This document shows, piece by piece, positions 1 to 64,000 of a DNA stretch of 64,000 nt. The position numbers and the translations under genes were made by a program. Source of the stretch: Gammaproteobacteria bacterium (lineage in GTDB: Bacteria > Pseudomonadota > Gammaproteobacteria > JAADGQ01); assembly GCA_015490755.1 (NCBI GenBank), contig WFXF01000086.1:1-64000 (forward strand), given 5' to 3'. How positions within the stretch are numbered: position 1 is the stretch's first letter; the number at the start of each line of letters is the position of its first letter. The notes below the pieces were generated by a model. The model saw only the letters and a list, made by a program, of their open reading frames with translations. It was not told where the DNA came from and made no database searches.

Positions 1-1924
1 CATCACCAGAACCACCGGCATTCATCATGCGCCCCATACCGTCCATACCACCCATTCCCATCATGGGGCTACCATTGAACTGACGGCTGACCAGCATCAC
101 TTTGTCGTTGACATCGTAATTCCCAAAATCAATAACAATTTCGGCACGTTCTGCGGCACCAAGCAGTATGTGATCTGTTTCGACCGGTTCGGGTAACAGT
201 CCGCCATCCGTACCGACCACATGGAATTTTGCGCCATCACTCAAAGCGACATCCATGGTACGAGCATTGGAGGTGTTGTAAATCCGGAAGCGATATTGGC
301 GGCTTTCAACTTCCAGTTTTGGCAGTTCAACGCCGTTGACCAAAATCACATCACCGAGATTGCCATCCTCATCTTCACTGCGTGTTTTATAGGCGAGTTC
401 ACGAACGCCCCCATTGTCTGCTTTAAAGCGACGATCTTGAATCAGCACGGGAATGTCATAGTCACCAGCAGGCAGTTGTTTGTTCTCTTCCAGTTGTTGG
501 CTGATATCATCATCAATCAAAAACAGACCGGCCAAACCTTGATAAACCTGCTCCCCCGTTTTTTCATGTGGATGTGGATGAAACCAGAGCGATGCCGCAG
601 GTTGTTCGATAGTGAAACTATAGGTACGCGACTCGTTTGCAAGAATAGGAAATTCCGGGCCACCATCCTGAATCGCTGGAATCTTGAAGCCATGCCAGTG
701 AATGGTTGTTATGTCATTCAGGTTGTTGGTCACGGGGAAGGTCATTTTATCCCCCCTGCTGGCACGAATAACGGGGGGTAGAGCTGAGCCGTTATAACGC
801 AGCATGGGTGTAGTCCAGCTACCATCTGGAGTTATGACCGGCACTTGAACATTCGCTTCAGGGTTCAAGGTATAAGTGCCCCGGTTATCATCAGGGTTTC
901 CATCCTCATCACTCATAACGGGCAGATGAATAAAGTCGGGTAAATTTGTGGCAACAAGGTTGGCTGTTGTCTCTTCAGCGGCATCACTATTTTGTTGCTG
1001 CATCTTTTCAAACGGGGCTAAATCCATGCCCATATGTTCGAGCTCAACCTTTTCATCGTCGCTGATGTCACCCGCCATAAAGCGATCCAGGGTGTTGTTA
1101 AGCAGTTTGGCACGCGCCTGGCCGTAGCCACTTTTCTGATCATGCTTTTCAAGTTCAATCTCGCTGCCATCCCGATCCATGATCTGGAGGGAGGTGCTAC
1201 CCTGACGGCCATCAAGCTCGCCATCGGATAAATCTGCAACGCGTGTATCGATCAGCTCAAAGACCTGACCGGGTTTAAGGTTCATGTTATGTGCTTCGTA
1301 AGAAAAACTGATGGCCCGGTTGCGAGCCAGTGCTTCTTGCTGGTTTGCAGGCAGTGTCGATGTGAGGTTGCCGATACGCAGAATGTCGTCACCCGAACTG
1401 ACGGGCAGAGGGGTCGTGCCATCAATTAATTTGGCTTTAATCAGTGCACTGGCTTCCTGAATCGCTATCGCCGCATCTTTCCCTTGAGCCAACTCTTTTT
1501 TAACCATCTTGGCCAATAGAGTGGTCTCGGGTGTCATCGCAATATATTGTTTATTTTTAATGATGTTATTCAATTCAGAGGCGGTGAATACGGTCATCAA
1601 ACCGGTGGTGGAATCAGGAGAAACGGTTTCACCCGTAGCTTCATCAGCGTAACTCCCCCCCAGGCTTTCAATAAAAACAGCCTTGTTTTCCAAATTCGGG
1701 ATTTCCATTTGAAACAGACCGTCATGACTACCACCGCTCGCCAACACGTTACCTGCCGCATCAGTCATGCGGATGATGGCACTATCAATAGGACCTTTAA
1801 ACACACTGCCGGATAATATTTGAGTTTGTTCTGTCGCCAGCATGTCATTGCTGCCGCCACAACCTGCTAATGTCGTGAGTGCAATACTCACACTAAGCGC
1901 TATTGCTGTTTTTTTAGTTTTCAT
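1..1924 (-). CDS. Multicopper oxidase with lipoprotein signal and ~300 aa N-terminal extension (3' end off window)
   Basis: Hand translation from ATG at 1924 stays open to the left edge: MKTKKTAIALSVSIALTTLAGCGGS (lipobox LAGC), then copper motifs HWHGFK and WFHPHPHEKTG; Met-rich GSPMMGMGGMDGMGRMMNAGG near the edge. Not in the ORF track because it runs off the window. Confidence 0.9.
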   Translation of the reverse strand, partial: MKTKKTAIALSVSIALTTLAGCGGSNDMLATEQTQILSGSVFKGPIDSAIIRMTDAAGNVLASGGSHDGLFQMEIPNLENKAVFIESLGGSYADEATGETVSPDSTTGLMTVFTASELNNIIKNKQYIAMTPETTLLAKMVKKELAQGKDAAIAIQEASALIKAKLIDGTTPLPVSSGDDILRIGNLTSTLPANQQEALARNRAISFSYEAHNMNLKPGQVFELIDTRVADLSDGELDGRQGSTSLQIMDRDGSEIELEKHDQKSGYGQARAKLLNNTLDRFMAGDISDDEKVELEHMGMDLAPFEKMQQQNSDAAEETTANLVATNLPDFIHLPVMSDEDGNPDDNRGTYTLNPEANVQVPVITPDGSWTTPMLRYNGSALPPVIRASRGDKMTFPVTNNLNDITTIHWHGFKIPAIQDGGPEFPILANESRTYSFTIEQPAASLWFHPHPHEKTGEQVYQGLAGLFLIDDDISQQLEENKQLPAGDYDIPVLIQDRRFKADNGGVRELAYKTRSEDEDGNLGDVILVNGVELPKLEVESRQYRFRIYNTSNARTMDVALSDGAKFHVVGTDGGLLPEPVETDHILLGAAERAEIVIDFGNYDVNDKVMLVSRQFNGSPMMGMGGMDGMGRMMNAGGSGD

Positions 1925-1943
1925 TGATCACTCCTGGTTTGAT

Positions 1944-1957
1944 CGGGATATATCCCG
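1944..1957. promoter_or_regulatory. 14-bp perfect palindrome CGGGATATATCCCG in leader of multicopper oxidase gene
   Basis: Read directly; 20 bp upstream of the ATG. Confidence 0.4.
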
Positions 1958-1968
1958 TGGTGAACCTA

Positions 1969-1998
1969 ATATCGCGATGAAATTTCACAAGGTTGACA
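1969..1998 (-). promoter_or_regulatory. Candidate ECF-type promoter (TGTCAACC-N16-CGATAT)
   Basis: Same TGTCAACC-N16-CGAYWT layout and same A/T-rich upstream block as at 4872..4901 upstream of the ECF sigma gene. Confidence 0.5.
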
Positions 1999-2026
1999 AA
2001 GAAGTAAAAAATATTTTTTTAGACGA

Positions 2027-3037
2027 TCAATACCGAACACTGACCCCAAAATAACCACTCAACAAAAATTGGTCTTTTACTAAATTTGAGCGGTATTGCC
2101 CGGCATTAATACGGCTGTTAATGTGCCACTTTTTGCTCAGCGGATAGCTCAGACTGAGAGTGGTGGTGATATAAGTATCATTCTGTGCTTCGCCTTGAGA
2201 ACCATTGGGAGAGTCATTGGCCATAGAGTCTGAAACATTATTCATCCTCATTCCCATCATATCCATACCATTTTCATCACCATGCATGGCATCGCTTGTC
2301 TCCATATCATCGTAACGATAGTTACGCCAGGTGAACTGAATATTGCCTTCCAGTTTTTTCCAGTGCCAGGCACTGTATGCCAAACTCAAACGAGATACAT
2401 TGTAACTGTAGCGCTGCATCGGCATGGCATCAAAACGACTCATTTCTGCATCGATGTTCCAGTAAGGGGCGTTATGTGGGTGAGAAAAATAGTAACGTCC
2501 CCCCAGACTGAACCGATCAGCAGTGTAAGCCGCAGCGGGGTTATCATCATATTGCTCTTGTTGCCATGCCACGTTGAGATCCAGCCCTGAATTTTGTTGA
2601 CCAAACCAGCCCAATGTCAGGCCAACACCGCCCGCCTGATTGTTATAGGCGGGTTGATCATCGTCCTGATAATCACTGAACTGGAGATTTAAACGGGTCA
2701 ACCAATTCTGGCTGAGTGCAGACATCCATGCACCATTAAACCCAAGTGAACGAATATTGCCTGCATTGTCAAGCCCTTGATCCAGATTGGCTTGAGCGGC
2801 AATCGAGTAACCGCCCTGGTTATTCAGCTGTTGCCAACCCCAGCGCCCCCCCAACTGCCAGCCGGTTCGATCTGTGGTCACTGTCCCCGATGCATTGGCG
2901 ACCTGGTTCGATTGCAGATTTTGTTGATTAATGTAACTCAAATTGCTGTCAAGAGTGAGCAAGCTCTCTCCATAAGCGGCTGAGACTGAGAGTATGGAAA
3001 GTATGGCCAAGGCATTTGTTTTATCAACTATTTTCAA
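2027..3037 (-). CDS. Outer-membrane beta-barrel protein, putative
   Basis: Signal peptide, alternating strand pattern, C-terminal aromatic (SVRY); Met-rich loop MHGDENGMDMMGMRMNN. Confidence 0.7.
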   Translation of the reverse strand: MKIVDKTNALAILSILSVSAAYGESLLTLDSNLSYINQQNLQSNQVANASGTVTTDRTGWQLGGRWGWQQLNNQGGYSIAAQANLDQGLDNAGNIRSLGFNGAWMSALSQNWLTRLNLQFSDYQDDDQPAYNNQAGGVGLTLGWFGQQNSGLDLNVAWQQEQYDDNPAAAYTADRFSLGGRYYFSHPHNAPYWNIDAEMSRFDAMPMQRYSYNVSRLSLAYSAWHWKKLEGNIQFTWRNYRYDDMETSDAMHGDENGMDMMGMRMNNVSDSMANDSPNGSQGEAQNDTYITTTLSLSYPLSKKWHINSRINAGQYRSNLVKDQFLLSGYFGVSVRY

Positions 3038-3537
3038 TGGTGTGCCCCTTTCATAGCCGATGCATCATGGCCACTCTCCATCATGTTCTGCATACCACTC
3101 CCATGAGAATGACTCCCGCCCATGCGATCGTGAAATTGTTGGAAACGCTCCATCATATGTTGTTGCCGTTCCGGACTCATCCCCTGAAACTTTTCATGAC
3201 TCTTCATCATTTGCTGACGATCCGCTTCAGGCAGTGATTTGAAGTGATCGTAAGCTTTTTGCATGGAGTGGCGTTGATTTTCATCAAGATCTTGCCAACG
3301 CTGAAACCGTTGCCATAACGCGCTGCGCCGCTCTGAGGGCAATGATAACCATTTTTCACCCAGCTGCATCAGTTGTTGACGCTGCTGGAGAGGAAGTTTA
3401 TTCCAATCCGATTCAAATTGCCCCAGCACCTGCTGTACCTCGGGCTTGAGCGTTTGCCATTGCGCAGGGGGAGCCGCCCAGACAGTCTGTACGAATGAGA
3501 TCATCAGCAATAGCGCTGTCAATTTAATTTTCATCAT
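3034..3537 (-). CDS. DUF3106-like secreted protein with His/Met-rich C-terminus
   Basis: Likely start at MMKIKLTALLLMISFVQTVWA; WQTLKPEVQQVLGQFESDWNKLPLQQRQQLM..W; tail MMERFQQFHDRMGGSHSHGSGMQNMMESGHDASAMKGAHH. Confidence 0.75.
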   Translation of the reverse strand: MMKIKLTALLLMISFVQTVWAAPPAQWQTLKPEVQQVLGQFESDWNKLPLQQRQQLMQLGEKWLSLPSERRSALWQRFQRWQDLDENQRHSMQKAYDHFKSLPEADRQQMMKSHEKFQGMSPERQQHMMERFQQFHDRMGGSHSHGSGMQNMMESGHDASAMKGAHH

Positions 3538-3754
3538 CTTTCTCCCTGCCAGTCTGTATGGCAGATTCAGGTTTTTCATTCTGTTGTTGTGTCGTAGCCA
3601 GCAAGTTTTCAAACTCCTGATCTGACAAATTCATCAACAAAGGCAGTTGGGCTAAAAATTCCTTTGGCAGAGTCGCGGGAGGCTCCTCAGCCTGAAGTGG
3701 CAGAGCCATGAGCAATATCGCTCCTGCCATCATCACCTTTTTTCTCATAATCAT
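3524..3754 (-). CDS. Small secreted protein of the ECF operon
   Basis: 76 aa with signal peptide, overlaps both neighbours by a few bp (translational coupling). Confidence 0.6.
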   Translation of the reverse strand: MIMRKKVMMAGAILLMALPLQAEEPPATLPKEFLAQLPLLMNLSDQEFENLLATTQQQNEKPESAIQTGREKDDEN

Positions 3755-4128
3755 CCTTCTTGAACTTCCTGGATTGGCATCTGTTTCGCCAACCAGTCAT
3801 AAAACTCGGGGGATTCAAGAAGAGCCAGAGGCACTTGATCATCCATGACCCAATCAGGCAGGGCAGCCACTTGATTGGCAGAGTGGTGTGCGGAAGACGG
3901 AAGGCTGTGCTCTGTCGTTGACAACAGAGAGTAGGTAGAGACCACAACCGCGAATGTCGCCAATGCCAATACGGGTTGAGGTCGCAACCAGTTGAAGCGG
4001 TTTTGTTGTGAATTTTCTAGAGCCATCTCCGTCATTTCATCAAGTCGACGTCGATGGCGCTGGGCGAGCTGCTCAGCTTTTTGATTCAGCAGCTCTTTAG
4101 GGGTTACTCGATCTTTAGTCTTCATCAA
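3751..4128 (-). CDS. Membrane-anchored putative anti-sigma factor (DUF3619-like)
   Basis: Basic N-terminal region, single TM (PVLALATFAVVVSTYSLL), overlaps ECF sigma gene end. Confidence 0.6.
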   Translation of the reverse strand: MMKTKDRVTPKELLNQKAEQLAQRHRRRLDEMTEMALENSQQNRFNWLRPQPVLALATFAVVVSTYSLLSTTEHSLPSSAHHSANQVAALPDWVMDDQVPLALLESPEFYDWLAKQMPIQEVQEG

Positions 4129-4672
4129 TCCACTCTCCCAAATGTTCTCTTAGTGCTTGCATGGCACGCGAAAGATGAGTTTTCACACTGCCTTCTGAGC
4201 ACTTCATAATGGTGGCCGTATCACTGACACTGAATGCCTGCCACTGTCGTAACAGATACGCTTCCTGCTGGCGTGCGGGCAACAGAGACAATGCGCCTTC
4301 AAAGTGTTGAGCCAGTTGCTCGGCACGATGGCCTTGCTCAGGGCCTTCCTCATCCCCTGCTGAAAATTCAACTAACTCATTTTCCTCATCATCATTCGTT
4401 GAAAGCCTTGAAAAGGGGACGATGCGCGCAATGCGGTTGCGCCAAATCTGTTTGCGCTGCCAATCGGCAATGCGTCGCCCCAGAATTTTGTAAAGCAGAT
4501 TCTTCCATATCTCTTCATCATACTTTTGTGCGCTGGCGACAAACCCGATCATGGCTTCTTGCAACAGATCCTGAGCAACCTCTTCATCACGCACGCGCAA
4601 ACAGGCAAATGCCAGTGCACCGCCACGTACCGATTGCAAAAAGTGGCCCAGCCTGGCTTCATTACTTTGCAC
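4115..4672 (-). CDS. RNA polymerase sigma factor, ECF-type sigma-70 family
   Basis: Region 2 and region 4 signatures (DEEVAQDLLQEAMIGF; LLPARQQEAYLLRQWQAFSVSDTATIMKCSEGSVKTHLSRAMQALRE). Confidence 0.9.
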   Translation of the reverse strand: MQSNEARLGHFLQSVRGGALAFACLRVRDEEVAQDLLQEAMIGFVASAQKYDEEIWKNLLYKILGRRIADWQRKQIWRNRIARIVPFSRLSTNDDEENELVEFSAGDEEGPEQGHRAEQLAQHFEGALSLLPARQQEAYLLRQWQAFSVSDTATIMKCSEGSVKTHLSRAMQALREHLGEWIDED

Positions 4673-4871
4673 TGAGTTGAATCTTGTCCATGATTTTTTC
4701 TTGAGTCACACTGCCCTTCATTATAATGGCCTAATTAAAAATACCCCATGGCAGCAATATGATTTTTATAAAAAGCAGCTTTAAATTTCATACGTTTCAC
4801 CCATCTATTTCCAGGTTCATTATCCACTCAAGGGTGGTCACTCACAAAATTAAATCTCTGTGATAAGCTTA

Positions 4872-4901
4872 AAGTCGTAATGAAACCAGAGATGGTTGAC
4901 A
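4872..4901 (-). promoter_or_regulatory. Candidate ECF-type promoter (TGTCAACC-N16-CGACTT) upstream of the sigma gene
   Basis: Matches 1969..1998 including upstream AAATATTTTTTA block and internal TTTCAT. Confidence 0.5.
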
Positions 4902-5053
4902 TAAAGATTAAAAAATATTTACAAACAAAACCACAGTAGTGATGTGTCATTAAATATATGTTCGCCTCTCGTTTATACGTTCAAATAAAACTCATCAAGT
5001 GCCGATACATCCATCACAATAATATAAGTTCACTTTACACCGGGATGTGAAAC

Positions 5054-6136
5054 ATGAGAGCAGGAGCCTATACACTTTTACTCAGCATATTACTTTCAGG
5101 TTGCGCATTATCACCTGGTATGAATATGGAATCTCTTCCTAGCTGGCGTGGTATCACAATCACTCCGATTACTGCAAATCTCGTTCAAGAGCAAAACAGG
5201 AACGCTGCTATATTGCGAACCGAAAACTCTAAAATCTCCTTGCAGCAAAATGATTCAGACACTGAGTACAAAATAGGGCCACAAGATATTCTCAGTATTA
5301 CAGTCTGGGATCACCCCGAACTTACCATTCCCGCGGGAAGCTTTAGAACAGCGGAAGAAGCGGGGCATTTAGTCGATGATAGTGGCCATATTTTTTACCC
5401 TTATGTAGGTCGTGTCAAAGTCGCAGGAAAAACCATTGGCGAGGTTCGTGATACTCTGACAGCTGCAATCAGCCGCAAAGTTGTACGCCCCCAGCTCGAT
5501 GTTAGAGTCATCGCTTATCGCAGTAAAAAAGTCTATATTACTGGAGAAGTCACAACACCCGGGCCGCAATTTATTACAGACATTCCTCTCACATTAATGC
5601 AAGCCATCAACCAGGCAGGAAACCTGACAGATCGCTCGGATATGGTTAATGTCACGCTGACCCGAGATGGAAAAACTTACCCTGTTAATCTGTTGGCAAT
5701 GTATGAACAAGGTGATCTAAGCCAGAATATTTTACTCAAAGATCGAGACACTCTTTACATTCCATCACAAGATCTGCGTAAAGTGTTTGTATTAGGAGAA
5801 GTGCAACGACCCTCATCAATCCTTATGCCTAAAGGCCGAATCAGTCTGGCTGAAGCGATCAGTGATGCCGGTGGGGTCAACCGACTGACCTCAAAACCTG
5901 AACAAATTTTTGTAATCCGCAATATTGAAAATGAAACCACTCCAGCCGTCTATCAGCTGAATGGAAAGTCACCAGACTCCATGATTCTGGGTGATCAGTT
6001 TATGCTCAAACCGCGTGACATTGTTTATGTAGAAACAGCAGGGATCACACGCTGGAACAGAGTTATTCAACAGCTCGTTCCTACCACCACACTTCTTAAC
6101 AATTCCGTTAATACCGACTACCTGCTTTCCCAATAA
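5054..6136 (+). CDS. wza: Polysaccharide export outer-membrane lipoprotein (Wza family)
   Basis: Lipobox LLSGC; YKIGPQDILSITVWDHPEL; SLBB repeats VYITGEVTTPG, VFVLGEVQRPS. Confidence 0.92.
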   Translation: MRAGAYTLLLSILLSGCALSPGMNMESLPSWRGITITPITANLVQEQNRNAAILRTENSKISLQQNDSDTEYKIGPQDILSITVWDHPELTIPAGSFRTAEEAGHLVDDSGHIFYPYVGRVKVAGKTIGEVRDTLTAAISRKVVRPQLDVRVIAYRSKKVYITGEVTTPGPQFITDIPLTLMQAINQAGNLTDRSDMVNVTLTRDGKTYPVNLLAMYEQGDLSQNILLKDRDTLYIPSQDLRKVFVLGEVQRPSSILMPKGRISLAEAISDAGGVNRLTSKPEQIFVIRNIENETTPAVYQLNGKSPDSMILGDQFMLKPRDIVYVETAGITRWNRVIQQLVPTTTLLNNSVNTDYLLSQ

Positions 6137-6143
6137 AACTTAT

Positions 6144-8306
6144 ATGAATACCACTACAGCAAACAACCAAAACACTCCCGCTGGAATGAGCATCAGTGAT
6201 GTATGGTATACCCTCATTGCATCAAAATGGTTAATTATAATAATCACGGCACTAGCCACATTATGTGGCGTTGCCTATGCGTTAATTGTTCAACCTGTTT
6301 ATCAAACTGACACCATTTTACAGCTTGCAGAAAGGTCAGAAGGAATCGGCTCCCTCTCTGGTTCAAACACACTCTCTTTGGGGCAATCGTCTTCTATTGC
6401 TGAAGAGATCGAAATTATTCAGTCGCGCACGACTTTAAATAAAGTAGTCAATGCACTTGACCTTGATATTTCCGCAACCCCAAAGTATTTCCCGGTTATT
6501 GGGAAAGCTGTTGCTCGTAAGGCTGATTTAGCCCTGGGATTAGCTCCGCCTCTATTTGATAAAAAGCAATATGCCTGGGGCGGTGAACGTATTGCAGTCA
6601 AAACATTAAAAGTGCCGTCAACTTATATCGGAAATTCAGCTTTCTTTACATTGATTGCAGGTAAAGATAGCACTTATAGCCTATTGGACTCTCAAAAAAA
6701 TACTTTGCTGGAAGGCCGTGTCGGAGAACTTGAAGAGATAACTCTAGCCAATGGTGAAAAATTAGAGATTAATGTTTCGGATCTATACGCTAGACCTGGT
6801 ACGCACTTTATTATTCAAAAATTGGCTCAAATGGCTGTTATTGACAGTCTAAAGTCATCTATCACAATTCATGAGCTAGGTAACACCAAAGGCAGCGGGG
6901 TAAAACGTTCAGGTTTGCTACAAATAAGCATGACAGGCAGTAATCCTGAAACGATTGCTGACGTTGTCAACATGATTGCAGAAACCTACATTCAACAAGG
7001 AGCTGAACAAAAATCAAAGATCGCCAAAAAAACACTGGAGTTACTTGAGAGCCAATTAGGAAAATCGACTGGAAAACGTATTGGTAACAGAAAAGTCAAT
7101 AATAGTGCAAACTCATCCAAAGAGACTCAAGTGACTCTTAATAGAATTATCTCTATTGAATCCAAACTCTCTGAACTCCTCCAGCAAAAGGAAGAGCTGA
7201 GCCAAAAATTTACTGAGGAGCACTATCGGATGATCTCTTCGAACAAACAGATAGAACGTTTGCAAGAAGAGAGAAACATGCTGAAAAGAAAAATCAGAAA
7301 TGCACCCAATAAAGTGCAAGATCAACTATTCGACAAGATGGAAGAGCTTAAAGTTATTATTGCCAGCTCCATGAGCGACACTCGTATTCTTGATTATGCA
7401 ATCACACCTTATAAACCCATAAAGCCTAAAAAAACTTTTTCAGTCTTGCTGGCATTTGCATTGGGACTTATTTTCAGTTTTGGCATTGTACTTGTTAGAA
7501 AAAGCTTTACGCCAGGAATACAAGACCCCAATATCATTGAGGAAGCTACTCAACTGCCTGTTTTAGCTAATATTTTACACAGTAAACGTCAGCGTGCACT
7601 GCTTGATGCCGCACAGCGTGGTGCTGGCAAGCGAGCAGTGATTGCTGCATTAAATCATGATGACCCTTCCATTGAAGGGCTCCGGCATCTTCGTGCGGCA
7701 CTGACTTCACAACTCGCCAACTGTAAAAATAACCGGATTATGATAGCAGGCCCAATACCGGGTATTGGAAAATCATTTGTATCACTAAATTTCAGTGCTG
7801 TTCTGGCACGCTCAGGGCGACGTGTTTTACTCATTGATGGCGATATGCATAAGGGGAAGCTGAGTAAAATATTTAATTTTAAAAATGCCCAGGGGCTTGC
7901 AGAAGTCCTTCATCAGGAAGCTGATATCAGACTGATCATTCGCAAAACAGGTATCGAAAATCTTAATATTATTACTGCAGGCAAACCGCTTAAAAATGCC
8001 ACCGAGCTGCTCATGCAAGATAAACTTGATTCAGCACTCTATGACGTTGCCCAGTTTTATGACCATGTCATCATCGATTCCCCACCCGTTCTGGCGGTGA
8101 GTGATGCCACCATGATTGGCCGTTCAACAGGTATGACTCTGATCGTTCTTAAATCCGGCATACACTCTTTACGTGAAATTGACACAACAATCAAACGACT
8201 CAAGCAGGCAGGAGTCTACCCTGACGGTATTGTTTTAAATGATATTAAAGCAACAAACCCCGGCTATGACCAATACTACGGCTACTCCTATGCCGACAAT
8301 TCGTAA
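6144..8306 (+). CDS. wzc: Polysaccharide co-polymerase / tyrosine autokinase (Wzc family)
   Basis: Two TMs, P-loop AGPIPGIGKSFVSLNFS, VLLIDGDMHKG, C-terminal Tyr cluster GYDQYYGYSYADNS. Confidence 0.92.
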   Translation: MNTTTANNQNTPAGMSISDVWYTLIASKWLIIIITALATLCGVAYALIVQPVYQTDTILQLAERSEGIGSLSGSNTLSLGQSSSIAEEIEIIQSRTTLNKVVNALDLDISATPKYFPVIGKAVARKADLALGLAPPLFDKKQYAWGGERIAVKTLKVPSTYIGNSAFFTLIAGKDSTYSLLDSQKNTLLEGRVGELEEITLANGEKLEINVSDLYARPGTHFIIQKLAQMAVIDSLKSSITIHELGNTKGSGVKRSGLLQISMTGSNPETIADVVNMIAETYIQQGAEQKSKIAKKTLELLESQLGKSTGKRIGNRKVNNSANSSKETQVTLNRIISIESKLSELLQQKEELSQKFTEEHYRMISSNKQIERLQEERNMLKRKIRNAPNKVQDQLFDKMEELKVIIASSMSDTRILDYAITPYKPIKPKKTFSVLLAFALGLIFSFGIVLVRKSFTPGIQDPNIIEEATQLPVLANILHSKRQRALLDAAQRGAGKRAVIAALNHDDPSIEGLRHLRAALTSQLANCKNNRIMIAGPIPGIGKSFVSLNFSAVLARSGRRVLLIDGDMHKGKLSKIFNFKNAQGLAEVLHQEADIRLIIRKTGIENLNIITAGKPLKNATELLMQDKLDSALYDVAQFYDHVIIDSPPVLAVSDATMIGRSTGMTLIVLKSGIHSLREIDTTIKRLKQAGVYPDGIVLNDIKATNPGYDQYYGYSYADNS

Positions 8307-8314
8307 TTCACAAC

Positions 8315-9691
8315 GTGATTTACCAAAAAATCAAACTATTTATAGCTAAAATAGGCCAGCATAACCGTACTATATTTTCAGCTGCCGCCCTCATTGCTAT
8401 TATTACTTTTGCAGTCAAGTTTGTTGCTATGCTTAAAGAGCTGGTGGTTGCCAGCCATTTTGGTACCAGTGAGGTTCTTGACGTTTTTTTAATTGCTTAT
8501 CTGATCCCTTCATTTGCCATCAGCATTTTTGCAGGAAATTTTTCAGCAGCAGTTATCCCCCCCTTTATTGAAATACGTAAACAAAATGGAGCAGAGGCCG
8601 CAAAAAGATATCTGGCCACCACTATGGTAATCACCCTCGGGCTTCTCTCGATGATCGCAGCCATACTTGCATTATCCGGCCCTTTAGCGCTTAACCTGCT
8701 TTCCAGCAACCTGTCAGCAGAAGCTCAGTCACTCTCATTATCACTCTATTTTATTTTGCTGCCCATCATCATGCTGGCAGGTATTATTGATATTTTTTCC
8801 GCTCTGTTAAAAGCTGAAAAAAAGTTTATTCTAGCGGCTTTCGCCCCTATGCTGGTACCACTTACTGTACTTTTTTCACTTTTAATTTTCAGCTCAAATA
8901 TTGGCATATATGCTTACGCCTATGGTGAATTTTTTGGTTCTCTGGCCGGAATAATTCTACTTGCTATTGGCCTTAAAAAATACAATTTATTCGTCTACCC
9001 AAAGTGGTATGGAATAAATAACAATGTGCGACAAACCATGAGCCAATACATACCACTAATCAGTAGCTCAATGATTATTTGCAGCGCCCCGGTCATTGAT
9101 ATTGTAATGGCTTCCACTCTGGAGCCGGGAAGCGTTTCATCTTTAACCTATGGTAATAAAATTACTACTGTTATTTTATCAATCAGCTCAATTGCACTGG
9201 TTTCATCATTACTCCCCTACTTCTCTTCAATGGTTGCAAACAAGGAGTGGAAATCAGTCCAGCATACGATTAATTTTTTCATGAAAACTGTATTTATAAC
9301 AACAATACCTATGATGATCGTTTTCATGCTGTTTTCAGAACAGATCACCCGTTTATTGTTTGAACGTGGTGAATTCACTGGACAAGACACACTTGTCGTC
9401 AGTCAGATTTTTTTCTTTTACTTGCTACAAATGCCTTTTTTCATTGCGGATATGATATGGATCAGCTTGATTTATGCGCTAAAAGTGAACCAGATTCTTC
9501 TGCTTGGCAACATCATTACGATCATACTCAATATCGCCGGGAACTATTTTTTTATGCAGATATGGGGCATTGCCGGTATTGCCTTGTCAACAGCTCTCGT
9601 TTTATTTATCTCTTTTATTTATTTGACCATCACTGCAAGACGAGCCTTGGCCAGGGCAATACAAGCCTCTCCAGAGCAAGGAGTTCAATAG
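8315..9691 (+). CDS. MurJ/MviN-like lipid-linked oligosaccharide flippase
   Basis: Multi-TM; KFVAMLKELVVASHFGTSEVLDVFLIAYLIPSF; FERGEFT motif. Confidence 0.85.
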   Translation: MIYQKIKLFIAKIGQHNRTIFSAAALIAIITFAVKFVAMLKELVVASHFGTSEVLDVFLIAYLIPSFAISIFAGNFSAAVIPPFIEIRKQNGAEAAKRYLATTMVITLGLLSMIAAILALSGPLALNLLSSNLSAEAQSLSLSLYFILLPIIMLAGIIDIFSALLKAEKKFILAAFAPMLVPLTVLFSLLIFSSNIGIYAYAYGEFFGSLAGIILLAIGLKKYNLFVYPKWYGINNNVRQTMSQYIPLISSSMIICSAPVIDIVMASTLEPGSVSSLTYGNKITTVILSISSIALVSSLLPYFSSMVANKEWKSVQHTINFFMKTVFITTIPMMIVFMLFSEQITRLLFERGEFTGQDTLVVSQIFFFYLLQMPFFIADMIWISLIYALKVNQILLLGNIITIILNIAGNYFFMQIWGIAGIALSTALVLFISFIYLTITARRALARAIQASPEQGVQ

Positions 9692-10786
9692 ATGAAAATT
9701 ACGCTGGTTATTTTTTCAATGAGAAGTGGTGGTGCTGAACGGGTGATGTCAACTTTGGCCAATCATTGGGTCACACAAGGGAAAGAGGTCACGCTGGTTA
9801 CACTGGATTCCAGTCAGCATGACTTTTACCCTCTGGACTCTCGAATCACTCGTATCGCCCTGAATTTAGCGGCTGATTCACCTTCAGTCTGGGTTGCACT
9901 GAAAAATACGACTCGACGCATCATCAAACTACGCCAGACTTTTCGCCAGGCAAAGCCGGATATTATCATGAGCTTCATGGATGTAATGAATATCACGACA
10001 CTACTCGCCACAAGAGGTTTGTCTGTTCCTGTGATCGTTGCCGAGCACACCAATACGGATGCATTCCCGCCACCGGGCATCTGGAACAAGTTGCGCCCAC
10101 TGAGCTACCCCTGGGCCGATGCGATTGTTGTATTAACAGAAAGAGGCTTAAAAATGGCCACTCAATTTGCGCCTCAGCATAAACTTCATGTTATCCCTAA
10201 CCCTGCACTGCCCATAGAAGAGAGTAATACTCCTCCAGATTTCGACCTGCCCTCACCTTTTATTGTTTCGATGGGACGACTCTCACCCGAAAAGGGTTTT
10301 GACCTTCTGTTAAAAGCCTTTTCTCAGTGCAATGAAAAGAGATGGTCTCTGGTTATTATGGGGGAAGGAGATGAAAGAGCTTCACTTGAAAATCTGGCCA
10401 AAAATCTTGGTATTGAGTCATGCGTCCATTTTATCGGTAATATTAAAAATCCTGTGCCTGTTTTAAAGCAGGCTGATCTCTTTGTTATGTCATCACATGT
10501 TGAAGGTTTTCCTAATGCATTAATCGAAGCCATGTGCTGCCAGTTACCTGTAATCAGCTTTGATTGCCCTACAGGACCTGCCGAGATTATTCGTGACGGT
10601 ATTGACGGCGTGCTTGTTCCCCCCCAACAAATCAACGCACTGGCTAAAACGATGAAGAGTCTTGTCAATGACCCGCAAAGGCGCAATCAACTTGCGCTCA
10701 AGGCCCCGGAAGTGGCGATGCGATTCAGCCTGAAAAGCATTACGAAACGGTGGGAAACTTTGTTAAACAGTATAACCACTCATTAA
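9692..10786 (+). CDS. Glycosyltransferase family 4
   Basis: SGGAERVMSTLANHW; SMGRLSPEKGFDLLLKAF; SSHVEGFPNALIEAM. Confidence 0.9.
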   Translation: MKITLVIFSMRSGGAERVMSTLANHWVTQGKEVTLVTLDSSQHDFYPLDSRITRIALNLAADSPSVWVALKNTTRRIIKLRQTFRQAKPDIIMSFMDVMNITTLLATRGLSVPVIVAEHTNTDAFPPPGIWNKLRPLSYPWADAIVVLTERGLKMATQFAPQHKLHVIPNPALPIEESNTPPDFDLPSPFIVSMGRLSPEKGFDLLLKAFSQCNEKRWSLVIMGEGDERASLENLAKNLGIESCVHFIGNIKNPVPVLKQADLFVMSSHVEGFPNALIEAMCCQLPVISFDCPTGPAEIIRDGIDGVLVPPQQINALAKTMKSLVNDPQRRNQLALKAPEVAMRFSLKSITKRWETLLNSITTH

Positions 10787-10789
10787 CCC

Positions 10790-11959
10790 ATGCAACGCCT
10801 CACTGGAATAATCACATTTATTATTGTTTTCATATTTTGTAGCTATATAAACCTGCATCTGTATGTTAACGGCGCTGGAATGGTGATATTCAAACCACTC
10901 TATTGGTATGCCATTACCATTGCAGTCGCAATCGCTCTGATACTGTTTAAACAAGCAACCATCCCCAATAATACACATCGTAATTTTCTGATCTGGCTGT
11001 GGGTTTATCTCTGTTTCAGCATAATCAATTTTTTATATTCATCACAAAGCGCCGATGCGCTGCAAACGCTCATTCAACGCGTTCAAATGACATTGTTGCT
11101 CTTCTCTTTTTTGATTCTTTTTTTACAGGAAAAGGGGATTGCCATTGCACAAAAAACTCTGGTTATTGTTGTGCTGATCTCTGTTCCTTTCAATATTATT
11201 GATTATCTCAACCCTACCTGGACAACAGTACCCGGAAGAGCTGCCGGGATGTTTGCAAACCCGACTATTTCAGGAAAAATACTCGCATTATCAATGATTG
11301 CCAGCATCGCCGTCATCCCCAAAAAGCTTCGCCTGTTTTATTGTATTTATGCAGGCATCGGTATTTTACTAACCTTTAGTAGAGCCTCCTGGATGCTATG
11401 GGCGCTGGGTCTGGCAGGTTTAGCTGCGACGGGTTACATAAGTTTTAAATACAAAAAAACGGGGCTAATATTTATTACACTTGCGGGAGCTCTAATACTC
11501 TATGCCTTACTCTCTGGCACCCTATTTGAACTACTAAAAAATACCAGTTTTGCCAATTATTTAACACCTGATACCTTGGAACGTCTCGGTGTCAGTGGCT
11601 CGGCATTTAAGGATTCCTCAGCCAATGAACGTGCCCTTGTTGCTACCAAAGCATGGCATCTATTTCAAAGCCACCCCTGGTTTGGTATGGGGCTTGCCTA
11701 TACTCAGGAGTGGGATGCTCCCGTTGCTCCTCACAACATGTATCTCACAATGGCCGCTGAAGGCGGATTGATCAGCGCAGGCATCTATATTGCCTTTCTC
11801 ATCATGCTTTGGTTTATGACAAACCCGCTGGGAAAAGTATTGGTAATCACGATAACTCTTTCATCCATATTCACCCATAATAATCTGGACCAACCTGCCA
11901 CATTAATCATTTTTTCATTGATTGCCGCTTTAAATACAAAAAAAGACAGGGAGGTTTAA
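10790..11959 (+). CDS. O-antigen ligase/polymerase family protein (Wzy-like)
   Basis: Multi-TM; HPWFGMGLAYTQEWDAPVAPHNMYLTMAAEGGLI. Confidence 0.85.
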   Translation: MQRLTGIITFIIVFIFCSYINLHLYVNGAGMVIFKPLYWYAITIAVAIALILFKQATIPNNTHRNFLIWLWVYLCFSIINFLYSSQSADALQTLIQRVQMTLLLFSFLILFLQEKGIAIAQKTLVIVVLISVPFNIIDYLNPTWTTVPGRAAGMFANPTISGKILALSMIASIAVIPKKLRLFYCIYAGIGILLTFSRASWMLWALGLAGLAATGYISFKYKKTGLIFITLAGALILYALLSGTLFELLKNTSFANYLTPDTLERLGVSGSAFKDSSANERALVATKAWHLFQSHPWFGMGLAYTQEWDAPVAPHNMYLTMAAEGGLISAGIYIAFLIMLWFMTNPLGKVLVITITLSSIFTHNNLDQPATLIIFSLIAALNTKKDREV

Positions 11960-12562
11960 ATGAAATTTAAAGAGTACAAATATTTGGTTTTATCTGACCT
12001 GTATCGCATAAAAGGCTGCATCAATACAGTGGCTTTCGTCAGGGAGATATTATTTGGAGAGTCATTCAAGCATATTTTTTGGATGCGTACATGCCGATTC
12101 ACAAAAAATAGTGCTCTTTTGAAATATTCTGTATATCCATTAGCACGAATACTACTCAACCACTTCACTTATAAATATGGAATTTCAATCCATTTTAATA
12201 CCAAAATTGGAAGTGGCTTTTATATTGGGCACTTTGGCGGCATTGTTATCAATGATGAAAGCATCATAGGAAAAAATTGCAACATCTCCCACGGAGTCAC
12301 TTTAGGTCAGGCGAATCGGGGGCACTACAAAGGGTCTCCAATATTAGGAGATCATGTATATATTGGCCCCGGCGCAAAAATAGTTGGCGCAGTAAAAATT
12401 GGTAACAATGTTGCTATTGGAGCCAACTGCGTTGTCACCAAAGACATTCCAGACAACTCCGTTGTTGTTGGCATATCTGGCAAGGTCATTTCACAAAATG
12501 GGACCAAAGGGTATATCAACAGAACGGATTATGAAGACAAGCTCAGCAGGTGCAAGGGATAA
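11960..12562 (+). CDS. Serine acetyltransferase-like left-handed beta-helix acetyltransferase
   Basis: GFYIGHFGGIVINDESIIGKNCNISHGVTLGQANRG hexapeptide repeats. Confidence 0.88.
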   Translation: MKFKEYKYLVLSDLYRIKGCINTVAFVREILFGESFKHIFWMRTCRFTKNSALLKYSVYPLARILLNHFTYKYGISIHFNTKIGSGFYIGHFGGIVINDESIIGKNCNISHGVTLGQANRGHYKGSPILGDHVYIGPGAKIVGAVKIGNNVAIGANCVVTKDIPDNSVVVGISGKVISQNGTKGYINRTDYEDKLSRCKG

Positions 12563-14238
12563 GCATGGCACTATCAGAAAAAAATATAAGGCGTTTGTTA
12601 ATAATAGCAATCATATTTTTTATGATAATAGCATTAGAAATATATGTGCTTGATATAGGTATATTGAAGATTTCAAAAGAGCTCTTTTATACTAAAAGTA
12701 TCATTATCTTTCTCTATTATGAACTTTCGCTATTTTTCTCCATACTTGCACTATCGCTGATATTTTTTATTAAAGATAAAAAGATATTTATTCTGTTATT
12801 TTCATTTCTAATATTGACTTATTCCATCAACAAAACCTATCTGTTTATTAATGGCAGTGGCTTTGGTTTTAAAGAATTACAAGTTTTTATTCATGAAGCA
12901 GGTCATTTCGCAAGTGATGCCTTTTTGGCCTATGGCAGATATTTTTATTATAGTTTTGCAATTGTTATCGGAATGGTTGCTATCAGCTTTTTTATAAGAA
13001 AGTACATTGTCACTTTTCGGCTTTATTTATCTTCTCTATTTATTGCGATCATAATTGTATTTGCGATGCTGACATCATACTCAATCTGGTACAAAACAGC
13101 CGGTTACCTCAATAATTTTCCAACACCATTCAAAATCATGAATACTGTTTTTTATCACATGGGAAACAGCATCTATTTTGGTGATAGAGAAGCCTTGGCG
13201 ATGGAACCCAATAAAACCTCTAAATACGACAATATTATCTGGATTATTGATGAAAGTATTGGTGGCGCTTATCTTTCAATCAATGGTAACAGCAAGCAAA
13301 CAACCCCGTTTCTGGATTCAATCCAGGATCAATTTATTAATCTTGGATTGGCATCATCAGGTGCAAATTGCTCTGCTGACAGTCATTTGATATTAATGAG
13401 CGGTATTCAATTAAATCAATTACCTGATGAACAAAATATATCACTTAAAAGAAGTTCCATTTTTCAATATGCAAAAAAAGCAGGCTATAGAACCCATTAT
13501 ATTTCCGGACAGTCTGAAGATAAAATCTTGCAAAACTATCTAAGTGAATATGACCTTGAAGATATTGATAACTTCTATCAACCCCCTAAAGGTTTTAACT
13601 ATATACCGTTCCCCCTTCCTGAAAGTGACCTTATCCAGGAAATTAATACTGCATTACTGGAAAACAAAAAAAATTTTCTCTTTGTAGTAAAGCGAGGGGC
13701 GCACTTTCATTGGGAAAAAAACAGCTACCCTGAAAGTGAGAGAGCATTTCACCCATCATTAGAGTCAGGCGACCCTCTCATCAAGGAAAATAGAACCAAG
13801 GCTATAAACTCTTATCAAAACTCTATTCTCTGGACGGTAGATAAATTTTTTGAGAGCTTGCTCCCTCTATTAAATTTTCCTGATAGAGATGACACGATTC
13901 TTTTTTACACTTCGGATCATGGTCAATCAATCATTGAAAATGACAGGTTTTCAACACATTGTGACAGCACTGACCCTCACCTGAATCAGGGGATTGTACC
14001 TTTTCTTATTTTCCCCAAATCAGCAAAAAGTCTATTTACTTCCAAGGTACACAAGAATCATTACAACCATTACCAGCTATTTCCTTCAACAGTAAAATTG
14101 ATGGGGTATGACCAGTATGAAAATGGCAACTCCATTTTCGAAAACCCTGCTAAAAAACAGATCTTTTTTTCTGGTGATCTATTTGGTCGAGTCGGTGGGC
14201 AGAGAAACAATATTAAAAGTCACACTTCACCAGAGTAG
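12550..14238 (+). CDS. Sulfatase/EptA-like membrane phosphoethanolamine (or related) transferase
   Basis: N-terminal TMs then IIWIIDESIGGAYLSING..TTPFLDSI..GANCSADSHLILMSG; FYTSDHGQSI. Confidence 0.75.
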   Translation: MQGISMALSEKNIRRLLIIAIIFFMIIALEIYVLDIGILKISKELFYTKSIIIFLYYELSLFFSILALSLIFFIKDKKIFILLFSFLILTYSINKTYLFINGSGFGFKELQVFIHEAGHFASDAFLAYGRYFYYSFAIVIGMVAISFFIRKYIVTFRLYLSSLFIAIIIVFAMLTSYSIWYKTAGYLNNFPTPFKIMNTVFYHMGNSIYFGDREALAMEPNKTSKYDNIIWIIDESIGGAYLSINGNSKQTTPFLDSIQDQFINLGLASSGANCSADSHLILMSGIQLNQLPDEQNISLKRSSIFQYAKKAGYRTHYISGQSEDKILQNYLSEYDLEDIDNFYQPPKGFNYIPFPLPESDLIQEINTALLENKKNFLFVVKRGAHFHWEKNSYPESERAFHPSLESGDPLIKENRTKAINSYQNSILWTVDKFFESLLPLLNFPDRDDTILFYTSDHGQSIIENDRFSTHCDSTDPHLNQGIVPFLIFPKSAKSLFTSKVHKNHYNHYQLFPSTVKLMGYDQYENGNSIFENPAKKQIFFSGDLFGRVGGQRNNIKSHTSPE

Positions 14239-14250
14239 GTAGTTGTGCCA

Positions 14251-15096
14251 CTATTTTATTCCGATCAATTGAACATCCAGCAACATTCCAAGCGGTGGAA
14301 TCTTGACAACCAATTTTCTGAGTGCATACGGAAGTTTATCTAAAAACTTTTCGTACCAAAAAATCAGAAAGCCAGGAAGTATAAAATAGACTCCTCCACC
14401 TACAGTACAAACTTTAACTTTTGAAAACCCTGCTTTTTTAAACAAACAGCTCAATTCAAAGTTTGTATACTCTTTTAAGTGAAAGCCTGTTGCAATGTCA
14501 TCATAATAGAGTGAAATGTCGTGAGGACCATTTAACCTGTTTGGACAAAAACAGATATAAGCACCGCCAGGAGCCAAAACATTATAAATATTTTTCAGTT
14601 GCTCAAATGCATCATCTGGATGCAAATGCTCCATTAACTGATTGCTGAATGCTACATTTACACTATCTGGAGGAAGAGCAACACTGCAACCATCAGAAAG
14701 AACCAGGTTAAAATTTTCAGGTTGATTCAGGCTTTTGGTAATTTCATCAGAAACATCAACAGCATGAACCTGCTTTGCAAATTTGGCAGCTTCAAAAGAG
14801 AGCGCACAATCACCCGGCCCAACCTCCAGATAGATAGTATCCTTACTCAAAAAAGGTTTAACATATTTCAACAAGCTGAGTGCTTTCTGCTTTTTATCTT
14901 CAGGAGAGGATTTGTTCGTAAGCTGAGGGTGGTGAGGAACTCGTTTATACAGTTCATCATAAAGTGAAGAGTAAAGATGCCGCCGCTCTTCTCGCGGAGC
15001 ACTTTTTAACTTAGCTGCCAACTCTTTCTCTATTTCATAGTGTTCTCTGATCTGATCTGCTGTTCTGTTTTCACCCTTCAATTGCTTTTGAAGCAT
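14251..15096 (-). CDS. Class I SAM-dependent methyltransferase
   Basis: YLEVGPGDCALSFEAAKFAKQVHAVDVS; FSNQLMEHLHPDDAFEQLKNIYNVLAPGGAYICFCPN. Confidence 0.88.
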   Translation of the reverse strand: MLQKQLKGENRTADQIREHYEIEKELAAKLKSAPREERRHLYSSLYDELYKRVPHHPQLTNKSSPEDKKQKALSLLKYVKPFLSKDTIYLEVGPGDCALSFEAAKFAKQVHAVDVSDEITKSLNQPENFNLVLSDGCSVALPPDSVNVAFSNQLMEHLHPDDAFEQLKNIYNVLAPGGAYICFCPNRLNGPHDISLYYDDIATGFHLKEYTNFELSCLFKKAGFSKVKVCTVGGGVYFILPGFLIFWYEKFLDKLPYALRKLVVKIPPLGMLLDVQLIGIK

Positions 15097-17060
15097 TACA
15101 TTTCATCCTTGTTTATATCTAAAAATACAACATCCTTAAGCCGCTTAACAACATACTCAGTACTTGCACTGGAGATATGCTGTATATCACTAAAAAGTGA
15201 CCACCCTTTATCATGCAAAACAAATGCACCATCTGAACGCCAAATATTTACAGGCTGTAAAACCATAACACCATCATATCCACTCCATTGATCAAAAAAT
15301 GGGCGATCTGCCTCTAACTCATGAAGATTAGTGACTTTCAAGCGGTTCAGTTGAGCGCGGTATGTTTCTGGAGAAAGAAGTATTGTTGGTTTAATGGCTG
15401 AAGTACCAGCGACTTCCAGGTGCGCACCAATAACAATAATTTTTTTAGCCAGCGGTTTAAAATATTCGATTGTATCCTCAATGAATGGCTGCCATTTTTT
15501 AATAGTATCTTTAGTTTTACTATTTAAAATAGATCCATCGTAAGATCTCCAGCTTTGAGATACCACTACATAATCATAGGTTTTTTTCATTTTATATAGT
15601 TGGTCTCTCATATCATTACAAGAGATATCTGCAAACTCATCTTGAAATTGCACATTTTTTAACAGAACACACCCGCCTCTAGCCACAGTATCGACTTCAT
15701 CAATATTCAGGTTGAGTGCCTTGCTCATTGGATAGACATATTGCTGCAATAACGAATCGCCTATAAACAGAATCTTTCCATGATCTCCCTGGGATACATT
15801 AAAGCCTTGCGGAAAATTATGAGAAAATGTGACAGAGTGCTGCTGAGAAACTTCGTATGCAAAAGGGTTTAAAATTTTGAACCTTGCTTCAAACCCATCG
15901 CTTTTAGCAATTAAAATTCCGGCAACTGCAAATAAAGTCAAACAAGCCGCTAGAGGTATCACATAAGTTCTTGCTGGCTTCTCTTTTCTGTGAGCAGCTC
16001 TTCTGATCGGTTTCTCAATATATTTATAAGTCACCCACGATAGTGGTATTGCAACAGTTAAAACAACAAAAAGTACGAGAATATTGTCAGATCCCTGATC
16101 AAAAAAGTGCAGGTATGAAATGATCGGTTGATGATACAGATACAGTGGATAGGATATGAGCCCTAAAAATACCAGAGGAGACCAGCTCAGTATGCGTGAA
16201 ACTGATGAACCAGATGAAAACACAATAAACAGAGCCGTTCCAACACAGGGCCATAATGCATTTAACCCAGGAAAAGTCGAGTTTTCATCCAGTAAAAACA
16301 TAGGCATCACAACCAAAAATATCGCGATAACAGAGATCCACTCCCTTTTATTTTTGCTTATGTTCAACTCATGAAAAAATCGATGCCTGACCGCTAAAGC
16401 AGCCCATGCACCGATCAGCAATTCGAAAGCCCGGTATTGTGGATAAAAATATGCTTTTACTGGCTCCACATCATTTGCTGTAACAGCCAGATAGAAAGAG
16501 ATAAAAAATAGAGCTGCAACAAATATTAAAATATTCTTTAACTTCAAAAAAGCCAGGGCCAATAATAGCGCAGGCCATATAAAATAGAACTGCTCTTCAA
16601 CACCTAGCGACCACAAATGGATAAGAGGCCGGACTGACTCTTCCTGAGCAAAATAATTAACCCCCTGCCCGAACAGTATATTCACAACTCCTAATGCAGA
16701 AAAAAACAGCTCCTTACCTAAATTGTCAAATGCATAGTTATCGTAAAAAATAAAACCAAAAATCAAAACAACAAATAAAGTAATACATAAAGCAGGTAAA
16801 AGGCGTGCAATTCGTCTCTGATAGAAATTTACAAAAGTAAAGGTACCTGCCTTAATTTCATCAAATACCAGGCCAGTGATGAGATAACCACTGATCACAA
16901 AAAATATATCAACGCCAACATAACCACCCGCTAAAAAAGAGAACCCGGAATGAAAAAAGATTACCGCTATTACGGAAATAGCACGCAATCCATCAATATC
17001 GGCCCTGTATTTCATTATTCCTTTTGAGTTAATACCCAAAGGTGCTGAGGTATTTTGCAT
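15096..17060 (-). CDS. OafA/YrhL-type acyltransferase with C-terminal SGNH domain
   Basis: YRADIDGLRAISVIAVIFFHSGF..GGYVGVDIFFVISGYLITGLV; SGNH block ILFIGDSLLQQYVYP. Confidence 0.93.
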   Translation of the reverse strand: MQNTSAPLGINSKGIMKYRADIDGLRAISVIAVIFFHSGFSFLAGGYVGVDIFFVISGYLITGLVFDEIKAGTFTFVNFYQRRIARLLPALCITLFVVLIFGFIFYDNYAFDNLGKELFFSALGVVNILFGQGVNYFAQEESVRPLIHLWSLGVEEQFYFIWPALLLALAFLKLKNILIFVAALFFISFYLAVTANDVEPVKAYFYPQYRAFELLIGAWAALAVRHRFFHELNISKNKREWISVIAIFLVVMPMFLLDENSTFPGLNALWPCVGTALFIVFSSGSSVSRILSWSPLVFLGLISYPLYLYHQPIISYLHFFDQGSDNILVLFVVLTVAIPLSWVTYKYIEKPIRRAAHRKEKPARTYVIPLAACLTLFAVAGILIAKSDGFEARFKILNPFAYEVSQQHSVTFSHNFPQGFNVSQGDHGKILFIGDSLLQQYVYPMSKALNLNIDEVDTVARGGCVLLKNVQFQDEFADISCNDMRDQLYKMKKTYDYVVVSQSWRSYDGSILNSKTKDTIKKWQPFIEDTIEYFKPLAKKIIVIGAHLEVAGTSAIKPTILLSPETYRAQLNRLKVTNLHELEADRPFFDQWSGYDGVMVLQPVNIWRSDGAFVLHDKGWSLFSDIQHISSASTEYVVKRLKDVVFLDINKDEM

Positions 17061-17189
17061 GAAGTAGTTTTCGGCACCAACAATAACTTCCTTATATCTA
17101 ATCAGCCCTCAATCACCACATTGATCCTTTTTACATTGGTGGCCGTTATAGGTACGAGAATCAGTTGCAAAGGAAGGTAACTCAGAACT

Positions 17190-19064
17190 ATGTGTGGTAT
17201 CACCGGATTTATTGATAACAATCGACACCAACAAGATCCTGAGGCCGTTGTTCGAAAAATGACGGACACTCTGCGTCATCGCGGTCCGAGCGATCATGGG
17301 GTGTGGATCGACCATAGCAATGCCATCGCACTCGGTCACAGACGGCTTTCAATTCTGGATCTTTCTCCCGAAGGTCATCAACCGATGGTGTCTGCAAGCC
17401 AGCGATATGTCATTGTCTATAACGGTGAAGTATATAATTTCAAAGAGCTGCGCAGTGAACTCGAACCGACCGGCTATTCATTCCGAGGCCACTCTGACAC
17501 TGAAGTCATACTCGCTGCTATCGACACATGGGGCTTGGTTGAAGCCGTTAAAAAATTTATTGGTATGTTTGCTCTGGCCATTTGGGATAAACAGGAAAAA
17601 ACGCTCTCATTGGTCAGGGACCGATTAGGAATCAAGCCCCTTTATTACGGCCACATACACGGCACATTCATCTTTGCATCAGAACTCAAGGCAATTCGTA
17701 GCTGGCCTGGCTTTAATTTACCCATCAACCAGGATGCATTGGCCATGCTGATGCGACACGGCTATATTCAATCGCCCTATAGTATTTATTATGGCATTAA
17801 CAAGCTTCCTCCCGGTAACATATTAACGCTTAAACAAAACAGTAAACCTGAACTGAGCACTTACTGGTCTGTCGCTGAAATTACCGAGCAAGGCTTTAAA
17901 AATCCATATACAGGCAGCGAACAAGAGGCTCTGGCAGAGCTGGAAAAAATACTCAAAGACTCTATAAAACTACGTATGGTGGCGGATGTTCCTTTGGGCG
18001 CTTTTTTATCTGGAGGAATTGATTCATCTTTGGTGACTGCATTGATGCAGTCTCAAAGCCACTCTCCTATCAAAACATTTTCAATTGGATTTAATGAACC
18101 CGGCTTTAACGAAGCCATGCACGCAAGAGCTGTTGCACAATATTTAAAAACGGATCATACAGAGTTTTACACTTCATCCAAGGATGCTTTGGATGTTATT
18201 CCTGACTTACCTTTGATCTATGATGAGCCCTTTGCAGATCCATCCCAAATTCCAACCTGTATAGTATCAAAGCTTGCGAAAAAATACGTTACCGTCGCAC
18301 TATCAGGTGATGGTGGCGATGAACTTTTTTATGGTTACTCGCACTATACATCCACCATAAACAGATGGAAAAAAGTAAACCTGCTTCCTCAATCTTTGAA
18401 AAAACTGGCAATAACAACGCTATCCAAAACCACCTCCAAAGATTGTCATACCAGCCAAAACATCATTGATATTTTAAAGATCGATAATGACCAGGCGCTC
18501 TATTGCCGTGGAATATCACACTGGAAAGATCCGGTACAGCTGCTCAAAATCAATGAAATGCCCGTCACTCCACTCACCGATCCGCAGTGGCGAAAATCGG
18601 TAACAAGCCTGGAAAGCTATATGGCAGCCACAGACATGATGACCTATCTGCCTGATGATATTCTGGTAAAAATGGATCGAGCTAGCATGGCTGTTAGCCT
18701 TGAAGCTCGTGTACCTCTGCTTGACCACCGGGCTGCCGAATTTGCTGCACGCCTACCTCTTTCAATGAAATATCGTAATAACACCGGCAAATGGATTCTA
18801 CGTCAGCTACTTTACAAGTACGTCGACCGTAAACTTGTTGACCGTCCAAAAATGGGATTTAGTGTTCCTATCGCAGCATGGCTACGCGGCCCATTAAAAG
18901 AGTGGGCCGCAACACTGCTGGATGAAACACGATTAAAAAATGAAGGCCATTTCAACCCGGAACCCATCGTAAAAAAGTGGCATGAACATATTAATGGAAA
19001 ACAAGATTGGGAGCACTGCCTATGGAACGTCCTGATGTTTCAAGCATGGCTGGAAGCTCAATGA
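17190..19064 (+). CDS. asnB: Asparagine synthase (glutamine-hydrolyzing)
   Basis: MCGITGFID.. GATase II N-terminus; PLGAFLSGGIDSSLVTALM; SGDGGDELFYGY. Confidence 0.93.
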   Translation: MCGITGFIDNNRHQQDPEAVVRKMTDTLRHRGPSDHGVWIDHSNAIALGHRRLSILDLSPEGHQPMVSASQRYVIVYNGEVYNFKELRSELEPTGYSFRGHSDTEVILAAIDTWGLVEAVKKFIGMFALAIWDKQEKTLSLVRDRLGIKPLYYGHIHGTFIFASELKAIRSWPGFNLPINQDALAMLMRHGYIQSPYSIYYGINKLPPGNILTLKQNSKPELSTYWSVAEITEQGFKNPYTGSEQEALAELEKILKDSIKLRMVADVPLGAFLSGGIDSSLVTALMQSQSHSPIKTFSIGFNEPGFNEAMHARAVAQYLKTDHTEFYTSSKDALDVIPDLPLIYDEPFADPSQIPTCIVSKLAKKYVTVALSGDGGDELFYGYSHYTSTINRWKKVNLLPQSLKKLAITTLSKTTSKDCHTSQNIIDILKIDNDQALYCRGISHWKDPVQLLKINEMPVTPLTDPQWRKSVTSLESYMAATDMMTYLPDDILVKMDRASMAVSLEARVPLLDHRAAEFAARLPLSMKYRNNTGKWILRQLLYKYVDRKLVDRPKMGFSVPIAAWLRGPLKEWAATLLDETRLKNEGHFNPEPIVKKWHEHINGKQDWEHCLWNVLMFQAWLEAQ

Positions 19065-20155
19065 GATCAACACACTCACGTAAACTTGCACTCTTTTTAC
19101 CCAGCCTTGCGGGGGGCGGAGCAGAGCGCGTTATGCTCAATATTGCCAATGGTTTTGTAGAACGTGGTATTGAAGTTGATCTTGTATTAGGACAATTAAC
19201 AGGTCCCTATACCCGTGAAGTCTCCAAATCAGTCCGGATTGTCGAGCTAAACCGTAAACATACGATCAGTTGCATTCCCGGCCTTACCCGTTACCTGCGC
19301 CAAAAACAACCCACGGTAATGTTAGCCACTCTTAATCATGCCAACATCATTGCACTCATTGCCAAACAATTTGCACAAGCTCCAACAAAACTATTTGTGC
19401 GCGAAGCTAATACAATTACCCACCTTAACACTCCTGACCCTCGTGACAGCATAATACCCCAATTAATAAAGTGGCTTTATCCTAAAGCGGATGGTGTGAT
19501 TGCGGGTTCAGAAGGTGTTGCAGATGATTTGGAAAAAAATGGCCATGTACCAAGGTCGCTGATTCATACTGTTTACAACCCGGTCATCACACCAGACCTT
19601 TATGAGCAATCAAAGCAACCTGTTAAATTACCCTGGCCTGACCATAAAAATATTCCATTGGTTGTTGCCGTTGGCCGATTGACTGAGCAGAAAAACTTTA
19701 CCATGCTGATTCAAGCATTCTCAGAGCTGCTTAAAGAGCGTACCGCACGGCTCCTGATCATGGGGGAAGGTGAAGAGCGTACGCAACTGGAAAAGCTGAT
19801 ACGCAAACTTAAGATTGAAGCTCATGTTGCTTTGCCTGGTTTTGTAAATAACCCTTTTGCATATATAGCTCAGGCTGATCTGTTTGTTCTCTCATCATCC
19901 TGGGAGGGTTCACCTAATGCGCTGATTCAGGCCGTTGCACTTGGAATCCCGGCAGTTTCGACAGATTGCCCTTTTGGCCCTGCAGAAATTCTGAATCATG
20001 GCGAATACGGACGACTCTCTCCAATCCATGATATGCAAACACTCACCGCTAATATGTTTAAAAGCCTGGAATCACCACTCAAAGTACCCCCTCATGCATG
20101 GGAGCCTTATGAACAAAGCAAGGTTACAGATACTTATTTCAAGCTATTTTTTTGA
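19061..20155 (+). CDS. Glycosyltransferase family 4
   Basis: Likely ATG at 19061 overlapping asnB stop (ATGA); GGGAERVMLNIANGF; VAVGRLTEQKNFTMLIQAF. Confidence 0.9.
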   Translation: MRSTHSRKLALFLPSLAGGGAERVMLNIANGFVERGIEVDLVLGQLTGPYTREVSKSVRIVELNRKHTISCIPGLTRYLRQKQPTVMLATLNHANIIALIAKQFAQAPTKLFVREANTITHLNTPDPRDSIIPQLIKWLYPKADGVIAGSEGVADDLEKNGHVPRSLIHTVYNPVITPDLYEQSKQPVKLPWPDHKNIPLVVAVGRLTEQKNFTMLIQAFSELLKERTARLLIMGEGEERTQLEKLIRKLKIEAHVALPGFVNNPFAYIAQADLFVLSSSWEGSPNALIQAVALGIPAVSTDCPFGPAEILNHGEYGRLSPIHDMQTLTANMFKSLESPLKVPPHAWEPYEQSKVTDTYFKLFF

Positions 20156-20180
20156 TCAACCCCAAACCTGTTAATAGATT

Positions 20181-21302
20181 ATGAATCACCCTTCATCCAT
20201 CTGTTTTCTTCTTACAAGCCTCAAGCATGGTGGAGCCGAAACTGTGGCCACCGATTTTGCAATTAATCTGGCAAGGCGTGGCTGGAAAATTCGGTTTATC
20301 AGCATGGTATCCGGTCATGCCGAAGTCCTGTCAAAAAAGCTGCAAGATGCCCACATTGAATTGATATCACTACAGATGAAACCTGGCGTACCCAACCCTG
20401 TTTCAATTTTCAGACTGGCTCGACTGCTACGTAAATGGAGACCTGATATTCTTCACTGCCATATGGTTCATGCCAACTTACTCGGACGGCTTGTTCGCTT
20501 GATCACCCCTATACCAGTAGTCATATCCACTGCGCATAGTATTGATGAAGGCAGTAAAGCCTTGGAGCTTGCCTACCGCTGGACTGACTCTCTAGCCAAT
20601 ATGACGACTCATGTCAGCCAGGCCGCTCTTGATAAATACGTTGAAAAAAAACTGACTCCACCAAATAAAATCCACTTTATTCCTAACGGGCTGGACACCA
20701 CTTCATTAACACCCAATCCGATGATACGACAAAAAGTACGTATGGATCTCGATGTTCAAGACCATTTTGTCTGGCTCGCTGTTGGACAAATGGTTGATGC
20801 CAAAGATTACCCAAACCTGATCAGTGCTTTTGCAAAGCTTGATTTCGCAAAAAAACCACAACTACTTATTGCTGGAGATGGGCCACAAAAAGCCCTGATA
20901 AAAAAGCAGATTATCGAAAATGGCTTAACAGAGTACGTTCACTGCCTGGGTATCCGTAATGATATCCCGAACTTAATGAATGCAGCTGATGCTTATGTAA
21001 TGTCCTCCGCATGGGAAGGGTTGCCCATGGTATTACTCGAGGCCAGCAGCGCCACTCTACCTATAGTTGCCACCGATGTGGGAGGGAATAGTGAAATTGT
21101 AATCGATGGTGAAACAGGTTTTATTACGCCACCCCAAAGCCCGGAAGCGTTGGCACAAGCCATGAATAAAACGATGTCGCTTACTGATGCGGCCTCTAAA
21201 GCATTGGGCGCTGCTGGACGAATAAATACAGTAAAGGAATATGATATCGAACAGGTATTAGATCGCTGGGAAGCTCTTTACACTCAACTGAGCCCAACAT
21301 GA
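20181..21302 (+). CDS. Glycosyltransferase family 4
   Basis: LKHGGAETVATDFAINLARRGW; SSAWEGLPMVLLEA; ATDVGGNSEIV. Confidence 0.9.
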   Translation: MNHPSSICFLLTSLKHGGAETVATDFAINLARRGWKIRFISMVSGHAEVLSKKLQDAHIELISLQMKPGVPNPVSIFRLARLLRKWRPDILHCHMVHANLLGRLVRLITPIPVVISTAHSIDEGSKALELAYRWTDSLANMTTHVSQAALDKYVEKKLTPPNKIHFIPNGLDTTSLTPNPMIRQKVRMDLDVQDHFVWLAVGQMVDAKDYPNLISAFAKLDFAKKPQLLIAGDGPQKALIKKQIIENGLTEYVHCLGIRNDIPNLMNAADAYVMSSAWEGLPMVLLEASSATLPIVATDVGGNSEIVIDGETGFITPPQSPEALAQAMNKTMSLTDAASKALGAAGRINTVKEYDIEQVLDRWEALYTQLSPT

Positions 21303-21303
21303 G

Positions 21304-22263
21304 ATGAAAAATTTACTCTTCCAACTTTGTTACTACAGTGGAATCAGCCACCTATTCAGGGCTCTAAACAAACATAAAGTTGTTGTTTTGATGTATCACG
21401 GTGTTATGTCTGATGAGAGCACTGTTGATAGTGGTGACTGGCTGCAGATCAAGGCTCATGAATTCAGGGCTCAAATGGCCTGGCTAAAAAAGCACTATGA
21501 CGTATGTACGCTAGAGTCCATCTTAAAAGATCAGACTACCCCTGTCTCAAAGCCTCGAGCGGTCATCACTTTTGATGATGGCTATGCCAATAATTACCAA
21601 TACGCATTTCCGATTCTTAAAGAGTTCGAACTCCCGGCAACGATTTTTATTACCACGGGCATGGTCGACTCCAACAAGCTTTTCTGGTGGGATAAAGTCT
21701 ATCTGGCCACTCGTGGAAAAATGTCATTTGACACACGAAGAGCATTTGAAGAGCGTTGCAAACAACTCAAGCCCCGGGCACTCGAAGACTATATTGACCA
21801 TGAATTTCTACCCTCTCAAGGAATCACACAATTCTCTGATGAAGCTTATGAAGCATATCGTCCACTCACACATCATGAACTGTCAAAGCTTGCAGAAAGT
21901 GATTTGATTACACTCGGTTCACACACTCACAACCACGAAATACTGACACAACTCTCCGATAAACAGGTCAATGAAACAGTACGTCAATCCATAACAGAGC
22001 TCACCCCGTTCATTGGTAATGTAAAATTTTTTGCAGCCCCAAATGGTTATTATAAACCCCATCACCTTAAAATTTTTAAAAAAGCAGGCTTTAAAGCAGC
22101 TGTCAATACAGAGCGGGGAATCTACTTACCCTTTACTTTCAATCCTTATGAGATCCCGCGAATCGGCATAGGACGCGGATATTCGCAACGCAGTTTTGCC
22201 AGTCTGATTTCAGGTTTTTGGGAGCCGTTAGACAAGCTGCTTCATCACATAATCAAGAGATAA
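21304..22263 (+). CDS. Polysaccharide deacetylase family protein
   Basis: VVLMYHGV; VITFDDGYANNYQYAFPIL; LGSHTHNHEIL. Confidence 0.9.
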   Translation: MKNLLFQLCYYSGISHLFRALNKHKVVVLMYHGVMSDESTVDSGDWLQIKAHEFRAQMAWLKKHYDVCTLESILKDQTTPVSKPRAVITFDDGYANNYQYAFPILKEFELPATIFITTGMVDSNKLFWWDKVYLATRGKMSFDTRRAFEERCKQLKPRALEDYIDHEFLPSQGITQFSDEAYEAYRPLTHHELSKLAESDLITLGSHTHNHEILTQLSDKQVNETVRQSITELTPFIGNVKFFAAPNGYYKPHHLKIFKKAGFKAAVNTERGIYLPFTFNPYEIPRIGIGRGYSQRSFASLISGFWEPLDKLLHHIIKR

Positions 22264-22275
22264 GATTGAAAATAT

Positions 22276-23391
22276 ATGGCTCGAATCGTCATTCTTGATA
22301 GTTTTGATCGGGAGCTCATCAATTTCCGTGGTGCACTGATTAAAACCTTGCTTGATGAAGGGCATCAACTCTTCGCTTGTGCTCCTGATCTCTCCGTAGA
22401 GGTCAAGACTATCCTCACAAACATGGGAGCAGAGTGTCATGAAGTAACATTAAGTAGAACTGGTATGAATCCGGCTCATGATATGCGAACCGTTATTCAA
22501 CTGATGTTGCTATTTAAAAAGTTAAAACCCGATATTTTTTTTGGTTGCACCATCAAGCCCGTTATTTATGGCTCTATCGCTGCCAGATTAGCAAACATAC
22601 CTAAAATACTTTCCATTATTGAAGGGTTAGGTTATGCCTTCTCCGGCATGGGAATAAAAAGCCGACTGATCGGCTTTATCGCCAGCCAGCTTTATCGCTC
22701 AGGGTTACGTTTCAATCATCATGTACTCTTTTTGAATACAGATAATTTGAATATTTTTATTGATAAAAAATTGGTGACTCAACAACAAGCATCCATACTA
22801 AATGGCATTGGTCTGGATATTGATCACTTCTCATTAGCACCTTACCCTGAAAAAATATCTTTTTTAATGATCGCCCGTTTATTAAAAGACAAGGGAATTT
22901 ATGAATACCTGGAAGCAGCGCATAAACTGAAAAAAAGATATAAAAATATCCATTTCAGACTCGTGGGTGACTTTGATGACAACCCGACAGCCATCACTCA
23001 ACAAGAGTTACAACCCTACATTGACTCAGGAAGTATCGAATATCTGGGATACCACCAGGATGTACGCCCCGCTATCATTGACAGTTCAATTTATGTGCTC
23101 CCTTCCTACCATGAAGGCCGACCGCGCACAGTTATGGAAGCCCTCGCCATGGGAAGAGCTGTGATCACCACCGATGCACCCGGTTGCAAAGAGAGCATTA
23201 TTAACGATGTAAATGGCTATATTGTACCTGTACGCAACATCACTGCACTGACTCAAGCCATGGAAAAATTCATTCAACAACCTGAGCTTATCTCCATCAT
23301 GGGTCTTGCTGGAAGAGAGTTTGCCGAGAATGAATATGATGCAAACAAAATCAATCAAACAATTATGAAATTCATGGGGGTTAAAAAGTGA
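22276..23391 (+). CDS. Glycosyltransferase family 4 (PglA-like)
   Basis: FGCTIKPVIYGSIAARLANIPKILSIIEGLGYAF; SFLMIARLLKDKGIYEYLEAA; GRPRTVMEALAMGRAVITTDAPGC. Confidence 0.88.
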   Translation: MARIVILDSFDRELINFRGALIKTLLDEGHQLFACAPDLSVEVKTILTNMGAECHEVTLSRTGMNPAHDMRTVIQLMLLFKKLKPDIFFGCTIKPVIYGSIAARLANIPKILSIIEGLGYAFSGMGIKSRLIGFIASQLYRSGLRFNHHVLFLNTDNLNIFIDKKLVTQQQASILNGIGLDIDHFSLAPYPEKISFLMIARLLKDKGIYEYLEAAHKLKKRYKNIHFRLVGDFDDNPTAITQQELQPYIDSGSIEYLGYHQDVRPAIIDSSIYVLPSYHEGRPRTVMEALAMGRAVITTDAPGCKESIINDVNGYIVPVRNITALTQAMEKFIQQPELISIMGLAGREFAENEYDANKINQTIMKFMGVKK

Positions 23392-23429
23392 TCTGTAAAC
23401 TGTTTTTGAAAAATAATGGTTCATTAACT

Positions 23430-23492
23430 TAGGAACGAACATGGAATAACTTCTGCAACCATGACGTAGAAATTATTTCGTGAACGTTCCTA
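23430..23492. repeat. Palindromic intergenic element, family B copy 1
   Basis: TAGGAACGaacatggAATAActtct...agaaaTTATTtcgtgaaCGTTCCTA imperfect inverted repeat. Confidence 0.7.
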
Positions 23493-23499
23493 AATAGTT

Positions 23500-24480
23500 A
23501 TGTCGCAGGGAATATTTACAATTTCACTCGACTTTGAGCTTTACTGGGGGCTTAGAGACCTTTTTACCCTGAAAGAGTATCAAGAGCGTTTAATCGGTGG
23601 CCGTGAAGCTGTTCCCTATTTTCTTGAACAATTCAAAACTCATCAAGTTCATGCGACCTGGTCTACAGTAGGGCTTCTTTTTTTCAACAACAGAGACGCA
23701 CTTCAGGAGAACCTACCCAAAGTTCACCCCAATTACAGTAATAAGAATCTCTCACCCTATCCCTATATTGAAAGCAATAATTTAGGCAATGATGAAGATT
23801 CAGACCCTTACCATTTTGCAAGATCATTAATTGATTTAATAAAACTTTACCCGGGTCAGGAGATCGGTACTCATACATTCTCTCACTATTACTGCCTGGA
23901 AGAGGGCCAAACAGCTGATGAATTCAAAGCAGATATAGAAGCCGCAATTCTCGCGGCCAAACAGATCAATATCGAAATCAAATCACTCATATTCCCACGT
24001 AATCAATATAATCAGACTTATCTGGAAATCATAAAAAAGTTAGGCATAATTGCCTATCGAGGCAATGAACAATCATGGCTCTATCAAGCATCGAAAAGAG
24101 AGTCTCACTCTTTTAGCAGAAAAGTTATTCGGCGTATTGATGACTATATCAATCTTTCAGGGTATCACTGCTACCACCCAGAACAACTTCAGGGACAATA
24201 TCCAATAAATATTCCTTCCAGCCGTTTTTTACGTCCATACCTGCCACCACTCGCAATACTCGAGCCACTTCGCCTGAAACGCATCACATCTGCCATGACT
24301 CATGCTGCAAAAAATGGCTTGATATACCACCTCTGGTGGCACCCACATAATTTTGGGGTAAACACAAAAGAGAATCGGTCGATATTAAACAACATACTGG
24401 CACATTACCTACATCTTAATAAGAAATATGGAATGCGCTCAATGAATATGTGTGAAATCGCAAAATTACATTTAGCCTAA
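23500..24480 (+). CDS. Polysaccharide deacetylase family protein
   Basis: FTISLDFELYWGLRD; EIGTHTFSHYYC; LWWHPHNFG. Confidence 0.88.
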   Translation: MSQGIFTISLDFELYWGLRDLFTLKEYQERLIGGREAVPYFLEQFKTHQVHATWSTVGLLFFNNRDALQENLPKVHPNYSNKNLSPYPYIESNNLGNDEDSDPYHFARSLIDLIKLYPGQEIGTHTFSHYYCLEEGQTADEFKADIEAAILAAKQINIEIKSLIFPRNQYNQTYLEIIKKLGIIAYRGNEQSWLYQASKRESHSFSRKVIRRIDDYINLSGYHCYHPEQLQGQYPINIPSSRFLRPYLPPLAILEPLRLKRITSAMTHAAKNGLIYHLWWHPHNFGVNTKENRSILNNILAHYLHLNKKYGMRSMNMCEIAKLHLA

Positions 24481-24509
24481 TTTAATTTGCACAAACAGGG
24501 ATAGTAGCA

Positions 24510-25502
24510 ATGACACGATCAAAAAGCATATTAGTGACCGGCGGCGCGGGCTATATTGGCTCTCCCCTTGTCCGATTACTTCTTAACAATAACTATAATG
24601 TCATCACACTCGATAATCTCATGTTCGGTGGTGAAACCATACTGGGAGTCTGGCATCACCCCAACTTTCGCTTTGTGCATGGTGATATTAACAATCCCGA
24701 TGATATCAAAACTGTTTTTGATGAATACAAAATTGATGCCGTTGTTCATCTGGCAGCCATTGTCGGCGACCCGGCCTGCTCCAGGTTTTCAGAGATGGCT
24801 CATAAAACAAACTGGGAAGGTTCTGTCAATCTTGTCGAACAATCAATTGAAAATAACGTAGAACGATTCATCTTTGCATCGACTTGTAGCAATTACGGAA
24901 AAATGTCTGATCCTGAAAGTTACGTCACAGAGAGCTCACCACTCTCACCGGTCTCCCTCTATGCAGAACTTAAAGTGAAGTTTGAAAATTTTATTCTTAA
25001 TGAGATTGATCAGAGCACATCTTTCTGCCCTACAGCATTACGCTTCGCAACCGTTTATGGTGTCTCTCCACGGGTTCGTTTTGATTTAACAGTCAATGAA
25101 TTCACTAAAGAGCTGGCGATGGGTCGATCACTTGAAGTTTTTGGTAAAGATTTTTGGCGGCCATATTGTCACGTTTATGACTTTGCCCGCGCCATGCTCC
25201 TGGTATTAAAAAGGGAAAAAGAAAAAGTGGCTTATAACGTATTCAATGTGGGTTCAACCGAAGAAAACTACCAAAAACAGATGCTCATTGATGAAATCAA
25301 AGAACAAATCCCCCATGCCAAAGTTCGCTATATTCAAAAAAATGAGGATCCAAGAGACTACCGTGTCAACTTCGACAAAATTAAAAATGAGCTGGGTTTT
25401 GAGATAACGCAACGAGTGGCTGATGGCATCAAAGAGATCAAGTACCTTATTGACCACAAAGTGCTGCTCAACCCTGACGACCCTAAGTACAAGAATGTTT
25501 AG
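24510..25502 (+). CDS. NAD-dependent epimerase/dehydratase
   Basis: ILVTGGAGYIGSPLVRLLL; Ser/Thr-Tyr-x3-Lys-like region SLYAELKVKFE. Confidence 0.9.
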   Translation: MTRSKSILVTGGAGYIGSPLVRLLLNNNYNVITLDNLMFGGETILGVWHHPNFRFVHGDINNPDDIKTVFDEYKIDAVVHLAAIVGDPACSRFSEMAHKTNWEGSVNLVEQSIENNVERFIFASTCSNYGKMSDPESYVTESSPLSPVSLYAELKVKFENFILNEIDQSTSFCPTALRFATVYGVSPRVRFDLTVNEFTKELAMGRSLEVFGKDFWRPYCHVYDFARAMLLVLKREKEKVAYNVFNVGSTEENYQKQMLIDEIKEQIPHAKVRYIQKNEDPRDYRVNFDKIKNELGFEITQRVADGIKEIKYLIDHKVLLNPDDPKYKNV

Positions 25503-25560
25503 ATGAGCTTTAGCGAATCTTATGCCCGTATTAGATGAGCTTTAGCGAACCTTATGCGTA
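25499..25560. repeat. Two-copy tandem repeat, 32-bp period
   Basis: ttagatgagctttagcgaatcttatgcccgta / ttagatgagctttagcgaaccttatgcgta. Confidence 0.85.
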
Positions 25561-25639
25561 CCAGATGATTTTTATACTTGATTATCAGATCAAACAATAA
25601 AGAGGTTCAAACCCTTTTTAAACTGGAGAGCAACCAACA

Positions 25640-26347
25640 ATGAAAGCAGTGATTCAAGCAGGAGGTATGGGGACACGCTTACGCCCTTATACATTGGTTC
25701 TACCTAAACCATTAATGCCCGTTGTTGGACTTCCCGTTATTGAAATTCTCATTAAATGGTTGCGTCGTAATGGTGTCACAGAAACCTATATCACCACAGG
25801 ATATCTCGGCCACCTGCTACGCTCTATTTTAGGTGATGGTTCACAATGGGGCTTGAATATTCACTACACTGAAGAGACCGAACCCTTAGGAACGGTGGGT
25901 GCACTGCACCTGATGAAAGAGCACCTGGATGAGCCTTTTTTGATGCTCAACGGTGATCTCATCACTGACATTAATGTTCGCCACCTGATGGAAAACCATA
26001 AAAATAACGGTGGCCTCATCACTGTAGCGACAACAACTAAAACGATTGATGTCGATCTTGGTGTCATTGAGAGCAAAAATAATCGCATCACCTCTTTTCG
26101 TGAAAAACCTTCCATGGACTTTACAGTCAGCATGGGAATTTATTGCATGGACCCCAAAGTCATTGACCTCATTCCACCAGGCTTACCATTTGGTTTTGAT
26201 GATCTGGTTTTTACCATGCTGGATAAAGACCTGCCTATCTACACATCTCCGCACCAAGGATGCTGGCTTGACATTGGCCGCCCTGAAGATTTTCAGCGTG
26301 CGCAAGATGAATTTAAAGATAATCAGTCGTATATTTTAGGAATTTAA
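25640..26347 (+). CDS. Sugar-phosphate nucleotidyltransferase
   Basis: MKAVIQAGGMGTRLRPYTLVLPKPLMPV; EPLGTVGAL. Confidence 0.92.
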   Translation: MKAVIQAGGMGTRLRPYTLVLPKPLMPVVGLPVIEILIKWLRRNGVTETYITTGYLGHLLRSILGDGSQWGLNIHYTEETEPLGTVGALHLMKEHLDEPFLMLNGDLITDINVRHLMENHKNNGGLITVATTTKTIDVDLGVIESKNNRITSFREKPSMDFTVSMGIYCMDPKVIDLIPPGLPFGFDDLVFTMLDKDLPIYTSPHQGCWLDIGRPEDFQRAQDEFKDNQSYILGI

Positions 26348-26353
26348 ATATAT

Positions 26354-27511
26354 ATGAACAATGATAAAAAATCACAAAAAAATAACACACAGGACTTCTC
26401 ACCATTCATTGCATTAGGTGACCCGGTTTTAGGTGATCCGGAAAAAAAAACACTTTGTGATGTGATTGATAGTGGCTGGCTCACCATGGGTGATCGAGTA
26501 GCCACTTTTGAAAAAGATTTTGCTACACTCCACGGAGTTAGCGATGCAGTTGCAGTGAACTCTTGCACTGCAGCGCTACATTTATGCCTTGAGGCGCTGG
26601 GTGTTGGTGACGGTGATGAAGTGCTCATTCCATCACTCACATTTGTAGCCACTGCAAATGCTGTTTTATACAGTGGTGCCAAACCTGTATTTGTCGATAT
26701 TAACAACATATCGTCACCCCATATCTCTCTGGATGATGCCGCCACTAAAATCACATCCGCCACCAAAGCCGTTATAGTGATGCATTATGGCGGTTATACC
26801 GTTGACCTGCCCGCATGGCGAAAATTTGCCGATGACCATAATTTATTATTAATTGAAGATGCAGCTCATGCTCCCGCAGTGAGACTTGTCGGCCAACTCA
26901 GCGATGCAGCCGCATTCAGTTTTTTCACCAATAAAAATATGACGACATCTGAAGGCGGCATGGCCGTTGCACGTAACGCCGAAGTGCTCAACAAGATTCG
27001 CCAGAAACGCAGCCACGGAATGACCAGCAGCACTCTGGACCGACAACGCGGCCATGCCTTCTCATATGATGTGATCACACTCGGTTACAACTATCGTATG
27101 GACGAGCTACGTGCAGCCATGGGTCTGGTGCAATTAGCCCGGCTGCCTTCGTTTAACCGTCAAAGAAAGGTTCTCACAAACCATTACCGACAAGTGTTTC
27201 AGATCAATCTGTCTGAGGTCAGTCTGCCTTTTACTACAAACCATGAAACATCGGCACACCTATTACCTGTCATTTTGCCTGAATATAGTAATCGGCAAGA
27301 TATTATGTCTCAACTTCGTCGTGCTGGTGTCCAGAGTAGTATTCACTATCCACCCATACACCATTTCAGTTTTTATAAGAAACTGACGCCTGATGTGACG
27401 CTGCCGCATACTGAGGAGTTTTGCTCGAGAGTTATCACACTCCCACTCCATCCGGCACTATCAAAAAGTGATGTTGAATATGTCGTTGACACACTCACAC
27501 AAGCGCTATGA
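26354..27511 (+). CDS. DegT/DnrJ/EryC1/StrS family aminotransferase
   Basis: AVNSCTAALHLCLEALGVGDGDEVLIPSLTFVATANA; FSFFTNKNMTTSEGG (PLP lysine). Confidence 0.93.
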   Translation: MNNDKKSQKNNTQDFSPFIALGDPVLGDPEKKTLCDVIDSGWLTMGDRVATFEKDFATLHGVSDAVAVNSCTAALHLCLEALGVGDGDEVLIPSLTFVATANAVLYSGAKPVFVDINNISSPHISLDDAATKITSATKAVIVMHYGGYTVDLPAWRKFADDHNLLLIEDAAHAPAVRLVGQLSDAAAFSFFTNKNMTTSEGGMAVARNAEVLNKIRQKRSHGMTSSTLDRQRGHAFSYDVITLGYNYRMDELRAAMGLVQLARLPSFNRQRKVLTNHYRQVFQINLSEVSLPFTTNHETSAHLLPVILPEYSNRQDIMSQLRRAGVQSSIHYPPIHHFSFYKKLTPDVTLPHTEEFCSRVITLPLHPALSKSDVEYVVDTLTQAL

Positions 27512-27538
27512 TTATGGCTCCTCTATGATCACCAAGAG

Positions 27539-29005
27539 ATGAATAACCAGTATAAGCGCACCCTGGATATCACCATGGCTGCAATCGGTCTGTTGATTGC
27601 GCTGCCTTTCGGTCTGCTTATTGCCATTGCCATCTATATCGAAACGCCTGGCTCCGTTATTTTTTCCCAAACAAGATTGGGGCTGCATGGCAAATATTTC
27701 AAAATGCATAAATTCCGTAAATTTCCCCTTAACTGGAAAACAGCAGGGCCAGGAGTCACTGTTTCGGGTGATGCCCGAATGACTCGTGTGGGAAAACTAC
27801 TGGAGCGCTCCAAGCTGGATGAATTGCCACAACTTTGGAATATTTTGGTCGGTGAAATGTCATTTGTCGGCCCACGCCCGGAAAGCACTCGCTATGAAGA
27901 TCTGTTTACCGGCCACTATCGACAAGTACTAAATTATCTACCCGGCATATTTGGCCCCAACCAGATCGCTTACCGCAACGAATCCGAACTCTATCCTGCC
28001 GATGAAGATGCAGAAGAGTTTTATCGACGAGAACTGTTCCCCAAAAAAGCAGACAATGATATTACCTATTTTCGTGAAGCCACTGTTTTAAAAGATATCA
28101 AGCAGATCGGTCAGGGGATATTTGTCAGCTTAATTGGCACGATTAACTGGGTCGGTTTTATTAGAGAGAATAAAACACTCCTGTTTATGGATATTGTATT
28201 AACTAACCTGGCCTGGTTCATTGCTAATATTTTCTGTTTTTCAGGTTTTCCTGTTGCCAGCAACAGCACCATCTTCTATCACGGTCTATGGCTATTTCCA
28301 TTATTGGTCATCAGTGGGAAATTTATTGGTCGCTGTTATATGAGTATTAAACGCTACTTTTCACTCAAAGATGCACTGCACCAAGCTGCTGTTATCAGCA
28401 CTGTTTTACTCATTGGCTTTGGATTACTGCATTACAATATAGGCTCATTTCAATGGTTACCTCTCATGCCAATGTATTGGTTTCTATTGGTTTCACTATT
28501 AACGACTCCATATATGTTGCACCGAATGCGCTTCGAAAAACAACATATTCTATCTATTGAACAGCCTCGAAATATACTGATTTATGGTGCCAACAGAAAA
28601 GGAGTGGCACTTGCTCATTGGCTTCACCACGGTTTAGTCAAATCATCTTTGCTCGGCTTTTTAGATGATAAGCCCAAATTAAGAGGTCGGCGCGTATTTA
28701 ACTACCAAGTCATGGGAAGAGAGAGTGATATTCCAACTCTGCATGAAGTCCATGGTATTAACGAAATCTGGCTCATGTTTAGCCCTAATAGTGACAAACG
28801 AGAACGCCTCAAAAAAGTATGCAGTGAACTGGATATCCATTTAGTCTATTTACCTTCCGATATTCCAGTTATGCTTGACCGGCGAATTCCGGGAGATCGC
28901 AGAGTTCATAAAGGGTCTACAGCTCTTAATAACATAAGGAAAAAGGATAGACGCAATACTAATCAATTCCCTCCCCAAAATAGTGAGCCCCATGAATCAA
29001 TATAA
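27539..29005 (+). CDS. Sugar transferase (polyprenyl-phosphate glycosylphosphotransferase) with C-terminal FlaA1-like TM and Rossmann domain
   Basis: N-term KRTLDITMAAIGLLIALP..FSQTRLGLHGKYFKMHKFR..KLDELPQLWNILVGEMSFVGPRP; C-term NILIYGANRKGVALAHWL..LLGFLDDKPKLRGRRV. Confidence 0.9.
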   Translation: MNNQYKRTLDITMAAIGLLIALPFGLLIAIAIYIETPGSVIFSQTRLGLHGKYFKMHKFRKFPLNWKTAGPGVTVSGDARMTRVGKLLERSKLDELPQLWNILVGEMSFVGPRPESTRYEDLFTGHYRQVLNYLPGIFGPNQIAYRNESELYPADEDAEEFYRRELFPKKADNDITYFREATVLKDIKQIGQGIFVSLIGTINWVGFIRENKTLLFMDIVLTNLAWFIANIFCFSGFPVASNSTIFYHGLWLFPLLVISGKFIGRCYMSIKRYFSLKDALHQAAVISTVLLIGFGLLHYNIGSFQWLPLMPMYWFLLVSLLTTPYMLHRMRFEKQHILSIEQPRNILIYGANRKGVALAHWLHHGLVKSSLLGFLDDKPKLRGRRVFNYQVMGRESDIPTLHEVHGINEIWLMFSPNSDKRERLKKVCSELDIHLVYLPSDIPVMLDRRIPGDRRVHKGSTALNNIRKKDRRNTNQFPPQNSEPHESI

Positions 29006-30002
29006 ATATGGTTTTACGGTTTTTACTTCCGTCTACAATCGAGCAAACACCCTGCATCGCGTATTTGATAGCTTGATGATGCAGACATTCAGGGACTTTG
29101 AATGGATCGTCATTGATAATGGTTCAACAAAAAATTGTGAAGAACTTAAAGCTCTGGTTGAAGAGTGGAAAAACAGAGCAGATTTTCCAATCAGGTTTAT
29201 TTTACTAAAAAAAAATATCGGCTGGCATGGTGCCTTCAATCATGGTGTCGAAAAAGCTCAGGGTGAGCTGTTCTTTAATATGGATTCTGATGATTCCTGT
29301 AAACCCAATGCACTGGAGCGCTTTAAAAGCCACTGGACTCTTATCCCCGACAATATCAAGGAACAATATTCAGGTGTCACAGGGCTTTGCTGCGATCAAG
29401 CCGGAAATTCCATCGGCAACCGATTTCCAAAAGATAGTATCGATTCAAATGCACTGGAAATAAAATATAAATATCATGTTAGTGGAGAAAAAAAAGGGGT
29501 AATAAAAACAGATATTTTAAAGCAATTCCCTTTTCCAGATTTTGAAGGAAACTTTGAGACGGATATTATCTGGCGAAAAATCAGCCACAAATACAAAACC
29601 CGCTATATCAATGAAACACTTGTTACATGGTATATAAATGAAGAGGGGCGTACTGACCAACTATCATTCCATTCCAGAAAAAAGCAGGCCGCACCAGGGT
29701 TAAGCATGGCACATAAAGAGGTACTCAATAGCGATATAAGCTGGTTTTTATACGCTCCAAAAGAGTTTTTTCGATCCAGCATTCATTACACCCGATTTTC
29801 ACTTCATGCAGACATCAACCTGATAAAACAACTTAACAACCTAACCAATGTCTTTGCAAAAATTTTATGGCTTGGCATGCTACCTGCTGGTATCTTTGTT
29901 TTCCTCAAAGACAAACATAAAATTTTTAATTTTCATGGTGATAAAACTGCTGTAAAACCTGATACAGAGAATAAGCATCACGGTGACCGGCCAGCTCTCT
30001 AA
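28992..30002 (+). CDS. Glycosyltransferase family 2
   Basis: [46 protein letters not shown]. Confidence 0.9.
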
Positions 30003-31224
30003 TAGAGTGCATGGCAAAGGTCGGCACACCAATATCCAGTGTTTTAATACCAACACCACTCGCTGTGATTGGCCCAATCGTCGAACCACACCCCATATCA
30101 CTACGCACCACAAAGCTCTGCACAGGCACTTGCACCTGTTCACACAGATGGCGAAACAGTGCCGCTGTTTCACTATTTGATGCATAGCGCTGATTTGCAT
30201 TCATTTTTATCACAGGCCCCTCATTAAGTATCGGCCCATGGTTTGCGTCATGTTTTTCTGAAAAGTTGGGGTGCACTGCATGCGCATTATCAGCTGAAAT
30301 CATTACTGAACGATCCAGCGCTCTTATCTGATTTTCGCCCACTCCGCAAATGCGTGAAAGCACCGATTCAAGAAAAGGGCCTTGCGCTCCACAAGCCGAA
30401 GCACTGCCCACCTCTTCATGATCACTGCATACCATCAAGTTACAGTGCTGATTATCTGTTCCTGATTTAATCAAGCTACTCATCAACGTATAACAGCTCA
30501 ATAAATTATCCAGCCGTGCACTGGCAATAAACTCTTTATGCAAGCCAATCAATGCGGGCGGCTGGGTATCATAAAGACTGATCTCATAATCAAGTATTTT
30601 TGCCACATCGCTGGATCTATCCTGCTCCAGTAATTGCTGAAGTAATAAATCATGAAAGTCAGATTGGTTGCTATTTTCTGATAAAAAAAGCAGCGGAGGC
30701 AGATCTTTTTGTGGATTAATAGTGCGGTTTTTATTTGCATTATTATCGAGATGAATGGCCAAACTGGGAATCACAGCAATAGGGCTTTTAAAATCAATCA
30801 ATGCATTTCCCAGTGAACCTTGAGCGGTCAAGTAACTCACACGCCCGGCCATTGAAAGGTCACGATCAAACCATGGGTTTAAAAGCACACCGCCGTAGAC
30901 CTCAACGCCTAACTGGTAATAACCACACTTTATAATTTCAGGCAACGGCTTAACTTTTAAGCATGGACTGTCGGTATGTGCTCCGGTCATTCTAAAACCG
31001 GATTCAGCAATATCTCCATAACCCATAGTAAAAGCTATAATTGAAGAGTCATTGCGTATTACAAAATAACGGTGACCCGGTACAAGCCTCCAGCAATCCG
31101 CTTCATTCAAACGTTCAAACCCGGCTGATAAAAACTGCGAAGCCATTGTTTCGACGGCATGAAAAGGTGTAGGAGATACCCCCAAGAAGTTCAGCAAATC
31201 CTGGTTAAACTGACTGTTTTTCAT
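29926..31224 (-). CDS. M18 family aminopeptidase
   Basis: [75 protein letters not shown]. Confidence 0.95.
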
Positions 31225-31457
31225 TATTGGATCTTTTTGGCTCTATGTGAGTAAAAAGTGCCAAGTATACCTAAAAACCTATATAAACAAAGGTGTTAAA
31301 ACCACTATTTATTTGAATATTATTCATTAAAAATAAGTGACTCCTCCCCTTTGTGATTAACCTCACAGAGCAATAGATAACCTCACCTCAGTAAGCCTGA
31401 CCGCTCTGCGAGATAATAGATCTCAAGTTGGGCATTTAAATAGTTGAGGTATTTAAA

Positions 31458-32297
31458 ATGTTGAAGTCACTTATCAGTTCTACACCAAAATTAGTTTCTG
31501 TTATTGCACTATCAAGCACATTAATCGCTTGTGGCGGCGCTGAATCAGTAGCAGTCAACTCAACCTCTAATGGACTCCAGGCCAGTCTGACTTCTAACAA
31601 CAATAGCCTTGATCTGAGCGGCACTGTCGGTGACAGCCCTATTATCAAAGCCAACATCACGATCAAAGATTCAAACGGTAACATAGTGGCTACAAGCATC
31701 AGTGATGATAGCGCTCACTACTCAGTAAATATTCCTGAAGGTACGAGCTATCCCCTGATTGTCTCTATTGATGGCGGTATTAATACCGTGACTAACGAAG
31801 CACCTTTGTTTGATATGGTTTCAGTGATTGAAAATAACAGTCAAACCACTGCAAATATTAACTCTTTCACCACACTGATCACCCACAGCGCACAAGCTAT
31901 GGGCGGTGCTTTAAATCTTCGTAATATCAGCCTGGCTAAATTACAGATCACCAACTCTGTAAATTTTGGACTGAACAACGATATACTGCTTGATGTTGTG
32001 GCTTCACAAATCAACGAAGAAAACGTAGCATCATTTGTAAAAGCCAGTGTCACTTTAGGTGAGTGGTTAAACCGCACATATATTACGCTATCAGCTGAAG
32101 ATCAAAGCTGGACTCAAGAGAAGTTAGTTATAGCGCTGGCAGCAGATTTAGTAGATGGCACACTGGATGGAAAAGGCGCTGAAGGTTCTGATGCGGTTGT
32201 TGCAGCAACGGCCAACATACTGTCTGCACAAGTTCTGGTTGAAAACTTGAGCCAATCTCTTCAGGTGACTGATATCAATGTGATGACTTCAATCTAA
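31458..32297 (+). CDS. Putative lipoprotein with beta-sandwich-like N-terminal domain
   Basis: Signal peptide with LIACGG lipobox; SGTVGDSPIIKANITIKDSNGNIVA. Confidence 0.65.
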   Translation: MLKSLISSTPKLVSVIALSSTLIACGGAESVAVNSTSNGLQASLTSNNNSLDLSGTVGDSPIIKANITIKDSNGNIVATSISDDSAHYSVNIPEGTSYPLIVSIDGGINTVTNEAPLFDMVSVIENNSQTTANINSFTTLITHSAQAMGGALNLRNISLAKLQITNSVNFGLNNDILLDVVASQINEENVASFVKASVTLGEWLNRTYITLSAEDQSWTQEKLVIALAADLVDGTLDGKGAEGSDAVVAATANILSAQVLVENLSQSLQVTDINVMTSI

Positions 32298-32670
32298 AGC
32301 AAGTGCATTTGGTTTTATCATGATACCTCCAATGCTGTTTTTTCTGCCAGTTCAATCGACCTATCCAGCCGTCCACTTGACTCGGCAAAGCACTCAACCA
32401 GCACAGAAACCACTCTCCTAGGAGCCTGTTGTATTGAAGACAATAAAAATGATCGCAGCTAACAGACCCAGTAAAACAGGAGTCCATAAAAATAGTGAAT
32501 TATTTTTTAACATTGCATCTCGGACTCTCTCCTGTGAGGCAGGCACTCAACGATCCTTATTCAATTAAGTAATAATTCCTTTCTCCATTAACGGCCTTGC
32601 AGAAAGCAGCTTGAATCTGAATGCGTTAATATCAGAGCTTCATTTTTTAGCACAAACTGGCTTAATTCAC

Positions 32671-32799
32671 ATGAAAACAGATCGTTTTATAATTTCTCTG
32701 ATTTTTTTCTCTCTAATCGCTATGATGCTCATCGGTTGCGGGCAAAAAGGTGACCTTTATTTGCCATTTGAAACTGAAAACTCAACAGACAATCACTAA
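32671..32799 (+). CDS. lptM: LPS translocon maturation chaperone LptM-like lipoprotein
   Basis: MKTDRFIISLIFFSLIAMMLIGCGQKGDLYLP, immediately 5' of lysA. Confidence 0.85.
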   Translation: MKTDRFIISLIFFSLIAMMLIGCGQKGDLYLPFETENSTDNH

Positions 32800-32811
32800 T
32801 AAATCATATTT

Positions 32812-34056
32812 ATGGATTATTTTAATTATAAAAGCGGACAACTGTTTGCTGAAGATGTCGCACTACAAAAAATTGCCGAAGTGCATGGCACACCCTGCTA
32901 TGTTTACTCCCGCGCCACTCTAGAGCGACACTGGCATGCATTCAACAATGCATTTGAAGAGCATGAACATCTGATCTGTTATGCCGTTAAAGCCAACTCT
33001 AATATTGCCGTACTCAACCTGTTAGCGAGACTCGGTTCAGGCTTTGATATTGTATCGGGCGGTGAGCTGGCTCGTGTGATACGTGCAGGAGGTGATCCCG
33101 CCAAAGTCGTATTTTCCGGTGTGGGAAAACGTACCGATGAAATTGAGCAAGCACTCAAAGCTGGTATTCACTGTTTTAATATCGAATCAATGCCGGAGCT
33201 TGAGCGCATTAATACTATTGCAAGACAGCTAGAGTTAGCTGCACCTGTATCACTGCGTGTTAATCCTGATGTCGATGCTCAAACTCACCCCTATATCTCG
33301 ACAGGCCTGAAAGAGAATAAATTTGGTGTGGATATTAAACAGGCACCTGAACTCTATCGCCATGCAGATTCACTATCAAATATTAACGTCATTGGAATTG
33401 ATTGCCATATTGGGTCACAGCTCACGGATATCGCTCCATTTATTGATGCCCTTAGACGTATCACCCATCTTGCCGACCAACTCAAGGCCGATGGCACCCA
33501 GATTAGACACCTGGATTTAGGGGGGGGGCTGGGTATTTCCTATCAAGACGAAACACCTCCGCAGCCCCATGAGTTAGCAGCAGCAATAACAAAAGAGATA
33601 AGCGGCAAAGATTATAAAATTATCATCGAACCGGGAAGAGCCATTGTCGGTAATGCTGGTGTATTACTCACTCAGGTAGAGTATATCAAGCAGGGTGATA
33701 AAAATTTTGCAATTGTTGACGCTGCAATGAATGATTTAATGCGTCCTGCACTTTATAGCGCCTGGCAAGAAATTGTACCTGTACAAAAAAAAGGTGAAGG
33801 CCAAAAACAGTTTTATGATGTTGTCGGACCCATTTGTGAAACAGGAGATTTTCTGGGGAAAAATCGAGCACTTGATATTCAACAAGGTGACCTGCTTGCA
33901 ATCCGCTCATCAGGCGCTTACGGATTTACCATGAGTTCAAATTACAATACTCGCACTCGCATCGCCGAAGTGATGGTCGATGGTGATACCATGCATTTAA
34001 TCAGACAGCGCGAAACGATTGAGTCGCTCTTTGAAAACGAGCACCTTTTACCATAA
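32812..34056 (+). CDS. lysA: Diaminopimelate decarboxylase
   Basis: YAVKANSNIAVLNLLARLGSGFDIVSGGEL; HLDLGGGLGI; EPGRAIVGNAGVLLT; GPICETGDFLGK. Confidence 0.96.
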   Translation: MDYFNYKSGQLFAEDVALQKIAEVHGTPCYVYSRATLERHWHAFNNAFEEHEHLICYAVKANSNIAVLNLLARLGSGFDIVSGGELARVIRAGGDPAKVVFSGVGKRTDEIEQALKAGIHCFNIESMPELERINTIARQLELAAPVSLRVNPDVDAQTHPYISTGLKENKFGVDIKQAPELYRHADSLSNINVIGIDCHIGSQLTDIAPFIDALRRITHLADQLKADGTQIRHLDLGGGLGISYQDETPPQPHELAAAITKEISGKDYKIIIEPGRAIVGNAGVLLTQVEYIKQGDKNFAIVDAAMNDLMRPALYSAWQEIVPVQKKGEGQKQFYDVVGPICETGDFLGKNRALDIQQGDLLAIRSSGAYGFTMSSNYNTRTRIAEVMVDGDTMHLIRQRETIESLFENEHLLP

Positions 34057-34106
34057 TGCCACTTAGGAGGTGTTAAAGTACCCACCCACAAAAGTAGCAA
34101 ACCTAT

Positions 34107-34295
34107 TTAAGAACAAAGCATAGGGGGCAATTCAACACTTCGAACTTTACCCAGATCAAGCCAATCAAAATTCATACCATCATAATCACCGATTGAACCG
34201 CTCACTTCATGGTATTCATTTTCTCCTGTCATAATCAACACTTCACAATCTTTCTCACAGCAAATTATACGTGTGCTCGTTTCTACCTCAAACAT
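34107..34295 (-). CDS. Small hypothetical protein (62 aa)
   Basis: Good Shine-Dalgarno-like AGGAAGGG a few nt before ATG; isolated intergenic ORF. Confidence 0.45.
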   Translation of the reverse strand: MFEVETSTRIICCEKDCEVLIMTGENEYHEVSGSIGDYDGMNFDWLDLGKVRSVELPPMLCS

Positions 34296-34413
34296 TGACC
34301 CTTCCTGCTTTGACAGTTTAAAAATAAAACACCTGAACTACCCTTATTATTGCGGCATTTGTGCCTATTGTTTTAAGTCACACGTCACAAAATGGAGAGT
34401 TCATAACCACTCC

Positions 34414-37400
34414 TTATTGACTCACTACTGCTGACGAATCTGATTTTTGCTTCCAGTACGTTTTTTGAATAGGCTCAAGATCCAAACCATCAATCAAATC
34501 TGTCCCTGACAACGCCATCGCACCATCACCTCCGTCTTCATCGGTTAATACAATGGTAACTTTTGGAGAGATGCCACTTTTTGTTAGAGCCTGTGAGCGA
34601 TCGGAACGTACCAGGTTATCCTCTGCTCCCAAGCCATCACGGTTTGCAGTAGGTGTTGCATCAAAAACACTGATTGAATAAACCCTCGATGTACCTAGCT
34701 GAGACGCAGCACATGCTTCTGTTGTTGAAATCACTGCGGGTGTATAAGTGGTAAATAATAATTGATTTTTGTATGTAATCGATTCAGCCAGTACTTTTTC
34801 TCCAATATATGAAGCATCTGGCTCATTAAGTTTGATATACCAACCCTGCTTGGATTTAAGCAAAGCACTCTCTGTTGCCTTGTTAGCACCTTCCCCCACC
34901 AGATTCATCGTAGCATCGTATAAATCACTTTCAGTGGCTTTATACGCAGCGTAGTCTGATGGTTTCTGCTCAACATTAGGGTCACGCAGCAGATAAAATC
35001 GATCTTCAATTACTTTATTTAGTGGGTGCGCCCTAAATCCGGAACCAATTCCGAGCGAGTAATAGAGCGCGCCTCCATAACGTACCATTGACACATCAAT
35101 GGCGTTATAAAAACGCCGGTTATTTGCTTCATCATTTCCACCGAAAGCACCGATCACGCCACCTGCCACAAGATTAGCTGCGCCGCTATTATTTTCATTA
35201 TCAATATCAAAGCGCCAGATTTGTCCATGCATATCACCGATAAACAGAGTATCTGAATAACCGTCCTGATCACTATCAACCACACGAACATCCGCTGGCA
35301 AACTATAATCCATATCAGTCAACACCAGATCTGCGCTCGCTAAAGAAGCCCACCACAATCGCTCACCCGTTTGGGCATCAATGATATAAAGGGCGCGACC
35401 TTCATCATCGGTGACAGGTATCGTAGCGTCATCCTGGTCAACGTCATAACCTCCGCCAAAAATAAGCACATTTTTATCAATGCCATTCAACTTGATCTTG
35501 CCTCGCACGGGTTTTGACCATGTTTGTGCCAATTCGGAAAAGTCACCACTGCCCCCCTGAATTGTCCACATGAGCTTGGGTTGGCTGCGATCCGTGACAT
35601 CCAGTGCGTAATAGTTTTTGCCGCCACGACGCATTCCAACGTACAAGTAAACAAAATCACCGGCAGTTGATGTGCTGATTACACCATCATCATTGGCATC
35701 ATTACGCCAGATAGTGATATCACCGTCCAACCCGTAAGGATGCGGTGTGGAACTTAGATTGTCATAAAACAGGCGTAGATTGGGTAATAGCTCTTTGGGT
35801 ACAAATGAGAACACTTCACTGCCATCATCAGTATCAATTGCAGTTAAATAACCTTCATTGGTCGCCATATAGAGTGTGATATCAGGTGATGTGGAAGTGC
35901 CGCCGTAGGTCACTAATACCGGTTTGCTATGTATTGGATCACCCATCTCTGTTCTGGCATCAGTCGTCGATGAATCACCGTCGGCATCCTTCACATCAAT
36001 ACCGCTGGCCCATTTCAGCAAGTCAGTACGATAAGCATCTGTTTCACTGCTAATATCCAGCAACCCTTTAGTGATGAGCGTATTGGAATAGCTTAATGGA
36101 TGTGATGTCAGGCTCACCGCCCCAGTAATTGGATAACTGCCGGTATAGGTATATACATTACGACTGCTGGTAAGTTCGTTGGCCGCTCCTCCCTTACGAA
36201 CGTCTTTACCATCCACAGCTGCAGACCACAAACTGATCGCACTCTCTTTAAAAAAACCGGTGGAAGTATCTACCGCCAAATCACCATTAGCATCGACAAT
36301 TTGATTATTATTTATACCATAGCGTTTTAGATTACCACTCCATTTTGGATCATCATCCGGTTTAAACATCGCAAAATAGAGTTCACTGTTGTGTTTCAAA
36401 CGGTTAAATTGATTGACGGCTGTTGCAGGAGAGACGAATGATGACTCGGTATCCGCCACTTCTCTTAAAATGGCATCAAATGCTGTTTTTAATTGAGATG
36501 CTGTATCCGCCGTATAAAAACTGCCGCCTCCTTCTGTAGCCATATCCCGTAGCCATTGACTCGAAAAGTTAAAGCCGATTGTATAGGTTTTAATCGTCTG
36601 ATCATTATCCATACCTGTGGTGATTTGATCTTCTTCATTTAAAAACTTTACTATTTCATGACCACATTTTTGATTTCCTGAACCGACACAACTATTGGCA
36701 ATCATGGCTTCTATTTTACTGCTTGATGAGTTATAGCTTGCTGCACCATCAGTCAGCATGACAATATAGTTAGCCTGGCAGGTATCTGTAATTGGAGAGA
36801 TGTATTGCGGGTTGCCTTGAATCTCTTCGCTGGCACATGCTGTTACACCTGGATCATCATCGCTACAGCCAACAGGTTGATAAAGTGTTCCACCTGTATA
36901 AGAGGCGGGATGACTCACACGTGTTTTACTTTTATCAGAATTACTGCCCAAACCTCGAGTTTTACCATAGTCAACCGCCTCACCACGGTAATAGAGCGCT
37001 GCTTCATACAAGCTATCAACAATGGGGGTTCCCCCTTTGTGCTGAAGTTCATTGACCAATTCAACCAGACGATCTCGAACTGTTTTTTCTGTGCCTCCCC
37101 CATCTCCGCGATACATCACCACCAGTTGTGGTGCCGCGCCCGCTTCACCGTTATAGGATTCTACCGTTCGCCTGCCGCCGCCTGTGATCACAAATGACAT
37201 TGCATTACCCGCAATCCAACCACTTCTGGATGTGATTTCACTAATAATTGCACTCAAGTCAGGTGATGTTAATTTTGTATTGACTGATAAGTTGGGCAAG
37301 CTATTCCAGACGACTGAAGCGGCTGTGGTTGAGCGATTGCTCACATTGCCAGAATCAGCCGTATTGTATGCAGCCGCATTATCATGTGCTTCACCCCTAA

Positions 37401-39102
37401 TAGTCAGAGATGTTGATTCGCTGTATTGTTCATCAATTTCAAAATTTAATACTGCTGATAAAATTTCAGCATCCTTCGGAATTTGTATATCTTGAAAGCG
37501 TATGCCAATCGTCTGGTCGCTACCATCACGAACAAGCTCCAGGTCACTGCTGCTATTATTCACTGCTCCACTGCTGCTCTCTTCAACATCATCATTACCA
37601 TTTGATACCCGACGGGTCATGACCTGGCCCATACACCCCCCGCTAGCGGGAATCGTATTTTCATCGTAATTAATTCGTAATACAGGCGCCCCTGACCCAC
37701 CCGCATCAAAAGCATGTGCAATACGCGAGCCGCTGCCAGATACAATTAAAACCATGGCATTACCACCGCACCAACCGGTACGATTTACTATCTCCTGCAC
37801 AACACTGCTGAGATTCACACTGGTATGCGTTTCATCAACACTACTCCAGGCAGGGATCGTATTCCACGCTGCCGAGGCCATAGTGGTTGCCCGACTGCTG
37901 ATATCATTGCTGGTGGCGGAAAAGGTGGGTGCGTTATCATCATCCTGACCATAAATGGTGAGTGACGCTGCATCACTACTTGTCGCTGCAGTTGAAAACT
38001 CCAGTGTGGCACTATCAATCGTCACACCCTGAGGAACATTCACACCCGCAAAACGTAAACCAACCATTTGGGTGTCCGTAACCGTTGGACCCGTTCCACT
38101 AAAAGTCACCCGCAACAATGGCGCTGCATCAGGTTCACCGTCATAAGATTCAACCTCCCTCTTACCTGAGCCAGAGATCACAAACACCATATCATTGCCA
38201 CCGCTCCAACCTGGGCGGTTTACAATTTCCTGAATAATTGGACTCAAGTCGGGAGTTGTTAATAACTCATTTCTACTCTTTACGGGAACATTGGGCCACG
38301 CCACCTCATTTGTAGTAGTATTTCTCGATGAAATATTACCGTTTGAACTGGAAAATCCAGGCGCATCATCATTGGCTTCGCCTTTGATATTCAAAGAAGT
38401 TGATCTACTTTGGTATTGATCAATTTCAAACTCTATTTCGGCACTGGTGATAGTTGCTCCCTGTGGTATTGCGATATTACGAAACCGAACACCAACAATT
38501 TGATCAGAACCATCCTGGATCAACTCAAGGTCGCTACTGTTTCGGTACATACTCCCATTTGCACGCTCTTCAGCATCATCATTGCTCGCTGAAACTCGAA
38601 CTTCAATGCTACCACCCACACCACCACCCGTTGTCACCTCAACCAGCTCTAACATTGGGCTATCCAGCAAAACATCACCAGCACTATTTTCTTCTGCATC
38701 ATCAGTGCTGCTACCAAGTGCCACCACTACCGATGAAGCCACTGCACTTGATTCAATATCACTCAACGCCGCATCCACATTGGCCACTGGAAATAAAATG
38801 GGGCCACCCGGTTTGGTAAAGCGCATCAACCCCATATTCACGTTGTTAGCGTCCGAAATGATATCTGTCAGTGCCTCTTTCATATGCGTCAGGCGGCTTT
38901 TCCCCTGACCATCGGCCACGATACTTGTCATACTGCCCGAGGTATCCAGAACAAAAAGTACATTCGGTTTTATCAGCCCGGAAACACTTGAACCATTGCC
39001 AAAAAATATTTCAATATCCTCAGCAACAGCGGGAAAGCCAGCACTGAAGATATAGATAAAACTGGCGAATAGAACTTTTAAATGGCGTTTGAAATACTTC
39101 AT
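34414..39102 (-). CDS. pilY1: PilY1-like type IV pilus adhesin/biogenesis protein with inserted tandem modules
   Basis: vWA start KPNVLFVLDTSGSM; C-terminal propeller with DANDDGVIS and VYLYVGMRRGGKNYYALDVTDRSQPKLMWTIQGG. Confidence 0.9.
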   Translation of the reverse strand: MKYFKRHLKVLFASFIYIFSAGFPAVAEDIEIFFGNGSSVSGLIKPNVLFVLDTSGSMTSIVADGQGKSRLTHMKEALTDIISDANNVNMGLMRFTKPGGPILFPVANVDAALSDIESSAVASSVVVALGSSTDDAEENSAGDVLLDSPMLELVEVTTGGGVGGSIEVRVSASNDDAEERANGSMYRNSSDLELIQDGSDQIVGVRFRNIAIPQGATITSAEIEFEIDQYQSRSTSLNIKGEANDDAPGFSSSNGNISSRNTTTNEVAWPNVPVKSRNELLTTPDLSPIIQEIVNRPGWSGGNDMVFVISGSGKREVESYDGEPDAAPLLRVTFSGTGPTVTDTQMVGLRFAGVNVPQGVTIDSATLEFSTAATSSDAASLTIYGQDDDNAPTFSATSNDISSRATTMASAAWNTIPAWSSVDETHTSVNLSSVVQEIVNRTGWCGGNAMVLIVSGSGSRIAHAFDAGGSGAPVLRINYDENTIPASGGCMGQVMTRRVSNGNDDVEESSSGAVNNSSSDLELVRDGSDQTIGIRFQDIQIPKDAEILSAVLNFEIDEQYSESTSLTIRGEAHDNAAAYNTADSGNVSNRSTTAASVVWNSLPNLSVNTKLTSPDLSAIISEITSRSGWIAGNAMSFVITGGGRRTVESYNGEAGAAPQLVVMYRGDGGGTEKTVRDRLVELVNELQHKGGTPIVDSLYEAALYYRGEAVDYGKTRGLGSNSDKSKTRVSHPASYTGGTLYQPVGCSDDDPGVTACASEEIQGNPQYISPITDTCQANYIVMLTDGAASYNSSSSKIEAMIANSCVGSGNQKCGHEIVKFLNEEDQITTGMDNDQTIKTYTIGFNFSSQWLRDMATEGGGSFYTADTASQLKTAFDAILREVADTESSFVSPATAVNQFNRLKHNSELYFAMFKPDDDPKWSGNLKRYGINNNQIVDANGDLAVDTSTGFFKESAISLWSAAVDGKDVRKGGAANELTSSRNVYTYTGSYPITGAVSLTSHPLSYSNTLITKGLLDISSETDAYRTDLLKWASGIDVKDADGDSSTTDARTEMGDPIHSKPVLVTYGGTSTSPDITLYMATNEGYLTAIDTDDGSEVFSFVPKELLPNLRLFYDNLSSTPHPYGLDGDITIWRNDANDDGVISTSTAGDFVYLYVGMRRGGKNYYALDVTDRSQPKLMWTIQGGSGDFSELAQTWSKPVRGKIKLNGIDKNVLIFGGGYDVDQDDATIPVTDDEGRALYIIDAQTGERLWWASLASADLVLTDMDYSLPADVRVVDSDQDGYSDTLFIGDMHGQIWRFDIDNENNSGAANLVAGGVIGAFGGNDEANNRRFYNAIDVSMVRYGGALYYSLGIGSGFRAHPLNKVIEDRFYLLRDPNVEQKPSDYAAYKATESDLYDATMNLVGEGANKATESALLKSKQGWYIKLNEPDASYIGEKVLAESITYKNQLLFTTYTPAVISTTEACAASQLGTSRVYSISVFDATPTANRDGLGAEDNLVRSDRSQALTKSGISPKVTIVLTDEDGGDGAMALSGTDLIDGLDLEPIQKTYWKQKSDSSAVVSQ

Positions 39103-39143
39103 AATTTTCAGCCTGTACCTGCTTCTATTAAAAAAACCTCCCC

Positions 39144-39306
39144 ACCCGTTCTATTCATCACTGCCATTAAATCAAGGAGTTCATCTGGTTCCCAATGCTC
39201 CAACGTGGGAGCCCATACCGCAACATAATAATAACTCCGTATGCATCCCCACGCTGGAGCATGGGGACGATGCCTGTTTAACTTAATGGCAGCGACCCGT
39301 TCTATT
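39144..39306. repeat. Palindromic element with two inverted hairpins, flanked by 12-bp direct repeats ACCCGTTCTATT
   Basis: Outer arms CACTGCCATTAAATCAA / TTaACTTAATGGCAGCG, inner arms TTCCCAATGCTCCAACGTGGGA / TCCCCACGCTGGAGCATGGGGA; direct repeats at 39144..39155 and 39295..39306. Confidence 0.75.
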
Positions 39307-39745
39307 ACCATGTTTTTTCTGCCGAACTAATTGAGCCATTATTATCTTTATCCCAACCTCTCTTTCCATCAGAGCTCAGCTCCAAATAACCATCGCCATC
39401 TTGTGGTCCACCGCTAATAGGTGTCGCACGCAATGTATAAGTCGATGCCGTAACTGCCTGTATCGTTAAGTTATAAGTTTTTTTATTGCTATGAAGCGGT
39501 ATTTGCGCTGCAAAAGTAGAGGGAGCAGGCGTACCCGGAACGGTGGGAGCTGCACCGACATAAGTAAGGTTTTGAGATTGGTAACGTGCCATTGCTGCTG
39601 CAAAGTCCATCAACCCACCTTGAGCATCGGCGCGGTGGCTTTTTTTAACACTATCAACATAACTTGGATAAGCAACTCCGGCCAATATCCCAACAATTGC
39701 AATGACAACAAGTAATTCAATCAAGCTAAAACCCGTTTTTCTCAT
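39305..39745 (-). CDS. pilE: Type IV pilin, PilE-like
   Basis: MRKTGFSLIELLVVIAIVGILAGVAYPSYVDSVKKSHRADAQ. Confidence 0.92.
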   Translation of the reverse strand: MRKTGFSLIELLVVIAIVGILAGVAYPSYVDSVKKSHRADAQGGLMDFAAAMARYQSQNLTYVGAAPTVPGTPAPSTFAAQIPLHSNKKTYNLTIQAVTASTYTLRATPISGGPQDGDGYLELSSDGKRGWDKDNNGSISSAEKTW

Positions 39746-39773
39746 CGTCAATCTCCTGATTGATTGTTAGCTT

Positions 39774-40217
39774 TTAACCGCCACCAGGCATGATATAAAC
39801 CATACCCTGTACATTCGTTGAACTCGCGGCTGTACCACCAATAGAGCCTACTCCGGTAAGCTCAAATTCATAACCTAAATCACCTATACTATTTCCTAGC
39901 ACAATGGTTTCACCCAGATACTCCAAGGAAGCACTACGGCTCACCGCATCACCTTCCTGGTGATATGCTATCGTCGTATCGACACTATTAATTGAATTTG
40001 TATAAACAGTATCGCTACTGGTACTTATAAATTGTTGAATAGCCGTCTCTGCCGCCTGAAACGTTATTGCCTTCTGCTGGCTGTTTGCAGCCATTTTTTC
40101 CTCTATTGTTGTCCTTTCCAGAGCCGTTAATCCAATCAGTGTCATAACCAGTAGCATCAATAAACTGGCAATCAATGCGATACCTTGCTGTTTTTGGATA
40201 GAGAAACTTTTCATCAC
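39774..40217 (-). CDS. pilX: Type IV pilus minor protein PilX-like
   Basis: KQQGIALIASLLMLLVMTLIGLTALERTTIEEKMAANSQQKAITFQAAETAI. Confidence 0.9.
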   Translation of the reverse strand: MMKSFSIQKQQGIALIASLLMLLVMTLIGLTALERTTIEEKMAANSQQKAITFQAAETAIQQFISTSSDTVYTNSINSVDTTIAYHQEGDAVSRSASLEYLGETIVLGNSIGDLGYEFELTGVGSIGGTAASSTNVQGMVYIMPGGG

Positions 40218-40256
40218 AAAACCTGCTCAGTTAAGGAACATTCAAAAAAACAGTTT

Positions 40257-40979
40257 TCAAATTCGATTACGTAACATGACTGTTGAAACAAAAACACGAC
40301 GCAACTTGCCATCATCAGGAGGAATATATGCACCTTCATTAAGTAGACTGAATGCTTTCTGCCTTGCTCCTACAGAGTCTGACGAAGCAAATAACAAAGC
40401 AAAACGCACGCTCACTATGCTGTTCCAGTTGCTTGCCCCGCCCGTAATGTTATCCGCGCTACGATAATAATTTGCAACACCGTCTCCATCCGTATCCATA
40501 CCATAAAGTGCATGAAACTTTTCAACATTCTCTGCAAGCTCCATTGTATTGCCACTGTTGCCACTGCATTTAAGTATCGCTGAATCTAACCGATAATGAT
40601 TGATCGTGACTCTTGAATAACCCTGTTTCAGTGGTGTTGCATTACCTGTGCAATCGGCCAATGATTCATATTTAATCGCTAATTGATCGCTACCCTCACT
40701 GCTATTATTGGATGTTTTATTATCAGAAATATCGAACGCTAATGCTTCACCAGCACCTTCATTTACGCCTAAATTTCCTTGAGGATAACCTGCATGACGA
40801 AGATCACGTGTAATAAAATGAATTGCAAAGCGTGCATCATCCTGAATTTGGGATATCGCATCTTGCAAAAGAAATGATTTTTTACTGCTAATAAAAACCT
40901 GCATTGATCCAGCAAGAAGAATAATTCCAATCAACATGGATATCATTGCCTCAACAATGCTGAAACCATGTTGCTTCAT
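40257..40979 (-). CDS. pilW: Type IV pilus minor pilin PilW-like
   Basis: KQHGFSIVEAMISMLIGIILLAGSMQVFISSKKSF. Confidence 0.9.
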   Translation of the reverse strand: MKQHGFSIVEAMISMLIGIILLAGSMQVFISSKKSFLLQDAISQIQDDARFAIHFITRDLRHAGYPQGNLGVNEGAGEALAFDISDNKTSNNSSEGSDQLAIKYESLADCTGNATPLKQGYSRVTINHYRLDSAILKCSGNSGNTMELAENVEKFHALYGMDTDGDGVANYYRSADNITGGASNWNSIVSVRFALLFASSDSVGARQKAFSLLNEGAYIPPDDGKLRRVFVSTVMLRNRI

Positions 40980-41545
40980 GGCAATACATCCAGATTTATA
41001 CACCCTTTATTTTCAGGGCAATTTCCATCAGATAATTGATCCCAATCACCTTTTTCCCAGATCACTTGCAGGGTATGTATTGATGCAGGGCTGCAATCAA
41101 TGCCATCACCCGTATCACTATCCTGACAAATAATATTAATCTCGCGACCTAATAACAGATCCTTTGAGCCACAGTACACTTCATACGCATCAAAAGTAGC
41201 CATTTGTGATGCAGCACATTCTGTGGCATCAGTTTCCTTGTAATCACTGCAATAATCAATTACCGAACCATCATAACTCTTTGCATCACAATCAAATTTT
41301 GTAAAGTCGATATTGGCATACAGCTCGCTATCCGCAGCAACTACATTGGCATGTATACGCTCACTTAATTCATTGGCAATGTTCACGGCCTGAAACCGAC
41401 TATATGCCCCCTGATTATTATTTAAAGCACTGAGTTGCATGCTTGATGCACCCAGCAAACCAATCGATAGCACCAGTAGTGCAATCAATGCTTCAAACAG
41501 ACTGAAACCAATCTCTTTTTTCAAAATCAAGTGTGAGTCATTCAT
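40976..41545 (-). CDS. pilV: Type IV pilus minor pilin PilV-like
   Basis: EIGFSLFEALIALLVLSIGLLGASSMQLSALNNNQGAYSRFQA. Confidence 0.9.
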   Translation of the reverse strand: MNDSHLILKKEIGFSLFEALIALLVLSIGLLGASSMQLSALNNNQGAYSRFQAVNIANELSERIHANVVAADSELYANIDFTKFDCDAKSYDGSVIDYCSDYKETDATECAASQMATFDAYEVYCGSKDLLLGREINIICQDSDTGDGIDCSPASIHTLQVIWEKGDWDQLSDGNCPENKGCINLDVLP

Positions 41546-42057
41546 TAACTACACACCAAAGCATGATCTGTTTTCACTCGACCTGACGGTGAAAGAGTCA
41601 CTGTTCGGCCTTTTTCACCAACACGGCTGTCACACACTTCCAAAACCATCGGCATCATTGGAATGAGAAAACCTTCGGCGCTATAACGCACAACACTAAT
41701 ATCGTTTGTGCTATCCAGCCTGCTTTGCTCATCTGAACTCATGAACTCTTTGATCACCTCTTCTCCAGCGGTGAAGTTTCCATCATTATTAGTATCTACC
41801 CATATTTTCCAGCCTCTACCCCATTCGTTACCATTATCACTCGATTCAAGTGCTACCACCCCCACAGTCACGTCTCTCTTTGCGGCTTCACTACGAGCCA
41901 CATGAAATGCTGAGACCAGACTGTTCGTCTGGGCAACAATAGAATTATTCATTACCATAGTACGAAAGCTGGGTGTTACAATGGCTGACAAAATAGCTGC
42001 AATCACAAGTGTGATCACTAATTCAATCATGGTAAAACCGATATTTTGTTGTCTCAT
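41545..42057 (-). CDS. GspH/FimT family pseudopilin
   Basis: MRQQNIGFTMIELVITLVIAAILSAIVTPSFRTMVMNN; likely start at internal ATG. Confidence 0.9.
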   Translation of the reverse strand: MRQQNIGFTMIELVITLVIAAILSAIVTPSFRTMVMNNSIVAQTNSLVSAFHVARSEAAKRDVTVGVVALESSDNGNEWGRGWKIWVDTNNDGNFTAGEEVIKEFMSSDEQSRLDSTNDISVVRYSAEGFLIPMMPMVLEVCDSRVGEKGRTVTLSPSGRVKTDHALVCS

Positions 42058-42233
42058 TACTTCAATAAAACCTAATGCATAACACAAAAATCCCTTACAT
42101 GAAAAAGCTATAAAATCCATATTTTTCTTAAATAGAGATATCGGAAATTATCAAATTCACCTTTAGTTGCTTAATTTGAATTGCGTCCCAAAACAGTGTT
42201 TGCATCAATTAGACTATCCTTAAAACTTCAAAG

Positions 42234-42402
42234 CCAAGAGGCTGTCGGACTTAGGGAATCGTAGCGAGGCGAGTGGGAAATCAAGGAGGGTTTTTCGGTA
42301 TTTTGAGGCGAATAGTGGATCTATTTAACGAAAAAAAACCGGAAAAATGGACTGATTTCCCGCCGCTGTAGTAGATTCCTCCTAAGTCCGACAGCCTCTT
42401 GG
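42234..42402. repeat. MITE-like palindromic element, family A copy 1 (169 bp)
   Basis: 22-bp perfect terminal inverted repeat CCAAGAGGCTGTCGGACTTAGG; arms pair imperfectly; central GAGGCGAATAGTGGATCTATTTAACGA. Confidence 0.85.
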
Positions 42403-42424
42403 GGAACGACACGGAATAACTACA
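42402..42424. repeat. Half copy of family B element
   Basis: ggaacgacacggaataactaca matches other family B arms. Confidence 0.4.
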
Positions 42425-42427
42425 AAA

Positions 42428-43780
42428 ATGCCTGAAATCGCAACTCAGCACCATCAAGAACGCCTGCAACTACTCACCGAAACATTGGAGAGTGGTGCAT
42501 TAGCCAACGTGCGCCAGATGCTCCATAGTTTGCATCCCGCTGAAATTGCTCACCTACTGGAATCACTGCCCGTTTACGAGCGCGAACTGGTCTGGAGCGC
42601 GATCAGCAGCGATCATGAAGGTGACGTACTAACTCATGTCAGTGATGATGTGCGCTCTGCCCTGATTGATGAAATGGATACACAGAAGCTGGTGGCAGCG
42701 ACTGAAGGGTTGGCCACTGATGACCTTGCAGATATTTTGCAACAGCTTCCCGAAGCGGTGATTCAGGAAGTCCTGCAATCTATGGATGTACAGGATCGCC
42801 ATCGCCTGGAAACCGTCATGTCGTACCCAGAAGATACGGCTGGTGGATTGATGAATACGGATACCGTGACTGTACGTAGTGATGTCACGCTAGAAGTGGT
42901 CATGCGCTACCTGCGCCAGCGCGGTGAATTGCCTGATACTACCGATAAATTAATTGTAGTGGATCGTAATGATGCCTATCTTGGTGTATTACCACTTAGT
43001 GATCTACTCACCCAATCACCCACTAAACAAGTGGCATCCGTTATGAAACGTGACGTGCAAGCACTGCCTGTTAACACTCCTGTTTCTAAAATCACTCACC
43101 TCTTTGAACATCGCGATCTGATTTCTGCACCAGTTGTTGATGAACATGGCAAACTACTCGGCCGCATAACCATTGATGATGTGGTCGATGAAATTCGTGA
43201 CTCTACAGAGCATTCAATGCTGGGGATGAGCGGACTGGATGAAAATGAAGATATGTTCGCACCTGTGCTGGTCAGTGCCCGGCATAGAGCAGTCTGGCTG
43301 GGGCTTAATTTGCTGACCGCTTTTCTTGCTTCCTGGGTCATTGGGCTGTTTGAAACCACCATTGATAAAATAGTTGCACTTGCCGTATTGATGCCCATTG
43401 TTGCAAGCATGGGTGGCATTGCAGGCAGCCAGACACTCACCCTCGTGATTCGTGGCATGGCGGTTGGCCAGGTTGGATTTGCTAATGCTTCACGCGTGTT
43501 TACCAAAGAACTTGGTGTTGGCTTCATTAATGGTGTGTTATGGGCAATCGTAGTTGCTACGATTACCGGGCTCTGGTTTGACCCGCAGATCGGCATGATC
43601 ATCGCAGCTGCCATCATAATTAATATGGTTATTGCAGCAGTAGCAGGGGTTATGATTCCGCTATTACTGAAAAAATTTGGAGCTGATCCTGCTCTGGGTG
43701 GTAGCGTCATGCTCACAACCGTTACCGATGTGATCGGATTTATGGCGTTTTTAGGGCTAGCAACATTAATGTTGCTATAA
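42428..43780 (+). CDS. mgtE: Magnesium transporter MgtE
   Basis: MgtE N domain, CBS pair, TM domain with PIVASMGGIAGSQTLTLVIRG. Confidence 0.95.
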   Translation: MPEIATQHHQERLQLLTETLESGALANVRQMLHSLHPAEIAHLLESLPVYERELVWSAISSDHEGDVLTHVSDDVRSALIDEMDTQKLVAATEGLATDDLADILQQLPEAVIQEVLQSMDVQDRHRLETVMSYPEDTAGGLMNTDTVTVRSDVTLEVVMRYLRQRGELPDTTDKLIVVDRNDAYLGVLPLSDLLTQSPTKQVASVMKRDVQALPVNTPVSKITHLFEHRDLISAPVVDEHGKLLGRITIDDVVDEIRDSTEHSMLGMSGLDENEDMFAPVLVSARHRAVWLGLNLLTAFLASWVIGLFETTIDKIVALAVLMPIVASMGGIAGSQTLTLVIRGMAVGQVGFANASRVFTKELGVGFINGVLWAIVVATITGLWFDPQIGMIIAAAIIINMVIAAVAGVMIPLLLKKFGADPALGGSVMLTTVTDVIGFMAFLGLATLMLL

Positions 43781-43800
43781 AACCAATTGCAGCCGATAAC

Positions 43801-43965
43801 CTAGGAGCCTGTCCGAGAATGAAAAGTCTACTGCGGAAAATCCATTTCGGCCATATTTGGTGTAAATTTTCGTTAAATAGAACAACTATTCGCCTCAAAT
43901 TTACACCAAATATGGCCGAAATGGCTTTCCCTCGCTACGACTTCCATTCTCGGACAGCCTCCTAG
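43801..43965. repeat. MITE-like palindromic element, family A copy 2 (165 bp), inverted relative to copy 1
   Basis: CTAGGAGcCTGTCCGAGAATG terminal IR (1 mismatch); internal 28-bp perfect arms CCATTTCGGCCATATTTGGTGTAAATTT; central TCGTTAAATAGAACAACTATTCGCCTC. Confidence 0.88.
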
Positions 43966-43992
43966 AAATATATTTACACTGGACTCTCCATC

Positions 43993-45201
43993 ATGTTAGA
44001 TATTTTTATTGGCCGACAACCCATATTTGACCGAAAACTTAATGTAACTGCTTACGAACTTCTGTTTCGAAGCAGTGAAAAAAATAGTGCCGATGTTATT
44101 GATGGTGATAGCGCAACTTATCAACTTCTAGCCAATGCGTTTATTGAAATTGGCCTGGATAAAATCATTGGCCGACATGATGCTTTTATTAATGCCACTC
44201 GAAATTTTATTGTTGGCGCATACCCACTACCGATTCCGATAGAGCGTGTCGTCATTGAGGTACTGGAAGATATTGAAATCAATAACGAACTGGTTGAAGC
44301 ACTGGAGCAACTTTCTAATAAAGGCTATAGAATCGCTTTAGACGATTTTGTCTATCACGAGAGTCTGAAACCTCTTGTTAAAATCGCTGATTTGATAAAA
44401 ATTGATATTTTGGCACTCGATAGACCTACAATTACCGAACATGTAAAAATACTACGCAAACTGGGTATCAAAAAATTATTGGCAGAAAAAGTTGAGACTC
44501 AGGATGAATATGATTTTTGTGAAAAATTAGGTTTTGATTATTTTCAGGGCTATTTTTTCGCTCAGCCCAAAATTATAAAAGGTAAAAAATTACCTACCAA
44601 CCGCCTCAATACTATTCAACTCATCGCGGCACTACAAAACCCTGAAACAGAGATACAGCAATTCACAAGAATCATCAGCCGTGATGTCACTCTCAGCTTC
44701 CGATTACTGCACTATCTTAATTCTGCATTTTTTAATTTGCCAAAAAAAGTCACTAACATTCAAGATGCAATTATTTATCTGGGTCAAATAAATATTAAAA
44801 ACTGGGCAACATTAATCGCCCTGACCAAGATTGATAATAAGCCGAATGAATTGATTTTAACGACTTTGGTACGAGCTAAAATGTGTGAGTTATTAACTCA
44901 CAAAGTAGGCCAGGAAGAGGAATCTGCATTTCTTGTAGGCCTGTTTTCATCATTGGATGCACTACTGGAAACACCCCTTCAAGAAGTTGTTTCAACGATT
45001 CCATTAGCTGATCATGTAACGAGTGCCATCCTTAACAAAGAAGGAATTATGGGTGAAGCACTTCAATGTATTTTAACTTATGAGCATGCAGACTGGGATC
45101 TGGCAAAATTTTGTGACCTTTCACCTACCGAATTAACAAGTTGTTATGCAGAGGCCATCCAATGGTCAGAAGAGACCATGAAAGCCATGCGCGGCCACTA
45201 A
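43993..45201 (+). CDS. EAL-like plus HDOD domain protein (YuxH family)
   Basis: FIGRQPIFDRKLNVTAYELLFRSS; IALDDFVYHESLKPLVKIADLIKIDI; HDOD helices SFRLLHYLNSAFFNLPKKVTNIQDAIIYLG. Confidence 0.88.
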   Translation: MLDIFIGRQPIFDRKLNVTAYELLFRSSEKNSADVIDGDSATYQLLANAFIEIGLDKIIGRHDAFINATRNFIVGAYPLPIPIERVVIEVLEDIEINNELVEALEQLSNKGYRIALDDFVYHESLKPLVKIADLIKIDILALDRPTITEHVKILRKLGIKKLLAEKVETQDEYDFCEKLGFDYFQGYFFAQPKIIKGKKLPTNRLNTIQLIAALQNPETEIQQFTRIISRDVTLSFRLLHYLNSAFFNLPKKVTNIQDAIIYLGQINIKNWATLIALTKIDNKPNELILTTLVRAKMCELLTHKVGQEEESAFLVGLFSSLDALLETPLQEVVSTIPLADHVTSAILNKEGIMGEALQCILTYEHADWDLAKFCDLSPTELTSCYAEAIQWSEETMKAMRGH

Positions 45202-45261
45202 ATAGATTAAATCATTAGCCGATAAGAAAAAGTAAGCGTATAGCCAATAACAAAGGTCACA

Positions 45262-46068
45262 ATGCTTCATTCGGCAATTAATAACAATCGATTACTCACA
45301 TCAGTACCATTTGTTTTTCTGACAATCGCCAGTATAGTTATATATCCATACAGTACAATAAAAGCCTCAGAAACAAACTCATTCAACATTAAAACTGTTA
45401 TAAAAGACACCTCATACCCTTGGTATGAAAAAGCACTGGATACCGTTTATGAAGTGAACGGCGAACAGGGAAAAACACTGGTTTTGATACGTGGTAAACC
45501 GTATACTTTCAAAGTAAACACTGGCCTTAAACATGACCTCTACTTTTCAAATAATGAATCAGGACGTGGGACTGGAGTCATCACTGAAGGTATCAAGAAC
45601 CAATTTATACATAAGGGAATTATTCACTTCACACCCACCCAATCCACCCCCAAAGAGCTTTACTATCAATGCCAGAACCACCCCTATATGGGCGGAAAAA
45701 TTTTTGTTATTGATGAAGGTGAGAGTTTCTCCCCTCCTCCCGTAAACACCGTTGCCATAGCCCAGGAAAAACAAATAACCAGGCACAACAAGCAGGCTAA
45801 ATCTACAGAAAAAGCAACACCTCAAAGAATAGCACAGCAGCGCGTAGGTCAAGCCAATGCAACCCTTAATGCCAGCGCTGAACGTATTGCCAACAGTCAA
45901 AATGACAAGGCAAAAGCGCTACTCAACCGTGCCTGGTCAATTGCAGAAGATGCTGACGCATGGCTCGCTGGAGGTGATATTATCGCAGCCACAGAGGATG
46001 CAGATATCGTGTTAATGCTTCTTGACGCAGCCGAGCAAAAACTGCTGGAAACACAGAATCAGCAATAG
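45262..46068 (+). CDS. Secreted cupredoxin-like protein with C-terminal helical region
   Basis: KHDLYFSNNESGRG..ELYYQCQNHPYMGGKIFVIDEG resembles type-1 copper site C-x2-H-x2-M. Confidence 0.6.
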   Translation: MLHSAINNNRLLTSVPFVFLTIASIVIYPYSTIKASETNSFNIKTVIKDTSYPWYEKALDTVYEVNGEQGKTLVLIRGKPYTFKVNTGLKHDLYFSNNESGRGTGVITEGIKNQFIHKGIIHFTPTQSTPKELYYQCQNHPYMGGKIFVIDEGESFSPPPVNTVAIAQEKQITRHNKQAKSTEKATPQRIAQQRVGQANATLNASAERIANSQNDKAKALLNRAWSIAEDADAWLAGGDIIAATEDADIVLMLLDAAEQKLLETQNQQ

Positions 46069-46279
46069 TTCCTCATAATTCTTTATCTCTTATACCCTCT
46101 TCACTCTCATAACCATGTGTTATTTATTGATTTTATTTTTGCACAGTAAACAATGTGATTTTTCACTATTAAGAGTTACGAAAACAGCGTCGATATGGGA
46201 AATGCTGCACTATTTTCAAGGTAGTATTTTCTACCCAGAAAGTGGTGCTTTTCATTTATTGATTTATGAGGAAAGTACA

Positions 46280-49200
46280 TTGAAACAAGGAAAAAGGAAT
46301 ATATTGGCAGCTGCCGTTTCATCTGCTCTGTTACTCTCAGGATGTAGTGATATCGCGTCTGTTGTCGATGAGATTAAAAAGACACCTGATAACAACAATC
46401 CTCCAAATGACAACTCAAGTAATCAACCATACTCCGGCAACTCAATTATCAAAGGGTTAATCTCACTTTCATCACTTACCCGATCAGATTACGATAGCGC
46501 TACCACCAAAAGCATAACAAGCAGAGCATTTTCACGTACTGCCGATAACCCTGCAAATACACCTGATAATGCCATTGTCAAACTTTATGTGGTTGGACCT
46601 GATGGTGAACTTCTAGATACCAATATCGATTGTACTTTCACAGGTGAAGATGACAGCAAAGGAAATCCAGGCTATCAGTGTGATGATGTCGCCGACGGCC
46701 TGCACTATGTTGTCAAGTTTATCAAATTGATTGATGGTGACAAAGCCATTGAGATGAAAGTTAATGTTGAAGTACCGCAAGGTCAAATCAATATAGATAG
46801 CCCGGAAATATCACCTCAATCAACGGTTGTTGCTGACACAATTGTGAATGCCATTCTATCGGCTACAGCAGGGCAAGATATCGATCAAGGTGTTATTGAT
46901 AGTATTATTGACTCTGTAAAAGCAGCCATTATTGGCCTGGTAGAAAATGGAGCAGTGCAAATTCCATCCATGGTCACTGAAGCACCTAAAGATGAAAAAG
47001 GCAGCTACATTAACGATATTAATGATTTAAAAGGAAAAAAAGAGGTTCAGTTTGCAGAAAATGAGCTGATGGAGTCTGCTGCCGGAACACTTCTTTCAAA
47101 CGAAACAATTACTAATGGCCTTGACCTGGTTAAGGTCGATATTGATCTCAAAAAGCTTGAGGGCATTGAAACAGAGTCAGATGAAGGTAAACGTCAGTTC
47201 ATTAAGCGGATTTTTAATGAGTTACTGGGTGATAATGATATGCCCCGCTTTTTCTCTGACTTCCTCGGCGCTCAATACATTGCCGGCAAAACAACAGATT
47301 TAAAAAGCTTGTTTGATGCCATCTCAATTGGATTACGCCTTGATCCACAGTTTGGTGATATTTCTGATCTCAAACTGACAAAAAATGGTGCCATGACTGC
47401 CTTTGAAAACAGGCTTGAAGAGATTTACTCGCTTTTTGAGAGAAAAGCCAGCAATGGATTCACTGAGGATGACAAAAAGAAACTGGCAAAAGTCCAGGCT
47501 GTTATTCCCGCTGCTTTTTCAAGTGACGAGTGGCAAAATGTAACGCTGTCACTTGATGATGAGTTCAACATTCCACAAGCCATTGTCTTTACGATTTTCA
47601 TCACCGATGACTATATTAGAAATGCTTTTAAACAATCTGCAGGAGATGATCTGGACGCTGTAGTCTCAGCCGAAAAAGACGAAAACGGCATCGTCAATGT
47701 AGAAATGAATGACCCTGTCGATTTTGACCCGATGCATTTTGATCCAAACTTTCAGGAAACCGGAGAAGGCCAACCTGGCCTCATGCAATTGCTGGGCTTC
47801 TTTGACAAAGAAAATATCGATAACCTGACTGGCATTGATATTTTTCGCCTGGATATCATGACCGATAAAACATGGATTCCCTCAGAGAGTGACATGGGTC
47901 AAGAGTATGACGTACTGCGAGCTGAAGTCAGCATCAGTGATATTACAGCAGCAGCGACAATGATTGGAGCACCTGAATCGGGAACAATGCCTCCACAACC
48001 CAAAGCACTCACTGTAATTCTGGAGTACCCCGCCAGCACAGGTATGGAAAGCATAGAATTGATAGATCAGGAAGAACTATTTAATACCTATAATGATATG
48101 CCTCCCCCAGGAAGTTCTATGGATAATGCTGTACCAAAAAGTGAACATCCTCCTGGAATGGCAGGAGACCCACGAGGAGGAAGCCCAAGCCTTGAAAGGC
48201 GCTTCGTACTCGACCCATGGATGATGAAACAAAAAGAGGCAGGAAATTCTGGAATGCCAACAGAGCTGACACCTGATGATATTATTTCTGATTTCACATC
48301 GGGTATTTATACCATCATAGTTAAAGATGCCGATGGTAACGAACTGGAGCGCCGTGAGTTCAAGAAAAAAGTACTCATTGGTATGCAATATGCCAGCCCG
48401 CGCCTGACCTCTCCCAACGGTATGCCTCAATGGCCTGTTGAGTGTCAATTCAGCACCGAACCATGTACAGAATTTGACAAGAAAATGCAGGAGTGGCAAG
48501 CCAATGGTGGTACGACTACTTTTGCACCTGAAGAAGGAAAAGATAAAGCCAAAGTCACACTCAGCTGGGAACGCCCTAAAGTTGAACTCCCTGATGGTAT
48601 AAAAATCGCCTACTCATTAAATGTTGGATTTAATAAAGGCTGTGATGAACAGGGCTGTAATTGGGAGCTGATCTATGACTCCTGGCAAAATGGCAGATTG
48701 CTGTTTGGAACTTCATTCACTCTACCCACTCCTTTAGACCAAACAAGTCCTGCTAGTGGTACAGATTACAACGTCAATGTCTGTGCTCAATTCATTGATA
48801 CCGAAACAGGTGATGAGATTGGACAGGGTGGTTGCGGTCATGCCAACTTTTTTGTTGGAGAACCTCTTGACCTTAGTGCAACATTTGATATTAAAGGTCA
48901 AGTACCAACTGGACTGGAAGGCCCTTGGAAGGTTGCACTCATCTCTGAAAAGTTAGATGAAAATGCTCTATTTGGTGGCTGGACAACTACAGTTCATCAA
49001 ATTTCTGATATTGATGAAGGCCAATACTTACTCACACCTACGCTGGGAGATTTTATCAATGGTGAAATAATGCCTCCGCAGATTATTCTTTTTAAGGATG
49101 ATGCTGACAAAATTGGGGAAGTCGAAGAACGTGAAACGCGATTCTGGCCAAACTGGGAAGAAAACATCCGGTTTGAGGCTTGGGGAGGTATTCTGCGTTA

Positions 49201-49777
49201 TGTCAAAGAGAACCAACCTGATCCTGATTCTGGAAAGCCTGATAACTTCAAACGTAAAGAGATTGTTATTACGGGTGGTGAATCCTTGATTGGCCCCAGC
49301 TTCCTTTATCTGAAAGATGATCCTTTTTTTAATGGCGAAGAGCTAAGTGGTGAAGATATCTTCGGCAACAATATCATTGATATGCCGGAAGAAGGTTACC
49401 CTGGGTCTGGTACGGCTGATAACCAATATGGTGTGGAGTATCAAGAGCCTGGTACAGAAGGAGCTAATCCTGATAGTGAGCAATATGGTGGCACACTGCC
49501 TGCTGAGGAAATTCATGAACCTGGTACAGATAAAATGCAACCTGGCGGAGAATTTTCTGATATGCCGGGAGAAGAGTACCCTGAATCTGGTGCAAATGAA
49601 AACCAACAATATGGTGTGGAGTACCATGAGCCTGGTACAGAGGGGGTAAACCCTGGTGGTGATCAATATGATCCTGGTACGGATGATACACTACCTGAAG
49701 GAGATGTTTATGAGTCCAGAATGGATGAAATGCAACCTGATGGAGAATCCCCTGATACAACGACACAAGCAATTTAA
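46280..49777 (+). CDS. Very large putative lipoprotein (TTG start)
   Basis: In-frame TTG with GAGGAAA SD; LKQGKRNILAAAVSSALLLSGCSD lipobox; C-terminal degenerate repeats. Confidence 0.7.
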   Translation: MKQGKRNILAAAVSSALLLSGCSDIASVVDEIKKTPDNNNPPNDNSSNQPYSGNSIIKGLISLSSLTRSDYDSATTKSITSRAFSRTADNPANTPDNAIVKLYVVGPDGELLDTNIDCTFTGEDDSKGNPGYQCDDVADGLHYVVKFIKLIDGDKAIEMKVNVEVPQGQINIDSPEISPQSTVVADTIVNAILSATAGQDIDQGVIDSIIDSVKAAIIGLVENGAVQIPSMVTEAPKDEKGSYINDINDLKGKKEVQFAENELMESAAGTLLSNETITNGLDLVKVDIDLKKLEGIETESDEGKRQFIKRIFNELLGDNDMPRFFSDFLGAQYIAGKTTDLKSLFDAISIGLRLDPQFGDISDLKLTKNGAMTAFENRLEEIYSLFERKASNGFTEDDKKKLAKVQAVIPAAFSSDEWQNVTLSLDDEFNIPQAIVFTIFITDDYIRNAFKQSAGDDLDAVVSAEKDENGIVNVEMNDPVDFDPMHFDPNFQETGEGQPGLMQLLGFFDKENIDNLTGIDIFRLDIMTDKTWIPSESDMGQEYDVLRAEVSISDITAAATMIGAPESGTMPPQPKALTVILEYPASTGMESIELIDQEELFNTYNDMPPPGSSMDNAVPKSEHPPGMAGDPRGGSPSLERRFVLDPWMMKQKEAGNSGMPTELTPDDIISDFTSGIYTIIVKDADGNELERREFKKKVLIGMQYASPRLTSPNGMPQWPVECQFSTEPCTEFDKKMQEWQANGGTTTFAPEEGKDKAKVTLSWERPKVELPDGIKIAYSLNVGFNKGCDEQGCNWELIYDSWQNGRLLFGTSFTLPTPLDQTSPASGTDYNVNVCAQFIDTETGDEIGQGGCGHANFFVGEPLDLSATFDIKGQVPTGLEGPWKVALISEKLDENALFGGWTTTVHQISDIDEGQYLLTPTLGDFINGEIMPPQIILFKDDADKIGEVEERETRFWPNWEENIRFEAWGGILRYVKENQPDPDSGKPDNFKRKEIVITGGESLIGPSFLYLKDDPFFNGEELSGEDIFGNNIIDMPEEGYPGSGTADNQYGVEYQEPGTEGANPDSEQYGGTLPAEEIHEPGTDKMQPGGEFSDMPGEEYPESGANENQQYGVEYHEPGTEGVNPGGDQYDPGTDDTLPEGDVYESRMDEMQPDGESPDTTTQAI

Positions 49778-49796
49778 AATCACCTGAAATGCAATG

Positions 49797-49828
49797 TTGA
49801 CCCGGCTATTTTTCTATAGCCAGGTCAA
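49797..49828. other. Strong stem-loop downstream of large lipoprotein gene
   Basis: TTGACCcGGCTAT-tttct-ATAGCCaGGTCAA; no U-run directly after it. Confidence 0.55.
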
Positions 49829-49832
49829 CCAC

Positions 49833-49870
49833 GGAACGGTTCTAAAATAACTGTATACAACTATTTTATG
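49833..49870. repeat. Degenerate half copy of family B element
   Basis: ggaacggttctaaaataactgtatacaactattttatg. Confidence 0.45.
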
Positions 49871-49930
49871 TTTGCTCTCTAGCGTTAAGTTACTCAATAA
49901 TAAAATTAAGTAATCTTACACCAAACAACA

Positions 49931-50137
49931 TTAAAGAACTGAAACGTTCGCTGCCTGTGGGCCTTTTTGCCCTTGCTCAACATCAAACTGAACTTCCTGC
50001 CCTTCAGCAAGAGTTTTATAGCCTGTGCTTGTAATCGCTCTGAAGTGAACGAAAACATCCGCTCCATCTTCACGTTCGATAAAGCCAAAGCCTTTCTTTT
50101 CGTCAAACCATTTTACGCGACCAGTCGTGGTTGCCAT
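49931..50137 (-). CDS. Cold-shock domain protein
   Basis: [35 protein letters not shown]. Confidence 0.95.
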
Positions 50138-50476
50138 AAGCAATCTCCAAGGATTAATTGATTGTAATTGATGGTGTCAGACACCAAATGAATAAGGTGC
50201 TGAAAGATGCAGGAATTACTTACGTAGCAAACAAGATGTGATATTAAATACATTATCTTCGAAATTGTATAAACATAAATATAGCTGCTGTAATCTCTAC
50301 CAGCGACAACAAGTGTAACCTATATTCAAACAAAGTAAAGAAAAATTTGACATTACCAACAAATGATTTTTCAGAAATCCGATAAAAAATCAATACAACA
50401 TGAAGGTAATTGCTTTCATGAAAAACAAGAAACAAAAGACGCTATCACCACATGTAAAGTACAACAGTATCGCTAT

Positions 50477-50552
50477 AGGAACGGGCACAAAATAACCCCT
50501 GCAACTATGTAATGTAGAAATAGTTGCAGGGGTTATTTTGTGAGCACTCCTT
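50477..50552. repeat. Palindromic intergenic element, family B copy
   Basis: 22-bp perfect arm CACAAAATAACCCCTGCAACTA within AGGAACGGG... / ...GAGCACTCCTT. Confidence 0.8.
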
Positions 50553-50571
50553 GGTTGGTAGAAATTATTTG

Positions 50572-51786
50572 TCAGGCAGTTTTAAATTGCCCAACCATAC
50601 CTTCTAGCTCTTGAGACAATCGATCCAGCTCTTCGCTACTGCGTCTGGTCTGCTCCGCACCCACCGAGGTCTGGGATGATAGCTCGCTGATCGCTACAAC
50701 GCTGCTGTTGATCTCTTCTGATACAGCACTCTGTTGCTCAGCGGCACTGGCGATCTGGGCATTCATATCATTGATTGTATTAACAGCATGCGTAATAGAA
50801 TCTAATGAAGAGCCTGCTTGCACTGCTTGTTCCACACTACTTTCAGTACGTTCTCGCGCACTATTCATAACTTTTACAGCGCTTGCCGCATTTGCTTGCA
50901 GACCTTCAATCATCTCTTGAATTTCCTGGGTTGACTCCTGAGTACGGCTGGCGAGTGTTCGCACCTCTTCAGCCACCACGGCAAATCCACGCCCCTGCTC
51001 ACCTGCACGAGCTGCTTCAATGGCTGCATTCAGTGCCAATAAATTAGTCTGTTCTGCAATACCTTTAATCACATCCAGTACCGAACCCACACCTTCGCTA
51101 TCTTTTTCCAAAGAATCAATAACAACAGATGCTTTCTGCACCTCGGAAGCGACAGCCTCAATCGCCTCCACAGTACTTGAAACCACACTTTTTCCTTTGG
51201 CTGCTTCGCTATCCGCCTCATGCGCCGCTGCTGATGCCTGCTCTGCATTACGAGCCACTTCCAGCACTGAAGCAGTCATTTCAGTAATTGCTGTAGCTAC
51301 CTGCTCGGTTTGCTGCTGCTGTGCAGCCAAACCATCACTGGTTTGAGAGGCTGTCACACTCAGCTCTCCTGTAGCACCGGACAGATGTGTGCTCGATACC
51401 ATGATTTTATTCACCACACTCGCAAACTGTTCAGCCATATTGTTAAATGAATGTGCAACCTCACCCAACTCATCGTTCACATCACTCTGTACACGAACAG
51501 AGAGATCACCTTTTGCTATTTTTTGTGAACTTACTTTCAATTCATCAACCGTGTCAATAATACTGTGATAAAAACCAATTAAAAAATATAACCCCAACAA
51601 CGTGGTAAATATCAATAAACCTGAACCAAAAAGTTCTTGAGACTTATTCACTTCAAAAAAAACTTGATACAACTCCTCCAATATCGCAACTGAAAAGATT
51701 ACAACAATTAAAAGTATTTTTTGTGCATACGACAACTTATTCATAATCGATATCGCAGGAGTGAAGAGCGCTTTCATACAATACAT
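50572..51786 (-). CDS. Methyl-accepting chemotaxis protein
   Basis: HAMP plus signalling tip [35 protein letters not shown]. Confidence 0.95.
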
Positions 51787-51912
51787 TCCTTGTTTTAATA
51801 AAAATGACCTCTATGTAATAGCGCCCCCTCACTCAAAACTTTTAGTGAAATCTTGCGAATGATCAGTAAAATGTTCAATTTAAACCCTGCTTTAACCGAA
51901 CATTTATAAAAT

Positions 51913-53382
51913 ATGAAATATAAAGACTTGCGTGATTTTATCCAGCAGCTCGAAAAATCGGGTGAACTTTTACGAATCAGTGAAGAGATTGACCCCTATC
52001 TGGAAATGACCGAAATTTGTGATCGCACACTGCGTGGAAAAGGCCCTGCGTTGCTGTTTGAAAATCCTAAAGGATTTGATACCCCGGTACTCGCCAACTT
52101 ATTTGGCACTCCACACCGCGTTGCACTCGGTATGGGCGAAAATTCAGTAGAGGCCTTGCGTGAAGTAGGAAAAACAGTTGCCTACCTTAAAGAACCAGAA
52201 GCGCCTAAAGGCATGAAAGATGCCTGGGGCAAGCTGCCTATATTTAAACAGGTATTGAACATGGCACCCAAGGAGCTTAAAAGTGCGCCGTGCCAAACAA
52301 TTATCCATTCGGGTGATAACGTTGATTTAAGCAAGCTACCCATTCAAACATGTTGGCCAGGTGATGCAGGACCATTAATCACTTGGGGGCTAGTAATTAC
52401 TAAAGGGCCACATAAAGAGCGACAAAACCTGGGCATTTATCGCCAACAAGTGATTAGTCGTAACAAGTTAATTATGCGCTGGCTCTCGCATCGCGGTGGT
52501 GCCCTGGATTTTAGAGAGTGGCGACAAGCTCATCCAGGTGAACGTTTCCCGGTCTCGGTAGCTCTGGGAGCAGATCCTGCAACGATTTTGGCAGCAGTCA
52601 CTCCGGTACCTGATTCTCTATCAGAGTATGCCTTTGCAGGTTTACTGCGCGGCTCAAAAACTGAGGTTGTTCAATCTCAAACAAATGATCTTCAAGTGCC
52701 TGCCAGTGCTGAATTTATACTTGAAGGCTATATTGAGTCCGATGAAGAAGCCCCTGAAGGCCCTTTTGGTGATCATACTGGTTATTACAATGAAGTGGAT
52801 ACTTTCCCAGTTTTCACCGTGGCACGTATCACCCATCGCCAAGACCCTATTTACCACAGCACCTATACTGGCCGCCCACCTGATGAGCCGGCTGTTCTGG
52901 GCGTTGCACTCAACGAGGTGTTCGTACCTATTTTACAAAAACAGTTTCCGGAAATTGTTGATTTTTATCTGCCGCCTGAAGGGTGCTCTTACCGAATGGC
53001 TATTGTCAGTATTAAAAAACAATATCCAGGCCATGCCAAACGAGTCATGCTGGGAATCTGGTCTTTTTTACGCCAGTTTATGTACACCAAATTTGTCATC
53101 GTCACTGATGATGATGTAAACGTTCGCGACTGGAGTGATGTGATTTGGGCCATGACAACACGTATGGATCCATCACGCGATACCACCACAATTGAAAATA
53201 CCCCGATTGATTATCTGGACTTCGCCTCACCTGTTTCAGGATTAGGCTCCAAAATGGGATTTGATGCCACCAATAAATGGAAAGGTGAAACCAATCGTGA
53301 ATGGGGTGTGCCTATCGAGATGGATAAAACAGTTAAAAAGCGTGTGGACGAGTTATGGAGTCGCCTGGGAATTAAGCTATAA
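51913..53382 (+). CDS. ubiD: UbiD-family 4-hydroxy-3-polyprenylbenzoate decarboxylase
   Basis: [50 protein letters not shown]. Confidence 0.95.
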
Positions 53383-53427
53383 CAAACAGATAGCTCCCAT
53401 AGCTTTTTTTCCATGGGAGCAAAATGG

Positions 53428-54240
53428 CTATGCCAAAGCAGCCTCAGCTTCATTGGCTTTTTCTAACTCTGCAGCTTCCCATTCATCCCAACCATTGCCA
53501 ACACGCAAAGCATCTAACCAGTTCAGGAATCGCGTCACATCCTCTCCCTGAAAAATAGCTCCGTGCTGCGGTGCGATCATATCAACATCCAGCTTCCTCA
53601 CCATGGATACCCAGCGTGACTTGGCTTCATTGGATGGCATCCAGCGACGATGAAAATATTCCATATAACTGATATGTTCTTCAAAATCTTTCACAAAAAG
53701 ATCACCTTTATCTTCGGGTAACAGTGCTGCACCAATATCACCCGAAAAAAGAATTTTTGCCTCTGCATCATAGAGGCTTAAATTTCCTGATGAATGCATA
53801 TATTGTGCAGGCAGAGCTTGCAGTGGCAAATCTTCCAGCATAATAATTCCGCCTTTATCAGGTATTGCATTGATATTTTCTTTCAAAACACCAAAGTGAG
53901 TAATAAAGCCTACCCAAACACTTGGCATATGAACCTTAATATGAGGCATCGCTTGCACCCATAAAGTCAATGATGAAATAACATCCGGATCTTGGTGCGA
54001 TGCAAAAATACCATCCAGATTACGCAGATCGAAATGTTTGGAAATTTCTGCCGCCGTTGTTGAAAAATTTTCGATCCCACCGGGATCAAGCAATAAACCT
54101 TTGCCATTTTTTTCAACCAAATACTGATTGGTGTCAATGACTTCATCACGCTTATTTTTATCTCGTCCAATAACACTCCAGACATGACCATTGCGACTAA
54201 AAATTTGCTTTTTTATCATTTTTTTATCCCTAAAATACAA
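53428..54240 (-). CDS. MBL-fold oxygen-binding di-iron (ODP/flavodiiron-like) protein
   Basis: NQYLVEKNGKGLLLDPGG; HQDPDV; MHSSGNLSLYDAEAKILFSGDIGAA; IAPQHGAIFQG. Confidence 0.8.
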   Translation of the reverse strand: MYFRDKKMIKKQIFSRNGHVWSVIGRDKNKRDEVIDTNQYLVEKNGKGLLLDPGGIENFSTTAAEISKHFDLRNLDGIFASHQDPDVISSLTLWVQAMPHIKVHMPSVWVGFITHFGVLKENINAIPDKGGIIMLEDLPLQALPAQYMHSSGNLSLYDAEAKILFSGDIGAALLPEDKGDLFVKDFEEHISYMEYFHRRWMPSNEAKSRWVSMVRKLDVDMIAPQHGAIFQGEDVTRFLNWLDALRVGNGWDEWEAAELEKANEAEAALA

Positions 54241-54244
54241 TCAT

Positions 54245-54892
54245 TTATGCTGTTTTTAATTCAATGGCAAATATAATTTCATCCAATACAGAAGTGATCT
54301 TGTTAGATTGATTTTTCAATATTTTTACCAAAGAGCGCAACATATTTACGACAGCTTGAAAACTTTCCCCGCCCCCTTCTGATGCTTCTGCCTCTACCGC
54401 CGAATAAACAGATAGGTATTGCCCTTTTTTTGACAACTCCTCCAAGGGTGATAACTGTTCTTGCAATCGTTTAAATTGTGTCTTTAACGACTCAACTTCA
54501 ACGACTTCATTTTTTACCATCTTATCCACCGATTTATTGAAAAACTCTCTCGGTGTTTTATCATTTAAAGCATCATGACTATCCATAATGCGCTGAAACA
54601 TTTTTTTATTATTATCCAGTGTCACAATTCTGGAAGAGAGAAATACCACCTCATCAATAATTTTTCGAGTACTGAGTATGCAGTGAGAGACATCATCGCT
54701 TAACAGCTGAATGTCCTGTGTCAATACCCTGAAGGTGTTGCCATGACTGCCTGCTCGTGCAGCGGCACAGACTGCATTTGATGAAAGTAGTCTCATCCGC
54801 TTGGTCAATGGCACCATTTTATAAATTTCCGTATTAAGTGATACGCATCGCCTGAAAGTATCTAATTGTTCTGACGCTGATGAAAAATCCAT
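54245..54892 (-). CDS. Degenerate chemoreceptor-signalling-like helical protein
   Basis: KRMRLLSSNAVCAAARAGSHGNTFRVLTQDIQLLSDDV parallels MCP tip [32 protein letters not shown]; likely start MDFSSASEQ. Confidence 0.55.
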   Translation of the reverse strand: MDFSSASEQLDTFRRCVSLNTEIYKMVPLTKRMRLLSSNAVCAAARAGSHGNTFRVLTQDIQLLSDDVSHCILSTRKIIDEVVFLSSRIVTLDNNKKMFQRIMDSHDALNDKTPREFFNKSVDKMVKNEVVEVESLKTQFKRLQEQLSPLEELSKKGQYLSVYSAVEAEASEGGGESFQAVVNMLRSLVKILKNQSNKITSVLDEIIFAIELKTA

Positions 54893-54996
54893 TTTGACGA
54901 CCCATTTACAGTTAAGAAGCAGCCATACAGCCGCTTGATTAATTAGGTAAAATCTGTATATTTTGAATCTATCGGCTCTATATGAAAAAACTGTAA

Positions 54997-55233
54997 ATGC
55001 GTATCTACATGCAAATAACGCCAACTGATCAGCCTTTTCGCTTTTGTCATCTGCTATTACAGCAAGATTTACTGGGTAGCTGGATATTCATTAAAGAGAC
55101 AGGCTATCAAGGGGCAGCAGGACGAACCAACCGCAAACTCTGCAAAGATCGACAACATGCACAAGAGATACTGATTCAACAGCGCGACTTGATGCTGAAA
55201 AGAGGCTATCGTATCGTCTTTTCAGAAAGTTAA
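54997..55233 (+). CDS. Small WGR-domain protein
   Basis: FRFCHLLLQQDLLGSWIFIKETGYQGAAGRTNRKL. Confidence 0.65.
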   Translation: MRIYMQITPTDQPFRFCHLLLQQDLLGSWIFIKETGYQGAAGRTNRKLCKDRQHAQEILIQQRDLMLKRGYRIVFSES

Positions 55234-55253
55234 GCCGCAACAGGATTTGAACA

Positions 55254-56876
55254 ATGAATAAAAATAATAGCTCGGATACCGGTTTTCCTACTGATTTGGA
55301 GTTACCCCAATTACCACAGGATCCATTTACCGACACAGATGATCCAGACTTTTTTTACCCTGAGCACACCCGTATTCAGCGCTTGCGTTTGTTATTACAC
55401 CTCACGTCTCTGGATGACCTATTATTGATCATCGGCCAGCCTGGTGCTGGAAAAACGATGCTGCTTAAGCAATTCTTGTTGCAAGCCAAAGAGACTGCTT
55501 CAGTCAATTTAATTGATGCTCATGACATAAAAAGCGAAACTCAATTTATTGCAACCATCGCAAACACTCTCGATCTGGAGCTCATTGAAAAAGAACAGGA
55601 TCAACCCTTAATAAATCAACTTCTTGACGCTATAAGTAATCTCCAACAAACTGAATTACGTACAATTCTAGCCATTGATAACATCCACAAACTGGATATC
55701 AAAAGCCTTCAGTGCATAGAGACCATTGCTCGCCACACCCAAAAGCATGAAAAACCACTGCACATTGTGATGGCAGGAAACTTTGAAATCCAGCAAACAC
55801 TAGAGCAGCCTGACCTTAAAAAACTAAAGCAAAGTATTCTCCATACATTTGAAGTACCCCCTTTTGATGAGCACCAAACAGAAGAGTACATTCTGCACCG
55901 CTTGCACGCAGCCAATTACCATGATCACTCACTGTTCACTTCTGCTGCAATTAAAAGGATCTATAAAAAATCGGAAGGTTTACCTGAACGTATTAATGCA
56001 TTGGCTCGCCAGATAATAGGCCCACAAGACCAGAACAGACTACATTCAACAGCACCCTCAATATCACTTGAGGCAATTACAGAAGAGCCACCTGAAAAGG
56101 AACCATCCTCATCTACTGTTCAACAATTTAAAAACATATGGAGTACAAACAAATTGACTCCGGCTCTATTATTGGCTGGCATCGCGGCATTCATCTTTTT
56201 TTTACAAAGCACGATCAGCAACCATTTCTCGGAAGATTCAATAGATCAACGCACTGAAGCACTTAGCTTGCCTGTCCTTGAAAAGCAGGCAGAACCACCC
56301 AAGACAGAAGAGCTTTCAAACAATGATGTTCAGCCAGAAGCTCTGCAGACATTAACCCATCCCGCCGCCACAAAAACAGTACCCCAAGCCTCCTCTGAAA
56401 GTTTGAACAATAACAAACAAAAATCCATCGAAACAGCCCCTTCCCCTTTGGGAGAGGTCGTATCTATCGAGCCAGAAATCACTAAAAAACCGGAAGAAAA
56501 AATCAGTACCGCACACTCACCTGCTCCGCCCTCTGTTCAAAAAACAGAGCAAACCGCGGCTATGGTGAGACCAACAATAAAAAGTAAGGAGTGGGTCAAC
56601 AAACAGAATAAAGAACACTATACGTTGCAGGTCTTTGCAATCAGCAAAGAAGATGCGATGCTTGATTTTATTCAAAAAAACCAGCTCACCCATAAAGGAG
56701 CCTATATACGCTTTGAACGTAACAACACAAATTTATATGCAATGCTTTATGGAAGTTATGAAAATCGTAACCTTGCTTCCAAAGCAATCAACAACCTTCC
56801 TGCATCACTTGCAAGCTTTAAACCCTGGCCGCGTAGTTATGGCAGTATCCAGGAGACAATAAAAAATACCCCTTAA
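55254..56876 (+). CDS. AAA/ExeA-like ATPase with TM and C-terminal SPOR domain (DamX-like)
   Basis: P-loop IGQPGAGKTMLLKQF; Walker B TILAIDNIHKL; TM LLLAGIAAFIFFLQS; SPOR YTLQVFAISKEDAMLDFI. Confidence 0.85.
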   Translation: MNKNNSSDTGFPTDLELPQLPQDPFTDTDDPDFFYPEHTRIQRLRLLLHLTSLDDLLLIIGQPGAGKTMLLKQFLLQAKETASVNLIDAHDIKSETQFIATIANTLDLELIEKEQDQPLINQLLDAISNLQQTELRTILAIDNIHKLDIKSLQCIETIARHTQKHEKPLHIVMAGNFEIQQTLEQPDLKKLKQSILHTFEVPPFDEHQTEEYILHRLHAANYHDHSLFTSAAIKRIYKKSEGLPERINALARQIIGPQDQNRLHSTAPSISLEAITEEPPEKEPSSSTVQQFKNIWSTNKLTPALLLAGIAAFIFFLQSTISNHFSEDSIDQRTEALSLPVLEKQAEPPKTEELSNNDVQPEALQTLTHPAATKTVPQASSESLNNNKQKSIETAPSPLGEVVSIEPEITKKPEEKISTAHSPAPPSVQKTEQTAAMVRPTIKSKEWVNKQNKEHYTLQVFAISKEDAMLDFIQKNQLTHKGAYIRFERNNTNLYAMLYGSYENRNLASKAINNLPASLASFKPWPRSYGSIQETIKNTP

Positions 56877-56890
56877 ATCCTTTGAAGCAG

Positions 56891-56926
56891 ACAAAGGGGG
56901 CTTTATTAAACCCCCCCCCCTTTGTT
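56891..56926. terminator. Bidirectional intrinsic terminator-like hairpin between convergent genes
   Basis: ACAAAGGGGG-ctttattaaaccccc-CCCCCTTTGTTTT, includes a 10-C homopolymer. Confidence 0.75.
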
Positions 56927-56932
56927 TTCTAA

Positions 56933-57469
56933 TTACTTTAGCGAATCTTCATAGCGCTTCACACCGTCAAGAATTTCAGCTTTGGCTTCATTAGCACCGA
57001 CCCAACTTTCTATTTTGACCCACTTGTTCGGTTCCAGATCTTTATAATGTTCAAAGAAATGAGAAATTTGATTGAGCAATAGTTGCGAAAGATCTTCAGG
57101 CTTTTGCACATTAGAATAAAGCTTGCTGAGCTTATCAACAGGAACTGCAATTAATTTTGCATCGAAACCTGCTTCATCAGTCATTCGAAGCATTCCAACC
57201 GGACGTACACGTACCACCGATCCGCTGACCAAAGGAAAAGGTGTCACCACCAATACATCAACAGGATCACCATCATCAGACAAAGTATTTGGCACATAAC
57301 CATAATTACAAGGATAGTGCATTGCTGTACCCATGAAGCGATCAACAAATAACGCACCACTATCTTTGTCTACTTCATATTTTACCGGATCACTATTAGC
57401 AGGAATTTCAATAATGACATTAACATCATTAGGTACATCTTTGCCCGCGCTGACTGCATTTAAACTCAT
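56933..57469 (-). CDS. ppa: Inorganic pyrophosphatase
   Basis: [60 protein letters not shown]. Confidence 0.97.
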
Positions 57470-57544
57470 TGTTTTAATTTCTCCTGTTTGATTGAGCACA
57501 TCATCGCGAACAAGCCTTCTTGTGATTGCGATGAGTGTATAACT

Positions 57545-57611
57545 TTAAGGAGCACACACGAACTACTTCTACACCCTCTAATTGCAGAAGTTATTCCGTG
57601 TGTGCTCCTAA
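57545..57611. repeat. Palindromic intergenic element, family B copy
   Basis: AAGGAGCACACACGaacTAcTTCTaCA / TGCAGAAGTTATTCCGTGTGTGCTCCTAA. Confidence 0.8.
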
Positions 57612-57782
57612 GATTGGAAATAGATAAGATTCTGAAACGCGGTGAATTATAGCGCCCTCACCGCCAAATCTCAAAAATGCCATCAAACACGATATAAATC
57701 ATGTTTTTTGGTTGTTTTATTGCCAAATCAGGCATAGTTACGATTATAATGTTTGCAACATTCAACCAAGGACATATCAGCT

Positions 57783-58433
57783 ATGAGAATCGTTTTTTTA
57801 GGCGCACCCGGTTCAGGCAAAGGCACTCAAGCAAAACTGCTTGTTGAAAAATTTGGAATACCACAAATTGCAACAGGTGATTTATTGCGAGAAGCTGTCG
57901 CAAAAAAAACAGCCCTTGGTCAAGAAGCTAAAGCTGCTATGGATGCAGGACAACTCGTCTCAGATGAGATTGTTCTCGGCATGATCAAACAGCGACTCTC
58001 TCAACCTGATACTCAATCAGGCTTTATTCTGGATGGATTTCCAAGAAATATTAGCCAGGCTCAAGCGCTTGATAAAATGTTAGATGAGCTGAAACAACCT
58101 CTGCAAGGCGCTATCTATTTGAGTGTTGATTTTGATGTTTTGCTTAGACGAATTACGGGAAGACGCACCTGTGAAGCTTGCGGCCAAGTCTATAATATTT
58201 ACACGACACCGCCAAAAAAAGAGGAAGCATGCGATAAATGTGGTGGCAAATTATTACATCGCGCAGATGACAATGAATCAACCATCAGCAAACGGCTCGA
58301 TGTATTTAATCAGCAAACAAAACCTTTAACCGACTATTATCAAACACAAAACAAACTTCATACAGTTCAAGGCATCGGTGATATTGAACATATTTTCAAT
58401 TCCACATGCAGTATTATAAATAAATTTTCTTAG
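57783..58433 (+). CDS. adk: Adenylate kinase (Cys4-lid type)
   Basis: MRIVFLGAPGSGKGTQAKLLVEKFGIPQIATGDLLREAV; CEACGQVYNIYTTPPKKEEACDKCGG. Confidence 0.97.
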   Translation: MRIVFLGAPGSGKGTQAKLLVEKFGIPQIATGDLLREAVAKKTALGQEAKAAMDAGQLVSDEIVLGMIKQRLSQPDTQSGFILDGFPRNISQAQALDKMLDELKQPLQGAIYLSVDFDVLLRRITGRRTCEACGQVYNIYTTPPKKEEACDKCGGKLLHRADDNESTISKRLDVFNQQTKPLTDYYQTQNKLHTVQGIGDIEHIFNSTCSIINKFS

Positions 58434-59456
<1,023 letters not shown>

Positions 59457-59457
59457 C

Positions 59458-59620
59458 CTAGTACATCAACCACTTTATATTGTCGGGTCAGCGAGCCTGT
59501 GGCATTTCGCATCAAGGCATAGCTCGCAGGTAATGGTTGTTCCCTTGGCAAGAGCTATAACGCCGAGGTGGAATGCCACAGGCTCGCTGACCCGACAATA
59601 TAAAGTGGTTGATGTACTAG
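59458..59620. repeat. MITE-like element, 163 bp, with 49-bp perfect terminal inverted repeats
   Basis: CTAGTACATCAACCACTTTATATTGTCGGGTCAGCGAGCCTGTGGCATT at 59458..59506 and its exact reverse complement at 59572..59620. Confidence 0.93.
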
Positions 59621-60186
59621 AAGCTCCATAATGAGCTTATCGCCGCAATGCCTTGCATTCCGTGGCGATAGGCATCATCAAGATCATTCATAGTCATTCC
59701 CCCCAAAGCATATACAGGCATACTTGCTATACGACAGAGCTGCATCGCTTCAGACCAGCCTAAAATATCAGAGCCCGGATGAGAGCTCGTCTCTTTTACC
59801 GGCGATAGCGCAATAAAATCTATATTCAGCTGATTCGCTTTTTTGATCTGTTCAGCATTATGACAAGAAGCTGCCAACCACTGTCCATGCATTTCAGGTC
59901 GTATCGCTAAAGACATAAGCTGAGCACTCGTTAAATGCATTCCAGCCAAGTCGGGCATGCAAGTTGAGTTAAGTAATAATACCGCGCCATATTGATCACA
60001 AAGCAGAGCTGCTTTTTCAGCGAGCACAACATATTCATCTGATGTAACTGTTTTTGCTCGCAACTGCACCAGACGAACACCGTTTTTCAGGCATCTTTCC
60101 AAGCTATTAAAATATAAATCATGCGAACCGGTTGGCTCGGGTGTAATCAAGTAGCATTCAGGCAAAATAGTCGACGTAATAACCAA
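59617..60186 (-). CDS. Thiamine-phosphate synthase-like protein (standalone ThiE domain)
   Basis: GVRLVQLRAKTVTSDEYVVLAEKAALLCDQYGAVLLLN; FIALSPVKETSSHPGSDILGW; VYALGGMTMNDL. Confidence 0.8.
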   Translation of the reverse strand: MVITSTILPECYLITPEPTGSHDLYFNSLERCLKNGVRLVQLRAKTVTSDEYVVLAEKAALLCDQYGAVLLLNSTCMPDLAGMHLTSAQLMSLAIRPEMHGQWLAASCHNAEQIKKANQLNIDFIALSPVKETSSHPGSDILGWSEAMQLCRIASMPVYALGGMTMNDLDDAYRHGMQGIAAISSLWSF

Positions 60187-60430
60187 CCGATACTTCCTGT
60201 ATATTGTTTTGGGAATATTGTAGATAGCGATTTATTTTATCGCCTGAAGCCATTGAATTTGCGCCATATGAATGTTCTGATTGTGCTTGTTTATTGAGCA
60301 CCTCGCCTTCCATCACCTGTTCATGTGTAGCTGTCGTATTCAAAGATACTGGTGCATGCGATTCACTCGGCCTATGTGAAGCCGCCATACCAGAAGAGTA
60401 TGATCGAACAACTGAACCAGAAATATTCAA
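60158..60430 (-). CDS. Hypothetical protein (90 aa, TTG start)
   Basis: ORF with TTG start and nearby AGGT; overlaps ThiE-like start by 29 bp. Confidence 0.45.
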   Translation of the reverse strand: MNISGSVVRSYSSGMAASHRPSESHAPVSLNTTATHEQVMEGEVLNKQAQSEHSYGANSMASGDKINRYLQYSQNNIQEVSVGYYVDYFA

Positions 60431-60451
60431 AAAAGTATTACCTGACCTTAT

Positions 60452-61015
60452 TTAAAAAGAAAACTTAAGACCAAAGTGCCCTGTAGAGTCGAGTGTTTCA
60501 CTGTTTCCATTAATTTTTGTTGTCATTTTACGGTATCCCACATAGACAGATGCTTGTGGCAATATACCGTATTCAAATGTCACTTTATATGCAAGAAACC
60601 GGTCAGCATCCATAAACGACACAATATCAGGTGCATAGTTCAACTGCCCAGTCACTCCAAAGCGATCCAGCGCAGGTGGCGAGTAACGTACTGTAATACC
60701 CGGTGTTAGCGCAGCGATATCAAAGTTGTCGGGGAATGTTGCAAAAAGCTTGAGTCCAACGCCAAAAAACAGACCCGGTGCATTAGCGCCCACTTCGTCA
60801 ATCACCTGAATCCCCATATTCCCTACAACTTCATCATCTTCTGTGTACAACAAACCCAGATTAAATTCAGCATCACCTGGCTGGGTTTTTTGCAAAGTTG
60901 AACTATAATCCAACGTTGCACTGTCATTACTCAAAGCCAAATCAACAGTATTTGCACTCACAATAGAACCAAAGCCCAGGCACGATATTCCAAGCAAAAC
61001 TCTCAATTTTTTCAT
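60452..61015 (-). CDS. YfaZ-family outer-membrane protein
   Basis: Signal peptide; LNLGLLYTEDDEVVGNMGIQV-like segment; terminal FGLKFSF. Confidence 0.75.
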   Translation of the reverse strand: MKKLRVLLGISCLGFGSIVSANTVDLALSNDSATLDYSSTLQKTQPGDAEFNLGLLYTEDDEVVGNMGIQVIDEVGANAPGLFFGVGLKLFATFPDNFDIAALTPGITVRYSPPALDRFGVTGQLNYAPDIVSFMDADRFLAYKVTFEYGILPQASVYVGYRKMTTKINGNSETLDSTGHFGLKFSF

Positions 61016-61253
61016 TTAGATGGCTCTCCATTCAAAGTTATTTATTATCAAAAACAGGCGCAGAATAAGTCTTTTATCCACACCGTGCAACGCCAACGAC
61101 TCAAAAGGAGTTAAAGTTTATTATTTTGTTGCCGATCAATGTGGAATAATAATTTTCCAAAACAGATTACTTTACAATAATAATAAAAGCAGAAAGCATG
61201 TATATTCTGTTGTACCAAATATCACCACGAAGCACCGCTGAAATATACCTATA

Positions 61254-62795
61254 ATGAGCCGTACCCTACAACTTATATTTCGCGGTTCGTTTTTAAACGT
61301 ATTCTCTTTAGTCGTCAGTATTGCTGTTGCGCTCTACATGATGCCCTTTCTCATCCATTCGCTAGGGGATCGTTGGTATGGAATGTGGACACTTGTCGGC
61401 TCTGTCATAGGCTATTACAACGTACTTGACCTAGGCATTTCAGCCGCTGCCCAACGTTTCATCTCTATCGCCAAAGCAAAAAACGACTCAGAAGAGATCA
61501 GCGCTATTATTTTATCTGCGCTACTGCTCGTGAGCATCGCAAGCATCACTGCATTTTTAGTCAGCTGCGGAATCGCATGGGCTGCGCCTTTTTTTATGGA
61601 GAATGCTTTTGAGATCGAGACTTTTCGCACTATTGTTATTATTCTGGGAATTAACGTTGCCTTTAATTTTATATTTTGGGTTTTTGTTGGCACGATTTCA
61701 GCTCAATACCGCTTTGACATAAACAGTTTCATTCAAATTTTTCAGATCTTTTTACGTTCCGGCCTCATCATCTATTTTGTCAATAAAGGTTATGGCATTG
61801 TTGCATTAGCGATCATCACGCTGATTGCAAATATTGCAAGTGGTATCTGCTCCATTCTGATTTCATACAAGCTTTATGGCGGCTTCAAATTCCGCATCAA
61901 CGCATTAACCTGGCGACGCGCCACTTCAATACTTAACTTTGGTTTCTATGCGTTTCTTTCTCGTATCGCGCATATTGTAAGGTTCGGTATAGATAACTTG
62001 ATTATTGCCGGCTTCATGAACCTTTCTGCTGTCACTCATTACGCTATTGCCAGTCGGCTTGCAGAGTATTTTAATGACCTAATGACCAATGCTCTGGGCA
62101 TATTAACTCCTGTTTTTTCTGAGTACCACAGCCAAAAAAATATGGAAAAAATCAGAGAAAAATACCTGCAAGCAATGCGTATAGGCGTTCTTGCCTCAAC
62201 GATTATGGCGGGTGCAATTCTCATCTATGGAGGCTTTTTCATTGGACTTTGGGTTGGAAAAGATTATCTCGATTCATATGGACCACTGATTATTTTAACG
62301 GTCGCATTTTTCTTTAATGCGATCCATGTACCTTCCTACAACTTGCTTTTTGCCATTGCAAAACATAAACACCTTGCTTTCACCAACCTCAGTGAAGCGG
62401 CCATCAACCTGATATTGAGTCTGATTTTAGTTCGATATTATGGAATGATCGGTGTCGCATTAGCATCCGCTATTCCACTTGTCATTACCCGGCTTATTGT
62501 TATTCCTTACTATGTTTGTCAACAAATTGATTTTTCACATCGTCTATTCCAATGGCAAACCAATAAAATACTCATTCTCTGCGCACTGGGACAGTGGCCG
62601 TTATGGCACCTGCTTACTTACATTTCTGTTGATTCTTTCCTGACCATACTGGTAACAGCCAGCTTTTATTACGCTATGTATATTCCATTAACAATCATTC
62701 TGTTGTTACCAAAAAAGGATCAACTTCTTTTAATTCAGGCCATACCATTCCTGAAAAAACATGCGGACAATCAACAATCTGTGAAAAACAGATAA
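61254..62795 (+). CDS. Oligosaccharide flippase family (Wzx/MATE-like) membrane protein
   Basis: Multi-TM; MMPFLIHSLGDRWYGMWTLVGSVIGYYNVLDLGISAAAQRFI. Confidence 0.87.
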   Translation: MSRTLQLIFRGSFLNVFSLVVSIAVALYMMPFLIHSLGDRWYGMWTLVGSVIGYYNVLDLGISAAAQRFISIAKAKNDSEEISAIILSALLLVSIASITAFLVSCGIAWAAPFFMENAFEIETFRTIVIILGINVAFNFIFWVFVGTISAQYRFDINSFIQIFQIFLRSGLIIYFVNKGYGIVALAIITLIANIASGICSILISYKLYGGFKFRINALTWRRATSILNFGFYAFLSRIAHIVRFGIDNLIIAGFMNLSAVTHYAIASRLAEYFNDLMTNALGILTPVFSEYHSQKNMEKIREKYLQAMRIGVLASTIMAGAILIYGGFFIGLWVGKDYLDSYGPLIILTVAFFFNAIHVPSYNLLFAIAKHKHLAFTNLSEAAINLILSLILVRYYGMIGVALASAIPLVITRLIVIPYYVCQQIDFSHRLFQWQTNKILILCALGQWPLWHLLTYISVDSFLTILVTASFYYAMYIPLTIILLLPKKDQLLLIQAIPFLKKHADNQQSVKNR

Positions 62796-62848
62796 AAACA
62801 GTGTAAATACTGCTTGCGACAAGGAGCGTGCTGCATAATACTGTTAGT

Positions 62849-63412
62849 ATGAATGATACAAATGATTTGACCAACCAATTCCTTATTGCAATGCCTTCAT
62901 TGCTTGATCCTGATTTTTATCGCAGTGTCACCTACATCTGTGAGCATAACGCCAATGGCACGATGGGAATTATCATCAATCACCCTCTTGATATGGCATT
63001 GAAAGATATTTTGACACAAATGGACATTGCTGCCGCCAATAAAAGCATCTCTCAAATACCAATCTATCATGGTGGTCCAGTTCAAGTTGAGCGTGGCTTT
63101 GTTTTACACCGTCCATCAGGCCACTGGGATGCCGAGATTAAAATTGCTGATGATATCGCGATCACAACGTCTCGTGATATTCTGATCGCACTCGCTAAAG
63201 GTGAAGGCCCCGATGACGCACTGATTGCACTCGGTTATGCCGCATGGAGACCTGGGCAACTTGAGCAAGAGCTTGCTGAAAATGCCTGGTTAACCTGCAA
63301 TGCTAACCCCGCGATTATTTTTGATACTCCTAACCAAAATCGCTGGTCGGATGCGGCTACATTAATAGGCTTCAAACTGGAACAACTGACTCATCAGGTC
63401 GGCCACGCCTGA
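62849..63412 (+). CDS. yqgE: YqgE/AlgH family protein
   Basis: LTNQFLIAMPSLLDPDFYRSVTYICEHNANGTMGIIINHPLD; GGPVQVERGFVLH. Confidence 0.95.
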   Translation: MNDTNDLTNQFLIAMPSLLDPDFYRSVTYICEHNANGTMGIIINHPLDMALKDILTQMDIAAANKSISQIPIYHGGPVQVERGFVLHRPSGHWDAEIKIADDIAITTSRDILIALAKGEGPDDALIALGYAAWRPGQLEQELAENAWLTCNANPAIIFDTPNQNRWSDAATLIGFKLEQLTHQVGHA

Positions 63413-63424
63413 CCTCGTAAACCT

Positions 63425-63883
63425 ATGGCTAACAGTAAATCGAAAGAAACAGGTTTTCGAACTTTTTTGGGGTTTGACTTCGGCACTCAAAAAATTGGGG
63501 TGGCAGTGGGCCAGGAGCTCACCGCAACAGCTACGCCATTACAAATTGTGCGCGTTATCAACTTAAAACCAGACTGGCTCACTATTACAGAAATTTTCAA
63601 CACATGGCAGCCGGACGCTGCCGTGGTCGGCATTCCCCTCAACATGGATGATTCTGAACAATCCATGACACAATCAGCACTTCGCTTTCAACGGCAGCTA
63701 GAAGGACGTTATCAGCTTCCTGTTTATGGAGCAGATGAGCGCCTTACGTCCAGAGAAGCGACGAGTATTTTATATTCAGGTGGCAAACGGGGTAAAATTC
63801 AGGCTGGCGAAGTGGATCCGGTTGCCGCTCAACTTATCCTGGAGACCTGGCTGCAAGAACACAAAAACGAGGCATTATCATGA
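63425..63883 (+). CDS. ruvX: Holliday junction resolvase-like RuvX/YqgF
   Basis: FLGFDFGTQKIGVAVGQ; VVGIPLNMDDSEQSMT; DERLTSREA. Confidence 0.95.
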   Translation: MANSKSKETGFRTFLGFDFGTQKIGVAVGQELTATATPLQIVRVINLKPDWLTITEIFNTWQPDAAVVGIPLNMDDSEQSMTQSALRFQRQLEGRYQLPVYGADERLTSREATSILYSGGKRGKIQAGEVDPVAAQLILETWLQEHKNEALS

Positions 63884-64000
63884 CTCATATATCCACTGAA
63901 ACAGACCACATGATATCGAATATTGGCCGTGAACTTAAAGTGCGTATAGAATCAGGACAACTCAACAATCCGGCCATGATAGGAATACACACGGGCGGCA
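63880..64000 (+). CDS. pyrR: PyrR-like bifunctional regulator/phosphoribosyltransferase, 3' truncated by window
   Basis: MTHISTETDHMISNIGRELKVRIESGQLNNPAMIGIHTGG; ATGA overlap with ruvX, common yqgE-yqgF-pyrR order. Confidence 0.7.
   Translation, partial: MTHISTETDHMISNIGRELKVRIESGQLNNPAMIGIHTGG

Follow-up and report, generated by a model that had tools for sequence, protein, structure and literature searches.

Two conserved sites probably read as promoters by an ECF sigma factor of a putatively copper-responsive operon in a gammaproteobacterium

Near one end of the window, the 64-kb stretch of gammaproteobacterial DNA analysed here, a gene for an extracytoplasmic function (ECF) sigma factor and a gene for a multicopper oxidase (MCO) are each preceded by one of two near-matching sequences. 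The locus raises the question of whether these sequences are promoters read by this very sigma factor, which would then activate both its own operon and, from a separate promoter, the oxidase. The order on the minus strand is the first site (4872-4901), the sigma factor gene (sigma1), genes for a membrane protein, a 76-residue protein, a DUF3106 protein and an outer-membrane protein, the second site (1969-1998) and the MCO gene.

Sigma1 (4115..4672, minus strand, GTG start, 185 residues) has the size and content of an ECF (group 4) sigma factor, with sigma70 regions 2 and 4 only. PF04542 and PF08281 match above cut-off, TIGR02937 reaches 74.8 bits against a cut-off of 42.9, and the best NCBIfam model, NF006550 (PRK09047, RNA polymerase sigma factor), scores 165.5 bits, under its curated cut-off of 173. 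A short upstream ORF (MKGSVTQEKIMDKIQLSAK, approximately 4665-4721, minus) has a stop codon overlapping the sigma1 GTG, possibly for translational coupling. The sigma1 gene overlaps a gene for a membrane protein of about 124 residues with one hydrophobic segment (3751..4125, minus), which has no match in Pfam or NCBIfam and is a putative anti-sigma factor by its position, its size and the comparison with SigAb described below. It is followed by a small secreted protein of 76 residues (3524..3754, minus), with a gene of similar size in the operon of a sister sigma factor, and by a periplasmic DUF3106 protein with a Met/His-rich C-terminal tail (3034..3537, minus; PF11304 at 3151-3459, 74.3 bits versus 24.3), a candidate metal sensor. 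Exactly two DUF3106 genes are present in the window's genome, one in the sigma1 operon and one in the sister sigma operon. The product of the next gene (2027..3037, minus) is predicted to reside in the outer membrane and contains a stretch rich in Met and His; neither this protein nor its ortholog matches a Pfam or NCBIfam family above cut-off. The lipoprotein MCO (1..1924, minus), CueO-like with Pfam and NCBIfam matches, is truncated by the contig start and has a full-length ortholog in L035. At the locus of another genome (G058, L074), the genes for the outer-membrane protein and the MCO are separated by one (6554-8428) that encodes a 625-residue protein with CXXCH motifs of the haem-binding type.

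Both predicted sites are present with the letters originally given. The site of the sigma operon (4872..4901, minus; TGTCAACCATCTCTGGTTTCATTACGACTT) reads TGTCAACC-N16-CGACTT and lies 229 bp before the sigma GTG, while that of the MCO (1969..1998, minus; TGTCAACCTTGTGAAATTTCATCGCGATAT) reads TGTCAACC-N16-CGATAT and lies 74 bp before the ATG. Genome scans were performed as pattern searches, and the scan for TGTCAACC-N16-CGAYWT that had been proposed along with the sites returned, at zero mismatches, exactly these two, before the sigma and MCO genes, in the 64-kb window as well as in the 2.63-Mb genome; a reversed-pattern control gave 0 matches. At three mismatches, 22 matches in the window compare with 16.5 expected, so that only the exact matches are informative. 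Because the motif was derived from the same two sites, the uniqueness counts alone are circular and prove little, and conservation constitutes the independent test. Upstream of each site lies an UP-like A/T block, AAATATTTTTTA (4909..4920 and 2005..2016, both minus), a 12-mer found within the window only at these places (4920->4909 and 2016->2005). The block is shared by the two window sites as first noted, but its sequence is not conserved in orthologs, and it is local to this genome. A common origin of the two promoters from duplicated DNA was considered and is unsupported, the identity beyond the boxes being mainly the A/T block and TTTCAT.

Orthologs were collected from six loci of other gammaproteobacterial genomes and, in addition, by scanning 369 genomes of the class. 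They show 53-71% identity, and the same operon is retained in most. Repeat fetches of the same genomes (L033/L048/L070, L034/L004/L077 and L049/L071) were counted once each, and the window was counted in the sigma and MCO sets. In the 250-bp upstream regions, the pattern [TC]GTCAACC-N15..17-CGA is found at 10 of 10 orthologous sigma genes (loci with upstream sequence), at 8 of 8 orthologous MCO genes and at both second, Tat-type MCO genes (G194 and G058), while dinucleotide shuffles give a chance expectation of about 0.003 regions per set. A lack of motif conservation at orthologous sigma and MCO genes, named beforehand as evidence against the promoters, was not encountered. The general form of the motif is [TC]GTCAACC-N15..17-CGA(T/A/C), mostly with N16. 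Five genomes, the window's included, have it exactly 74 bp before the ATG of the MCO. The sigma promoter of the window is less typical, located 229 bp from the start codon versus 65-128 bp in the measured orthologs, and its -10 element, CGACTT, is the largest departure from the CGAT common to most of the set. Two orthologous sigma genes have no site upstream: that of L037, where 60 bp remain before the contig end, and that of G365, whose location behind copAB may allow transcription from a cop promoter. Further direct targets were sought in eight genomes with TGTCAACC-N15..17-CGAT; the additional matches were coding or non-syntenic and were rejected.

Between the MCO promoter and the ribosome-binding site, the 5'-UTR contains a hairpin (CGGGATATATCCCG, 1944..1957, minus). 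Its 5-bp stem is kept in five genomes, with both-sided changes at two pairs (pairs counted by eye) and one pair lost in L035. Folding indicates a clear occlusion of the SD sequence in two genomes (G002 and L037), not in all five, and the hairpin could serve mRNA stability or translation control.

The layout of the sites corresponds to that of an experimentally defined promoter. SigAb of A. baumannii uses a -35 element GTCAAC, a 17-bp spacer (16 tolerated) and a -10 element CGTT, as determined by 5' RACE and systematic mutagenesis, and autoregulation, anti-sigma activity and copper induction have been demonstrated experimentally for this system (PMC12153292). In the A. baumannii record CP040041 (L120), the sigma factor is 36.5% identical to sigma1, the genes aabA and aabB show the published overlap, aabB both carries a DUF3106 annotation and scores as such (PF11304, 38.1 bits), and the sigAb promoter reads TGTCAACC-N16-CGTTAT. 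SigAb-AabA-AabB and the window share overlapping genes in the order sigma factor, small membrane anti-sigma factor (a candidate in the window, in the position of AabA) and periplasmic DUF3106 protein (in the position of AabB). They also share the -35 TGTCAACC, a 17-bp spacer counted from GTCAAC and, putatively for the window, autoregulation and the link to copper. In contrast to the window, SigAb has CGTT instead of CGA as -10 element and no MCO among its direct targets, AabB is devoid of a Met/His tail, and the 76-residue protein, the outer-membrane protein and the MCO go beyond the SigAb operon. Thus, the window carries the DUF3106 gene and the -35 GTCAAC(C) with a 16-17 bp spacer that are typical of SigAb-type systems, but not the -10 CGTT; since CGA is present in 10 of 10 sigma1-type loci versus CGT in the other 72 family loci with a site, sigma1 is classed in a sister clade and not as a SigAb ortholog.

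These data also bear on whether the sites could be operators for a DNA-binding regulator, e.g., a copper-responsive MerR-type protein or a response regulator, or plain sigma70 promoters. TTGTCA is similar to a sigma70 -35 element, and an MCO gene adjoins MerR-type genes in another genome (L155), but no sigma70 -10 element is seen by eye at the proper distance, and the two-block layout with its near-fixed spacing is the same as that of the mutagenised ECF promoter in SigAb (PMC12153292). Moreover, a genome with an MCO beside MerR genes and no sigma1 (G130) shows no motif in an 11-kb stretch, and the operator or sigma70 explanation is most improbable. The motif at 10 of 10 sigma and 8 of 8 MCO orthologs and its match to the mutagenised SigAb layout (PMC12153292) rather argue for ECF promoters, as had been proposed. 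The conservation at the sigma genes and the SigAb precedent also support the predicted autoregulation, and the conservation at the MCO genes supports co-regulation of the oxidase from a separate promoter. This promoter is internal to a co-directional cluster, and read-through from the sigma promoter is possible.

Two other metal-related ECF systems show partial similarity. CorE of Myxococcus xanthus is a copper-dependent ECF sigma factor that activates an MCO gene, cuoB, as sigma1 would do; copper is sensed through a Cys-rich domain at the C-terminus of CorE itself, for which no anti-sigma factor was found (PMC3107203). Sigma1, in contrast, ends with ...LGEWIDED, has neither a C-terminal extension nor a Cys cluster and is accompanied by an overlapping anti-sigma candidate; assignment to the CorE type was rejected, the Cys-rich domain being absent from the translation. 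CnrYXH of Cupriavidus metallidurans resembles the arrangement predicted for the window in placing a small anti-sigma factor and a periplasmic helical sensor on a metal-resistance ECF sigma factor. It responds to Ni/Co, has another gene order, and its sensor family is unrelated to DUF3106. AabA has been modelled as CnrY-like (PMC12153292).

Sigma1 is not the only member of its family in the window's genome. Of the 369 gammaproteobacterial genomes scanned, 85 contain family matches, many of which are accompanied by a DUF3106 gene and by the same motif; both sigma types are found together in five genomes (G000, which is the window's genome, G002, G011, G312 and G365). The CGA sites could hence be ECF promoters used by the sister sigma factor (G000:C85:22060-22575; operon L041, G000:C85:19000-24666) or by both factors, such that sigma1 would have no private regulon; the -35 TGTCAACC is common to both sigma types, and SigAb tolerates spacers of 16-17 bp (PMC12153292). 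However, -10 element and spacer follow the clade. In a tree of 90 non-redundant family members, the sigma1 clade has a support of 100/99, and a survey allowing either -10 and spacers of 14-17 located a site in 10 of its 12 members, all with CGA (nine N16, one N15), versus 72 of the 78 members outside the clade, all with CGT and mostly N15. Beyond the clade, CGA was matched only in L076, by GGTCAACG at the large distance of 1.4 kb upstream. The association of CGA with mostly N16 and of CGT with mostly N15 is seen even within G000, G002, G011 and G312, and together with the loss of the site in a genome without sigma1 (G001, see below) it makes use of the CGA sites by the sister sigma factor unlikely. 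In the window's genome, TGTCAACC-N15-CGTT is present only at the sister sigma gene and at a DUF4382 lipoprotein gene (L046, G000:C26). The shared -35 and the differing -10 and spacer suggest that sigma1 and its sister are insulated from each other and probably use separate promoters.

The origin of this arrangement can be described with less confidence. A reading that is favoured by a small margin of belief is that an ECF sigma factor was duplicated and one copy acquired a private copper regulon through a change of the third -10 base (CGT to CGA), usually with one additional bp of spacer, in all its promoters, while the ancestral -35 was kept and insulation from the sister was achieved. The estimate of about two promoters per sigma factor in the window's genome belongs to this reading and is likewise only somewhat probable. 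In G011, both clade-type promoters are N15-CGAAT, indicating a joint change of the pair in this genome. The clades differ at several sigma columns, e.g., 48, 58, 65, 74 and 77, but to attribute the -10 change to a particular one would be guesswork. In distant family members (L006, L008 and L009), a CGTT site precedes a gene that lies directly before the sigma gene and encodes a charged periplasmic protein rich in repeats; this gene is a likely ancestral target.

A natural loss is found in a genome of the same genus. In G001 (locus L154, C11), sigma1 is missing (best sigma match 1.6e-4) and the sigma operon is gone in its entirety from the MCO locus, while the MCO is kept with 78% identity inside a 110-kb contig. 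Upstream of this MCO, TGTCAACC is retained 78 bp before the ATG, and the -10 is CTAT where the window has CGAT; a search for TGTCAACC-N15..17-CGAT gave no match anywhere in the G001 genome. This decay is suggestive of a use of the site by sigma1, as one case and not as proof.

We infer copper as the signal from the MCO targets, a copAB-linked ortholog, the Met/His-rich tails and SigAb. The targets of the sigma1 clade are recurrently MCOs, with a second MCO in two genomes, and copA (TIGR01480, 5.5e-109) and copB (PF05275, 3.2e-91) precede the sigma gene in G365. The last 50 residues of the DUF3106 proteins contain 25% Met+His in the clade (n=9) versus 5% in 81 others, a statistic that reflects few independent events because the clade members are related; the tail is a candidate copper-sensing element. 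Genuine promoters could also respond to another metal or to general envelope or oxidative stress instead of copper: the sigma family linked to DUF3106 is a broad one, other members precede genes for repeat-rich periplasmic proteins or DUF4382 lipoproteins, and the G011 locus adjoins a divalent-metal exporter. The repeated MCO targets, the copAB-linked copy and the Met/His-rich, sensor-like tails oppose this explanation, as does the response of SigAb to copper and not to other metals tested (PMC12153292), and a signal other than copper is a sizeable but minor possibility.

The exact, genome-unique sites, their conservation in orthologs, the sigAb-like operon, the clade-tied -10 and the loss in G001 lead to the conclusion that both sites are very probably promoters read by sigma1 in a copper-responsive feedback system, for which we infer transcription, anti-sigma function and the copper signal. 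The 229-bp distance, the CGACTT -10 element, the anti-sigma candidate without family match, the only indirect control of copper genes by SigAb and the siteless L037 and G365 speak against it. In unstressed cells, the small membrane protein encoded by the overlapping gene would probably tether sigma1 to the inner membrane with help from the periplasmic DUF3106 protein. A surplus of copper in the periplasm, which the Met/His-rich tail of the DUF3106 protein would probably sense, would set sigma1 free, and sigma1-RNA polymerase would then transcribe the sigma operon from 4872-4901 in a positive feedback. The internal promoter at 1969-1998 would provide extra CueO-like oxidase for the detoxification of Cu(I).

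A comparison with RpoE-like sigma factors has led to the description of SigAb as Acinetobacter-specific; it directly controls sigAb, relA and an sRNA, and copper genes only indirectly (PMC12153292). Judged by sequence, SigAb seems to be a divergent representative of a broad DUF3106-linked family rather than an Acinetobacter-specific factor. Beyond the original prediction, the comparisons thus point to a wide SigAb-type family and a clade-specific switch of -10 and spacer, and a literature search returned no paper on DUF3106 with a sigma factor or on TGTCAAC with extracytoplasmic function. The supposedly Acinetobacter-specific copper sigma factor would hereby gain a wide gammaproteobacterial family with a recognisable promoter code and operon. 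The family offers a clean natural case of sister sigma factors that diverge in promoter choice at a common -35, by a single -10 base and a spacer difference of 1 bp; the two versions coexist in one cell, and the system has decayed in a congener. The recognisable promoter code and operon would make the prediction of direct targets feasible in a family that has hardly been studied experimentally.
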